Below are positions 1 through 64,000 of a stretch of 64,000 bases of DNA, piece after piece. Origin of the DNA: Enterobacter cancerogenus (GTDB lineage Bacteria; Pseudomonadota; Gammaproteobacteria; Enterobacterales; Enterobacteriaceae); assembly GCF_019047785.1 (NCBI RefSeq), contig NZ_CP077290.1, positions 3,224,001 through 3,288,000 of the forward strand, written 5' to 3'. A program made the position numbers and the translations under genes. Position 1 is the first letter of the stretch; every line of letters begins with the position of its first letter. The notes under the pieces are model-generated. The model was not told the DNA's origin, did not search any database, and was given only the letters and a program-made list of their open reading frames with translations.

Positions 1-73
1 GGGCTGGGGGTAAGGGCATCGGCTTTATTACGCTACCCTCTCCCTGTGGGAGAGGGGCTGGGGGTGAGGGCAC
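1..73. repeat. Tandem REP-like palindromic repeat upstream of rplM
   Basis: A perfect 9-bp stem (CCCTCTCCC at 36-44, GGGAGAGGG at 48-56, three-base loop) is followed by a G-rich tail ending in GGTGAGGGC near 72. Bases 1-17 repeat that tail with small changes, so a second copy of the same unit extends out of the window to the left. This matches the small intergenic palindromes common in gamma-proteobacteria. No coding potential is visible. Confidence 0.65.
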
Positions 74-121
74 CAGACCGCACAAATCCCCCCCCGAAAA
101 ACCCACTCCGAATCACATTTA

Positions 122-165
122 GGGGTCGATCTTTGACCTCAACTTCTCTATAATCTTGCGACCCC
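122..165 (+). promoter_or_regulatory. rplM-rpsI promoter region
   Basis: A consensus -10 hexamer TATAAT lies at 149-154, followed by a GC-rich discriminator, as expected for a stringently controlled ribosomal promoter. No good -35 lies 16-18 bases upstream, although TTGACC occurs at 133-138 (too close). Seven-base arms GGGGTCG (122-128) and CGACCCC (159-165) flank the -10. The leader from about 161 to 318 is long enough to hold the site through which L13 is reported to repress its own operon in E. coli. The leader function is inferred from that knowledge. Confidence 0.55.
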
Positions 166-294
166 ACGTTACGAGAAGGTTTTTTTCCCGAAACTTTCTA
201 TGTGTCGGCATGTGCTATTCGAAGGGGTAGGTTTGCCGGACTCTGTCGTGTGAACCTCAACTGACTAAACGTTTGGGTGTTCACCAACGTGTAA

Positions 295-747
<453 letters not shown>

Positions 748-759
748 TCGGGATTATAG

Positions 760-1155
<396 letters not shown>

Positions 1156-1185
1156 TCCTTTTCTGCTCACGCAGAACGATTGGCG

Positions 1186-1212
1186 AAAAACCCGCTTCGG
1201 CGGGTTTTTTTT
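1186..1212 (+). terminator. Intrinsic terminator of rplM-rpsI
   Basis: The stem AAACCCGC/GCGGGTTT with a TTCG tetraloop is followed by a run of eight T residues. This is a textbook Rho-independent terminator 30 bases after the rpsI stop. Confidence 0.93.
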
Positions 1213-1463
1213 ATGGATAATGCGTAGGTTATCCACAGCATCAAGGCATATATCTTCTCTTTTTCCACATTTCCAGAATCCCCTCACCACAAAGCCATCA
1301 AAATCTGGTAAACTATCATCCAATTTTCTGCCCAAATATCAGTGAATACTCGGTTTTTGTTCGATTCTTGAACAGTGTGTCTTCTCTGGGATGGGCGATA
1401 CTTCATCTGGCTGGCCTCGTTGGGCCAGTAGCAGTAAAATTCTGAATATACCTGGAGGTTTTC
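1213..1463 (+). promoter_or_regulatory. sspA upstream region
   Basis: This is the non-coding gap between the rpsI terminator and sspA. A candidate extended -10 (TGGTAAACT, 1306-1314) overlaps a second candidate (TATCAT, 1314-1319), but neither has a good -35. A ribosome site GGAGG sits about 8 bases before the sspA ATG. A single perfect DnaA-box 9-mer lies at 1229-1237 and is probably a chance match. Confidence 0.4.
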
Positions 1464-2102
1464 ATGGCTGTCGCTGCCAACAAACGTTCGGTAATGACGC
1501 TGTTTTCTGGTCCTACTGACATTTATAGCCATCAGGTTCGTATCGTGCTGGCCGAGAAGGGTGTCAGTTTTGAGATCGAGCATGTGGAAAAGGATAACCC
1601 GCCTCAGGATCTGATCGATCTCAACCCGAGCCAAAGCGTACCGACGCTGGTGGATCGCGAGCTGACCCTGTGGGAATCCCGTATCATTATGGAATACCTG
1701 GATGAGCGTTTCCCGCATCCGCCGCTGATGCCTGTTTACCCTGTTGCTCGTGGTGAAAGCCGCCTGTACATGCAGCGCATCGAAAAAGACTGGTACACGC
1801 TGATGAACGTTATCGTCAACGGTTCCTCTTCTGAAGCCGATGCTGCACGTAAGCAACTGCGTGAAGAACTGCTGGCTATCGCACCTGTCTTTGGTCAGAA
1901 ACCTTTCTTCCTGAGTGACGAATTTAGCCTGGTGGATTGCTACCTGGCGCCGCTGCTCTGGCGTTTGCCAACCCTGGGCGTCGAGTTCAGCGGTCCGGGC
2001 GCGAAAGAACTGAAAGGCTACATGACGCGCGTCTTTGAGCGCGACTCATTCCTGGCATCTTTAACTGAACCGGAACGTGAAATGCGTCTCGGCCGAGGCT
2101 AA
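1464..2102 (+). CDS. sspA: Stringent starvation protein A
   Basis: SspA is a glutathione-S-transferase-fold protein without GST activity. It binds sigma70-RNA polymerase, lowers H-NS levels in stationary phase and promotes acid tolerance. The 212-residue product has the thioredoxin-like N-terminal domain (roughly residues 10-85) and an all-helical C-terminal GST domain, and it matches the E. coli protein along its length. The start follows GGAGG at good spacing. sspB follows directly, overlapping or abutting the stop codon, so the two are one transcript. Confidence 0.97.
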   Translation: MAVAANKRSVMTLFSGPTDIYSHQVRIVLAEKGVSFEIEHVEKDNPPQDLIDLNPSQSVPTLVDRELTLWESRIIMEYLDERFPHPPLMPVYPVARGESRLYMQRIEKDWYTLMNVIVNGSSSEADAARKQLREELLAIAPVFGQKPFFLSDEFSLVDCYLAPLLWRLPTLGVEFSGPGAKELKGYMTRVFERDSFLASLTEPEREMRLGRG

Positions 2103-2107
2103 TGACT

Positions 2108-2599
2108 GTGGAAATGTCACAACTTTCACCACGCCGTCCGTATCTGCTGCGCGCCTTCTATGAATGGCTGCTGGACAACCAGCTCACGCCGCACCTGGTT
2201 GTGGATGTGACGTTGCCAGGCGTGCAGGTTCCGATGGAGTATGCGCGTGACGGGCAGATCGTGCTGAACATTGCGCCGCGTGCGGTAGGCAACCTTGAAC
2301 TGGCTAACGATGAAGTGCGTTTTAATGCGCGCTTCGGCGGTGTGCCACGCGTGGTTTCCGTTCCGCTGGCTGCAGTGCTGGCTATTTATGCGCGTGAAAA
2401 CGGCGCGGGGACCATGTTCGAGCCGGAAACGGCTTATGATGAAGATGTCGCCAGCCTCAATGATGAAGAAGGCGCGTCGGAAAACGAGACGGTGATGTCA
2501 GTTATCGAGGGTGATAAGCCTGATGATAGCGACGATAACGATCCCGATGACGATCCGCCACCGCGCGGTGGTCGCCCGGCCTTACGCGTGGTTAAATAG
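2108..2599 (+). CDS. sspB: ClpXP adaptor SspB
   Basis: SspB is a dimeric adaptor that delivers ssrA-tagged peptides (and RseA fragments) to the ClpXP protease. The conserved N-terminal substrate-binding domain (about residues 1-110) is followed by an acidic, disordered linker rich in Asp and Glu. A C-terminal LRVVK motif docks on the ClpX zinc-binding domain. Two starts compete: ATG 2102, which overlaps the sspA stop, and GTG 2108, which aligns with the E. coli start and sits nine bases after GAGG. I prefer 2108. It is followed by a strong terminator. Confidence 0.93.
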   Translation: MEMSQLSPRRPYLLRAFYEWLLDNQLTPHLVVDVTLPGVQVPMEYARDGQIVLNIAPRAVGNLELANDEVRFNARFGGVPRVVSVPLAAVLAIYARENGAGTMFEPETAYDEDVASLNDEEGASENETVMSVIEGDKPDDSDDNDPDDDPPPRGGRPALRVVK

Positions 2600-2620
2600 T
2601 ACAAATGACGTTGTACTGAT

Positions 2621-2653
2621 AATCCAGTTGGCTAATAGCCAACTGGATTTTTT
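2621..2653 (+). terminator. Intrinsic terminator of sspAB
   Basis: A perfect 13-bp stem (2621-2633 with 2637-2649) has a three-base AAT loop and runs directly into a T tract. Confidence 0.93.
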
Positions 2654-3220
2654 ATTTATGGAAACAAATATCATTAAAACAAATTGTTAGTAAAATTTTT
2701 AAACGTAGTCGAATTGAAACTATTCTTGAACCGCATGTATCGATACGCCCGCGGCTGCGTGTGCAGTACATCCCCATAGCCTGCGCTGACTTTTATCGTC
2801 AGAATGAAGGCGTAAAATCATACGGGTAAGCCTGCTGAGGCGTGCAGATCGTCACCTGTCTTGTTACCCTTTTTTTATCCATACTCTTATCTCAATTCAT
2901 TAAAAAATAACATATTAATGTAATAAATCATTAATGATGTAATTAGGGGAAGGCGTAGCGTAAATAGTGCGTTGATGGAGGAATGAACATTCGTGCTGTG
3001 AATGATAACGGCAATAATTACGCCAATAGCACGTAGTTAATAATCATAGCTTATAGATCTTATAATACTAAAGAGAGTCGTTAAATTTCCTAAATTGAAT
3101 CTATTAATAAAAAATATATTATCACACCATGCTTTAACGCATGCCTAAAACAGAAAGAGATAAATTGAATTTATCAAAGCTGTATAAAATATTTCATGAT
3201 TCAATGTTAAGGATTAACAA
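2654..3220. other. AT-rich non-coding gap upstream of fimbrial operon
   Basis: No ORF of useful length is visible. The region is much richer in A and T than its flanks, with runs such as 2890-2945 and 3040-3125, as is typical of H-NS-silenced fimbrial control regions. At 2824-2876, GGGTAA and TTACCC enclose a small inner hairpin and are followed by seven T residues, which could be the 3' end of a short transcript. E. coli carries dcuD at this position; no trace of it is seen. AAGGATTAACA before 3221 provides the ribosome site of the first fimbrial gene. Confidence 0.5.
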
Positions 3221-3898
3221 GTGAAAAAGGTTCTTCTCGCTACTGCGCTTTCCCTGTGTGTCACTTCTGCTTTCGCAGCAAACCCAACTGCGGTACTGAA
3301 GGTTAGAGGTACACTGACCAATGCGGCATGTACGCCAGTATTAAGCAATGGTGGTACCGTTGACTACGGTACTATTAACCTGGGTAGCCTGAGCCCAACT
3401 AACGTCAACCAGTTGGGTCAGAAAAATATCGATCTGACTATCAACTGTGCTGCAGCAACACGCGTCTCCTGGAACATGGTTGACGATCGTGCTGATACCA
3501 ACGCCAACCTGGAAGTCGCAAACGCACGCTTCGACGGTGATGCCCTGACTTCTACCGACCAGACTTTTGGTGTCGGCAAAACTGCCGGTAACGTTAACAT
3601 CGGTTCCTATTCTCTGTTTGTGAAAACAGACAGCGTTAAAGCCGATAACGTTACCGTCGATCCAATCATTCGTTCCGGCACTTCCGGTGCATGGACTAAG
3701 AGCACGAACGGTTCCGCTCAGGGGCAGAGCCTGCGTGACTTTACCGTTGCGACCACTGGCTCTGTAGACCCGCTGGCATTCCAGACCGCTACCTTCCCAC
3801 TGGTAACGTCTCTGGCAATCGACAAAACGTCTACCCTGGCGATCACCGATGACACTAATCTGGACGGTCAGATCACCATCAGCCTGCGTTACCTGTAA
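3221..3898 (+). CDS. DUF1120-type fimbrial subunit (probable major pilin)
   Basis: This is a secreted protein of 225 residues with a clear signal peptide (cleavage after SAFA, about residue 19). The mature part looks like a DUF1120-family pilin. Two cysteines (in NAAC and INC, about residues 37 and 76) can form the usual N-terminal disulfide, and the C-terminus is an alternating beta strand ending ISLRYL, suited to donor-strand exchange. It is the first gene of a chaperone-usher operon and is separated from the chaperone by a stable hairpin. That layout is typical of a major subunit made in excess. Which fimbrial clade it belongs to is not resolved. Confidence 0.8.
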   Translation: MKKVLLATALSLCVTSAFAANPTAVLKVRGTLTNAACTPVLSNGGTVDYGTINLGSLSPTNVNQLGQKNIDLTINCAAATRVSWNMVDDRADTNANLEVANARFDGDALTSTDQTFGVGKTAGNVNIGSYSLFVKTDSVKADNVTVDPIIRSGTSGAWTKSTNGSAQGQSLRDFTVATTGSVDPLAFQTATFPLVTSLAIDKTSTLAITDDTNLDGQITISLRYL

Positions 3899-3933
3899 TT
3901 TTTTTATAGCGTAAACGACAGCTAAATTAACGC

Positions 3934-3967
3934 AGAGAGTAAATGGCATACATTTACTCTCTTTGTC
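3934..3967 (+). terminator. Hairpin between pilin and chaperone genes
   Basis: A perfect 12-bp stem (3934-3945 with 3951-3962, loop GCATA) is followed by TTGTCTT. It lies inside the operon, so it probably acts as a partial terminator or 3' stabiliser that keeps the first gene more abundant than the downstream assembly genes. Confidence 0.7.
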
Positions 3968-4019
3968 TTAGCGCGATCAACATGGAATGTGAAGTTGTTG
4001 CTATCAAGGAGATAACACG

Positions 4020-4724
4020 ATGCAATGCTTAAAATCAGATGTTCTTAAAACACTCATCGCTGCCGCATTATTTTCGATGAATTTTGCCGCGCACGCGGAA
4101 GGGATGGTTCCGGAGACCAGTTTGCTCATTATTGATGAGGCAACACATAGCGGAACGATCAATATAAAGAACACCGATTCTCATCCCTCGCTACTCTATA
4201 CAAATATTATTGACCTGCCGGATGACCAAGGCCTGAAGCTGATTGTGACGCAACCTGTGGTTCGCCTTGAACCGGGTCAAACACAGCAGTTGCGCTTTAT
4301 TCTGCAGAGCAAACAACCCCTGGATGTAGAACATTATAAACGTGTTACCTTCGATGGTATTCCACCGAAAAAAGACGATAACAAAATAAAGATTGGGATC
4401 AATATCCGTCAGGATATCCCGGTACTGATCCGTCCTGCGAAACTGGGTGTGGTGACGGATGCGTGGAAATATTTGAAATGGTCGTCGACGGGTTCAACCG
4501 TTACCGCAACTAACCCGAGTAAATATGTTGTTCGACTGGCACAAAAAGTCGTACTTCAGCCGTCTGGGGCAATTGGGACGTTTGATAAAACCTATATTTT
4601 GCCGGGCGAAACGATGTCCGCTTCGTTAAACAAATCGGCAAGCGGCGACGCTAACGTCAAATTCTTCCCTGCAAGCCGCTATGGCGTAGAAGTACCGAGC
4701 TTTATTTCGGAATTAAACAAATAA
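4020..4724 (+). CDS. Periplasmic fimbrial chaperone (PapD-like)
   Basis: This is a chaperone of the chaperone-usher pathway that caps pilin subunits in the periplasm by donor-strand complementation. The 234 residues comprise a signal peptide (to about residue 26, AHA), a first immunoglobulin-like domain ending in the VRLEPGQTQQLRF strand, and a second domain beginning at IRPAKLG. The start follows AAGGAG with good spacing. It is second in a four-gene operon, with the usher 15 bases downstream. Sequence outside the conserved strands is divergent, so its partner is inferred from context. Confidence 0.85.
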   Translation: MQCLKSDVLKTLIAAALFSMNFAAHAEGMVPETSLLIIDEATHSGTINIKNTDSHPSLLYTNIIDLPDDQGLKLIVTQPVVRLEPGQTQQLRFILQSKQPLDVEHYKRVTFDGIPPKKDDNKIKIGINIRQDIPVLIRPAKLGVVTDAWKYLKWSSTGSTVTATNPSKYVVRLAQKVVLQPSGAIGTFDKTYILPGETMSASLNKSASGDANVKFFPASRYGVEVPSFISELNK

Positions 4725-4739
4725 AACAGGACGTTGACG

Positions 4740-7154
4740 GTGAGTAAACGAAGCCGCCTTGCAATTTGTGTCCGCGCCATTCTTTGCGGCACACTACCTC
4801 TGGTTATCCTCGAACCCACTTCCGTCCTGGCGAGGGAAGTGATGTTTGATATGGGCGTCATGCAAACGCTGGGTTTAAATGCAGATTTAAACAAGTATTT
4901 TGCAGAAGCTCCCCGGTTTTTACCCGGCACTCACTCCGTCAACGTAAAAGTTAACGGCCAGGAGCGCGGGGTAGCTGCCGTCCGGTTTAACCAGGACGGC
5001 AAGCTTTGTTTTGATAACGATCTTCTCGATTTTGCGGGATTGATGCCCGTTCCGATTGGGGCGAAGGAGAGTTGTCCTGATATCCACGACGACTATCCCC
5101 GCGCGGTCATCAACGCCCTGCCGAACCAGGAAGCCGTTGAGCTTTATCTCCCGCCTGAAGCCGTTAACAGCCTCTCCTCGGACATTAAAAACTTTCAGCA
5201 TGGCGGCACCGCAGGGCTTCTGAACTATACGCTGTTCAGCACCCTGAACGAATACGGTGATAGCGATAGCAGCCGCTACTCCCAGGCAAACCTGGAAGCG
5301 GGCTTTAACGCCTTCGACTGGTCGCTGCGCAGCAACTACATCCTGACGGATGATGAAGGCAAAAAAAGCGCGGATAGCATTTATACCTATGCGGAGCATG
5401 TCTTTGTTCCGCAAAAGCTCACGATGCAGATTGGCGAAATCAACGCCAACTCAAACGTACTCAGCGGCGTTCCCATTACCGGTATTCAACTGATGCCGAC
5501 GGACGGCCTCACCCAGAGCGGCTCTGGCGTGAGCGTCTCCGGTATCGCGCGTTCTTCGCAGGCCCGCGTTGAAATTCGCCAGAACGGGCAGATGATTTTC
5601 AGCACCCTGGTACCGGCCGGTCCCTTCACCCTTGATGACGTTCCCGTCGCGCGTAACAACGTGAATCTTGATGTGTCCGTGGTTGAAGCGGATGGTGCCA
5701 TCAACCGCTTTATTGTGCCTGCCACCGCCGTGAAGGCGCGCAACCTGTCGCGGCCGCAGGGTTTGACCGTTTCCGTCGGGCAGGTGAGAAATATTGATAG
5801 CGAATACAGCGATCCGCTGGTGATGAACGTGTCCGACGGATGGCGTATTTTCCCGTGGATGAACCTGGTTGCTTCCGCCGCGGCTGCGGAAGATTACCAG
5901 GCAGTGGGCGGAAAAACAGATTTCCTCGTTACCGATGACTGGACGTTGTCGACTACCGCGGCGGCAAGTAAAGCGTCGTTCGGAGACAGCAATAACGGCC
6001 TGAAAACCGAGCTGGAAAGTAATGTCAGGCTGAGCGAAGACGTTGGATTTTCCGCCAGTGCAACCCACTACAGTGGGGGATATCGCGAACTGTCCGATGC
6101 CATGGACGATGAGTACACGGGGTATGACAACACCTATACCGGTAGCCTCAACGTCTCTGCCGGCGCGGCTGGCAATATTAGCGCCGGGTTTACCTACAAC
6201 CAGAGCGGCGGGGACGATCAGGATTCGCGCTATCTGCTGCTCTCGTGGGGCAAAACCTTTAAATACGCGTCCGTGACGGCAAACTGGCAGAGCGCGGTAG
6301 GCAACGTTGATGACGATCAGGACAACGATCTGCTGTACATCAACGTGAGCATTCCGCTGAGTAGCGGCCAGTCGGTCAGCACCTATATGCGTAAAGAGGG
6401 AGACAGCACCAGCTACGGCGTGTCTAACAGCGGGTCCATTGGGGATAACACCCACTACTACATCTCCGCCGACCGCGACCAGGATTCTAAACAGAACAGC
6501 GTTAACGGCAACCTCAACACCAACCTGCACTACACGCAGGTCAGCGTCGGAGGCGGCACCAGCGGTGATAACCAACGCAACTACAATGCTACCCTTTCAG
6601 GCGGCGTGGCGGTGCACAAAAACGGCGTGACCTTCTCGCCATATGCCATCCGGGATACCTTCGCTATCGCCCGGTTGAGCGAGAAAAAAAGCGGGGTAGA
6701 GATATCCTCACCGCAGGGCACCATCTGGACCGATGCCTGGGGACAGGCCGTTATTCCTTCTCTGAATGAATGGCAAAACTCACGTATCGAAGTGGATGCG
6801 AACAAGCTGCCGCAAAACATGACTCTGGCAAACGGGACCAAGTACCTTGCCGCAGGGCATGCCTCGGTAAGCGAAGTCGACTTTAGGGTGCTCAACAGCC
6901 GACGCGTCATGCTGCGCGTGAAGATGAGCAATGGGCAGGCGCTGAAAAAAGGGCTGACGATTGAGGATGCCAGCGGCAACTACATCGTGACCAGCGTGGA
7001 CGATGGCCACGTCTTTATCAACGACGCAGAGCAACTTTCAGGGCTGTACGCCATAGACGACAACAACAATCGCCTGTGCAAAATTAACTACAGCCTGCCT
7101 GAGAAGCGTGATGAAGAGGCGTTTTACGAAGAAATTAATGGAGTATGCCAATGA
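4740..7154 (+). CDS. Outer membrane fimbrial usher
   Basis: This FimD/PapC-type usher forms the outer-membrane pore through which fimbrial subunits are threaded. It has about 804 residues. A signal peptide ends near SVLA, and an N-terminal domain beginning FDMGVMQTLGL binds chaperone-subunit complexes. A long beta-barrel rich in alternating aromatic and Gly residues follows, with a C-terminal domain containing TDAWGQAVIPSL and two cysteines (about residues 787 and 803). GTG 4740 is preferred because ACAGGA lies eight bases upstream; an upstream TTG at 4734 is too close to it. The stop overlaps the next start (ATGA). Confidence 0.88.
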   Translation: MSKRSRLAICVRAILCGTLPLVILEPTSVLAREVMFDMGVMQTLGLNADLNKYFAEAPRFLPGTHSVNVKVNGQERGVAAVRFNQDGKLCFDNDLLDFAGLMPVPIGAKESCPDIHDDYPRAVINALPNQEAVELYLPPEAVNSLSSDIKNFQHGGTAGLLNYTLFSTLNEYGDSDSSRYSQANLEAGFNAFDWSLRSNYILTDDEGKKSADSIYTYAEHVFVPQKLTMQIGEINANSNVLSGVPITGIQLMPTDGLTQSGSGVSVSGIARSSQARVEIRQNGQMIFSTLVPAGPFTLDDVPVARNNVNLDVSVVEADGAINRFIVPATAVKARNLSRPQGLTVSVGQVRNIDSEYSDPLVMNVSDGWRIFPWMNLVASAAAAEDYQAVGGKTDFLVTDDWTLSTTAAASKASFGDSNNGLKTELESNVRLSEDVGFSASATHYSGGYRELSDAMDDEYTGYDNTYTGSLNVSAGAAGNISAGFTYNQSGGDDQDSRYLLLSWGKTFKYASVTANWQSAVGNVDDDQDNDLLYINVSIPLSSGQSVSTYMRKEGDSTSYGVSNSGSIGDNTHYYISADRDQDSKQNSVNGNLNTNLHYTQVSVGGGTSGDNQRNYNATLSGGVAVHKNGVTFSPYAIRDTFAIARLSEKKSGVEISSPQGTIWTDAWGQAVIPSLNEWQNSRIEVDANKLPQNMTLANGTKYLAAGHASVSEVDFRVLNSRRVMLRVKMSNGQALKKGLTIEDASGNYIVTSVDDGHVFINDAEQLSGLYAIDDNNNRLCKINYSLPEKRDEEAFYEEINGVCQ

Positions 7155-7711
7155 ATAATCGACGTTTAGGCGGCCTGGCGGCACTGATGATGGTTGGCAT
7201 GTCGTCTTTTGCCTGGGCCGATGAGTGCCAAATCACGCTCTCTCAGCCCGTGGTGGACTACCACACGATGCGCCGCGAGGATATCAAAGCCACGCAGCAG
7301 GACTGGCATAAAATGGCCGATCGTGACGTGAACGTGAACGTCTTCTGCCCGGAGCCGCATAAGATGGCGGTGTTAGTGCAGGGCGCTTCCGGTGAAAAAG
7401 GGCGCTTTATGCTGGGCCAGTCCGGCGGTGTTGCGGTGAAAATTGCCGATCTGTTCGTTGATGGTAAAAGCTATACCGTGGGTAAGACGGTCGATCAGCT
7501 GAACTTCACGCCGGTCAGCGGCAGCCCTTCGCCGTTCTATCTGCACAACAATGAAGCGGTTATCGCGGTGGAAAATAACCAGATCCCATCCGGACGGCAG
7601 ATGAGCTTTAAGGTAACGCTATCGCCGGTGTTAAAAGATGCCGCCTTTAGCCATGTCACCGATCAAACGTCCCTTGAGAGTGATTTGACCTGGAGTCTGC
7701 TGACGAAGTAG
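7151..7711 (+). CDS. Minor fimbrial subunit or tip protein
   Basis: A small secreted protein of 186 residues with a signal peptide ending FAWA, followed by DECQITL. A Cys pair (about residues 25 and 64) and a hydrophobic C-terminal strand suggest a pilin-fold minor subunit or tip adhesin. It overlaps the usher stop by four bases. ATG 7151 is chosen over ATG 7145 because GGAG at 7140-7143 is correctly spaced only for 7151. It is the last gene of the operon. Receptor specificity cannot be read from the sequence. Confidence 0.72.
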   Translation: MNNRRLGGLAALMMVGMSSFAWADECQITLSQPVVDYHTMRREDIKATQQDWHKMADRDVNVNVFCPEPHKMAVLVQGASGEKGRFMLGQSGGVAVKIADLFVDGKSYTVGKTVDQLNFTPVSGSPSPFYLHNNEAVIAVENNQIPSGRQMSFKVTLSPVLKDAAFSHVTDQTSLESDLTWSLLTK

Positions 7712-7748
7712 TCCCGCCTCCCACGTCCTGCCGTCCCTTGCCGGCGGC

Positions 7749-7768
7749 AGGGCGCTGTTTCGCGCCCT
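7749..7768. terminator. GC hairpin after fimbrial operon
   Basis: A 7-bp stem AGGGCGC/GCGCCCT with a six-base loop lies between the last fimbrial gene and nanR. It has no T tract, so termination strength is uncertain. Confidence 0.4.
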
Positions 7769-7820
7769 CAGATATCCTGTGTTATGATGAAGCGTTTTCC
7801 TTCTCCGGCACTGGACTGCT

Positions 7821-8600
7821 ATGAAACCGATTGATCTCAAAGCTGAAAAGTCATCCGAAACGATGGGGCGTATGCTGCGTCGGCGTCCGCTGGCGCGTAA
7901 AAAGCTGTCCGACATGGTGGAAGAAGAGCTGGAGCAGATGATCCGCCGTCAAGAGTTTGCCCAGGGCGAGCAGCTTCCCTCCGAGCGTGAACTGATGGAA
8001 TTCTTCAACGTCGGTCGCCCCTCGGTGCGTGAGGCGCTGGCGGCGCTGAAGCGTAAAGGGCTGGTGCAGATCAACAACGGCGAACGTGCCCGCGTCACCG
8101 TCCCTTCGGCTGATACCATAATCAGCGAGCTGTCGGGGATGGCGAAAGATTTCCTGACCCAGCCTGGCGGCATTGCCCACTTCGAGCAGCTGCGCCTGTT
8201 CTTTGAATCCAGCCTGGTGCGCTATGCCGCAGAGTACGCCACAGACGATCAGATCGATCGCCTGACCAGGGCGCTGGACATTAACAGCCAGTCGCTCAAC
8301 GACAACGCGCTGTTTATTCGATCCGACGTCGATTTCCACCGCGTGCTGGCCGAGATCCCCGGCAACCCGATTTTTAATGCCATCCACGTTGCGCTGCTTG
8401 ACTGGCTGATTGCCGCCCGTCCTCAGGTGCCCGATGCCGAACTGTATCAGCACAATGAAGTCAGCTACCGTCAGCACATTGCGATCGTCGATGCGATCCG
8501 CCGACGCGATCCTGATGAAGCCGATCGCGCGCTACAAACCCATCTCAACAGCGTTTCCGCCACCTGGCACGCTTTCGGCCAGCATTCCAGCGCCAAATAA
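7821..8600 (+). CDS. nanR: GntR/FadR-family repressor of sialic acid genes
   Basis: NanR represses the nan operon and is released by N-acetylneuraminate. The 259-residue product has an N-terminal winged helix (about residues 30-100, with the [22 protein letters not shown] signature) and a FadR-type helical effector domain. It matches E. coli NanR throughout, apart from a variable N-terminal 20 residues. The start has only a weak ribosome site; a second ATG at residue 15 is possible but no better. It is transcribed separately, upstream of nanA, and its three-repeat operator lies at 8668-8690. Confidence 0.96.
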
Positions 8601-8612
8601 TCACGATCCTTT

Positions 8613-8628
8613 AGTGAAGTAGATCGCA
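8613..8628 (+). promoter_or_regulatory. CRP site of nanA promoter
   Basis: AGTGA-N6-TCGCA matches the CRP consensus half-sites at 4 of 5 positions each. Its centre (8620.5) falls at about -61.5 from the start expected for the -10 TATAAC at 8670-8675, the classical class I position. It agrees with known CRP activation of nan genes in E. coli. Confidence 0.6.
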
Positions 8629-8667
8629 ATATACGCGTTCTCTATGATACTGCTGCATAAGTGATCT

Positions 8668-8690
8668 GGTATAACAGGTATAAAGGTATG
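8668..8690 (+). promoter_or_regulatory. NanR operator overlapping nanA promoter
   Basis: Hexamers GGTATA (8668), GGTATA (8677) and GGTATG (8685) form the triple tandem repeat known to bind NanR in E. coli. The third copy differs from consensus in its last base. The first repeat overlaps a -10 (TATAAC, 8670-8675), so bound repressor would block polymerase. Confidence 0.88.
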
Positions 8691-8725
8691 TCGTTATAAC
8701 AAACACACGATCGCTTGAGGTAACT

Positions 8726-9619
8726 ATGGCAATGCAACTACGCGGCGTAATGGCCGCACTCCTGACCCCGTTTAACCAGCAGCAAATGCTGGACGAAGAG
8801 AGCCTGCGCCGGCTGGTGCAGTTCAATATTGCGCAGGGAATCGACGGGCTTTATGTCGGCGGATCAACAGGGGAGGCCTTTGTACAAAGCCTTTCCGAAC
8901 GAGAACAGGTGATGGCGATCGTAGCGGACGAGGCGAAGGGCAAAATCACCTTGATCGCCCACGTCGGCTGCGTGAGCACAGCGGAAAGCCAGCAGCTCGC
9001 AGCCTCTGCGGCGCGCCAGGGCTTTGATGCTGTGTCCGCCGTCACGCCGTTCTACTATCCGTTCAGCTTTGAGGAACATTGCGATCACTACCGTGCAATT
9101 ATTGATTCTGCGGATGGTTTGCCGATGGTGGTCTATAACATTCCGGCGCTGAGCGGGGTCAAACTGACGCTCGATCAGATCAACACGCTGGTGACTTTCC
9201 CGGGCGTGGGGGCGTTGAAGCAAACCTCAGGGGATCTTTTCCAGATGGAGCAGATCCGCCGGGCGCATCCGGATCTGGTGCTCTACAACGGCTACGACGA
9301 AATCTTTGCATCCGGTCTGCTGGCAGGGGCTGACGGCGGCATCGGCAGCACCTACAACATCATGGGCTGGCGCTATCAGGCCATTGCCCGGGCGGTACGC
9401 GAGGGGGATAACGCCACCGCGCAGCGTCTGCAAAGCGAATGCAACAAGGTCATCGACCTGCTGATCAAGGCCGGCGTTTTCCGCGGCCTGAAAACGGTGC
9501 TGCACTATATGGATGTGGTCTCCGTCCCGCTGTGCCGCAAGCCGTTTGCGCCGGTAGACGAAAAATTTGTGCCGGCGCTTAAAGCCCTGGCAGAGCAACT
9601 GATGGCGGAAAAACGCTAA
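8726..9619 (+). CDS. nanA: N-acetylneuraminate lyase
   Basis: A cytoplasmic class I aldolase that splits N-acetylneuraminate into N-acetylmannosamine and pyruvate, the first step of sialic acid use. It has 297 residues in a TIM barrel of the DapA/NAL family. The GGSTGE pyruvate-binding loop is at 45-50, the catalytic Tyr is at 137, and the Schiff-base Lys is at 165 within GALKQTSGD. It is the first gene of nanATEK-nanQ and lies behind the NanR operator. A REP element separates it from nanT. Confidence 0.98.
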
Positions 9620-9622
9620 CGC

Positions 9623-9703
9623 ACTGCCGGATGGCGTTTCGTTTATCCGGCCTGTAAAAACGCGATACGTAGGCCGGATAAGGCGCAGCCGCCATCCGGC
9701 TCA
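9623..9703. repeat. REP/BIME element between nanA and nanT
   Basis: Two REP units in inverted orientation (GCCGGATGGCG near 9626, CGCCATCCGGC near 9690) enclose a second pair built on ATCCGGCC/GGCCGGAT. This is a standard BIME inside an operon, which probably stabilises the upstream mRNA. Confidence 0.85.
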
Positions 9704-9731
9704 ACGACAGAGAAATCGTCGGGAGAGTCAA

Positions 9732-11222
9732 ATGAGTATGTCTACCCAAAGCATCCCGTGGTATCGCCATCTTAGCCGCCCCCAGTGGCGTGCGTTCTCC
9801 GCCGCCTGGCTGGGATATCTGCTTGATGGCTTCGATTTTGTATTAATAGCCTTAGTTCTGACGGAAATAAAAAGTGAATTTGGCCTCACCACGGTGGAAG
9901 CGGCAAGCCTGATATCGGCGGCCTTTATTTCACGCTGGTTCGGTGGCCTGCTGCTGGGCGCAATGGGCGATCGCTATGGCCGCAAGCTGGCGATGATCAC
10001 CAGCATTGTACTCTTCTCCTGCGGCACGCTGGCCTGCGGTTTTGCGCCGGGCTACGTCACCCTGTTTATCGCCCGCATGGTGATCGGTATGGGGATGGCG
10101 GGGGAATACGGTTCCAGCGCAACCTACGTGATTGAAAGCTGGCCGACGCAGCTGCGCAACAAGGCAAGCGGTTTTCTGATCTCCGGATTTTCCGTGGGTG
10201 CGGTGATAGCCGCTCAGGTCTACAGCCTGGTCGTGCCGGTGTGGGGCTGGCGCGCGCTGTTCTTTATCGGCATTTTGCCTATCGTTTTTGCTCTCTGGCT
10301 GCGTAAAAACATACCGGAAGCGGAAGACTGGAAGGCGAAGCACGAAGGTAAAGCGCCAGTATGCACCATGGTCGACATTCTCTATCGCGGCCCATACCGC
10401 GTGATTAACATCCTGATGACCGTGTTTGCCGGTACCGCGCTGTGGTTCTGCTTTGCCGGAGAGCTGAATAATGCGGGGCTTGTGGTGATCCTGGGCCTGC
10501 TGTGCGCCATCGTGTTCATCAGCTTTATGGTGCAAAGTAGCGGCAAACGCTGGCCTACGGGCGTCACGCTGATGGTGGTGGTGCTGTTTGCTTTTCTCTA
10601 CTCATGGCCGATTCAGGCGCTGTTGCCCACCTGGCTTAAAACCGAGCTGGGGTATGACCCGTCAACGGTGGCGCGCGTGCTGTTCTTTAGTGGGTTTGGG
10701 GCAGCGGTAGGCTGCTGCGTGGGCGGTTTCCTCGGAGACTGGCTGGGCACGCGCAAGGCGTACGTCTACAGCCTGATGGCCTCGCAGCTGCTGATCATCC
10801 CCGTCTTTGCGATCGGTGGCGCAAATGTCTGGGTACTGGGCTTGCTACTCTTTTTCCAGCAGATGCTGGGGCAGGGCATTTCCGGGATCTTACCCAAGCT
10901 CATTGGCGGCTATTTCGATACCGACCAGCGTGCCGCCGGGCTGGGCTTTACCTACAACGTCGGGGCGCTGGGCGGGGCCATTGCGCCAGTGATTGGCGCC
11001 TTGCTGGCGCAAAACATGGAGCTGGGCACGGCATTGGGGTCGCTCTCGTTTGGCCTGACGTTCGTGGTGATCCTGCTCATCGGTCTGGACATGCCCTCAC
11101 GCGTTCAGCGCTGGGTCCGCCCGGAAGCCCTGCGTACACACGACGCGATTGACGGTAAACCGCTGAGTGGCGCAGTGCCGTTGGGTGCAGACAAACGTGG
11201 CCCGATCAAACATAAAGGATAA
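9732..11222 (+). CDS. nanT: Sialic acid:H+ symporter NanT
   Basis: An inner-membrane major facilitator superfamily transporter importing N-acetylneuraminate with protons. It has 496 residues. It shows the sialate-transporter layout of 14 predicted membrane segments, with an extra pair in the middle of the usual 12. The MFS signature GDRYGRK lies between segments 2 and 3. The start at 9732 follows GGGAGAG; an in-frame ATG six bases later is an alternative. It is followed after a few bases by nanE. Confidence 0.97.
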
Positions 11223-11226
11223 TGTG

Positions 11227-11911
11227 ATGTCGTTGATTGAAACCCTGAGCCAGAAAATAAACGTCACGGGCGGGCTGATCGTCTCCTGCCAGCCGGTGCC
11301 GGGAAGCCCGTTAGACAAGCCTGAGATCGTCGCGGCGATGGCGCTTGCCGCTGAACACGCCGATGCCATTGCCGTTCGCATTGAGGGCCTTGCCAACCTG
11401 CGTGCCGCGCGACCGCTGCTCTCAATTCCGGTAATTGGCATCATCAAACGCGATCTCCCCGATTCGCCGGTACGCATCACGCCGTGTCTTGAGGATGTGG
11501 ACGATCTGGCGCACGCCGGGGCGGATATTATTGCCTTTGACGGCACCGATCGCCTGCGGCCCGCCACTCGAGAGGCGATTGTGGCAAGGATCCACCACCA
11601 TGGGCGGCTGGCGATGGCCGACTGTTCCTCGCCTGAAGATGGACGCTATTGCCAGCAGCTCGGGGCCGAATTTATCGGCTCGACGCTCTCGGGCTACCTG
11701 ACGCCGGACACGCCCGACGAGCCTGATCTGGCGCTGGTACGTGCCCTGAGCGAAGCTGGCTATCGGGTTATCGCCGAAGGACGCTATAACTCCCCGGAAC
11801 TGGCCGCTCAGGCAATGCAGCATGGGGCGTGGGCGGTAACCGTAGGGTCTGCGATCACCCGGCTGGAGCATATCTGCCAGTGGTTTAACGACGCGATGCG
11901 TGAGGTGCGCC

Positions 11912-11931
<20 letters not shown>
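11227..11931 (+). CDS. nanE: N-acetylmannosamine-6-phosphate 2-epimerase
   Basis: Converts ManNAc-6-phosphate to GlcNAc-6-phosphate, which NagA and NagB then degrade. It has 234 residues in a TIM barrel, with the conserved [15 protein letters not shown] start and EGRYNSPE motif. The start at 11227 gives the family N-terminus (MSLIETL) and follows AAGGAT; the longer frame upstream runs inside nanT. Its 3' end overlaps nanK by 20 bases, which implies translational coupling. Confidence 0.96.
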
Positions 11932-13243
<1,312 letters not shown>

Positions 13244-13245
<2 letters not shown>

Positions 13246-13280
13246 AAAAAGCCGGATGGCGTGTGCTCATCCGGCTCGTC
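13244..13280. terminator. Bidirectional terminator between nanQ and gltD
   Basis: The stem AGCCGGATG (13250-13258)/CATCCGGCT (13268-13276) carries seven A residues on its left (a T run for the minus-strand gltBD transcript) and TCGTCTTTT on its right for the nan operon. The stem resembles a REP core. Confidence 0.88.
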
Positions 13281-13282
13281 TT

Positions 13283-14710
<1,428 letters not shown>

Positions 14711-17700
14711 TTACTGCGCCTGCACACGCAGCTCTGCTGCGCTACGACTACGGTGACCCAACAGTGCTTTCACATCGCTGGACTTCGGTTTAACCAGCGC
14801 GAATTTCGCAGAGAACGCTGGCCAGTTCGCCAGGATCTCTTCGCCGCGCGAAGAACCGGTATGCTGCACGTGTTCGGTAATCAAACCGCGCAGGTGTTCT
14901 TCGTGGATTGCCAGGGTATCAACGTCCAGCACTTCCACCAGTTCCGGGTTCACGCGTTTGCGGAACTCGCCGTCTTCGTCCAGGACGTAAGCAAACCCGC
15001 CCGTCATGCCTGCGCCGAAGTTAACGCCGGTTTTACCCATGACGCAAACAATCCCGCCCGTCATGTATTCACAGCCGTTATCGCCGATGCCTTCCACCAC
15101 GGTGATGGCACCGGAGTTACGCACCGCAAAACGCTCACCTGCACGACCGGCTGCAAACAGACGACCGCCGGTTGCGCCGTACAGACAGGTGTTACCGATG
15201 ATGCTGGCTTCGTGGCTGCGGAAGGCGGAGCCGACCGGCGGACGTACCGCCAGCAGACCGCCTGCCATGCCTTTGCCGACGTAGTCGTTGGCATCGCCGG
15301 TTAAGTACAGCTCAACGCCGCCCGCGTTCCACACGCCAAAGCTCTGACCCGCCGTGCCGCTGAAATGCGCGGTAATCGGATCGGATGCCAGACCCTGGTC
15401 GCCGTGCGTTTGCGCGATGTAGCCCGAGAGCGAGGCACCGACGGAACGGTCGGTGTTGCGGATATCAAACCAGAACGTTTTGCTCTGCTTATCATCCACA
15501 TACGGCTTCGCCTGCTGCAACAGCTGCGCATTCAGCACGCCGTTGTCGAACGGCGGGTTTTTCTCGGTGCAGTAGACCGCTTTGCCAGGGTGCGGCTGCG
15601 CGGTTTCAAGCAGTTTGCCCAACGCCAGTTTCTGCTGTTTGGCAGTAAACCCTTCCAGCTCTTTCAGCAGGTCGGTACGGCCAATCAGATCCACCAGACG
15701 CTTCACGCCCAGCTGCGCCATCAGCTCGCGGGTCTCGCGGGCGATGAAATCAAAGTAGTTGGTCACTTTGAACGGCAGACCGTGATAGTGATTCTTACGC
15801 AGCTTCTCGTCCTGGGTTGCCACACCGGTTGCGCAGTTGTTGAGGTGGCAAATACGCAGGTATTTACAGCCCAGCGCCACCATCGGGCCGGTGCCGAAGC
15901 CAAAGCTTTCCGCACCCAGAATCGCTGCCTTGATGATGTCGAGGCCGGTTTTCAGACCCCCGTCCACCTGCAGGCGAATCTTGTGGCGCAGGCCGTTAGC
16001 CACCAGCGCCTGCTGGGTTTCCACCAGGCCCAGTTCCCACGGACAGCCCGCGTATTTCACAGAGGAGAGCGGGCTTGCGCCGGTACCGCCGTCGTAGCCG
16101 GCGATGGTGATCAGGTCTGCGTAGGCTTTTGCCACGCCGGTGGCGATGGTGCCGACGCCCGGTTCGGAAACCAGCTTCACGGAGATCATCGCCTTCGGGT
16201 TAACCTGTTTCAGGTCGAAAATCAGCTGCGCTAAGTCCTCGATAGAGTAGATATCGTGGTGCGGCGGTGGGGAGATCAGCGTCACGCCCGGCACCGAGTA
16301 GCGCAGTTTGGCGATGTACGGCGTGACTTTATCACCCGGCAACTGACCGCCTTCGCCCGGTTTAGCCCCCTGAGCGACTTTAATCTGAATCACGTCGGCG
16401 TTGACCAGGTACGCAGGCGTTACGCCAAAGCGACCGGATGCCACCTGCTTAATACGCGACACTTTATTGGTTCCGTAGCGGGCAGGATCTTCGCCGCCTT
16501 CGCCGGAGTTCGAGTTACCGCCGATGCTGTTCATGGCTTCCGCCAGGGCTTCATGGGCTTCCGGGCTGAGCGCGCCGATAGACATCGCCGCGGTATCGAA
16601 GCGTTTGAACAGCTCGGTTGCTGGCTCCACGTCGTCGATGCTAACCGCCTCGTCGCCCGGGTTAAGGGCAATAAGATCGCGCAGCGTCGCCGCCGGACGG
16701 TTATTCACCAGCTCAGCGTACTGCTGATAATCACGGTATTCACCGCTCTGCACCGCCTGCTGCAGCGTGCGCACAACGTCCGGGTTGTAGGCGTGGTATT
16801 CGCCACCGTGAACGTATTTCAGCAGGCCGCCCTGATCCAGCGGCTTACGTGCCAGCCAGGCGCGTTTCGACAGGTTCACCAGATCCTGCTGGAAATCAGC
16901 AAAACCGGCTCCGCCGATACGGCTGATCACGCCCTGGAAGCACAGGTTCGCCACATCGTCGTGCAGGCCAACCGCTTCAAACAGCTTCGAGCAACGGTAA
17001 GAGGCAATGGTCGAGATGCCCATTTTGGACATGATTTTGTACAGGCCTTTGTTGATGCCGTTACGGTAGTTCAGCATCACGGCGCGGTAGTCTTTGTCGA
17101 TCGCGCGAGTATCCACCAGGCGTGCCAGCGTTTCGTAGGCCAGGTAAGGGTAGATGGCCGTCGCACCAAAGCCTAACAGCACGGCAAAGTGGTGCGGATC
17201 GCGGGCGCTTGCGGTTTCAACAATGATGTTGGCGTCGCAGCGCAGGCTCTTATCCACCAGACGCGTCTGGATCGCTCCTACGGCCATCGGCGCAGGCACA
17301 GGCAGACGGTTTTTGGCGATGTTGCGGTCAGAGAGCACCAGCAGAACGGTGCCGTTGCGCACCATCTGTTCGGCTTGATCACACAGCGCGTTCACCGTCT
17401 CTTCGAGGCTCGTTTCGGTCACGTCGAAAGTGATATCGAGCGTGTCGGCGCGATAGTGCTCCTCTTTCATGGTGGTCAACTGCTTGAAATCGGAGTAGAG
17501 CAGGATCGGCGATTTAAAGGTCAGACGGTGGGCCTGGCCTTCGGCTTCGCAGAAGACGTTCATCTCGCGACCGATGCTGGTGGCAAGCGACATGACGTGC
17601 GCTTCACGCAGCGGATCGATTGGCGGGTTGGTAACCTGCGCAAACTGCTGGCGGAAGTAATCGTAAATGATGCGCGGCTGGCTGGAGAGCACGGCAAATG

Positions 17701-19171
17701 GGGTGTCATCGCCCATTGAGCCGACCGCTTCCTGGCCGTTTTCACCGAGCACGCGGATCACCGAGTCCAGCTCTTCCGCGCTGTAGTTAAACTGTTTCTG
17801 GAAGCTCGCGAGGGTGTCGTCGTCCATCTCGCGGCTGCCCACTTCGTCGTCGGACAGGTCTTCGAACGGCACCAGACGGCGGACGTTTTTCTCCATCCAC
17901 TCTTTGTACGGGTGGCGGCTTTTCAGGTCGTTATCGGTTTCGGCGGAGTGCAAAATACGCCCGCCACGGGTATCGATAACCATCAGTTCGCCCGGGCCAA
18001 CGCGGCCTTTCTCGACCACTTCGTCAGGCTGGTAATCCCAGATACCGACTTCAGACGCGCAGGTGATGAGCTTATCTTTGGTGATAACGTAGCGCGCCGG
18101 ACGCAGGCCGTTACGGTCCAGGTTACAGGCGGCAAAGCGGCCATCGGACATGACGATGCCCGCCGGGCCGTCCCACGGCTCCATGTGCATGGAGTTAAAG
18201 TCAAAGAACGCGCGCAGCTCCGGATCCATATCCGGGTTGTTCTGCCAGGCCGGTGGCACGAGCAGACGCATGGCGCGAACGATGTCCATCCCGCCTGCCA
18301 GCAGCAGCTCAAGCATGTTATCCATGGAGCTGGAGTCCGAGCCGGTTTCGTTCACGAACGGTGCGGCGTCGTGCAGATCGGGGATCAGCGGCGTCTGGAA
18401 TTTATAGGTACGGGCGCGCGCCCACTGGCGGTTACCGGTGATGGTGTTGATCTCGCCGTTGTGTGCCAGATAGCGGAACGGCTGAGCCAGCGGCCAGCGT
18501 GGAACGGTGTTGGTGGAGAAGCGCTGGTGGAACAGGCAAATGGCCGATTCCAGACGCAGGTCCGCCAGGTCCAGGTAGAAGCGTGGCAGGTCAGCCGGCA
18601 TACACAGACCTTTATAGATGTTCACCAGGTTGGAGAGGCTACAGACGTAGAACTCTTTATCGTCCTGGAGACGTTTTTCAATGCGGCGGCGAGCGATAAA
18701 TAGACGGCGTTCCATATCACGTGGACGCCAGCCCGCAGGCGCGTTGACAAAAATTTGTTCAATGCGAGGCAGCGAGGAGAGGGCAATTTCACCGAGCACC
18801 CCTTCATTGGTTGGCACATCGCGCCAGCCGACAATCGACAGGGTTTCGCGCTGAAGTTCTTCTTCAACGATGCGGCGTGAGGCGGCTGCTTTTTCAGGAT
18901 CCTGATTCAGGAACAGCATGCCGACAGCGTAGTTTTTGGCTAAACGCCAGCCGCGCTCTTCCGCCACGATACGGAAGAAACGATCCGGTTTTTGCAGCAG
19001 CAGACCGCAACCGTCGCCGGTTTTACCATCGGCAAGGATGGCACCACGGTGCTGCATACGGGCCAGTGCGTGAATGGCAGTACGCACTACCTTGTGGCTA
19101 GGTTCGCCTTCTATGTGGGCGATCAGGCCGAAACCACAGTTATCCTTCTCAAGGGATTTATCGTACAACAT
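14711..19171 (-). CDS. gltB: Glutamate synthase large (alpha) subunit
   Basis: Catalyses transfer of the glutamine amide to 2-oxoglutarate, giving glutamate (GOGAT). It has 1486 residues. A short propeptide precedes catalytic Cys12 (in DNCGFG) of the class II glutaminase domain. A central domain and the FMN/3Fe-4S synthase domain follow ([14 protein letters not shown], and [15 protein letters not shown] with the cluster cysteines), then the C-terminal beta-helix. The ATG at 19171 has GGGAGG nine bases upstream. Unlike E. coli, the frame cannot extend upstream, because a TAA lies at 19216-19214. Confidence 0.98.
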
Positions 19172-19266
19172 ATCAGTGAACCTCCCCAGGCTCGTCGGGC
19201 TTCTCTCTGAACGTTACCGTGGCGCACAGGCACAGAAAGAGCATGGCGACGGGGATTGCGTTTCAT
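19123..19266 (-). CDS. Upstream ORF overlapping gltB start (relic of long GltB N-terminus)
   Basis: A 47-codon frame begins [15 protein letters not shown], almost identical to the first 15 residues of the long E. coli GltB. Here it lies in a different frame (its ATG is 95 bases upstream of the gltB ATG, not a multiple of three) and runs 49 bases into gltB before stopping. GAGG at about 19276 gives it a possible ribosome site. It may be a translated leader peptide coupled to gltB, or a relic of a frameshifted extension. Translation is not demonstrated. Confidence 0.45.
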
Positions 19267-19816
19267 ACGCGCACCTCGCATTCGCCCTCTTTTTCATCCT
19301 TTCGCGCAGGTAAACAAGTTTGAGGACTTGCTTCAGAGGGAATCTCAATTACTGCATAAATATGATGAGCAGATTGCTCATCCAGAAAGCTTCCAGCGGA
19401 TTTCCAACTTATCGGGAATTGGTACACAGGTCAAATGGCAATCTTATTTATACAAAAATGTGCTAAGAGGTAGATAACTTTCTGTTTAAAAAGATAATTT
19501 ATCTATTTTTACAACCACGCTTTGCTCCGGGAAGCGCGCAGGGAGTGTGATCTGACTCACTATATGAAAGCGTTATTATCCCCGCAGCGTGCTGAATAGC
19601 CGTTTTAAAGCAGAATAATCATCTGGGCTGGGGTGCAAACCCGCATAAAGTCACTGTTTTTACGCGTTGGCGCTATAAATGAAAAAAACCATCAGAACAT
19701 AAGGAAAAGTAATTACGGTTTGTTTGAATGAAACTGCAGTTATAGTGATTATTTATTCATAGGGGTAAAGGCCGTCCAGAGCGATTGATCCAGGTCATCG
19801 CCGACAGAGGCTAAAA
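19267..19816. promoter_or_regulatory. Divergent gltB/yhcC control region with CRP site
   Basis: A gap of about 550 bases without a credible gene, AT-rich from about 19320 to 19510. TGTGA-N6-TCACT at 19546-19561 is a strong CRP-like palindrome. In E. coli this region carries Lrp, IHF, CRP and other sites controlling gltBDF, so similar complex control is expected here. I could not place the gltB -10/-35 with confidence. GAGG at 19807-19810 precedes the alternative yhcC start. Confidence 0.6.
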
Positions 19817-19858
19817 ATGGCAGGCTTGTCCCCTTTCTCCGGGACGGTCTATCAGATT

Positions 19859-20800
19859 ATGCAGTTACAGAAATTAGTCAATATGTTTGGTGGGGATCTT
19901 TCGCAGCGTTACGGGCAAAAGGTTCATAAGCTGACGCTGCACGGCGGTTTTAGCTGCCCGAATCGCGACGGAACCATCGGGCGTGGTGGCTGCACGTTCT
20001 GTAACGTGGCCTCGTTTGCCGACGAAGCCCAGCAGCACAAATCCATTGCCGAACAGCTTGCGCATCAGGCAAGCCGGGTAAACCGCGCGAAGCAATATCT
20101 GGCCTATTTTCAGGCGTATACCAGCACATGGGCGGAGGTGCAGGTGCTGCGCGGGATGTATCAGCAGGCGGTCAGTCAGGCCAACATTGTGGGGCTGTGT
20201 GTGGGCACACGCCCGGATTGCGTCCCGGACGCGGTGCTGGATTTGCTCAGCGAGTATAAAGAACAGGGTTACGAGATCTGGCTTGAGCTGGGATTGCAGA
20301 CCGCGCACGATAAAACCCTGCATCGCATCAACCGTGGACACGATTTTGCCTGCTATCAGCGCACCACCCGTCTGGCGCGCGAGCGTGGGCTAAAAGTTTG
20401 CTCGCATCTGATTGTCGGCTTGCCGGGGGAAGGGCAGCAGCACGGGCTTGAGACGCTTGAAAAAGTGGTCGAAACCGGCGTTGACGGCATCAAGCTGCAT
20501 CCACTGCATATTGTGAAAGGCAGCATTATGGCGAAAGCCTGGGAAGCAGGCCGCCTGAACGGTATCGAACTTGAAGACTATACGGTGACCGCCGGGGAGA
20601 TGATTCGCCATACGCCGCCGGAAATTGTCTACCATCGCATTTCCGCCAGCGCCCGCCGTCCAACGCTGCTGGCACCGCTGTGGTGCGAGAACCGCTGGAC
20701 GGGGATGGTGGAAATCGACCGCTTCCTGCAAGAGCACGGTGTACAGGGTTCTGCCCTGGGGAGACCGTGGGTTCCCCGCCTACCGACGACGGCCGCCTAA
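19859..20800 (+). CDS. yhcC: YhcC-type radical SAM protein
   Basis: A radical S-adenosylmethionine enzyme of the TIGR01212 family, substrate unknown. It has about 313 residues. The cluster-binding cysteines are in [18 protein letters not shown] near the N-terminus. The body matches E. coli YhcC up to GRPW. The last residues (VPRLPTTAA) differ from E. coli because the native stop is missing and the frame runs on into the 3' end of yjgR on the other strand. An in-frame ATG at 19817 has a better ribosome site (AGAGG) and would add 14 residues. Confidence 0.93.
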
Positions 20801-22282
20801 CAGGCTTCCCAGCATGCCGCGGATGATCTGATTGGTGACCTGACGCGCTGCGCTTTTCGCCATCGTCTGCACCACGCCGTCGCGCTTGCCGCCGCGCGGC
20901 CCGGTGGTACCAAACAGAATGTCCTTCAGGCCGCCCAGGATCCCGTCGTCCACGGCCACGGACTGGCCTTTGGCGGGCGGCGCGCCCTGCGATTCTGCCG
21001 TTGCCTGTACCCCTTTTTGCAGCATTTCGAACGCGGACTCCCGATCCACCTCATCTTCGTATTTGCCGTAGAGGGGGGAATGGTTAATCAGGCCGTTACG
21101 CTCATCATCGGTGACCGGTCCCATACGCGAGCACGGGGCGATAACCATGGCACGCTCGACCACCGACGGGCTACCCTTCGCGTCCAGGAAGGAAATCAAT
21201 GCCTCACCGGTGCCCAACGCCTGAATAGCCGCTTCGGTATCAAAAGCCGGATTGGCGCGCATGGTTTGCGCGGCGGCTTTGACCGCCTTCTGATCCTTCG
21301 GCGTAAAGGCGCGTAAGGCATGCTGTACGCGGTTGCCGAGTTGCCCCAGAACATTGTCCGGGATGTCCGACGGGTTTTGCGAAACAAACCAGACGCCGAC
21401 GCCTTTTGAACGGATCAGGCGGATCACCTGCTCAATTTTATCCAGCAACACCTGCGGCGCATCGTTGAACAGCAGGTGCGCTTCGTCAAAGAAGAACACC
21501 AGCTTCGGTTTATCAAGGTCGCCTGCCTCAGGCAGTTGCTCATAAAGTTCAGAGAGCATCCACAGCAGGCTGGCGGCATAGAGCTTCGGCATCTGATAGA
21601 GCTTTTCTGAACTCAGTATGTTGATGATGCCTTTGCCCTGACTGTCGGTACGCATCCAGTCTTTAATATCCAGCATCGGCTCACCGAAGAAATGCTCGGC
21701 GCCCTGTTGCTCCAGCGTCAGCAAACCGCGCTGGATGGCTCCCACCGAGGCGCTGCTGATATTGCCGTACTGGTTCTGGAAGGATTTGGCGTTATCGCCG
21801 ATATACTGGGTGATGGCGCGCAGATCTTTGAAATCAAGCAGCAGCAGCCCCTGATCGTCCGCAATGCGGAAGATAATATTCAGGACGCCGGTTTGCACCT
21901 CGTTAAGATCGAGAAGACGCGCCAGCAGCAACGGACCGAGATCGGAGACGGTGGCGCGCACCGGATGCCCCTTCTCACCGAAAATGTCCCATACCACGAC
22001 CGGGTTGCTGTGCGGGGTCCAGTCAGTGATGCCAATATTTTTCAGACGTTCGAGCAGCTTTTCTGAAGCCGTCCCTTCCTGAGCCACCCCGGTGAGATCG
22101 CCTTTCACATCGGCCATAAATACCGGTACGCCCGCCTCTGAAAGCGACTCTGCCAGCTTCTGCAGGGTAACGGTTTTTCCCGTCCCGGTCGCGCCGGTGA
22201 TCAGACCGTGTCGGTTGGTCATAGCGGGGAGTAAAAACAGCTCTTTTTCCAGCGTCCGGGCGATTAGCAGCGGTGTACTCAT
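20780..22282 (-). CDS. yjgR: HerA-like ATPase YjgR (DUF853)
   Basis: A predicted cytoplasmic P-loop ATPase of the DUF853/HerA-FtsK group, physiological role unknown. It has 500 residues, equal to E. coli. Walker A is GATGTGKT (about 29-36) and Walker B is [11 protein letters not shown], with a conserved [11 protein letters not shown] segment. The C-terminus (GSLLGGRRR) is intact. Its stop codon lies inside the convergent yhcC gene, giving a 21-base tail-to-tail overlap. In E. coli yjgR is beside lptG near 96 minutes, not beside yhcC. Confidence 0.94.
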
Positions 22283-22419
22283 GATTCACATCCTCTCATT
22301 TTCATGAGTGGAGTATAGGCAACCCGACGGCAAATTGTCTGCGCAAATTCCTGACTTTGCGGCGCATTATCCAGCGCAGACTATGCTTTTTCATACGTTA
22401 AACAAAATTTTGGGAAGCT

Positions 22420-24060
22420 ATGTCCAGATTCTTTTTTAATGACCGCAAACAGCTGGTCAACGACGCTATTGAAGGCATACTGCTTTCGGCTCCGCACGCT
22501 AACCTCGTCAAACTGGATATCGATCCGGCTATTCGCGTAGTGGCTCGCGGCGACTGGGACAAAAGCCGCGTGGCGGTGATCTCCGGTGGAGGCTCAGGCC
22601 ATGAACCGGCACACGCCGGGTTTGTCGGCAAGGGGATGTTAACGGCGGCAGTGTGCGGCGACGTGTTTGCTTCGCCGAGCGTGGATGCCGTGCTGAATGC
22701 CATTGTGGCGGTGACGGGTGAGCAGGGCTGTTTGCTGATCGTAAAAAACTATACCGGTGACAGGCTGAACTTTGGCCTGGCGGCGGAGAAAGCGAAACGC
22801 TACGGGCTGAACGTTGAGATGGTCATTGTGGCGGACGATATCGCCCTGCCGGATAACAAACAGCCGCGCGGCATTGCGGGTACGGTGCTGGTGCATAAAA
22901 TTGCGGGCTATGCGGCGGAGCAGGGCAAACCGCTGAGTGAAGTCCGGGAGATTGCGCAGCAGGCCTGCGATAACCTCTGGAGCCTGGGTGTGGCGATGCA
23001 AACCTGCAACCTGCCGGGCAGCGATGATGATGAAGAGGGGCGCATTAAGCAAGGCCATGTGGAGCTGGGGCTGGGTATTCACGGTGAGCCGGGGGCGTCC
23101 GTTGTCGACACGCAAAACAGCAAAGCGATTATCGAGATGCTGGTGACGCCGCTTATCGCGAAGGCGGGCGAGGGGCGCTTTGCGGTGCTCATTAACAACC
23201 TTGGCGGCGTCTCGGCGCTGGAGATGGCGCAATTAACCAAAGAGCTGGCGCATTCAGCCCTTAAAGAAAACATCGACTGTCTGATTGGCCCCGCGCCGCT
23301 GGTGAGTGCGCTGGATATGAAGGGATTTTCGCTGACGCTGCTCAAGCTCAACGATCTGTTCGAAAAAGCGCTGCATGCCGACGTTGAAACGCTCGGTTGG
23401 CAGAAACCGGTGGCGTTTGCGCCAGTGCGTACCGTTGCGCACAGCGCCCTTCACGATCGCGTGGAATATACCCCGTCAGCGAACCCGCAGGTCGGAAAGG
23501 CTGTCTCCTCGGTCACGAGCACGCTGATCCAGCTGGAGAACCACCTCAATGCGCTGGATGCAAAAGTGGGCGACGGTGATACCGGCTCCACCTTTGCGCA
23601 GGGCGCCCGGGATATTGCGCAACGTCTGGAAGAGAACACACTTCCGCTGAACGACCTGCCGACCCTGCTCTCGCTGGTGGGCGAGCGCCTTGCCACGGTG
23701 ATGGGCGGATCGAGCGGCGTATTGATGTCGATCTTCTTTACCGCTGCCGGGCAGAAGCTGGATGAAGGCCAGGCATTACCGGAAGCGCTGCTGAGCGGCC
23801 TGGGGCAGATGAAGCAGTACGGTGGTGCGGATCTGGGCGATCGCACCCTGATCGACGCGCTGCAACCGGCGCTGGAGGCGTTGCTGAAAGGCGATCTTCA
23901 GGCCGTGGCGCAGGCCGCACAGCAGGGCGCGGAGGCAACGGCCAAAATGGCGAAAGCCGGCGCGGGGCGCTCGTCGTATGTTAATCAAGAGAATCTGGAT
24001 GGCGTGATGGACCCGGGAGCGGTAGCGGTGGCGGAGGTGTTTAAAGCCCTGGCGCAGTAG
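22420..24060 (+). CDS. dhaK: ATP-dependent dihydroxyacetone kinase
   Basis: Phosphorylates dihydroxyacetone using ATP, unlike the PTS-dependent three-part enzyme of E. coli K-12. It has 546 residues. The DhaK domain (about 1-330) carries the substrate-linking His221 in GLGIHGEPG, and SGGGSGHEP is at 55-63. A DhaL domain (about 360-546) follows, with Mg-ATP aspartates 380, 385 and 387 (in KVGDGDTGS). The one-chain layout is that of the Citrobacter freundii enzyme. It stands alone between yjgR and ahr, with no glycerol dehydrogenase or dhaR nearby, so its local role is unclear. Confidence 0.94.
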   Translation: MSRFFFNDRKQLVNDAIEGILLSAPHANLVKLDIDPAIRVVARGDWDKSRVAVISGGGSGHEPAHAGFVGKGMLTAAVCGDVFASPSVDAVLNAIVAVTGEQGCLLIVKNYTGDRLNFGLAAEKAKRYGLNVEMVIVADDIALPDNKQPRGIAGTVLVHKIAGYAAEQGKPLSEVREIAQQACDNLWSLGVAMQTCNLPGSDDDEEGRIKQGHVELGLGIHGEPGASVVDTQNSKAIIEMLVTPLIAKAGEGRFAVLINNLGGVSALEMAQLTKELAHSALKENIDCLIGPAPLVSALDMKGFSLTLLKLNDLFEKALHADVETLGWQKPVAFAPVRTVAHSALHDRVEYTPSANPQVGKAVSSVTSTLIQLENHLNALDAKVGDGDTGSTFAQGARDIAQRLEENTLPLNDLPTLLSLVGERLATVMGGSSGVLMSIFFTAAGQKLDEGQALPEALLSGLGQMKQYGGADLGDRTLIDALQPALEALLKGDLQAVAQAAQQGAEATAKMAKAGAGRSSYVNQENLDGVMDPGAVAVAEVFKALAQ

Positions 24061-24064
24061 CGAA

Positions 24065-24145
24065 AAAGCCCGGTGGCGCGACGCTTACCGGGCCTACAAA
24101 ACCGGGTGTAGGCCGGGTAGGGCGATGCCGCCACCCGGCCTGTTT
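24065..24145. repeat. REP/BIME element between dhaK and ahr
   Basis: Inverted REP units (GCCCGGTGGCG at about 24068 and GCCGCCACCCGGCC at about 24128) surround a second inverted pair (ACCGGGCC / GGCCGGGT). It lies between two convergent genes and may also terminate both. Confidence 0.85.
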
Positions 24146-24148
24146 ACA

Positions 24149-25168
24149 TTAAAAATCCGCTTTCAATACCACGCGGTAGCGGGCTTTGCCGTCGCGCACG
24201 TGCTGAATGGCTTCGTTGATTTTCGACATCGGATACAGCTCGGTGGTTGGCGCCACTTTAGTGCGTCCGGCAAACTTCATCAGCTTGCGCAGTTCAAAAG
24301 GCGTACCGGTGGCGGAGCCTGAAACGCTGCGATCGCCGCCAATCAGCGTAAACGCAGGGACAGGTAACGGCTTCATCACCGCGCCAACGGTGTGGAAGTT
24401 GCCGCCGTAGGCCAGCGCTTCAAAGTACGGCTGCCAGTCGAGATCGACGTTGACGGTGTTAATGATCAGATCAAACTGGCCCGCCAGCGCGTTCAGCGCC
24501 TGCGGATCGCGGCTGTTTACGACTTTATCCGCGCCCATTGCCAGCACTTCTTGCTCTTTTGACGGGTTAGAGCTGAACGCCGTCACTTCGCAGCCCATGG
24601 CGTGCAGCAGCTTGATGGCGATATGGCCCAGACCGCCGATACCAATCACGCCCACGCGGCTGGTGGCGGTGATGTGGTGCATCAGCAGCGGTTTAAATAC
24701 CGTAATACCGCCGCACAGCAGCGGGCCTGCGGATTCGATATCAATGCTGTCCGGCAGCGGGATCACCCATTGCCAGTCGGCGCGCAGTTTATCGGCGAAA
24801 CCGCCTCTGTTCACGATGGTTGGCACGGCGCCTTCAAGGCAGTTGATCTGGTTGCCGCTGATACAGGCATCACAGTGACCGCAGCTGCGTGCGGTCCAGC
24901 CGATGCCAACACGCTGGCCAACCTTCAGCCCTTTATCCTGCGCGGCGGTACCGAGCGCGACCACGCGGCCAATCACTTCGTGACCGGCGACCAGCGGATA
25001 CTGCGAGAAGCCCCATTCGTTGTCGATCATGGAGAGATCCGAGTGGCAGATCCCGCAATAATCCACCTGTACCTCGACGTCTTCAGCTTTCAGTTCGCCC
25101 GCATCGTACTCGTACAGTTCAAGTTCTGCACCCGCTTGCGGTGCGGCGTAGCTTTTTATCTTCGACAT
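24149..25168 (-). CDS. ahr: NADPH-dependent aldehyde/alcohol dehydrogenase Ahr (YjgB)
   Basis: A zinc-dependent medium-chain dehydrogenase that reduces a broad range of aldehydes, as shown for E. coli YjgB. It has 339 residues. The catalytic zinc residues are in CGICHSD and GHEVIGRV, the structural zinc cysteines in [15 protein letters not shown], and the Rossmann motif is GIGGLG. ATG 25168 follows a GGGG-rich ribosome site and matches the family start; the longer frame upstream is not needed. It lies 83 bases after yjgM on the same strand. Confidence 0.96.
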
Positions 25169-25251
25169 CGTGTTTCCCCCGTTATGGTGTGAACTGAGAG
25201 TGTAGAGCATTCAGTTTACAGCCGCTTAACAGAAGGCGGCAGGAACGGGAA

Positions 25252-25767
25252 TTACAGACTTTTCAGCATTCTGACTTCGCAATCAACGTGGCCGGTGCAG
25301 CCCAGCGGCGCATCGATATGCTCGAAGCCCAGATGTTCATACAGGCCAATGGCCTCTTTGAGGAACGCGGTGGTTTCAAGATAACAGCGGGTGAAGCCTT
25401 CTGCGCGGGCGTGTTCAAGCGCAACCAGCGCCAGCTTTTTCGCCAGCCCCTGGCCGCGAATGGTGGGCAGAAAGTACATCTTCTGCAGCTCACAGATATC
25501 CGGCTCGCTGCAGGTCAAAGGCGCCACGCCGCCACCGCCCACGACTTTGCCTGCCTGCTCAATGATCCAGTAGGCGTGGCCCGGCTGGCTGTAAAGCTGG
25601 AACAGTTCGTCAAGATTGGGGTCGGCTACGGTGTAGCCTTTATCGGCCGTAAGGCCATATTCGGCGGAAACGGTGCGGATAACGGCGGCGATAGCCGGGT
25701 TGTCCTGTTCAGTGATACGACGCATCGTCGTCGCGACGGGGGCAATCACGCTCATAGCATTACTCAT
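25252..25767 (-). CDS. yjgM: GNAT-family acetyltransferase YjgM
   Basis: A predicted cytoplasmic N-acetyltransferase, substrate unknown. It has about 171 residues. The GNAT acetyl-CoA loop is in [14 protein letters not shown], with the family motif [21 protein letters not shown]. The body matches E. coli YjgM from MRR onwards; the N-terminus is variable, and ATG 25767 or 25755 are both possible, neither with a strong ribosome site. It is tandem with ahr downstream. In E. coli yjgM is beside yjgN and valS; yjgN is absent here. Confidence 0.9.
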
Positions 25768-25844
25768 GACAAAAATTGACACACAGGTGCTGTTAATAGC
25801 ACTGGAGCAAGGGGAGTGCAAGCGAGGAGTTTTCAGGAAGGAAA

Positions 25845-25870
25845 CCCCTTACGCCCTGAAGCGTAAGGGG
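25845..25870 (-). terminator. Hairpin downstream of valS
   Basis: A perfect 10-bp stem CCCCTTACGC/GCGTAAGGGG with a six-base loop. On the minus strand it is followed by TTTCCTT, so it probably terminates holC-valS. Confidence 0.65.
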
Positions 25871-25878
25871 TAAAAGCA

Positions 25879-28734
25879 TTACAGGGCTGCAATAACCGCC
25901 TGCTGCTCAATCAGTTTGGTCTTCGCATCTGCGAAAGCAACCAGACGCTCACGCTCTTTAGCGATGACCGCTTCCGGCGCGCGGGCGACAAAGCCTTCGT
26001 TCGCCAGTTTGCTTTCGATTTTGCCGATTTCCACGTCGACTTTTGCCACTTCCTTCGCCAGACGCGCCAGCTCGGCGTCTTTGTCGATAAGACCCGCCAT
26101 CGGGATCAGCAGCTCCGCACCGTCGATGATTTTGGTCACAGAAACCGGACCTTTGTCATCGGCAGGCAGCACGGTGATGCTTTCCAGACGCGCCATGGTT
26201 TTCAGGAAGGTGCTGTTTTCGTTCACGCGACGAACGGCAGCCTCGCTGCAGCCGCGTAGCAGCAGTTCCAGCGGTTTGCTCGGGGCGATGTTCATTTCTG
26301 CACGAACGTTACGCACGGCAACAATCGCCTGCTTCAGCCATTCGGTATCGGCAGCGGCGGCTTCATCAACGCGCGCAGCATCGAATTCCGGGAACGGCTG
26401 CAGCATGATGGTGTCGGCATCAATGCCTGCAATCAGCTTCACGCGCTGCCAGATGGTTTCGGTAATGAACGGGATGACCGGATGCGCCAGGCGCAGCAGT
26501 CCTTCCAGTACGGTGATCAGCGTGTTGCGCGTGCCGCGCAGCTCGGCTTCGGATCCACCGTTCATCACCGGCTTCGCCAGCTCCAGATACCAGTCACAGA
26601 ACTGGTTCCAGGTGAATTCGTACAGGATGCCTGCCGCGATGTCGAAGCGGTAGCTGTCCAGCGCCTCACGGAAGGCTTTCACCGTCTGGTTGAATTCCGC
26701 CAGGATCCAGCGGTCAGCCAACGACAGCGTCATTTCGCCGCCGTTAAAGCCGCAATCCTGATCTTCGGTATTCATTAGCACGAAACGGCTGGCGTTCCAC
26801 AGTTTGTTACAGAAGTTGCGATAACCTTCCAGACGCTTCATGTCCCAGTTGATGTCGCGGCCGGTAGAGGCCAGCGCCGCCAGGGTGAAACGCAGTGCAT
26901 CGGTACCGTGAGACTCAATCCCGTTCGGGAACTGCTTCTCGGTGCGCTTGCGGATCTTCTCGGCCAGTTGCGGCTGCATCATGTTGCCGGTACGTTTTTC
27001 CAGCAGCTCTTCCAGCGAAATACCGTCGACCATATCCAGCGGGTCGATAACGTTACCCTTGGATTTGGACATCTTCTGGCCTTCGTCGTCACGGATGAGG
27101 CCGGTCATGTAGACGGTATGGAACGGAACCTGCGGCTTGCCGTTTTCATCTTTGATGAAGTGCATGGTCATCATGATCATGCGGGCGATCCAGAAGAAGA
27201 TGATGTCGAAGCCGGATACCATCACGCTGGTTGGGTGGAACTGACGCAGCGCGTCGGTATTTTCCGGCCAGCCGAGGGTAGAGAAGGTCCAGAGCGCGGA
27301 GGAGAACCAGGTATCCAGCACGTCTTCGTCCTGACGCAGGGCAACGTCAGCGCCCAGGTTGTTTTCCTGACGCACTTCGTCTTCGGTGCGGCCAACGTAG
27401 ACGTTGCCGTCGTTGTCATACCACGCCGGAATACGGTGGCCCCACCACAGCTGACGGGAGATACACCAGTCCTGAATGTCACGCATCCAGGAGAAGTACA
27501 TGTTTTCGTACTGCTTCGGCACGAACTGAATGTCGCCATTCTCAACCGCCTCAACGGCCGGTTTCGCCAGCACGTCGGCACGCACGTACCACTGGTCGGT
27601 CAGCATAGGTTCGATTACCACGCCGCCACGGTCGCCGTACGGCACGGTCAGATCGTGAGGCTTGATCTCTTCCAGCAGGCCCAGCGCGTCAACGGCAGCG
27701 ACGATGGCTTTACGCGCGGCAAAACGCTCCAGCTTCTGGAACTCGGCCGGGATATCGCTTGAGTAAACGTCAGACTCTTCGCCTTTCGTGTCAAAGACCT
27801 GCGCGCTTTCGCGGATGTCACCGTCGAAGGTCAGGATGTTGATCATCGGCAGGGCGTGACGACGGCCCACTTCGTAGTCGTTGAAGTCGTGCGCCGGGGT
27901 GATTTTCACGCAGCCGGTGCCTTTTTCCATGTCGGCGTGTTCGTCGCCCACAATCGGAATACGGCGGTTAACCAGCGGCAGGACCACGAATTTACCGATC
28001 AGATCTTTGTAACGTGGATCTTCCGGGTTAACGGCCACGCCGGTATCGCCCAGCAGGGTTTCCGGACGGGTGGTAGCGACCACCAGGTAATCTTTACCGT
28101 CTGCGGTTTTTGCGCCGTCGGCCAGCGGATAGCGGATGTGCCACATCGAGCCTTTTGACTCGCGGTTTTCCACTTCCAGGTCAGAGATGGCGGTGCGCAG
28201 TTTCGGGTCCCAGTTCACCAGGCGTTTGCCACGGTAAATCAGGTCCTCTTTATACAGACGGACAAACACTTCTTTCACGGCGTTGGAGAGGCCTTCGTCC
28301 ATGGTGAAGCGCTCGCGCTCCCAGTCCACGGAGTTGCCGAGACGACGCATCTGGCGGGTAATGGTGCCGCCGGATTCTGCCTTCCACTGCCAGATTTTGT
28401 CGATGAACGCGTCGCGACCGTAGTCGTGGCGGGTTTTACCTTCTTCAGCGGCAATTTTACGTTCAACCACCATCTGGGTCGCGATACCCGCGTGGTCAGT
28501 CCCCGCCTGCCACAGGGTGTTTTTACCCTGCATGCGCTGGTAGCGGATCATGGTGTCCATGATGGTTTGCTGGAAAGCATGACCCATATGCAAACTGCCG
28601 GTGACGTTCGGCGGCGGGATCATGATGCAGAAGGACTCTTTGCTTTCATCGCCGTTAGGCTTGAAATAGCCCTGCTGTTCCCAGTGCTCGTAAAGCGGCT
28701 GTTCGATATCGCGTGGGTTATATGTCTTTTCCAT
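25879..28734 (-). CDS. valS: Valyl-tRNA synthetase
   Basis: A class I aminoacyl-tRNA synthetase that charges tRNA-Val and edits threonine. It has 951 residues, the E. coli length. The HIGH-type motif is in [12 protein letters not shown] (about 41-52) and KMSKS in the [12 protein letters not shown] segment (about 553-564). An editing domain lies between them, and there is a C-terminal tRNA-binding coiled coil. The start codon shares one base with the holC stop (TAATG), so holC-valS is translationally coupled. Confidence 0.98.
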
Positions 28735-29177
28735 TATTTCCAGGTTGCCGTATTCAGGTTAAAACCGGCCAGGCGGTACGCTTTATAGCGTTCGCGCGCC
28801 AGTTGTTTCAAAGATTCTTCGTGAGGGACAAAGTCTACCACTTCTGTGAAAGCGGTGGCAAAATCTGCAAAGTCTATCCGCAGGCTGATAAGAATATCGC
28901 GCGCGCTGCTGTTGCGCTTTTGCGGCCAGGCAATTTCAACCGGCGCACCGCCGCGTGGCCCTTCACCCGATAAGTTATGCGGGACAAAACTTTCCGGCGG
29001 GCGTGCCCACAGCGCTTCATCAAGGCGAATCGCCTGCTGCTCATCTTCACAGGCAATCAACACGCGTTTGCCTGCGCGCCAACGTTCTGCGGCAATGTCA
29101 CACACCAGTTGTTCTACGGCGCTGAGGCCGTCCTGTTGTGTGTCATTGTCCAGAAGGTAGAACGTTGCATTCTTCAT
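28734..29177 (-). CDS. holC: DNA polymerase III chi subunit
   Basis: Chi is the clamp-loader accessory subunit that binds single-stranded DNA-binding protein. It has 147 residues, the family length. Conserved stretches are [12 protein letters not shown] at the start and [16 protein letters not shown] and [10 protein letters not shown] towards the end. ATG 29177 matches the family start; the longer frame adds 11 residues of intergenic sequence. It is first in holC-valS and is separated from pepA by a REP element. Confidence 0.96.
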
Positions 29178-29212
29178 ATATGGGGCTTCTTGTCGTGGAT
29201 TTAAATGCAAAG

Positions 29213-29287
29213 CCGGGTGGCGCTACGCTTACCCGGCCTACGGTTGAGCGACGTTGTAGGCCGGGTAAGGCGAAGCCGCCACCCGGC
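29213..29287. repeat. REP/BIME element between pepA and holC
   Basis: Inverted REP units (GCCGGGTGGCG near 29213, CGCCACCCGGCG near 29276) flank an inner inverted pair ACCCGGCCTAC / GTAGGCCGGGT. It is the same family as the copies at 9623 and 24065. Confidence 0.87.
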
Positions 29288-29295
29288 GTTTAACA

Positions 29296-31072
<1,777 letters not shown>

Positions 31073-32173
31073 GTGATAATCATAAGATATCTGGTGCGGG
31101 AGACGCTGAAGAGCCAACTGGCGATCCTCTTTATCCTTCTTCTGATCTTTTTCTGTCAGAAGCTGGTCAAGATCCTCGGCGCGGCGGTTGACGGCGAAAT
31201 CCCAACGAATCTGGTGCTTTCCCTGCTGGGGTTAGGCGTGCCGGAAATGGCGCAGCTGATCCTGCCGTTAAGCCTTTTCCTCGGCCTGCTGATGACGCTC
31301 GGTAAGCTCTATACCGAAAGTGAAATTACGGTGATGCACGCCTGCGGCTTGAGTAAAGCCGTGCTGGTTAAGGCAGCCATGGTGCTGGCACTGTTCACCG
31401 GTATTATTGCTGCCGTGAATGTGATGTGGGCGGGGCCCGCCTCCTCCCGGCATCAGGATGAGGTGCTGGCCGAAGCGAAAGCCAACCCGGGACTCGCCGC
31501 GTTAGCGCAAGGGCAGTTCCAGCAGGCCAGCGACGGCAACTCTGTGCTGTTTATCGAAAGCGTGAATGGCAACCGGTTTAACGATGTCTTCCTTGCTCAG
31601 CTGCGCCCAAAAGGTAACGCTCGCCCCTCCGTGGTGGTGGCGGACTCAGGCCAACTGTCGCAGCGTAAAGATGGCTCTCAGGTCGTGACGCTCAATAAAG
31701 GCACACGTTTTGAAGGCACGGCGATGCTGCGCGACTTCCGCATTACCGATTTCCAGAACTATCAGGCGATTGTCGGTCATCAGACCGTTGCGCTCGACCC
31801 CACTGATACCGAACAGATGAACATGCGTACCCTGATCGCCACAGACAGCGACCGCGCGCGCGCTGAGCTGCACTGGCGTATCACTCTGGTCTTCACGGTG
31901 TTTATGATGGCGCTGATGGTGGTGCCACTGAGCGTGGTGAACCCACGTCAGGGGCGCGTGCTCTCCATGCTGCCCGCCATGCTGCTCTACCTGGTGTTCT
32001 TCCTGTTACAAACCTCGATTAAGTCTAACGGTGGCAAAGGTAAGATCGATCCGGCCATCTGGACTTGGGTGGTCAATGGTCTGTATCTGTTGTTGGCAGT
32101 GGGGCTTAACTTATGGGATACGGTGCCTGTGCGCAGGATCCGCGCCCGTTTTACGCGTAAAGGAGCCATCTAA
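31073..32173 (+). CDS. lptF: LPS export permease LptF
   Basis: An inner-membrane half of the LptB2FG ABC exporter that extracts lipopolysaccharide from the inner membrane. It has 366 residues. Six membrane helices are arranged three on each side of a large periplasmic beta-jellyroll domain (about residues 120-260) that hands LPS to LptC. The start is GTG, as in E. coli, giving MIIIRYLVRETLKSQ. Its stop overlaps the lptG start (TAATG). Its partners lptA, lptB and lptC are 9 kb away in the same window. Confidence 0.97.
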   Translation: MIIIRYLVRETLKSQLAILFILLLIFFCQKLVKILGAAVDGEIPTNLVLSLLGLGVPEMAQLILPLSLFLGLLMTLGKLYTESEITVMHACGLSKAVLVKAAMVLALFTGIIAAVNVMWAGPASSRHQDEVLAEAKANPGLAALAQGQFQQASDGNSVLFIESVNGNRFNDVFLAQLRPKGNARPSVVVADSGQLSQRKDGSQVVTLNKGTRFEGTAMLRDFRITDFQNYQAIVGHQTVALDPTDTEQMNMRTLIATDSDRARAELHWRITLVFTVFMMALMVVPLSVVNPRQGRVLSMLPAMLLYLVFFLLQTSIKSNGGKGKIDPAIWTWVVNGLYLLLAVGLNLWDTVPVRRIRARFTRKGAI

Positions 32174-33255
32174 TGCAGGCATTTGGCGTTCTTGATCGCT
32201 ATATCGGTAGAACGATTTTTACCACCATCATGATGACGCTTTTCATGCTGGTGTCGCTCTCGGGCATTATCAAATTTGTCGATCAGCTGAAAAAAGCCGG
32301 CCAGGGCAACTATGACGCGATGGGCGCGGGGATGTATACCTTGCTCAGCGTGCCAAAAGACGTGCAGATCTTCTTCCCGATGGCGGCCCTGCTGGGGGCG
32401 CTACTGGGGCTGGGGATGCTGGCACAGCGCAGCGAGCTGGTCGTGATGCAGGCGTCAGGCTTCACCCGTATGCAGGTTGCGCTGTCGGTAATGAAAACCG
32501 CGATTCCGCTGGTGCTGCTGACCATGGCGATTGGCGAATGGGTCGCGCCGCAGGGCGAACAGATGGCGCGTAACTATCGTGCGCAGGCCATGTACGGCGG
32601 CTCGCTGCTTTCAACGCAGCAGGGGCTGTGGGCGAAAGACGGCAACAACTTCGTCTATATCGAACGTGTGAAAGGTGACGACGAGCTGGGCGGGGTGAGC
32701 ATTTATGCGTTCAACAACGAGCGCCGCCTGCAGTCGGTTCGTCACGCCTCGTCTGCGAAGTTCGACGCTGAGCACAAACAGTGGCGTCTTTCGCAGGTGG
32801 ATGAATCAAACCTGACCGATCCGAAGCAAATCACCGGTACGCAGACGGTCACTGGCACCTGGAAAACCGACCTGACGCCGGACAAGCTGGGCGTGGTGGC
32901 GCTTGATCCTGATGCGCTCTCCATCAGCGGCCTGCATAACTACGTCAAGTACCTGAAGTCGAGTGGCCAGGATGCCGGGCGCTATCAGCTCAACATGTGG
33001 AGCAAAATCTTCCAGCCGCTGTCGGTGGCGGTAATGATGCTGATGGCCTTGTCGTTTATCTTCGGCCCGCTGCGTAGCGTGCCGATGGGCGTGCGCGTGG
33101 TCACCGGGATCAGCTTTGGCTTCGTGTTCTACGTGCTTGACCAGATCTTTGGTCCGCTGACGCTGGTTTACGGCATCCCGCCCATTATCGGTGCGTTGCT
33201 GCCAAGCGCCAGCTTCTTGCTGATCAGTCTCTGGATGTTGCTAAGACGCTCCTGA
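32173..33255 (+). CDS. lptG: LPS export permease LptG
   Basis: The second transmembrane half of the LptB2FG LPS exporter, in the inner membrane. It has 360 residues with the same six-helix plus periplasmic-domain plan as LptF. The N-terminal helix (MQAFGVLDRYIGRTIF) holds the conserved basic residues that contact LPS. It is coupled to lptF by a one-base stop/start overlap. It ends 137 bases before arcB, which is not its neighbour in E. coli. Confidence 0.97.
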   Translation: MQAFGVLDRYIGRTIFTTIMMTLFMLVSLSGIIKFVDQLKKAGQGNYDAMGAGMYTLLSVPKDVQIFFPMAALLGALLGLGMLAQRSELVVMQASGFTRMQVALSVMKTAIPLVLLTMAIGEWVAPQGEQMARNYRAQAMYGGSLLSTQQGLWAKDGNNFVYIERVKGDDELGGVSIYAFNNERRLQSVRHASSAKFDAEHKQWRLSQVDESNLTDPKQITGTQTVTGTWKTDLTPDKLGVVALDPDALSISGLHNYVKYLKSSGQDAGRYQLNMWSKIFQPLSVAVMMLMALSFIFGPLRSVPMGVRVVTGISFGFVFYVLDQIFGPLTLVYGIPPIIGALLPSASFLLISLWMLLRRS

Positions 33256-33267
33256 TAACGCGGCTTT

Positions 33268-33293
33268 CTCGCTCCCGGATCCCCGGGAGCGAG
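33268..33293. terminator. Hairpin between lptG and arcB
   Basis: A perfect 11-bp stem CTCGCTCCCGG/CCGGGAGCGAG with a four-base loop lies just after lptG. There is no T tract on the plus strand, so termination may be partial and read-through into arcB is possible. Confidence 0.55.
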
Positions 33294-33392
33294 GCTAATC
33301 TCCTGTTTCACCCCGCACTTTTTCTCACAACCTTCCACGCCTCGCCGCGAATTTGAGTATTATTGAGCGATAACGTCGTGAAGGGATCCTCT

Positions 33393-35729
33393 ATGAAGCA
33401 AATTCGAATGCTGGCCCAGTATTACGTCGATCTGATGATGAAGCTCGGGCTGGTGCGTTTCTCCATGCTGCTGGCTTTGGCACTGGTCGTCCTGGCAATT
33501 GTGGTGCAAATGGCCGTGACCATGGTTCTGCATGGCCAGGTCGAGAGCATCGACGTCATCCGCTCCATTTTCTTTGGCCTGTTAATTACGCCGTGGGCGG
33601 TCTATTTCCTCTCTGTGGTGGTGGAACAACTGGAGGAGTCTCGCCAGCGCCTGTCAAAGCTGGTTGATAAGCTGGAGGAGATGCGCGAGCGCGATCTTAA
33701 GCTCAACGTCCAGCTCAAAGACAATATCGCCCAGTTAAATCAGGAAATTACTGACCGCGAGAAGGCCGAAGCCGAGCGTCAGACCACGCTTGAGCAGCTC
33801 AAAATTGAGATGAAGGAGCGCGAAGTCACGCAGATCCAGCTCGAGCAGCAATCCTCTTTCCTGCGCTCTTTCCTTGATGCCTCGCCAGATCTGGTGTTCT
33901 ACCGAAACGAAGATAAAGAGTTCTCCGGCTGTAACCGCGCGATGGAGCTGCTGACCGGGAAAAGCGAAAAACAGCTGGTAAACCTGAAGCCGCAGGATGT
34001 TTACTCCGAAGAGGCGGCCGCCAAGGTGATGGAGACCGACGAAAAGGTGTTCCGCCACAACGTCTCACTGACCTACGAACAGTGGCTAGACTACCCGGAC
34101 GGGCGTAAGGCCTGCTTTGAGATCCGCAAGGTGCCGTACTACGACCGCGTGGGTAAACGTCACGGTCTGATGGGCTTTGGCCGCGATATCACCGAGCGTA
34201 AGCGCTATCAGGACGCACTGGAACGCGCCAGCCGCGATAAGACCACCTTTATCTCCACCATCAGCCACGAGCTGCGTACGCCGCTCAACGGTATTGTGGG
34301 GCTGAGCCGTATCTTGCTCGACACCGACCTGACCGCTGAGCAGGAAAAATACCTTAAAACGATCCACGTTTCGGCGGTTACGCTGGGCAATATATTCAAC
34401 GATATTATCGACATGGATAAGATGGAGCGCCGCAAGGTGCAGCTCGATAACCAGCCGGTAGACTTCACCGGCTTCCTGGCAGACCTGGAAAACCTCTCCG
34501 GCCTTCAGGCGCAGCAAAAAGGGCTGAGCTTCGTGATGGAGCCAACCCTGCCGCTGCCGCACAAAGTGGTGACGGACGGCACACGCCTGCGGCAGATCCT
34601 GTGGAACCTCATCAGCAACGCGGTGAAATTTACCCCGCACGGGGGCCGGGTCGCGGTGCGTATTCGCAATGAAGAAGGGGATATGCTGCGCTTTGAGGTA
34701 GAAGACTCGGGGATCGGCATCCCGCAGGAGGAGCAGGATAAAATCTTTGCTATGTATTATCAGGTCAAAGACAGCCAGGGCGGCAAGCCCGCGACGGGTA
34801 CCGGCATTGGTCTGGCCGTCTCAAAACGTCTGGCGAAGAGCATGGGAGGAGATATCACCGTCTCCAGCCAGCCGGGTAAAGGCTCGACCTTCACCCTGAC
34901 GGTCCATGCCCCAGCGGTGGCCGAAGAGGTTGAAGACACGTTTGAAAGTGACGATATGCCGCTGCCGGCACTGCACGTTCTGCTGGTGGAAGACATCGAG
35001 CTGAACGTGATTGTCGCCCGCTCGGTGCTGGAGAAACTCGGTAACAGCGTGGACGTCGCCATGACCGGTAAAGCCGCGCTGGAGATGTTCACACCGGGGG
35101 AATATGACCTCGTTCTGCTGGATATCCAGTTGCCGGACATGACCGGCCTGGATATCTCCCGCGAGCTGACCCGCACCTATGCGGCGGAAGATCTGCCGCC
35201 GCTGGTTGCGCTGACGGCGAACGTGCTGAAGGATAAAAAAGAGTACCTCGATGCCGGTATGGATGATGTGCTCAGCAAGCCGCTGGCGGTGCCTGCCCTG
35301 ACCGCCATGATCAAGAAGTTCTGGGATACCCGAGATGAAGAGGAGAGCACCATGACGTCTGTTGATAGCGCGAAAGCCCAAACGATACTGGATACTGCCA
35401 TGCTGGAGCAGTATATCGATTTGGTCGGACCTAAGCTGATTACCGATGGCCTGGCCATATTTGAGAAAATGATGCCGGGCTATCTGAGCGTGCTCGAGTC
35501 CAACCTGACCGCGCGGGATCAAAAAGGCATTGTCGAGGAAGGGCATAAAATCAAAGGTGCCGCCGGTTCGGTCGGCCTGCGCCATCTGCAGCAGCTTGGC
35601 CAGCAGATCCAGTCGCCGGATCTTCCTGCCTGGGAAGATAATGTGGCTGAATGGGTTGAAGAGATGAAACAGGAGTGGCAAAACGATGTGGCGGTGCTGA
35701 AAGCCTGGGTGGACGCCAGAAAAAAATGA
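33393..35729 (+). CDS. arcB: Hybrid sensor kinase ArcB
   Basis: An inner-membrane sensor of quinone redox state that phosphorylates ArcA under low oxygen. It has 778 residues. Two N-terminal membrane helices precede a leucine-zipper coiled coil and a PAS domain with redox cysteines in EFSGCNR and GRKACFE. The transmitter has its H-box at ISHELRTPLNG, the receiver has Asp in LVLLDIQLPD, and the C-terminal HPt has His in EEGHKIKGAAG. ATG 33393 follows AAGGG and matches E. coli; an in-frame TTG at 33363 is rejected. The upstream neighbour is lptG rather than yhcC. Confidence 0.98.
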   Translation: MKQIRMLAQYYVDLMMKLGLVRFSMLLALALVVLAIVVQMAVTMVLHGQVESIDVIRSIFFGLLITPWAVYFLSVVVEQLEESRQRLSKLVDKLEEMRERDLKLNVQLKDNIAQLNQEITDREKAEAERQTTLEQLKIEMKEREVTQIQLEQQSSFLRSFLDASPDLVFYRNEDKEFSGCNRAMELLTGKSEKQLVNLKPQDVYSEEAAAKVMETDEKVFRHNVSLTYEQWLDYPDGRKACFEIRKVPYYDRVGKRHGLMGFGRDITERKRYQDALERASRDKTTFISTISHELRTPLNGIVGLSRILLDTDLTAEQEKYLKTIHVSAVTLGNIFNDIIDMDKMERRKVQLDNQPVDFTGFLADLENLSGLQAQQKGLSFVMEPTLPLPHKVVTDGTRLRQILWNLISNAVKFTPHGGRVAVRIRNEEGDMLRFEVEDSGIGIPQEEQDKIFAMYYQVKDSQGGKPATGTGIGLAVSKRLAKSMGGDITVSSQPGKGSTFTLTVHAPAVAEEVEDTFESDDMPLPALHVLLVEDIELNVIVARSVLEKLGNSVDVAMTGKAALEMFTPGEYDLVLLDIQLPDMTGLDISRELTRTYAAEDLPPLVALTANVLKDKKEYLDAGMDDVLSKPLAVPALTAMIKKFWDTRDEEESTMTSVDSAKAQTILDTAMLEQYIDLVGPKLITDGLAIFEKMMPGYLSVLESNLTARDQKGIVEEGHKIKGAAGSVGLRHLQQLGQQIQSPDLPAWEDNVAEWVEEMKQEWQNDVAVLKAWVDARKK

Positions 35730-35748
35730 CCCCGGCTTAACCGGGGTG
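35730..35748 (+). terminator. Hairpin after arcB
   Basis: ACCCCGG/CCGGGGT with a CTTAA loop lies directly after the arcB stop. No T tract follows at once, so its function as a terminator is moderate at best. The remaining gap to elbB (to 35960) is AT-rich from 35850 and presumably carries the elbB-mtgA promoter. Confidence 0.5.
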
Positions 35749-35960
35749 CGCGAATACTGCGCCAACACCAGGGAAATCGTGGCTGCGCCGGATTTTTTGT
35801 GTTGTTTTCGCATGGACGCCGCCTGAATATTTAGGCCGCACGCAGATAAGATAGCAAATCTTAAATGATTTGTTACATGAATCAGTGAAATGTGTGAAGC
35901 ATAGCGTTTTAATCAAAATTATTAATGTGCTTCAGTACGTTGCAAAGAAGGATCCTCAAG

Positions 35961-36614
35961 ATGAAAAAAATAGGTGTCGTGCTGAGTGGCTGCGGTGTTT
36001 ACGACGGGTCGGAGATCCATGAAGCGGTATTAACCCTTCTGGCGCTCTCCCGCCAGGGCGCGGAGGTGGTCTGCTTCGCGCCGGATAAAAGCCAGGCGGA
36101 TGTGATCAATCATCTCACCGGCGAACCGATGGCGGAAAGCCGTAACGTGCTGATTGAAGCGGCGCGCATCGCCCGCGGGGATATTCATCCGCTGGGGCAG
36201 GCAGACGCGGCACAGCTCGACGCGTTAATCGTGCCGGGAGGCTTTGGTGCGGCCAAAAATCTCAGCACCTTTGCTGCCCAGGGGGCGGAGTGCCATGTCG
36301 ATCCCGATTTACGCTCCCTCGCCAGGGCAATGCATGCGGCGGGTAAACCGCTGGGCTTTATCTGTATTGCGCCCGCGATGCTGCCGAAAATCTTTGATTT
36401 CCCGCTGCGTCTGACCATCGGGACCGATATCGATACGGCCGACCTTATTGAAGAGATGGGGGGCGAACATGTTCCTTGCCCGGTGGACGACATCGTGGTC
36501 GATGAAGAGAACAAGATTATCACCACGCCCGCGTACATGCTGGCGCAGAGTATCGCTGAGGCCGCCACGGGCATTGATAAGCTGGTGGACCGGGTGCTGG
36601 TTCTGAGCGAATGA
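35961..36614 (+). CDS. elbB: DJ-1/PfpI-family glyoxalase ElbB
   Basis: A cytoplasmic class I glutamine amidotransferase-like protein, linked in E. coli to isoprenoid yields and given weak glyoxalase activity. It has 217 residues. The N-terminus is [21 protein letters not shown], and the nucleophile-elbow region is FICIAPAML, with Cys followed by Ile-Ala-Pro. ATG 35961 follows AAGGA and matches the E. coli start. It overlaps mtgA by four bases, so the two genes are coupled. Confidence 0.95.
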
Positions 36615-37336
36615 AGCGCAAATGGGGAGCAGGCGCATGGGTGAAACGCATCCTGATGCGCATCGTGGTGGTGCTGGCGGTATTCTGGGGCGGCGGGATT
36701 GCCCTGTTCAGCATCGTACCGGTGCCTTTCTCCGCCGTCATGGTCGAACGGCAGCTGAGTGCCTGGCTCACCGGGGATTTTGGCTACGTTGCACACGCTG
36801 ACTGGGTGAGCACGGAGTCGATTTCGCCGTGGATGGGGCTGGCGGTGATGGCGGCAGAAGATCAGAAATTCCCGGAGCACTGGGGTTTTGACGTGGCGGC
36901 GATCGAAAAGGCGCTTGCTCATAACGAACGCCATGAGAACCGGGTGCGCGGCGCATCGACGATATCGCAGCAAACCGCGAAAAATCTCTTTTTGTGGGAT
37001 GGCCGTAGTTGGGTGAGAAAAGGGCTGGAGGCCGGGCTGACGCTGGGCATTGAAACGGTCTGGAGCAAAAAGCGCATTTTGACCGTCTATCTCAATATCG
37101 CAGAATTCGGTGACGGCGTGTTTGGCGTGGAGGCCGCTTCACAACGTTATTTCAATAAGCCCGCAAGCCGGTTAAGTATGTCTGAAGCGGCGCTGCTGGC
37201 TGCCGTCCTGCCGAATCCGATCCGCTTTAAAGCAAACGCGCCGACAGGGTATGTGCGCAGCCGTCAGGCGTGGATCATGCGTCAGATGCGCCAGCTGGGT
37301 GGGGAAGGGTTTATGGAGCGTAACAAGCTGATGTAG
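36611..37336 (+). CDS. mtgA: Monofunctional biosynthetic peptidoglycan transglycosylase
   Basis: An inner-membrane-anchored GT51 enzyme that polymerises lipid II into glycan strands without transpeptidase activity, associated with the divisome. It has 241 residues. One membrane helix (about 13-35) is followed by the GT51 motifs [14 protein letters not shown] (with the catalytic Glu), [17 protein letters not shown] and [17 protein letters not shown]. It overlaps elbB (ATGA) and converges on npr. Confidence 0.97.
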
Positions 37337-37365
37337 GGCGGGGCAGCATCGCGCCACCCGCCTTT
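37337..37365. terminator. Hairpin between mtgA and npr
   Basis: GGCGGG (37337-37342) pairs with CCCGCC (37357-37362) and is followed by TTT. It lies between convergent genes and is probably a weak bidirectional terminator. Confidence 0.5.
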
Positions 37366-37375
37366 GCGCTGAGGG

Positions 37376-37648
37376 TTAGTCTTCGTCAAACCCGGCGTTA
37401 AACAGGGCAATCACCGCGGCCAGCGCTTCCTCTTCCTGTGGACCGGTGGCCTCCACCTCGATCTGACGACCTTTGGCAGAATCCAGCATCAGCAACGCAA
37501 TTACGCTGTTGGCTTCTGCCTCGGTCCCCTCATCGTTGCGCAGCAGCACCTCTGCGTCAAAGCCCTGCATCAGTTCAAACAGCTTCATCGCCGGACGGGC
37601 GTGCATACCCAGCTTATTGGTGATCTCAACGGTCTGTTTTACGGTCAT
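37376..37648 (-). CDS. npr: Phosphocarrier protein NPr
   Basis: An HPr-like phosphocarrier of the nitrogen PTS that passes phosphate from PtsP (EI-Ntr) to PtsN. It has 90 residues. The phosphorylated His16 lies in [12 protein letters not shown] second conserved loop, [18 protein letters not shown], includes the Ser-46-like position. It is the last gene of the rpoN cluster and overlaps the rapZ stop by four bases. Confidence 0.97.
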
Positions 37649-38499
37649 GTTTTACGTTTTTCCAGCGTGCGATGACGGGACTGAACGTTCTTGCCGCGTG
37701 AGCGGAAGTAATCGGCCAGCTGCTCGGCAATATAAACCGAGCGATGTTTACCGCCGGTACAGCCAATCGCCACCGTCAGGTAGCTACGGTTGTTGGTCTC
37801 CAGCATAGGTAACCATAGCTCAAGGTAGCTTCGCGTCTGGTAGATAAAATTGTGAACTTCTGTGTGTCTGTCGAGGAACGCCGCGACGGGCTTATCCAGA
37901 CCGGTCATAGGACGCAGTTTGGGATCCCAGTGGGGGTTCGGCAGGAAGCGCACGTCGAAGACATAATCCGCATCGATCGGAATACCGTGCTTAAAGCCGA
38001 AGGATTCGAACACCATTGTCAGTTCACGCTCGCGTTTTCCCAGTAGACGGGTACGCAGCATCTCTGCCAGCTCGTGGACGGACATTTCGGAGGTGTCGAC
38101 AATCAGGTCGGCGCGGGAACGCAGCGGCTCCAGCAGGTCGCTCTCCTGATCGATGGCGCTTTCCAGTGAGAGGTTTTTACTGGAGAGCGGGTGCAAACGA
38201 CGCGTGTCGCTGTAGCGACGGATCAGCGTGTTACGGTCGGCGTCAAGGAACAGCAGCTGAGGCGAGAAAGCCTCCGGCAGGTTGCTCATCGCCTGCTCAA
38301 ACACTTCCGGCGACTCTGGCATGTTGCGGACGTCGATACTCACTGCCGCCGAGATCTGCCTGTCCGCGAGCGTTTGAGCCAGCTCGGGCAAGAGCACCAC
38401 CGGCAGGTTATCTACGCAGTAAAAGCCCATATCTTCCAGCGCGCGCAGGGCGACGGATTTCCCCGACCCTGAACGACCGCTGACGATCATCAACACCAT
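37645..38499 (-). CDS. rapZ: RNase adaptor protein RapZ
   Basis: Binds the small RNA GlmZ and guides RNase E to it, linking glucosamine-6-phosphate supply to glmS expression. It has 284 residues. The N-terminal Walker A motif is GRSGSGKS (about 8-15). The C-terminal domain ([10 protein letters not shown] near residue 245) binds RNA and GlcN6P, with a basic tail [14 protein letters not shown]. It lies between ptsN and npr as in E. coli. Confidence 0.97.
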
Positions 38500-38544
38500 G
38501 TTCCGTTTCTCCTCAGGGCAACAGATGTGAAGGCCATCTCCCGG

Positions 38545-39036
38545 TTATGCATCATCCTGATTGCCTTCTGCTTCAGTGATAATTTGATACAGCTCCTCAT
38601 CACTTTGGGCTGAGCGCAGTCGACGGCAAATGGTTTTATCGGCCAGTCGCTTAGCAACCAGTGACAGCGTATGCAGATGGGTTTTCGTCTGATCGGCAGG
38701 CACCAGCAGGGCGAAGAGGAGATCGACCGGCTGATTATCAATGGCATCGAACGCGATGGGCGTTTCGAGCTGCACAAACACGCCGACGGCACGCAGGGTG
38801 TCTTCTTCCAGCTTGCCGTGCGGGATCGCGATGCCGTTGCCGATACCGGTACTGCCCATTTTTTCACGGGTCAGAATCGCTTCAAATACCAGCTGCGGCG
38901 GCAGGCCCAACTGCTTTGCGGCCAGCTCACTGATAATCTCCAGCGCACGTTTCTTGCTCTGGCAGTGAACGCCACTGCGGGTACATTCCTGGTTCAGGAC
39001 ATTGCTCAATTGAAGAGCGGAATCGTTGTTCATCAT
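38545..39036 (-). CDS. ptsN: Nitrogen-PTS enzyme IIA
   Basis: A regulatory phosphoprotein that, unphosphorylated, binds TrkA and KdpD to control potassium uptake, among other targets. It has 163 residues. Phosphorylated His73 sits in GIAIPHGKL. The EIIA fold matches the E. coli protein along its length, including the family start MMNNDSALQLSNVL. It follows hpf after an 82-base gap that contains a hairpin. Confidence 0.97.
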   Translation of the reverse strand: MMNNDSALQLSNVLNQECTRSGVHCQSKKRALEIISELAAKQLGLPPQLVFEAILTREKMGSTGIGNGIAIPHGKLEEDTLRAVGVFVQLETPIAFDAIDNQPVDLLFALLVPADQTKTHLHTLSLVAKRLADKTICRRLRSAQSDEELYQIITEAEGNQDDA

Positions 39037-39065
39037 AATTTCACCTAAGCGCTAACTGTACAAAC

Positions 39066-39090
39066 GGCCTGTTGTGTTTCACAACAGGCC
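39066..39090 (-). terminator. Hairpin between hpf and ptsN
   Basis: A perfect 11-bp stem GGCCTGTTGTG/CACAACAGGCC with a TTT loop, within the rpoN cluster. On the minus strand it is followed only by GTTTGT, so it may attenuate rather than fully stop transcription between hpf and ptsN. Confidence 0.55.
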
Positions 39091-39118
39091 TTCCTGCACC
39101 CGTTAACTGCCCGGACAA

Positions 39119-39406
39119 TTAGTGTTGTTTCAGTTTATCTTTATGTTTATTGAGCTGTCGTGCAAGCTTATCAATCAAGCCGTCGATAGCCGCGTACATG
39201 TCTTGCCCTTCCGCACTCGCATGCAGTTCACCCCCGTTTACGTGCAGGGTGGCATCCGAGATATGAGTCACTTTCTCCACTTTCAACACAATATAGACCT
39301 GGTTGATCCTTTCGAAATACTGCTCTAATTTCGCGAACTTCGTGTTCAGGAAATCGCGCAGGGCCTCAGTAATTTCGACGTTTTGTCCAGTGATGTTGAG
39401 CTGCAT
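39119..39406 (-). CDS. hpf: Ribosome hibernation promoting factor HPF
   Basis: A short-form HPF that binds the 30S channel of stationary-phase ribosomes and, with RMF, stabilises 100S dimers. It has 95 residues. The conserved start is MQLNITGQNVEITEALRDF, and the C-terminus is basic (LARQLNKHKDKLKQH). ATG 39406 is the family start; the longer frame adds intergenic sequence only. It lies 22 bases downstream of rpoN. Confidence 0.97.
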   Translation of the reverse strand: MQLNITGQNVEITEALRDFLNTKFAKLEQYFERINQVYIVLKVEKVTHISDATLHVNGGELHASAEGQDMYAAIDGLIDKLARQLNKHKDKLKQH

Positions 39407-39428
39407 AGTGTCTTCCTTATCGGTTGAG

Positions 39429-40862
39429 TCAGACCAGCTGTTTACGCTGGTTAGACGGCGGAATGGATAAAGACTCTCGGTACTTCGCAACGGTACGACG
39501 AGCCACCATAATACCCTGATCGGAGAGAAGGGTGGTCAACTTACTGTCGCTCAGTGGCTTCGCGGGGTTTTCCGCGGCGATCAACTTCTTCACCAGTGCA
39601 CGGATTGCCGTTGACGAGGCTTCGCCGCCGCCTTCGGTATTCACATGGCTGGAGAAGAAATACTTAAGCTCAAAAATACCGCGCGGACTGTGCAGATACT
39701 TCTGCGTGGTCACGCGGGAAATGGTTGATTCATGCATCTCGACGGCCTGGGCGATATCTGCCAGCACCATCGGCTTCATAAATTCTTCGCCCTGCTCGAA
39801 GAACGCCTGCTGCTGTTCGACAATACAGCGGCTTACGCGCAGCAGCGTATCATTTCGGCTCTCCAGACTTTTGATCAACCATCGCGCTTCCTGAAGGTTG
39901 CTACGAATATATTGATTGTCGGAGTCGTTGCGAACGCTGGTGCACATGGAGGCGTACTGCTGGTTAATTTGCAAACGAGGGATGCTATCTGAATTCAGTT
40001 CAACCACCCAGCGACCGTTATGCTTTCGCACCAGCACGTCAGGGATCACGTATTCCGGTTCGCTGGTCTGGATCGACTGGCCGGGACGCGGATCGAGGGA
40101 CTGAATTAAATTCACCGCCTCTTTCAGCACCTCTTCTTTCAGACGCGTGACGCGCATCAGCGAACGGAAATCATGGTTGGCGAGCAGATCCAGATGATCG
40201 CTGATGATTAAGCGGGCTTCGTCAATCCACGGCGTCTCTTTGGCGAACTGCGAAAGCTGGATCAGCAGGCAGTCGCGCAGATCTTTCGCCGCCACACCGA
40301 CCGGGTCGAAGCGCTGGATGCGCTTTAACACGGCTTCAATTTCTTCCAGCTCAACGTCTTCGTCGCCGATGCTTTCCAGAATGTCGTCCAGCGTGACGGT
40401 CAGATAGCCTGTGTCATCCACGGCATCGACAATGGAGGTCGCAATGGCGCGATCGGTATCGGAGAACGGCGTAAGCTCCACCTGCCACATCAGGTAATCC
40501 TGCAGAGACTGGGTGGTTTCGCCCTGGTAGACCGGCAGCTCGTCGTCCTGGTAGTCTGCACGCGTTCCGGAAGGGGTACCGGCGGTGTAGAGTTCATCCC
40601 AGCTGGCATCCAGCGGAAGCTCGTCCGGCATCTCTTTTTGTTCGAGCGCATCAACGGTGTCGAGCATTTCTGCGTCTTGCGTTTGCTGGGTGTCTACCTC
40701 GTCATGAAGATCGGTTTGCTCCAGCAACGGATTGCTGTCCAGCGCCTGCTGGAGCTCCTGCTGAAGTTCTAACGTGGACAGCTGCAGCAGACGGATCGCC
40801 TGCTGGAGCTGCGGCGTCATCGCCAGTTGCTGGCTCAGCCTTAATTGCAAACCTTGCTTCAT
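39429..40862 (-). CDS. rpoN: RNA polymerase sigma-54 factor
   Basis: The alternative sigma factor for nitrogen and many other genes, which requires enhancer-binding ATPases. It has 477 residues. The Gln/Leu-rich region I is [27 protein letters not shown], followed by an acidic region II, the core-binding domain, a helix-turn-helix, and the RpoN box [10 protein letters not shown] near the C-terminus. It lies between lptB upstream and hpf downstream on the minus strand. Confidence 0.98.
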
Positions 40863-40909
40863 ATTCAGAGCATTTTTCTCCGGTTCGGCGCTACGTTGCC
40901 TCTACCCTA

Positions 40910-41635
40910 TCAGAGTCTGAAGTCTTCCCCAAGGTACACGCGCTTAACATGCTCATCCTGGAGGATTTGCTGCGGCGTACCGTGGGCAATCAGATGGCCC
41001 TGGCTAACAATGTAGGCGCGTTCGCAGACGGCCAGCGTTTCACGGACGTTATGGTCAGTGATAAGTACGCCAAGCCCGCTATCGCGCAGGTGCTCAATAA
41101 TGCGTTTGATATCAATAACGGAAATGGGGTCAACGCCCGCGAAAGGTTCATCCAGCAGGATGAATTTCGGGTTAGCGGCCAGCGCACGTGCAATCTCAAC
41201 GCGGCGACGTTCACCGCCAGAGAGCGCCTGACCGAGGCTGTCGCGAAGATGTTCAATGTGGAACTCTTCCATCAGCTCGTTCGCACGGTCGGTGCGCTGC
41301 TCGCTGGTCAGATCGTCACGGATCTGCAGCACGGCCATCAGGTTATCGAAGACGCTTAAGCGACGGAAGATTGACGCTTCCTGCGGCAGGTAGCCGATAC
41401 CACGGCGTGCACGCGCGTGCAGCGGCAGCAGGCTGATGTCTTCATCGTCGATGATAATGTTACCTGCATCGCGCGGCACAATACCGACCACCATGTAGAA
41501 GGTGGTGGTTTTACCTGCACCGTTAGGGCCAAGCAGGCCCACAATTTCGCCGGAGTTGACGGTCAGACTGACATCTTCGACGACGCGGCGGCCTTTATAC
41601 GCTTTCGCGAGGTTTTTAGCAGTTAATGTTGCCAT
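40910..41635 (-). CDS. lptB: LPS export ATPase LptB
   Basis: The cytoplasmic ATPase of LptB2FGC, powering LPS extraction and transport. It has 241 residues. Walker A is GPNGAGKTT (about 37-45), the ABC signature is [15 protein letters not shown], Walker B is [12 protein letters not shown], and the switch His is in [10 protein letters not shown]. It follows lptA by six bases. Its transmembrane partners LptF and LptG are encoded at 31073-33255. Confidence 0.98.
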
Positions 41636-41641
41636 AACGAA

Positions 41642-42196
41642 TTAGTTACTCTTCTTCTGTGCCGGGGCCTGGCCTTTGCCTTTGTCCTGCAGCTGCGAAG
41701 GCACAAGCACGGTGGTGACGCGTTTCCCTTTCTCGCTGGTGGCCTGCATTTTCTGCTCTTTCACCAGGTAGGTGATCTTGTCGCCGGTAATGTTGCTGTC
41801 CAGCTGTTCCAGATAGGCGTTACCGGTCAGGATAACCAGATCCTTCGCCAGCTCGTAATGCATATGCGAGGCGCGGCCTTTTACCGGTTTGCCGTTGTCC
41901 TGCATCTGGTAGAAGGTGGCAGGGTTGCCGTAACCATCAATGATCTCTTTACCCTGCTCGCCGCCAGGGCGGGTGACCACCACTTTGTCGGCGTTAATTT
42001 TAATGGTGCCCTGGGTCATGACGACGTTGCCCGTAAAGGTGACGACGTTACCCTGCATATCAAGCGACTGGGCGTCAGACTCGATATGGATCGGCTGTTC
42101 GGTATCACCAGTCACAGCGAGCGCGGGAAGACTGGCGGCCAGCAGTGCGCTGGCGATAAGTACTTTAAGGCTGAGTTTGTTTGTTTTGAATTTCAT
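41642..42196 (-). CDS. lptA: Periplasmic LPS bridge protein LptA
   Basis: Forms the periplasmic beta-jellyroll bridge that carries LPS from LptC to LptD. It has 184 residues. The signal peptide ends LPALA, and the mature protein starts VTGDTEQPIHIESD with the OstA/LptA fold. ATG 42196 matches the E. coli start and follows AGGAGG. It overlaps the end of lptC by 32 bases. In E. coli a sigma-E promoter serves lptAB from within lptC; I did not verify one here. Confidence 0.97.
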   Translation of the reverse strand: MKFKTNKLSLKVLIASALLAASLPALAVTGDTEQPIHIESDAQSLDMQGNVVTFTGNVVMTQGTIKINADKVVVTRPGGEQGKEIIDGYGNPATFYQMQDNGKPVKGRASHMHYELAKDLVILTGNAYLEQLDSNITGDKITYLVKEQKMQATSEKGKRVTTVLVPSQLQDKGKGQAPAQKKSN

Positions 42197-42740
42197 AGGA
42201 GGTTCTAACCTTTTCAATCAGCTCGGCGTTTTTGCTGCGTAAGTTCCCGCGCATTCTCAAACCGCTGGAATTAAATGTCGTGCCGTACAATGTGACCAGA
42301 TCCTGAGATGTCACGTCCTGGGTAACCAGGTTGATCTGGGCGTTATCCGTGGTGATTCTGCGCAGTTGAGCATCAGCGGTCAGGGCGATGACCTCAACAT
42401 GGCCATACAGATAAAGCATACGGTCATTCGTCAGTTTTGCGCGGTCAGACTTGATTGACCACGTCGGGACTTTATCCGTATCAAAAGTGGTCATCACCGG
42501 TTTGGTAAACCACGAGACCCCATCATCTGAGAAATATTCAACGTGCTGGGCAATCAGGCGATAGTTCAGCGCACCTTCCGGGCTATATACCACGGTATCG
42601 CTGTGATCGCTTTTGTAGGTTGGATCGCTTGTGTTGACCGTATCCGGTTGCGTATCGTCACGGTCAGCGAGATTCACGCCAATCAGTACCAGTACGACAA
42701 GCGTCAGCAGAATGATAACCCAACGTCTGGTTTTACTCAT
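42165..42740 (-). CDS. lptC: LPS export protein LptC
   Basis: A bitopic inner-membrane protein that receives LPS from LptFG and passes it to LptA. It has 191 residues. One N-terminal membrane helix (about 8-24) and a periplasmic jellyroll domain are visible. It overlaps kdsC upstream (four bases) and lptA downstream, so the kdsC-lptC-lptA-lptB genes form one tightly packed unit. Confidence 0.97.
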   Translation of the reverse strand: MSKTRRWVIILLTLVVLVLIGVNLADRDDTQPDTVNTSDPTYKSDHSDTVVYSPEGALNYRLIAQHVEYFSDDGVSWFTKPVMTTFDTDKVPTWSIKSDRAKLTNDRMLYLYGHVEVIALTADAQLRRITTDNAQINLVTQDVTSQDLVTLYGTTFNSSGLRMRGNLRSKNAELIEKVRTSYEIQNKQTQP

Positions 42741-43303
42741 ATCGATTGCCCTTTGGCCTCATCAAGCTTGCCCTGCGCCAGCAGAAGCAGATCGCAGACT
42801 TCACGTACGGCACCGCGGCCACCGTTAATGTGAGTAACATAGTCAGCGCGCGGAATAAGCAGCGGATGGGCGTCGGCAACGGCGATACTCAGCCCCACCT
42901 CTGACATGACCGGCCAGTCAATCAAATCGTCGCCCACGTAGGCAACGTTTTCCGGCGCGACAGCCAGTTTCCCCAGTAAATCCCTGAAGGCCATCATTTT
43001 GTCAGACTGCCCCTGATAGAGATGGGTAATCCCCAGCGTTTCGCAGCGATCTTCTACCAGTTTAGCTTTCCGTCCTGTGATGATAGCAACTTCAATGCCT
43101 GACGTGAGGGCACAGCGAATGCCGTAGCCGTCGCGTACGTTAAATGCTTTCAGCTCTTCGCCGTTATTGCCCATATAAATCAGGCCGTCGGAGAGCACAC
43201 CGTCCACATCAAGGATCAACAGGCGAATATTTTCCGCCTTTGCCATCATGTGGGTACTGACCGGGCCATAACAGGTTGCAAGGGATGCACCCGCATTACT
43301 CAT
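42737..43303 (-). CDS. kdsC: KDO-8-phosphate phosphatase
   Basis: Removes phosphate from KDO-8-phosphate in LPS inner-core sugar synthesis. It has 188 residues of the HAD superfamily, C0 type (tetrameric, no large cap). The nucleophile motif is LLILDVDGVLSDG, with AIITGR and VGDDLIDWPVM further on. ATG 43303 matches the E. coli start. It follows kdsD by 14 bases and overlaps lptC. Confidence 0.97.
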   Translation of the reverse strand: MSNAGASLATCYGPVSTHMMAKAENIRLLILDVDGVLSDGLIYMGNNGEELKAFNVRDGYGIRCALTSGIEVAIITGRKAKLVEDRCETLGITHLYQGQSDKMMAFRDLLGKLAVAPENVAYVGDDLIDWPVMSEVGLSIAVADAHPLLIPRADYVTHINGGRGAVREVCDLLLLAQGKLDEAKGQSI

Positions 43304-43317
43304 TGTCTTATCCTTCA

Positions 43318-44304
43318 TTACACTACGCCCGCGCGCAGCAGATCATGCATATGTACCACACCCAGCAGTTGGTCGCCATCGGCAACCATCACTGAGGTAA
43401 TATGACGGGACTGCATCAGGTTGAGCACTTCAACCGCCAGCGTGCCGGGACGCACGCGGATGCCGCCTGACGTCATGACGTCGGCAATGCCCAGCGTGCG
43501 GACATCCACACCCATATCAAACACGCGGCGCAAGTCGCCATCGGTGAAGATCCCCTGGATTTTCATCAGGTCATCGCAGATAACCGTCATGCCCAGATTT
43601 TTTCGCGTGATTTCCAGTAACGCATCGCGCAGCGAGGCCTCTTTGCTTACGTGAGGGATCTCGTCGCCGGTGTGCATAATATCGTTGACCCGCAGCAGCA
43701 GCTTACGCCCCAGCGCGCCTCCGGGATGAGAAAGGGCGAAATCTTCGGGCGTAAAGCCGCGTGCTTCCAGTAGCGCAACGGCAAGCGCGTCGCCCATGAC
43801 TAACGCCGCGGTGGTGCTGGAGGTCGGTGCCAGACCCAGCGGGCAGGCTTCTTTCGGTACTTTCACGCACAGGTGGATATCGGCGGCGCGCGCCATGCTG
43901 CTCTCCGGACGGCTGGTCATGCAAATCAGGGGCACCTGCAGCCGCTTCAGAACCGGGATCAGCGCTAAAATCTCGTTGGACTCGCCCGAGTTCGACAGGG
44001 CGATCACGACGTCCTGCGGCGTGACCATACCCAGGTCGCCGTGTGCGGCTTCACCAGGATGGACAAAAAAGGACGAGGTGCCGGTGCTGGCAAAAGTCGC
44101 CGCCATTTTGCGCCCAATGTGGCCGGATTTGCCCATACCCATCACCACGACTTTACCGGCACAGTAGAACATCTTCTCACAGGCCAGACTAAAATCCTGA
44201 TTAATGTACTGATCTAACTGCGCCAGGCCTTCACGTTCAATCTCCAGAACGTCTTTACCTGCTTTCTGAAAGTCAAAACCCGGCTGCAATTCTATTTGCG
44301 ACAT
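43318..44304 (-). CDS. kdsD: D-arabinose-5-phosphate isomerase
   Basis: Interconverts ribulose-5-phosphate and arabinose-5-phosphate, the first step to KDO. It has 328 residues. The N-terminal SIS domain contains GMGKSGHIGRK and ALSNSGES, and it is followed by two CBS domains (about 205-328). ATG 44304 gives the family N-terminus MSQIELQPGFDF; the longer frame is rejected. It lies 13 bases after yrbG. Confidence 0.97.
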   Translation of the reverse strand: MSQIELQPGFDFQKAGKDVLEIEREGLAQLDQYINQDFSLACEKMFYCAGKVVVMGMGKSGHIGRKMAATFASTGTSSFFVHPGEAAHGDLGMVTPQDVVIALSNSGESNEILALIPVLKRLQVPLICMTSRPESSMARAADIHLCVKVPKEACPLGLAPTSSTTAALVMGDALAVALLEARGFTPEDFALSHPGGALGRKLLLRVNDIMHTGDEIPHVSKEASLRDALLEITRKNLGMTVICDDLMKIQGIFTDGDLRRVFDMGVDVRTLGIADVMTSGGIRVRPGTLAVEVLNLMQSRHITSVMVADGDQLLGVVHMHDLLRAGVV

Positions 44305-44317
44305 AATGCGTTTCCGT

Positions 44318-45298
44318 TTACCCAGAGAGAAGAGGCGAAAGCCAGTACAGCATCGCCATCCATACGATAAAACCACCCGTCAGCAGCGCGCCTGCGCCTT
44401 TACCAATCTGTCGCTGCTTGCGCCAGCAGAGCAGGGCAAATATCACGCTCACCAGCAGCATCACGCCGTAATCGCGCGAGAAGACCATCGGGTTAAACGG
44501 CCCCGGCGCGATCAGCGCCGGCAATCCCGTGACAATCGCGATATTGAAAATGTTCGAGCCGATGATATTGCCTATCGCGATATCATCTTCGCCTTTACGC
44601 GCGCCCGCAATGGCGGTGGCGAGTTCCGGCAAGCTGGTCCCGATGGCGATCACCGTCAGGCCAATTGTCAGTTCGCTCATCGCGAAGTAATTCGCCAGCA
44701 CGGTCGCGTTATCCACCACCATACGCGTGGCCATTGGCATGATGATCAGCGCGACGCCCAGCCACAGCAGGGCGACGGGTAGCGTCCCCTCACGCGGCAG
44801 TTCAGCGACATGCTCGCGCGTGAGGGTGTCATTTCCTTGTTTCTCGGCGTTACGGGCAATTTTAACGCTATACAGCAGCCAAATCGCGGCCAGCGCGAGC
44901 AGGAAAATGCCGTCATCAATACTCAACACGCCGTCATGCAGCACGTAGCCAGCCAGCAGGCTTACGACTAACATTAGCGGCAGTTCGCGGCGCAGAACAT
45001 CAGAATGTACGCGAAATGGATGCAGCAGGGCGGCTAAGCCTAAAATGAGTAAAATGTTGACGATGTTTGAGCCAATCGCCGTGCCAATCGCCAGATCAAC
45101 CTGGCCATGCAGCGATGCCGAGACTGAAACAATAATTTCCGGAAGAGAGGTTCCGACGCTGACCACCGTCATCCCAATGACGATAGGCGGGACGCCCAAC
45201 AGCCGGCACAGGATTGATGCGGCAAACACCAAACGGTCAGCACTGTAGACCACCAAAAGTAAACCAATAATTAACAGTGCTGTTGCTAAAAGCATCAA
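44318..45298 (-). CDS. yrbG: Sodium/calcium exchanger-family protein YrbG
   Basis: A predicted inner-membrane cation exchanger of the CaCA family; physiological role uncertain. It has 326 residues and about ten membrane helices. Two inverted alpha repeats are marked by SVGTSLPEI (about 47-55) and AIGTSLPELATAI (about 218-230), with acidic GSNIVNI/GSNIFNI partners. It heads the kdsD-kdsC-lpt unit and is divergent from mlaF. Confidence 0.95.
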   Translation of the reverse strand: MMLLATALLIIGLLLVVYSADRLVFAASILCRLLGVPPIVIGMTVVSVGTSLPEIIVSVSASLHGQVDLAIGTAIGSNIVNILLILGLAALLHPFRVHSDVLRRELPLMLVVSLLAGYVLHDGVLSIDDGIFLLALAAIWLLYSVKIARNAEKQGNDTLTREHVAELPREGTLPVALLWLGVALIIMPMATRMVVDNATVLANYFAMSELTIGLTVIAIGTSLPELATAIAGARKGEDDIAIGNIIGSNIFNIAIVTGLPALIAPGPFNPMVFSRDYGVMLLVSVIFALLCWRKQRQIGKGAGALLTGGFIVWMAMLYWLSPLLSG

Positions 45299-45525
45299 AA
45301 GTCCTTTCTTCAGGTATACTCACCGGTCCACCGCGCAAAAATTATTGTGGGCGCTGCATACAGTCTGAGGCGTAACGAATTCCTAATTTTGACTTTATGC
45401 GCCGGAAAAGTAAAACAAATGCCAGCTTTCGCTAACCTCCACGGCTAATATTCTGTAAAAATGTGGGGTTTAGGGCTGATTTAGGCTTCATGCAAACGTG
45501 AAGCACGGTAAGAAAGGAACCATAA

Positions 45526-47128
<1,603 letters not shown>

Positions 47129-47132
47129 GTTC

Positions 47133-47681
47133 ATGCAAACGAGAAAAAATGAAATTTGGGTCGGCGTATTTCTGCTTCTGGCGCTTCTGGCAGCACTCTT
47201 CATCTGCCTGCGAGCGGCGGATATCACCTCTATCCGGACTGAACCGACTTACCGTGTTTATGCCACCTTCGATAACATCGGCGGCCTGAAAGCGCGTTCA
47301 CCGATCCGCATCGGTGGCGTGGTGATTGGCCGCGTGGCGGATATCACGCTTGACGAGAAAACCTATCTGCCGCGCGTCGCGATGGATATCGAAGAGCGTT
47401 ACAACCACATTCCCGATACCAGTTCGCTTTCCATTCGTACCTCGGGGCTGCTGGGTGAACAATATCTGGCACTTAACGTTGGTTTCGAAGATCCCGAGCT
47501 GGGAACGACTATCCTTAAAGACGGCAGCGTGATTCAGGATACGAAATCCGCCATGGTGCTGGAGGATATGATTGGTCAATTCCTTTACAACAGTAAAGGG
47601 GATGATAAAAAATCTGACGCTGCCCCTGCGCAGAGTGAGGACCCTACCAATGTCGCACCGACGCCTGGTGCAGCGAATTAA
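47133..47681 (+). CDS. mlaD: Phospholipid-binding MCE protein MlaD
   Basis: A membrane-anchored protein whose MCE domains form a hexameric ring with a hydrophobic pore for lipids. It has 182 residues. One N-terminal membrane helix (about 8-28) precedes an MCE domain with RSPIRIGGVVIGRV and the pore-loop region GLLGEQYLAL. A helical part and a disordered Pro/Ala-rich tail follow. ATG 47133 gives the family start MQTRKNEIWVG; an earlier in-frame ATG inside mlaE is rejected. Confidence 0.97.
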   Translation: MQTRKNEIWVGVFLLLALLAALFICLRAADITSIRTEPTYRVYATFDNIGGLKARSPIRIGGVVIGRVADITLDEKTYLPRVAMDIEERYNHIPDTSSLSIRTSGLLGEQYLALNVGFEDPELGTTILKDGSVIQDTKSAMVLEDMIGQFLYNSKGDDKKSDAAPAQSEDPTNVAPTPGAAN

Positions 47682-48334
<653 letters not shown>

Positions 48335-48335
<1 letters not shown>

Positions 48336-48628
48336 TGACGCAGCAACTTAGCTGGTCGCGTGAAGGTGAAACGTTGAAGCTTAAGGGTGAGCTGGACCAG
48401 GACCTGCTCAACCCGCTTTGGGACGCGCGCGATGACGCGATGAAGGGCGTGACGCTGGTTGATTTGAACAGCGTCACCCGCGTGGATACCGCCGGTGTTG
48501 CGATGCTGGCACATCTTGTCGCCGTGGGGAAAAAGCACGGAACGCAAGTCCGGCTTGCTGGCGCGAGCGACAATGTTGTGACCCTTGCGCAGCTCTACAA
48601 TTTGCCCGACGACGTTTTACCTCGCTAA
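48335..48628 (+). CDS. mlaB: STAS-domain protein MlaB
   Basis: A small cytoplasmic STAS protein that binds MlaF and stabilises the transport complex. It has 97 residues. The conserved STAS loop is RVDTAGVAMLAHL, whose Thr is needed in E. coli. It shares a base with the mlaC stop, is the last gene of the operon, and is followed by a strong terminator. Confidence 0.95.
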
Positions 48629-48650
48629 CATTTTCAGTGCGTTACTTCCG

Positions 48651-48683
48651 AAAGCCCCGACAGTTTCACCGTCGGGGCTTTTT
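48651..48683 (+). terminator. Intrinsic terminator of mlaFEDCB
   Basis: The 11-bp stem AAAGCCCCGAC/GTCGGGGCTTT with a nine-base loop is followed by TT and GC. It is a typical Rho-independent structure 22 bases after mlaB. Confidence 0.9.
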
Positions 48684-48754
48684 GCTTGTTTAAGACAACG
48701 CCACTTTGCTCTAAGATGTTGGGCTTGTTTTCACAATCAGATGATAAAGACCCC

Positions 48755-50318
<1,564 letters not shown>

Positions 50319-50327
50319 TCGTTCCGG

Positions 50328-50356
50328 CAGCCCCCTGCCAGAGATGGTCGGGGGAT
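50328..50356 (+). terminator. Hairpin after murA
   Basis: CCCCCTGCC and TGGTCGGGGG form an imperfect stem between murA and the convergent sfsB. There is no clear T run. Confidence 0.4.
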
Positions 50357-50397
50357 TGCTGTTCCTGTCAAAATGCGCGTGTTACCTCAACAGCGCT

Positions 50398-50670
50398 TCA
50401 TGTCGTTTTTTTCTGGCGCATCATGCGCGTTCTGTCGATAAACTCATGGGTAACGGGATCGTGGTAGCGTGACGGCCAGATTACCCACGGCTGGGTGTCC
50501 AGCGCGGTGGCGATAATCAATTCACCCTTAGGCCATGGTCGTGTCAGTGCGTTTGCCAGTGTGGAAGAACTGAGCCCGTTGCGACGCGACTCTGCAGCCA
50601 GAGATGTCCCTTTTTTGCGAAGTGCCGCAATAATATCAGCCGAATGCCAGTCGATAAATTTCGTATCCAT
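50398..50670 (-). CDS. sfsB: Ner-like DNA-binding regulator SfsB (Nlp)
   Basis: A small DNA-binding protein related to phage Mu Ner, which in E. coli raises maltose gene expression with CRP when overproduced. It has 90 residues. The conserved body is FIDWHSADIIAALRKKGTSLAAESRRNGLSSSTLANAL, with a helix-turn-helix. ATG 50670 follows AAGGA by eight bases and matches E. coli; upstream in-frame starts at 50706 or 50691 are less well placed. The upstream gap carries TATAGT as a candidate -10. Confidence 0.9.
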   Translation of the reverse strand: MDTKFIDWHSADIIAALRKKGTSLAAESRRNGLSSSTLANALTRPWPKGELIIATALDTQPWVIWPSRYHDPVTHEFIDRTRMMRQKKTT

Positions 50671-50865
50671 TGAAGCTGTCCTTGTGTTCATGTTCACCCA
50701 TGCCATTTCTCCTGAAATGACGGGGTTACTATACCGTCTTCGAACAGCGGTTCTAAAAAGTTCGAGTTACTGGAAGCAATATTCAGAATAAGACATGACT
50801 TTATTCATGCGGCCTGTAAACCGATGATTTAACGTGAAAATGGAGTTTTTAAGAACGTACTGGAA

Positions 50866-50889
50866 GCTCCCTGCGCGGCGGCAGGGAGC
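50866..50889 (-). terminator. Hairpin after ispB
   Basis: A perfect 9-bp stem GCTCCCTGC/GCAGGGAGC with a six-base loop lies just after the ispB stop. On the minus strand it leads into a mixed TTCCAG sequence, so efficiency is uncertain. Confidence 0.55.
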
Positions 50890-50902
50890 CCGGGGAAGGG
50901 GA

Positions 50903-51874
50903 TTAACGATCGCGTTGAACGGCGATGTGGGCAAGGCCAATAAGCGCATCGCGCCATGGGCTGTCCGGGATCACCTGAAGTGCTGCAATGGCTTTATCGG
51001 CTTCTTCTTCGGCACGCTGACGCGTCCATTCAAGTGAACCGCTGATCGCCATGGCTTCCAGGACAGGTTCCAGAAGATGTCGACCATTTCCCTGCTCGAT
51101 CGCTTCACGGATCATTTTTGCCTGCTCGGGTGTACCGTTGCGCATGGCGTGTAGCAGCGGCAGGGTCGGTTTGCCTTCGTTCAGGTCGTCGCCGACGTTT
51201 TTGCCCAGCGTCTCGCCATCGGCACTGTAGTCCAGTAGATCGTCAATCAGCTGGAACGCGGTGCCAAGATAGCGGCCATAGTCCTGAAGCCCTTTTTCCT
51301 GGACGTCGGTGCAGCCGCCGAGGATACCGGAACACTGAGCCGCTGCTTCAAACAGACGCGCGGTCTTGCTGTAAATCACGCGCATGTAGCTCTCTTCGGT
51401 AATGTCCGGATCGTTGACGTTCATTAGCTGCAGCACTTCGCCTTCGGCGATCACGTTCACCGCTTCAGACATCACTTCCAGCACCTTCAGCGAGCCGAGG
51501 CTGGTCATCATCTGGAAAGCACGGGTATAGATAAAATCACCCACCAGTACGCTTGCCGCATTGCCAAACGCGGCGTTAGCCGTGGCTTTGCCGCGACGCA
51601 TGTCAGATTCATCCACAACGTCATCATGAAGGAGCGTGGCGGTGTGGATAAACTCGATCAGCGCCGCGATTGTCACATGGGCATTTCCCTGATAGCCAAC
51701 GGCTCTTGCGGCCAGAATGGCAATCATCGGGCGAATGCGTTTACCGCCGCCGCTGACGATGTAATAGCCCAACTGATTGATCAGTTGAACGTCAGAGTTG
51801 AGTTGTTCCAGGATTGCTGCATTCACACCCGCCATATCTTGCGCGGTTAACTCGTTGATTTTATCTAAATTCAT
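50903..51874 (-). CDS. ispB: Octaprenyl diphosphate synthase
   Basis: Makes the C40 side chain of ubiquinone and menaquinone and is essential in E. coli. It has 323 residues, all-helical polyprenyl synthase fold. The first aspartate-rich motif is LHDDVVDESD (about 83-92) and the second is LIDDLLDYSAD (about 211-221). It is divergent from rplU-rpmA, as in E. coli. Confidence 0.97.
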   Translation of the reverse strand: MNLDKINELTAQDMAGVNAAILEQLNSDVQLINQLGYYIVSGGGKRIRPMIAILAARAVGYQGNAHVTIAALIEFIHTATLLHDDVVDESDMRRGKATANAAFGNAASVLVGDFIYTRAFQMMTSLGSLKVLEVMSEAVNVIAEGEVLQLMNVNDPDITEESYMRVIYSKTARLFEAAAQCSGILGGCTDVQEKGLQDYGRYLGTAFQLIDDLLDYSADGETLGKNVGDDLNEGKPTLPLLHAMRNGTPEQAKMIREAIEQGNGRHLLEPVLEAMAISGSLEWTRQRAEEEADKAIAALQVIPDSPWRDALIGLAHIAVQRDR

Positions 51875-52032
51875 CGCAAAAGCCGGGCTTTTTATCCTGT
51901 TTATCCCACGGGATGTGGGTTCACAAAGGGTTTCGGTTTATCAATAGTATCGCTGATTGTACTGAAAAAACGGCGCAGATAAACGTTACCGTACGTGTTG
52001 TGTTTTTTTTCTTCATCTATTGATGGTAGCAC

Positions 52033-52061
52033 TTGTCAAAGGCTCGCGTTTTGCGTAATAT
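52033..52061 (+). promoter_or_regulatory. rplU-rpmA promoter
   Basis: A -35 TTGTCA (52033-52038) and a -10 TAATAT (52056-52061) are 17 bases apart and are followed by a GC-rich discriminator, as expected for a growth-rate and ppGpp-controlled ribosomal operon. Confidence 0.85.
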
Positions 52062-52077
52062 TCGCGCCCTATTGTGA

Positions 52078-52443
<366 letters not shown>

Positions 52444-52462
52444 GACCTGAGGAGAGATTTAA

Positions 52463-52720
<258 letters not shown>

Positions 52721-52745
52721 GGTTTTCTCGGTCCGGTAACGGATT

Positions 52746-52775
52746 AAAGCCCCGCAACGTGTTGCGGGGCTTTTT
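52746..52775 (+). terminator. Intrinsic terminator of rplU-rpmA
   Basis: A perfect 12-bp stem AAGCCCCGCAAC/GTTGCGGGGCTT with a GT loop is followed by TTT. It lies just upstream of yhbE, which may use read-through or its own promoter. Confidence 0.93.
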
Positions 52776-52815
52776 ACATTGGAAACCCGGAAAATTTTCT
52801 GTAGGGAAAACGGGC

Positions 52816-54973
<2,158 letters not shown>

Positions 54974-54983
54974 TTCCTGCAAG

Positions 54984-55009
54984 AAGCCCCTGTTAAGGGG
55001 CTTTTTTTT
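54984..55009. terminator. Terminator between obgE and pmrB
   Basis: The 8-bp stem AAGCCCCT/AGGGGCTT with a GTTA loop is followed by a run of T residues on the plus strand. The pmrB stop codon (minus strand, 55010-55008) lies inside the T run, so this structure serves obgE rather than pmrB. Confidence 0.9.
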
Positions 55010-56051
55010 ATCCTAACCTCGAAGGCAGCCAGCAACTGGCAATTAAGCCGCCTTGAGGGCCGTTCTCCAGCGTTAATTGCCCGTGGTGGAGCTGAACGAT
55101 ACGCTGCACGATGCTCAGCCCCAGGCCGCTTCCACCGTAGCGCTGGTCAAGACGTCTGAACGGTTCGGTGATTGACTGGCGATGCGCTTCGTCGATGCCC
55201 GGCCCCTCATCAATCACACTGACCTGCGTTCCCCCGTCCCGCTCGGTGAGCTTCACCTCAATGGTCGTCCCCACAGGGCTGTAGCGGGAGGCATTCTCCA
55301 GCAGGTTCCTCAGCATCAGGCGCAGCAGGACAGGGTCTCCCTGCACCGTAAGCGCGCTGTCAGCGGGCCATATCACCTTGTGCTCTTTGGCTTCATGCTC
55401 AAGGCTTAGCGGGGCAATGATGTTTGTGGTCCAGTTGACGGTATCGTAATGCCCGCTGGCCATCGCCTGCCCGGCGCGGGCCAGCATCAGCAGTTGTTCT
55501 ACGGTATGCATGAGCTGGTCGATGCGGCTTATCAGCGGGGCCGCCTGAGGTGAGCCGGATTGCGCCATCAGCTCCAGATGCAGCCGGATACCGGCAAGCG
55601 GCGTTCGCAGTTCGTGGGCCGCGTCAGCGGTGAACAGGCGCTCCTGCTGAATAGTGTGATCCAGACGCGCCAGCAGCTGATTTAATGAAGTCGTGACCGC
55701 ACCAATCTCTTCCATATCAGAATACATGGGCAGAGGGGTGAGATTATCCGCCGAGCGGTTGGCGAGGCTGACGCGCAGCTTATTGAGTGGTCGGGTTATC
55801 CAGGTCACTGCCCAGAACGAAAACAGAAGGGTAAAGCCGACCATGACCAGCGAGGGGACCAGCAGCGAAGCAATGGCCTCGCGGATCTCTTTTTCGACGT
55901 GGCTGTTACGCGCTTTCGCCGACAGGGTTTCACTGACCAGAAAGCCAATCTGCTCGCGGCTCTCATGCCACAGCCAAATCACGCTGATCAACTGGAAAAA
56001 TAACAGGATAACCGCCAGCAACACCATTAATCGCCGACGCATGCTGTTCAT
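55008..56051 (-). CDS. pmrB: PmrB/BasS-type sensor histidine kinase
   Basis: An inner-membrane sensor kinase closely resembling Salmonella PmrB. It has 347 residues. Membrane helices lie at about 6-28 and 63-85 around a short periplasmic loop that keeps two ExxE motifs, E30-E33 and E55-E58, the type that senses ferric iron and low pH in PmrB. HAMP, H-box His146 (in AAHELRTPLAG) and the ATP domain (NLLENASRYS, DEGPGI, GGSGLGLSIV) follow. It overlaps pmrA by four bases. E. coli has basSR elsewhere and nothing here, so this may be the only copy or a second system. Confidence 0.85.
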   Translation of the reverse strand: MNSMRRRLMVLLAVILLFFQLISVIWLWHESREQIGFLVSETLSAKARNSHVEKEIREAIASLLVPSLVMVGFTLLFSFWAVTWITRPLNKLRVSLANRSADNLTPLPMYSDMEEIGAVTTSLNQLLARLDHTIQQERLFTADAAHELRTPLAGIRLHLELMAQSGSPQAAPLISRIDQLMHTVEQLLMLARAGQAMASGHYDTVNWTTNIIAPLSLEHEAKEHKVIWPADSALTVQGDPVLLRLMLRNLLENASRYSPVGTTIEVKLTERDGGTQVSVIDEGPGIDEAHRQSITEPFRRLDQRYGGSGLGLSIVQRIVQLHHGQLTLENGPQGGLIASCWLPSRLG

Positions 56052-56710
56052 TTCTGACTCTCAAGGCGATAGCCTACGCCGCGCACGGTTTTAATTCTGT
56101 CCTTGCCGAGCTTGCGCCGCAGGTTATGAATGTGAACTTCAAGGGTGTTAGAACCTGGATCGTCCTGCCAGGAGTAAATGTCCTGCTGCAGCGTTTCACG
56201 GTGCACCGTCTGCCCGCTGCGCATAATCAGGCGGGTCAGGAGGGCGAACTCTTTTGGCGTGACTTCAACGGGCTGAGACTGGCGCAGCACCTGCTGGGTT
56301 TGCAGATTGAGCGTGATGTCTCCGTCGGTCAGTAGATTATCGCTGTGCCCCTGATAGCGGCGGATAAGCGCCCGCACGCGGGCCTGAAGCTCTGCCAGCG
56401 CAAAGGGTTTTACCAGATAGTCATCAGCGCCCGAGTCGAGGCCGTTAATGCGGTCTTCAATGGCATCGCGCGCCGTGAGGATCAGCACCGGGTTTTCAAC
56501 GCCCCGGCGACGCCACTGGCTTAACAGTGTGGCACCGTCTTTATCTGGCAGGCCCAAATCAAGGATCACCAGGCTGTACTCGCCGCTCTGGATCAGGGCG
56601 TCCGCTTCTGCTGCCGTCGCGGCACAATCGAGCGCATAGCCCTCATTGGCCAGCGCGAGCGCCAGCCCTTCCTGCAATAACAGATCGTCTTCAACTATCA
56701 GGAGTTTCAT
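56048..56710 (-). CDS. pmrA: PmrA/BasR-type response regulator
   Basis: An OmpR-family regulator of 220 residues. The receiver has acidic residues at 8-9, phospho-acceptor Asp51 in LVILDLGLPD, and Lys in GADDYLVKPF. The winged helix ends with TLEVHIHNLRRKLGKDRIKTVRGVGYRLE, typical of PmrA and QseB. It is transcribed from a promoter in the gap it shares with the opgB-like gene (candidate -10 CATAAT at 56753-56748) and precedes pmrB. PmrA is favoured over QseB because the partner kinase is PmrB-like. Confidence 0.85.
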   Translation of the reverse strand: MKLLIVEDDLLLQEGLALALANEGYALDCAATAAEADALIQSGEYSLVILDLGLPDKDGATLLSQWRRRGVENPVLILTARDAIEDRINGLDSGADDYLVKPFALAELQARVRALIRRYQGHSDNLLTDGDITLNLQTQQVLRQSQPVEVTPKEFALLTRLIMRSGQTVHRETLQQDIYSWQDDPGSNTLEVHIHNLRRKLGKDRIKTVRGVGYRLESQK

Positions 56711-56795
56711 CTCAGTTTGTTCTGCCTTTTATCCTTTCAATTTCATGATTATGGCAGAAAGGAAGACTCGTGCCTTGCTGCATTCTGCCTTTAAT

Positions 56796-56823
56796 CTTAA
56801 TAAAATCCTAATTTATTTTAAAT
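56796..56823. promoter_or_regulatory. PmrA-box-like direct repeats
   Basis: CTTAAT (56796-56801), five bases, CCTAAT (56807-56812), five bases, then TTAAAT (56818-56823). The first two hexamers match the PmrA consensus (C/T)TTAA(G/T)-N5 repeat at 6 of 6 and 5 of 6 positions. The site lies between the divergent pmrA and opgB-like starts. A possible plus-strand -35 TTGACT follows at 56837-56842. Being AT-rich sequence, part of the match could be chance. Confidence 0.55.
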
Positions 56824-56914
56824 GAATAGTGAGGCTTTGACTCAAAAGATATACTAATAATCTTTTTCATAAACTGTCATTGTCAGTAGCGTCCAGTAAT
56901 TAACGAGTAATAGA

Positions 56915-59251
56915 ATGGAATCTTTTAGTTTATTAATGCTTTCTGTATGCTTTATTTTCTGTGCAACGGCTGTTTACCGATATAAATCTCAACAAAATGC
57001 TTACATTTCAGTATTCATTTTTGTACTGACCGTTGTCTCTGTCTTACTGGATTGTTTCTGGGTCGTGTGTCAGTACTTTACCGGTGATGGGGTCAACGAG
57101 TCCGTTCTTTACACGCTGACGACAACCATGGAAGGCGGTGAAATTAATGATTACATTTTTCCATCAATATTAGCAATTCTGTTTTGTGTTGTAACCATTA
57201 TTGTCATTCATAGAATCTTATTTCATGGTGACTCGGGTAAAAAACAAAGCTGGACTTACGCGTTTTTAGCGACGTGCTGCAGTGTCCTTGCATTGCTGAT
57301 ATCACCAGCATTTTCACAAATTAGCAGAAATACATTACTGGCAGAAAAAATAGATGGATCTGATTTTAATGAGTATTTTATTAATGAGATCAGTCAGATA
57401 GAAAAGCCAAAATTCAATCTGGTCTATATCTATGGTGAAAGTCTGGAACGCACTTATTTTAATAATGACGTGTTTCCTGACTTGCTGCCCGATTTGAATA
57501 AGTTTCGTGAAAAAAGTATGGATTTTTCCGATACATTACAAATGCCAGCCACCGATTTTACCATCGCCGGTATTGTTGCTTCGCAATGTGGGCTACCATT
57601 ATTTAAACCCACGGCGTTTAATGGCCAAAACACAGCCAGTAGTTTTTATCCTGAAAGTCATTGCCTTGGCGATATACTCAGCGCATCAGGTTATGAGACG
57701 TATTTTTATCAAGGCGCCAACCTGCACTTCGCTGATAAAGATGCTTTTTTTAAGGTTCACGGCATAAAGCATGTATGGGGTCTTACTGAATCCGGCCTGC
57801 AGGATAATTTTGACGTGCAAAATAACTGGGGGCTTTATGACAACGTGGTGCTGGATAAAGCCTGGGAAAAATTCAGCGAATTATCCTCCTCAGGCCAGCG
57901 TTTCGCACTGTTCACGCTGACAGTCGATACGCATCCTCCTAAAGGCTATATTTCACCCGGTTGCAGTAAGAAAAATTACCAGATTGATGGGCGCTCGGTT
58001 GAAGCGTTAAGCGCTGTGCTGTGCAGTCAGGAAGATATTGCCCGGTTTGTTGAACGCATCCAATCCTCTCCCTGGGCCCGTAACACGATTATTGTTCTTT
58101 CATCAGATCATCTGGCTATGCCTAGCACGGCGGTTTCAGTCGACTATCTGAACAAACTCGAGCGTCGGGATCTGTTTTTCGTCCTTGGACCCCAGGTGAA
58201 ACCTGGTGTAAAAGCGCAGCCCAGAACTACCCTGGATAACGGTGCGACCGTTCTTGACCTGTTGGGTGGGGGAACAAAAATAGGTCTGGGAAGGAGTTCC
58301 GCCAGCGAAAAATCTCTCGCGGAAAGCGTACCCGACTTCAAGAATAAGCTTTACGCATGGGGCGATAGCATACGTAACCTCTGGGGGACGCCAAACCATA
58401 TCGATCGTTTTACCGTTAATACTCGAGAAAAGACATTTTCGTTCAGCGGCCGTACCTACCCCTTGCCGATAGTCATTGATATCAAAAAGGATCAAGTATT
58501 GCCTGTCATAGATGATGACAGTCGAGACATCTCATTAAGGCAATCGCTGGCGTATTTATCCGAAGGCGAAAAATTTATATGGGTAGATAAATGTTTCCAT
58601 CCAGGAACCGTCTGGATGAACAGTCTGGTGCTTTCTGAAGCGTGGTGCGTGACTCAGGGGAGAGCTGGTGGAAATATCGTAGTCAAAAAAATCGATGGTA
58701 AGAAATATGACGGCAAAGTGAATACTGATGATACGCCGACAAATACCGCGCGCTATCAGCGTGAGCAGGCGCTGTTGAAAGTGAATCCTGAAGATATTCG
58801 TTATGTCTCTGATACTTTCAAATTTGGTCTGGATGGCAGACCTGATTTCATCGAAAACATGATGGGGATTGGTCGACAAGAACCCTGGGGGCGCTGGTCG
58901 GATGCGCTTACTTCTCCTATGGTGATGCTGTTATATAAATCGCCTTTTCCTCAGAAATTTGATGTAGAAATTGAAGCGAAAGCCTATGGCAAAAATATCA
59001 ATGCTCCGGTAGCAATTACCATCGGAGATCAGACGCAATACGCTAAATTCGGGGAAAATCCGACTCGCGTGACCCTTCATTACACGGGGGATATGTACTC
59101 ACGTTTGATCACCCTTACTCCGCCTGAGCCAATACTAAGCCGTGAAGGCAGCATATTAGGGCAAAGTTTCACCTCACCCGTCAGAAAGATAGGTATAGGG
59201 CTGGTTGAAATAAAAATTGTGCCAGTAGCAGGAACGGCTGAGCGGAAATGA
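56915..59251 (+). CDS. OpgB/MdoB-like phosphoglycerol transferase (paralogue)
   Basis: A homologue of phosphoglycerol transferase I, which moves sn-1-phosphoglycerol from phosphatidylglycerol to periplasmic glucans. It has 778 residues. Four membrane helices (about 4-22, 30-52, 81-104, 113-133) precede a periplasmic alkaline-phosphatase/sulfatase domain. That domain has YGESLERTYF (Glu175), the nucleophile region ATDFTIAG (Thr213), VDTH (His340) and SSDHLAM (Asp398-His399). The catalytic residues are all kept. Composition is much richer in A and T than its neighbours. E. coli opgB lies elsewhere, so this looks like an extra copy. The acceptor is unknown. Confidence 0.82.
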   Translation: MESFSLLMLSVCFIFCATAVYRYKSQQNAYISVFIFVLTVVSVLLDCFWVVCQYFTGDGVNESVLYTLTTTMEGGEINDYIFPSILAILFCVVTIIVIHRILFHGDSGKKQSWTYAFLATCCSVLALLISPAFSQISRNTLLAEKIDGSDFNEYFINEISQIEKPKFNLVYIYGESLERTYFNNDVFPDLLPDLNKFREKSMDFSDTLQMPATDFTIAGIVASQCGLPLFKPTAFNGQNTASSFYPESHCLGDILSASGYETYFYQGANLHFADKDAFFKVHGIKHVWGLTESGLQDNFDVQNNWGLYDNVVLDKAWEKFSELSSSGQRFALFTLTVDTHPPKGYISPGCSKKNYQIDGRSVEALSAVLCSQEDIARFVERIQSSPWARNTIIVLSSDHLAMPSTAVSVDYLNKLERRDLFFVLGPQVKPGVKAQPRTTLDNGATVLDLLGGGTKIGLGRSSASEKSLAESVPDFKNKLYAWGDSIRNLWGTPNHIDRFTVNTREKTFSFSGRTYPLPIVIDIKKDQVLPVIDDDSRDISLRQSLAYLSEGEKFIWVDKCFHPGTVWMNSLVLSEAWCVTQGRAGGNIVVKKIDGKKYDGKVNTDDTPTNTARYQREQALLKVNPEDIRYVSDTFKFGLDGRPDFIENMMGIGRQEPWGRWSDALTSPMVMLLYKSPFPQKFDVEIEAKAYGKNINAPVAITIGDQTQYAKFGENPTRVTLHYTGDMYSRLITLTPPEPILSREGSILGQSFTSPVRKIGIGLVEIKIVPVAGTAERK

Positions 59252-59258
59252 AGTATAG

Positions 59259-59287
59259 CGGTGGCCTGCACGCTATACAGGCCACCG
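59259..59287. terminator. Hairpin between opgB-like gene and dacB
   Basis: A perfect 10-bp stem CGGTGGCCTG/CAGGCCACCG with a nine-base loop lies between convergent genes. An overlapping inverted repeat TATAGCG/CGCTATA (59254-59260 and 59271-59277) offers an alternative fold. There is no strong T run on either strand. Confidence 0.6.
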
Positions 59288-59293
59288 TCATCG

Positions 59294-60727
59294 TCAATTA
59301 TTTTGATAAATGTCTTTGTATAGCCTGCTTTCGAAGCGCACCAGAGGAATGCGACGATTACGCTGGTCTGCTGGTTCGACGGCATAGCCGGAAAGATACT
59401 GTACGAACGCCATGCGTTGTCCACTGGCGGTCGTGATAAAGCCTGCCAGGTTATACACGCCCTGCAGCGAGCCTGTTTTAGCCGAGACCTTTCCATCCAC
59501 TCCCGCAGCATGAAGCCCGGCGCGGTACTGAAGGGAGCCATCGTGCCCGGCAAGCGGCAGCATCGTAATAAAGTTTAGTTCAGTGTCGTGCTGTGCAATG
59601 TACTGCAGCACCTGCATCATGGTCGCGGGGGAGATCAGGTTATGGCGTGACAGCCCTGAACCATCGACGGCAATCGTATTGCCAAGGTCGATCCCCGCCT
59701 GCTGGCGCAGGATCTGCCGTACAGCGTCAGACCCCGCACGCCAGGTACCCGGCACGCCGAAACGCGCATGGCCAATCATGCGGAACACCGTATCCGCGAT
59801 CATATTGTCCGATTTTTTCAGCATAATCCTAAGCAGATCGTGCAGCGGCGCGGACTGTTTGCTGGCGATGACGTTACCCGACTGATTAACCTGCGTCTGG
59901 CGCAGCAGGGTGCCAGAATAGGTAATTCCGGCCTGTTTGAGTTCGTCTTTAAGAATGGCACCTGCGTAACCCGCGCCATCCTGAATAGCAAAGGCCAGCG
60001 GCAGCGGGTCGGCACGCTGCGTCAGGCAGCCGGTGAGCGTGTAGCGGTTTAAATCACCCGGGACGACGTCAAGCTCACAGTACTGCGCATCCGGCGATCC
60101 TTTTGCCAGCGTACGCACCTGGCTGAACATCGTGACCGGGTAGTAAGAGGCGACACGAATAAAGGCTAAATCATTCGGCTTTGGTGCGCTGTAAAGCGAC
60201 ACGGAGAAACAGTTACGGTCAACGATAGCCGCGGCTGGCGGGGCACTAAAGCACTGCGTCATGTCGTTCCACGGCCAGCCTGGGGCTTTATCATGGCTGG
60301 CAAAAATCGAGGTGTCGATCAGTACGTTGCCATCGATCTTTTGCACACCAGATTTTTTCAGCACCGCCACCATGTTGCGAATATCCTGGCGCTTGAACGT
60401 TGGGTCGCCGCCGAACCGGGCGATAAGATCGCCTTTCAGCTCGCCACCGTCGATGTTACCTTTGGTCTCAAGGGTGGTGGTAAAGCGGAAGTCAGGACCA
60501 AGCTGAAGCAGCGCGGCGAGGGCGGTGATCACCTTTTGGGTACTGGCAGGCAGCGCCATCTGTTGACTGTGATAGTCAATATCGGGTGCCTGTGCTCCAA
60601 CCTTCTGCACCATCAGCGCAAGGTTAGCCCCTGCGGGCAGCTGGTTAATGTACTCATCAACATTCGCGGCCTGAACGGTGAACGTGATACTGGTAGTCAA
60701 TCCGATGATAAATCTGGAAAATCGCAT
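59294..60727 (-). CDS. dacB: D-alanyl-D-alanine carboxypeptidase/endopeptidase DacB (PBP4)
   Basis: A periplasmic class C penicillin-binding protein that trims pentapeptides and cuts cross-links; its loss can induce AmpC beta-lactamase in relatives. It has 477 residues. The signal peptide ends VQAA, the SxxK motif is STQK (about 62-65), SxN is SDN (about 306-308) and KTG is AKTGS (about 416-420). It matches E. coli PBP4 throughout. It is divergent from greA and converges on the opgB-like gene. Confidence 0.97.
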   Translation of the reverse strand: MRFSRFIIGLTTSITFTVQAANVDEYINQLPAGANLALMVQKVGAQAPDIDYHSQQMALPASTQKVITALAALLQLGPDFRFTTTLETKGNIDGGELKGDLIARFGGDPTFKRQDIRNMVAVLKKSGVQKIDGNVLIDTSIFASHDKAPGWPWNDMTQCFSAPPAAAIVDRNCFSVSLYSAPKPNDLAFIRVASYYPVTMFSQVRTLAKGSPDAQYCELDVVPGDLNRYTLTGCLTQRADPLPLAFAIQDGAGYAGAILKDELKQAGITYSGTLLRQTQVNQSGNVIASKQSAPLHDLLRIMLKKSDNMIADTVFRMIGHARFGVPGTWRAGSDAVRQILRQQAGIDLGNTIAVDGSGLSRHNLISPATMMQVLQYIAQHDTELNFITMLPLAGHDGSLQYRAGLHAAGVDGKVSAKTGSLQGVYNLAGFITTASGQRMAFVQYLSGYAVEPADQRNRRIPLVRFESRLYKDIYQNN

Positions 60728-60804
60728 AGTCTCGCGCTAACAACCCGAAAACAAACCGTCATACTACGGTGCATGGCACTGCAAAGTAAACGATGACCCA
60801 TAGT

Positions 60805-60831
60805 GAACTTCGCGGTAAAATGCGTATCAAA
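60805..60831 (+). promoter_or_regulatory. Sigma-E promoter of greA leader (P2-like)
   Basis: GAACTT (60805-60810) and TCAAA (60827-60831) are 16 bases apart, matching the sigma-E consensus. E. coli greA is known to have a sigma-E promoter at this position. A sigma-70 promoter should lie upstream but was not placed. Confidence 0.75.
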
Positions 60832-60836
60832 TTGAA

Positions 60837-60883
60837 AAATTGCTGCTGACCTGGGACTTTGTTCCCGGGTCGGTTTTCTTTTT
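60837..60883 (+). ncRNA. graL: GraL leader small RNA of greA
   Basis: A short leader ends in the stem GACCTGGGA/TCCCGGGTC (60848-60856 with 60863-60871, one G-U pair) followed by GGTTTTCTTTTT, an intrinsic terminator about 90 bases before greA. This is the layout of E. coli GraL, an array of short RNAs made by termination in the greA leader. The start is inferred from the sigma-E promoter. Confidence 0.72.
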
Positions 60884-60975
60884 GCTTCTGGCCCGCTCAT
60901 GGTTGGATGTACATGGGCGCAGGGGCCGGAGCAGGTGACGCTGCTCCCAACAGGAATGTTCAAGAGGTATAACAA

Positions 60976-61452
60976 ATGCAAGCTATTCCGATGACCTTAC
61001 GTGGCGCAGAAAAACTGCGCGAAGAGCTGGATTTCCTTAAATCCGTACGTCGCCCTGAAATCATTGCCGCTATCGCGGATGCGCGTGAGCACGGCGACCT
61101 GAAAGAAAATGCTGAATACCACGCCGCGCGTGAGCAGCAGGGCTTTTGCGAAGGCCGTATTAAAGATATCGAAGCGAAGCTGTCTAATGCGCAGGTTATC
61201 GATATCACCAAAATGCCAAACAATGGTCGCGTGATTTTCGGCGCTACCGTTACCGTGCTGAACCTGGACAACGACGAAGAGCAGAAATACCGCATCGTTG
61301 GGGATGACGAAGCTGACTTTAAGCAGAACCTCATCTCGGTAAACTCGCCGATTGCGCGCGGTCTGATTGGCAAAGAGCAGGACGATGTTGTCGTCATCCG
61401 CACTCCGGGTGGTGAAGTGGAATACGAAATTATTAAGGTTGAATACCTGTAA
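60976..61452 (+). CDS. greA: Transcript cleavage factor GreA
   Basis: Rescues backtracked RNA polymerase by stimulating cleavage of the RNA 3' end. It has 158 residues. The N-terminal coiled coil (to about residue 75) has the acidic tip [14 protein letters not shown], and the C-terminal FKBP-like domain ends IKVEYL. It is preceded by GAGG and by the GraL attenuator, and followed by a terminator. Confidence 0.98.
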
Positions 61453-61494
61453 TTCGCATCTCCGATAAGATGTTGATACATTGTAAAGATAAGA

Positions 61495-61518
61495 AAAAGG
61501 CCGCATAGCGGCCTTTTA
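61495..61518. terminator. Terminator after greA
   Basis: The 10-bp stem AAAAGGCCGC/GCGGCCTTTT with an ATA loop has A and T flanks suited to termination on both strands, serving greA and possibly the convergent yhbY. Confidence 0.88.
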
Positions 61519-61603
61519 TCAACTTAAGTAGCGTGGCATTTTGCTCACCTGCTGACAGAAATCCCTCGTTTTACACAGAAAATGTGTTCGATTCAGGATA
61601 TCC

Positions 61604-61897
61604 TTAGCGTGGCAGCGAGATTTTACGCTCTTTAGATGGGCGATAGAGCACCAGCGTTTTACCGATGACCTGTACATTACAGGCGCCGGTTTCGCGCACG
61701 ATGGCTTCCACGATCAGGTTTTTAGTGTCTCTGTCTTCAGAGGCGATTTTCACCTTGATCAGCTCGTGGTGTTCCAGCGCTTGTTCAATCTCGGCAAGCA
61801 CCCCTTCGGTCAAACCATTGTTGCCAAGCATAACTACCGGCTTGAGCGGATGTGCCAGACCTTTAAGGTGCTGTTTTTGTTTAGTACTCAGATTCAT
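61604..61897 (-). CDS. yhbY: CRM-domain ribosome assembly protein YhbY
   Basis: A small RNA-binding protein found with pre-50S particles. It has 97 residues. The CRM motif is in VMLGNNGLTEGVLAEIEQALEHHELIKVKI. ATG 61897 gives the family start MNLSTKQKQHLKGLAHPLKP; the frame open to 61936 adds 13 doubtful residues. It is divergent from rlmE, as in E. coli. Confidence 0.95.
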   Translation of the reverse strand: MNLSTKQKQHLKGLAHPLKPVVMLGNNGLTEGVLAEIEQALEHHELIKVKIASEDRDTKNLIVEAIVRETGACNVQVIGKTLVLYRPSKERKISLPR

Positions 61898-62024
61898 CGT
61901 ATATTTTTGCTTACGTTGGGATTGAAAACGGTTCATTCTACCGCCATCTCCCTAATATCGCCAAATAGCTGCGTAGAAATTTACGTCACAGGCAAGCAAC
62001 GATGAACCAGGACGGAAATGTTAA

Positions 62025-62651
62025 ATGACAGGTAAAAAGCGTTCTGCCAGCTCAAGCCGCTGGCTACAGGAACACTTTAGCGATAAATATGTTCAACAGG
62101 CGCAGAAAAAGGGGTTGCGTTCCCGCGCCTGGTTTAAACTTGATGAAATACAGCAAAGTGACAAACTTTTTAAGCCGGGAATGACGGTTGTCGATCTCGG
62201 TGCAGCACCTGGCGGATGGTCTCAGTATGCGGTTACGCAAATCGGCGGAACGGGCCGAATCATCGCATGCGATCTTTTACCAATGGATCCTATCGTTGGT
62301 GTGGACTTCCTTCAGGGCGACTTTCGTGATGAATTAGTACTGAAAGCGTTACTTGATCGTGTAGGTGACAGTAAGGTCCAGGTTGTCATGTCTGATATGG
62401 CACCAAATATGTGTGGAACACCGGCGGTGGATATCCCCCGCGCCATGTATCTGGTGGAGCTAGCGTTAGAAATGAGTCGTGATGTACTAGCGCCTGGTGG
62501 TAGTTTTGTTGTGAAGGTGTTTCAGGGCGAAGGTTTCGAGGAGTATCTTAAGGAAATTCGCTCCCTGTTTGCGAAGGTCAAAGTTCGTAAGCCGGACTCT
62601 TCCCGGGCTCGTTCTCGAGAAGTGTATATTGTAGCGACCGGGCGAAAATGA
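62025..62651 (+). CDS. rlmE: 23S rRNA 2'-O-methyltransferase RlmE
   Basis: Methylates the ribose of U2552 in the 23S A-loop and is heat-shock induced in E. coli (also called FtsJ or RrmJ). It has 208 residues. The SAM motif is [15 protein letters not shown] (about 56-70). Catalytic residues of the K-D-K-E tetrad are seen in [15 protein letters not shown] and FVVKVFQG. ftsH follows by about 100 bases and the two probably share a transcript. Confidence 0.97.
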
Positions 62652-62753
62652 TAACCGGTGGATTTCAAACGAAAGTTTGAATGACACTGGATATAGAGTA
62701 TCCTGACGCTGTTTTTAACACAGTTGTAATATGAGGTTAATCCCTTGAGTGAC

Positions 62754-64000
62754 ATGGCGAAAAACCTAATACTCTGGCTGGTCATTGCCGTTGTGCTGAT
62801 GTCAGTATTCCAGAGCTTTGGGCCCAGCGAGTCGAATGGCCGCAAGGTGGATTATTCTACCTTCCTGCAGGAGGTCAATCAGGACCAGGTTCGCGAAGCG
62901 CGTATCAACGGACGTGAGATCAACGTTACCAAGAAAGATAGTAACCGTTACACGACCTACATCCCGGTGAACGATCCTAAGCTGCTTGATAACCTTCTGA
63001 CTAAAAACGTCAAAGTGGTTGGTGAGCCGCCAGAAGAACCAAGCCTGCTGGCTTCTATCTTCATCTCCTGGTTCCCGATGCTGCTTCTTATTGGCGTCTG
63101 GATCTTCTTTATGCGTCAGATGCAGGGCGGCGGTGGCAAAGGTGCCATGTCGTTCGGTAAGAGCAAGGCGCGTATGCTAACGGAAGACCAGATCAAGACC
63201 ACCTTTGCCGACGTTGCAGGTTGTGACGAAGCGAAAGAAGAGGTGGGCGAGCTGGTTGAATACCTGCGCGAGCCGAGCCGTTTCCAGAAGCTGGGCGGTA
63301 AGATCCCGAAAGGCGTGCTTATGGTTGGCCCTCCGGGTACCGGTAAAACCCTGCTGGCGAAAGCCATCGCAGGCGAAGCGAAGGTGCCGTTCTTTACTAT
63401 TTCAGGTTCTGACTTCGTTGAAATGTTCGTGGGTGTCGGTGCATCTCGTGTGCGTGACATGTTCGAGCAGGCCAAGAAAGCAGCACCGTGCATTATCTTC
63501 ATCGATGAAATCGATGCCGTAGGCCGCCAGCGTGGCGCAGGCCTGGGCGGCGGTCACGATGAACGTGAACAGACGCTGAACCAGATGCTGGTTGAGATGG
63601 ACGGCTTTGAAGGTAACGAAGGTATCATCGTTATCGCGGCAACTAACCGTCCGGACGTTCTTGACCCTGCGCTTCTGCGTCCAGGTCGTTTCGACCGTCA
63701 GGTTGTGGTCGGTCTGCCGGATGTTCGCGGCCGTGAACAGATTCTGAAAGTTCACATGCGTCGCGTACCGCTGGCACCTGATATCGACGCGGCAATTATC
63801 GCGCGTGGTACCCCGGGCTTCTCCGGTGCGGACCTGGCGAACCTGGTCAACGAAGCGGCGCTGTTTGCTGCTCGCGGCAACAAGCGCGTCGTGTCCATGG
63901 TCGAGTTCGAAAAAGCGAAAGACAAAATCATGATGGGTGCGGAACGTCGCTCCATGGTGATGACGGAAGCGCAGAAAGAGTCCACGGCATATCACGAAGC
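62754..64000 (+). CDS. ftsH: ATP-dependent zinc protease FtsH (partial, 3' end outside window)
   Basis: A hexameric inner-membrane AAA+ protease that degrades LpxC, sigma-32 and faulty membrane proteins, so it sets LPS synthesis rate. The 415 visible codons include two membrane helices (about 5-25 and 97-117), Walker A GPPGTGKT, Walker [11 protein letters not shown] and the second region of homology [19 protein letters not shown]. The window ends inside the HEAGH zinc motif. ATG 62754 gives MAKNL; TTG 62745 would give MSDMAKNL, and both are used in annotations of relatives. Confidence 0.98.

Follow-up and report, generated by a model that had tools for sequence, protein, structure and literature searches.

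A second opgB gene with a predicted PmrA-type promoter box between obgE and dacB in Enterobacter cancerogenus

The response regulator PmrA is known chiefly for making lipid A more positively charged. The PmrA box of pbgP (arnB) is given as CTTAATATTATCCTAAG in the available text of PMC3973317, and its footprint is described in that of PMC2565834. For phosphoglycerol transferases of the OpgB/MdoB type, the available text of two other papers reports a 2.6-fold rise of canonical MdoB in a crrB mutant resistant to polymyxin (PMC9403492) and, for Shigella, an mdoB gene that has a PhoP box and is down in a phoPQ mutant (PMC5775216). No paper joining OpgB/MdoB to PmrA was found in the open-licence literature, as far as its accessible text extends. 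We describe here a second opgB gene, opgB2, that adjoins pmrAB in a 64 kb stretch of DNA from Enterobacter cancerogenus, here called the window.

Genes at the obgE-dacB site

Three intact open reading frames lie between obgE (53798..54973, plus strand; NCBIfam TIGR02729, 493 bits), the fixed left neighbour of the site, and dacB (59294..60727, minus strand), its fixed right neighbour, which passes the DacB family model. The sensor kinase gene pmrB (55008..56051; NCBIfam NF008025, 536.8 bits, cut-off 314) and the response regulator gene pmrA (56048..56710; NF007928, 395.7 bits, cut-off 330) are on the minus strand, while opgB2 (56915..59251, plus strand) encodes 778 amino acids and matches the OpgB model NF003000 with 923.7 bits (cut-off 574). 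A sequence-only reading of this DNA had described just such a pmrA/pmrB pair with a divergent 778-residue OpgB homologue, and the intact frames and curated cut-offs bear it out. It had also stated that E. coli has nothing at this place, which is true of the K-12 annotation (zero genes between dacB and obgE); the emphasis shifts, since pmrAB near dacB proved to be usual in the genus. A terminator-like hairpin 3' of obgE (54981..55006, plus strand; 11 pairs, then a T-run) comes from a consensus scan only and belongs to a class that is not above chance in the window (5 sites against 7.1 in shuffles). No tRNA was found in a scan of positions 52000-62000.

Seven of the eight DNA-contact residues named in the available text of PMC3973317 are identical between this PmrA and BasR (K153, R171, N188, H193, H195, R198 and R210), the remaining one being S here for T187 of BasR. 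PmrB is the sole PmrB of the genome, the next kinase matches being at most 35% identical. In this genome pmrAB lies at C1:3279011, and a family scan placed EptA far off at C1:619703, so that eptA/pmrC does not share an operon with pmrAB in this genome as it would in a pmrCAB-type arrangement; an early reading of the genome as being without EptA was wrong. Whether a separate pmrCAB existed had been posed as a check, and the outcome is divided: the genome has no second PmrB, and eptA is present apart from pmrAB.

All 61 genomes of the genus and 28 of the 29 best-scoring other loci of the family have pmrAB at the site; of the 61, 58 are without opgB2. At the empty site of G144 (L110), read base by base, dacB ends about 2 nt before pmrA, and in the three genus genomes with opgB2, pmrAB adjoins opgB2 at the same site instead of dacB. 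The presence of pmrAB just downstream of dacB is the normal state in the genus. The opgB2 gene lay between obgE and dacB in all seven genomes read in context, with pmrAB there in only three; the other four, of Superficieibacter and Citrobacter type, have opgB2 at the same place without pmrAB. Further strain-level copies of the gene come from records named Enterobacter cloacae, mori, sichuanensis and quasihormaechei (P0003, P0005-P0007). The proposal of a self-contained PmrAB circuit with OpgB does not survive these counts (58/61 and 4/7), and a survey for conserved co-occurrence at the obgE-dacB interval found pmrA, pmrB and opgB2 together in only 3 of the seven opgB2 genomes read in context.

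A plasmid carrier was sought by tblastn, and all 16 plasmid records were below 60% identity; in eight of them the matched region is annotated as opgB or mdoB. By blastn, 0 of 5426 E. coli genomes had a place covering 80% of the Citrobacter-type gene. Overlapping DNA matches had given rise to the idea that a dacB remnant lies where the insert meets pmrA; it was rejected, as the local alignments failed to outscore shuffles (270, 219 and 141 of 300). The best reading is that opgB2 is an old and fast-evolving paralogue of OpgB, bound to the obgE-dacB site and patchily retained in a few lineages.

The OpgB2 protein

OpgB2 consists of N-terminal helices, a sulfatase/alkaline-phosphatase-fold domain (PF00884) and a C-terminal PF22895 domain. 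The canonical OpgB of the same genome (C1:2011138) is 44% identical to it, which answers the earlier question of whether opgB2 might be the only opgB of the genome. In the phylogenetic tree, from which the OpgB2 of G242 (broken reading frame) and P0019 were omitted and in which four canonical rows are below full length (549-731 aa), OpgB2 forms one group of 24 rows (support 95/91) on a long branch separate from the canonical copies. By these sequence comparisons OpgB2 is a second OpgB, a paralogue and not an orthologue of canonical opgB. A family scan gave no family name to L003 (527 aa) at the threshold used.

The expectation that the catalytic residues are intact held throughout the alignment (A2), where E175, T213, T216, H340, D398 and H399 are invariant in 19 of 19 OpgB2 and 9 of 9 canonical rows. 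We take these residues to have the metal-binding and catalytic roles of their counterparts in LtaS-type enzymes, with T213 or T216 as the candidate nucleophile. The closest folds to the structure model (mean pLDDT 81) were VP1736 and the LtaP/LtaS phosphoglycerol enzymes, at a TM-score of about 0.6 by target length. Between the same 19 and 9 rows there are 18 fixed differences, 15 substitutions and 3 gap columns, one of which changes H to P at 341, adjoining the conserved H340. Since dS is saturated in five of the six opgB2 pairs, a dN/dS value can be given for G162-G197 only; at 0.071 it indicates purifying selection.

The opgB2 promoter and its regulation

Upstream of opgB2 lies CTTAAT-aaaat-CCTAAT (56796..56812, plus strand), identified by pattern and half-site letter match, in which CTTAAT-N5-CCTAAT has the layout of the footprinted pbgP/arnB box. 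The PmrA-box-like repeat that had been noticed between pmrA and the opgB homologue was confirmed at 11 of 12 letters, and no other site in the window shares 10 or more of the 12 half-site letters with the published pbgP box. The opgB2 boxes of G000, G162, G197 and G056 have 11 of 12 letters and that of G242 has 10 of 12, with 4, 7, 4, 2 and 22 of 1000 shuffles, respectively, scoring equally; the upstream regions of these five are 54-58% identical in pairs, but G162 and G197 share 94%. The Citrobacter-type pair has a diverged CTTTAT-N5-CTGAAA (8/12) at the same spacing, and 726 and 773 of 1000 shuffles were as good. The half-sites are retained in five of seven opgB2 promoters, and the left half is CTTAAT in four of these five and ATTAAT in the other.

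We searched 14 whole genomes, chosen by the analyst, for the exact pattern CTTAAT-N5-CCTAAD and found eight matches, four upstream of opgB2, three upstream of arnB (G000 being the only genome in which a family model confirmed ArnB) and one elsewhere. The same pattern written backwards gave 15 matches in these genomes, so the match count is not enriched and only the places of the matches are telling. In this genome there are just two, upstream of arnB and of opgB2. In this genome the promoter of canonical opgB has no box above shuffles (8/12; 656/1000), while another 11/12 site occurs within the 19.9 kb examined around canonical opgB (L109). No site reached 10/12 in the stretch examined upstream of eptA; one 10/12 site lies inside the eptA gene.

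In each of the seven opgB2 promoters, the plus-strand site that best matches the published box is followed, at a spacing of exactly 37 nt, by a TATAAT-like hexamer, which in the window is TATACT (56850..56855, plus strand). The summed TATAAT match at offset 37 was 38 of 42 over the seven (next-best offset, 22). The arnB promoters of the genus have, at about 37-38 nt, a hexamer that is no more than AT-rich. The -35 of the opgB2 promoter is poor, and a sigma-70 scan of the opgB2 upstream region found no plus-strand promoter and two minus-strand ones (0.8 expected). When the three opgB2 loci of the genus Enterobacter are aligned, a 15-nt block, TGATTATGGCAGAAA (56746..56760, minus strand), is identical in all of them; its minus-strand reading could be an extended -10 (TGcCATAAT) for pmrAB, which the promoter scan did not list.

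The best reading of these predicted sites is that PmrA would control opgB2 in Enterobacter and Superficieibacter. The regulatory hunch of the sequence-only reading gains from the box in five promoters, while its self-contained module falls away. PmrAB would not be dedicated to opgB2 either, as the same pair would also serve the arn operon through the matching box in the arn promoter.

We regard it as unlikely that opgB2 is an accessory paralogue which shares the obgE-dacB site with pmrAB by coincidence and escapes PmrA control. The absence of pmrAB from four of seven opgB2 sites, the lack of a good box in the two Citrobacter-type promoters and the many genus genomes with pmrAB alone agree with such a coincidence, but it leaves unaccounted for a box at fixed 37-nt spacing in five promoters, two of them Superficieibacter-type with pmrAB not adjacent, and the restriction of the exact pattern in this genome to arnB and opgB2. 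That a regulator other than PmrA, with RcsB as the most plausible candidate, reads the conserved element seems very unlikely: the CCTAA half (ATCCTAA) resembles half of an RcsB site, but the left half CTTAAT, kept in five promoters, is not known as an RcsB half-site. In Dickeya dadantii the opgC promoter is bound by RcsB, which raises opgC expression, according to the available text of PMC4726272, but the layout here is that of the PmrA-footprinted pbgP box and of the arnB box of this genome. As for the enzyme, fixed changes close to the active site (H341 to P, for example) make a different acceptor conceivable, and with the long separate branch and a canonical OpgB still in the genome they would suit transfer of phosphoglycerol onto LPS or another envelope polymer and not glucan; we consider this quite unlikely, given that PF22895, the full OpgB model match and all catalytic letters are kept.

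The explanation that we favour as a whole, and think probable, is a PmrA-controlled second phosphoglycerol transferase, probably glucan-directed, whose adjacency to pmrAB is positional. PmrB would activate PmrA, which would then bind the predicted tandem box, placed 37 nt ahead of the -10, to turn on opgB2 jointly with the arn operon. Judging from its family, domains and catalytic residues, OpgB2 would be an inner-membrane enzyme taking phosphoglycerol from phosphatidylglycerol, most probably for osmoregulated periplasmic glucans. The regulatory link would be the box and not gene adjacency; pmrAB and opgB2 became neighbours because opgB2 lies between dacB and pmrA in Enterobacter. It is interesting to speculate, although we think it rather unlikely, that PmrA drives an OpgB paralogue with a new envelope acceptor, polymyxin or iron stress setting off a second, anionic decoration with phosphoglycerol (or draining the inner membrane of phosphatidylglycerol) beside the cationic lipid A changes.

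If PmrA does control this paralogue, the same switch would be tied to phosphatidylglycerol use and periplasmic glucan charge, and a single additional gene, which some close relatives have and others lack, would offer a clean genetic handle on glucan phosphoglycerol under peptide or iron stress. The gene is also of interest as a fast-evolving one retained at a single chromosomal site across several enteric genera.

Comparison with known systems

OpgB2 resembles the phosphoglycerol transferase I OpgB/MdoB (NF003000) in domains, length, catalytic residues and above-cut-off score, and differs in its separate tree group, its 44% identity to the canonical copy, its locus and its PmrA-type promoter box. 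Like pmrCAB/eptA-basRS of Salmonella and E. coli, the locus passes the PmrA and PmrB models and has a gene for an alkaline-phosphatase-fold phospho-group transferase next door; unlike them, that neighbour is a divergently transcribed OpgB, and eptA is elsewhere. In Cronobacter sakazakii pmrAB forms an operon with dacB and eptA likewise lies elsewhere (PMC7326031), whereas here opgB2 separates dacB from pmrA; the available text of that paper does not mention opgB2. The PmrA-regulated arn (pbgP) operon shares the box layout, and in this genome an AT-rich hexamer is similarly spaced from the arn box; arn modifies lipid A with a cationic sugar, whereas the group added by OpgB2 would be anionic. 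As proposed here for opgB2, mdoB of Shigella flexneri, itself an OpgB gene, answers to a two-component system that belongs to the polymyxin-resistance network, according to the available text (PMC5775216), but there a PhoP box stands on mdoB itself, and here a PmrA-type box stands on a paralogue.

The obgE-dacB interval and its regulators

The OpgB-like gene of the window, here called opgB2 (56915-59251, plus strand), lies between obgE (53798-54973, plus), pmrB (55008-56051, minus) and pmrA (56048-56710, minus) on one side and dacB (59294-60727, minus) on the other, and all five genes passed curated NCBIfam models. No annotated gene was found within the dacB/obgE interval of E. coli K-12, in agreement with the sequence-only reading that E. 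coli has nothing here.

A DNA search matched the pmrAB side of this locus in all 61 genomes of the genus. According to the match listing, the dacB side directly abuts pmrAB in 58 of the 61 (in two of these 58, part of the region is on another contig), while opgB2 lies between dacB and pmrAB in three, the window's own genome (G000), G162 and G197. Across the family, 66 of 149 genomes had a PmrB match at an E value of 1e-60 or better, and among the 29 best-scoring PmrB loci other than the window's, dacB was directly upstream of pmrA in 28 and obgE was also within the examined stretch in 26. The presence of pmrAB at this site is ordinary. Base-level inspection of one empty site (G144) placed the end of dacB about 2 nt from the pmrA start, a gap compatible with a dacB-pmrAB operon; the available text of a study of Cronobacter sakazakii describes the same operon, with eptA elsewhere (PMC7326031). 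Three pmrA-opgB2 intergenic regions, of which two are nearly the same sequence, share an identical 15-nt block (56746-56760 in the window), a candidate promoter for pmrAB once it is separated from dacB.

G198, a genome of the genus, has two differing obgE-pmrAB-dacB regions (C108:3411-7370 and C40:12460-16385; pmrAB-side identities to the window of 70% and 81%), which represent either a second lineage or contamination. G027 has two PmrB-type kinases, at C1:606811 and C1:4100691, sharing 76% and 45% identity with that of the window; the former lies at the obgE-dacB site.

Distribution, history and protein features of opgB2

Matches to opgB2 of at least 60% identity were found in 2 of 149 family genomes (G000 and the Superficieibacter-type G056), and a Citrobacter-type query, under a strict threshold that we chose to leave out canonical copies, found 5 of 392. 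The gene was present in 3 of the 61 genomes of the window's genus and in two of four from the genus of G056, and near protein relatives (75-80% identity) carry the names Enterobacter cloacae, mori, sichuanensis and quasihormaechei. We examined its context in seven distinct genomes: G000, G162, G197, the Superficieibacter-type G056 and G242, and the Citrobacter-type G304 and G412. All seven have opgB2 within the obgE-dacB interval, always oriented the same way; pmrAB is also there in only three, those of the window's genus. Conserved linkage of the regulators with opgB2 was not seen in these genomes, and with pmrAB missing from four of seven opgB2 loci and standing without opgB2 in 58 of 61 genus genomes, the description of a self-contained circuit is not sustained. 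The gene follows the obgE-dacB site, not pmrAB.

In a protein tree, 24 OpgB2 sequences formed one group (support 95/91), separated from canonical OpgB by a branch of 0.89 (support 100/100). Subgroups followed the Enterobacter, Superficieibacter and Citrobacter/Salmonella names, and the G304 protein fell with the Citrobacter sequences. The deepest join is unsure, since the tree program warned of a meeting of long branches between canonical OpgB and a sister group from metagenomes. The dN/dS of opgB2 was 0.071 for the single estimable pair; in the same two genomes dacB gave 0.014 and pmrB 0.045. We infer that opgB2 is an old paralogue which is under selection, evolves fast and stays at its site, with frequent loss or exchange through recombination in the flanks.

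The whole genome of the window (4.82 Mb, a single contig) contains two OpgB genes, the second at C1:2011138 (1517 bits on the OpgB model) being 44% identical to the first, so that opgB2 is not the sole opgB. There is one PmrB, the remaining 16 kinase matches being at most 35% identical. Six proteins matched the sulfatase family: the two OpgB proteins, EptA, EptB, YejM and a 527-aa protein, unnamed by the family-model scan and presumably OpgE. Thus eptA is present, but away from pmrAB. A distant third OpgB-like protein (30-32% identical) occurs in G189, G172, G162 and G076, as open frames of about 740-750 aa, and on the Citrobacter plasmid NZ_CP029735.

OpgB2 has the domains PF00884 and PF22895. 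Among PDB structures, those most similar to its AlphaFold model (mean pLDDT 81, pTM 0.66) were VP1736 (3lxq) and two lipoteichoic acid enzymes, LtaP and LtaS, a result in line with a phosphoglycerol enzyme; MCR-1 and EptA ranked lower. Eighteen fixed alignment columns (15 substitutions and 3 gap columns) separate OpgB2 from canonical OpgB; since these include position 341, where OpgB2 has P for the canonical H beside the conserved H340, a changed acceptor is possible. Three metagenomic OpgB relatives (P0021, P0023 and P0025; 784-787 aa) all have Met at the T213 position and keep T216, suggesting either that T213 is not the nucleophile or that this sister group has a changed chemistry. The opgB2 frame of G242 is broken early at a T run (about 10687-10790 of the stretch L117), either through a sequencing error or through on/off variation.

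A predicted PmrA-type box upstream of opgB2

In Klebsiella, the pbgP promoter has a PmrA box, CTTAATATTATCCTAAG, that was footprinted with PmrA and that activated full-length PmrA binds with a Kd of 45 nM, according to the available portions of PMC3973317 and PMC2565834. The predicted box upstream of opgB2 (CTTAATAAAATCCTAAT; 56796-56812, plus strand) has 11 of the 12 published half-site letters and is the only site with at least 10 of 12 in the 64-kb window, which upholds the earlier suggestion of a PmrA-box-like repeat between pmrA and opgB2. Orthologous promoters have 11 of 12 letters in G162, G197 and G056 and 10 of 12 in G242; dinucleotide shuffles did as well in 2 to 7 of 1000 for the 11/12 boxes and in 22 of 1000 for G242. 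Upstream of opgB2, G162 and G197 are 94% identical to each other (other pairs, 54-58%), so we counted them as one lineage. A further 11/12 site lies in the 19.9 kb around canonical opgB, so an isolated occurrence would carry little weight.

We searched 14 whole genomes of our choice, seven with and seven without opgB2, for exact instances of CTTAAT-N5-CCTAAD. The pattern gave eight matches: four upstream of opgB2, three upstream of arnB and one elsewhere, the only two in the window's genome being at arnB (ArnB identity model-confirmed there) and opgB2. A backwards control pattern gave 15 matches in the same genomes; therefore the count itself is not enriched, while the places of the matches are.

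In each opgB2 promoter we took the plus-strand site most similar to the published box; in all seven, exactly 37 nt separate the final base of that site from a TATAAT-like hexamer (summed TATAAT match 38/42 at this offset, 22 at the next), and the three arnB promoters have an AT-rich hexamer about 38 nt after the box. The spacing extends to both Citrobacter-type promoters, whose diverged half-sites (CTTTAT, CTGAAA) score no better than shuffles, and PmrA control of these two promoters is therefore not supported. The -35 region of the opgB2 promoter is poor, and a sigma-70 scan of the upstream region found two minus-strand promoters and none on the plus strand, a combination compatible with, though not proof of, an activator-dependent promoter.

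Proposed regulation and its precedents

Phosphorylation of PmrA by PmrB is established for the family. At this locus, PmrA phosphorylated by PmrB would bind the predicted box, whose centre is about 58 nt upstream of the transcription start expected from the -10 hexamer; we infer every step beyond the box. PmrA may activate opgB2 together with arn, and OpgB2, in the inner membrane, would act like OpgB and modify periplasmic glucan with phosphoglycerol taken from phosphatidylglycerol, leaving the glucan more anionic, phosphatidylglycerol lower and diacylglycerol higher.

In the available parts of the open-licence papers searched, no report was found of PmrA controlling an OpgB. The available text of two studies describes MdoB protein raised 2.6-fold in a polymyxin-resistant Klebsiella crrB mutant (PMC9403492) and mdoB, which carries a PhoP box, lowered in a Shigella phoPQ mutant (PMC5775216), results that make the proposed direction of opgB2 regulation plausible. 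Those precedents concern canonical mdoB, whereas here it is the paralogue opgB2 that has the predicted PmrA-type box.
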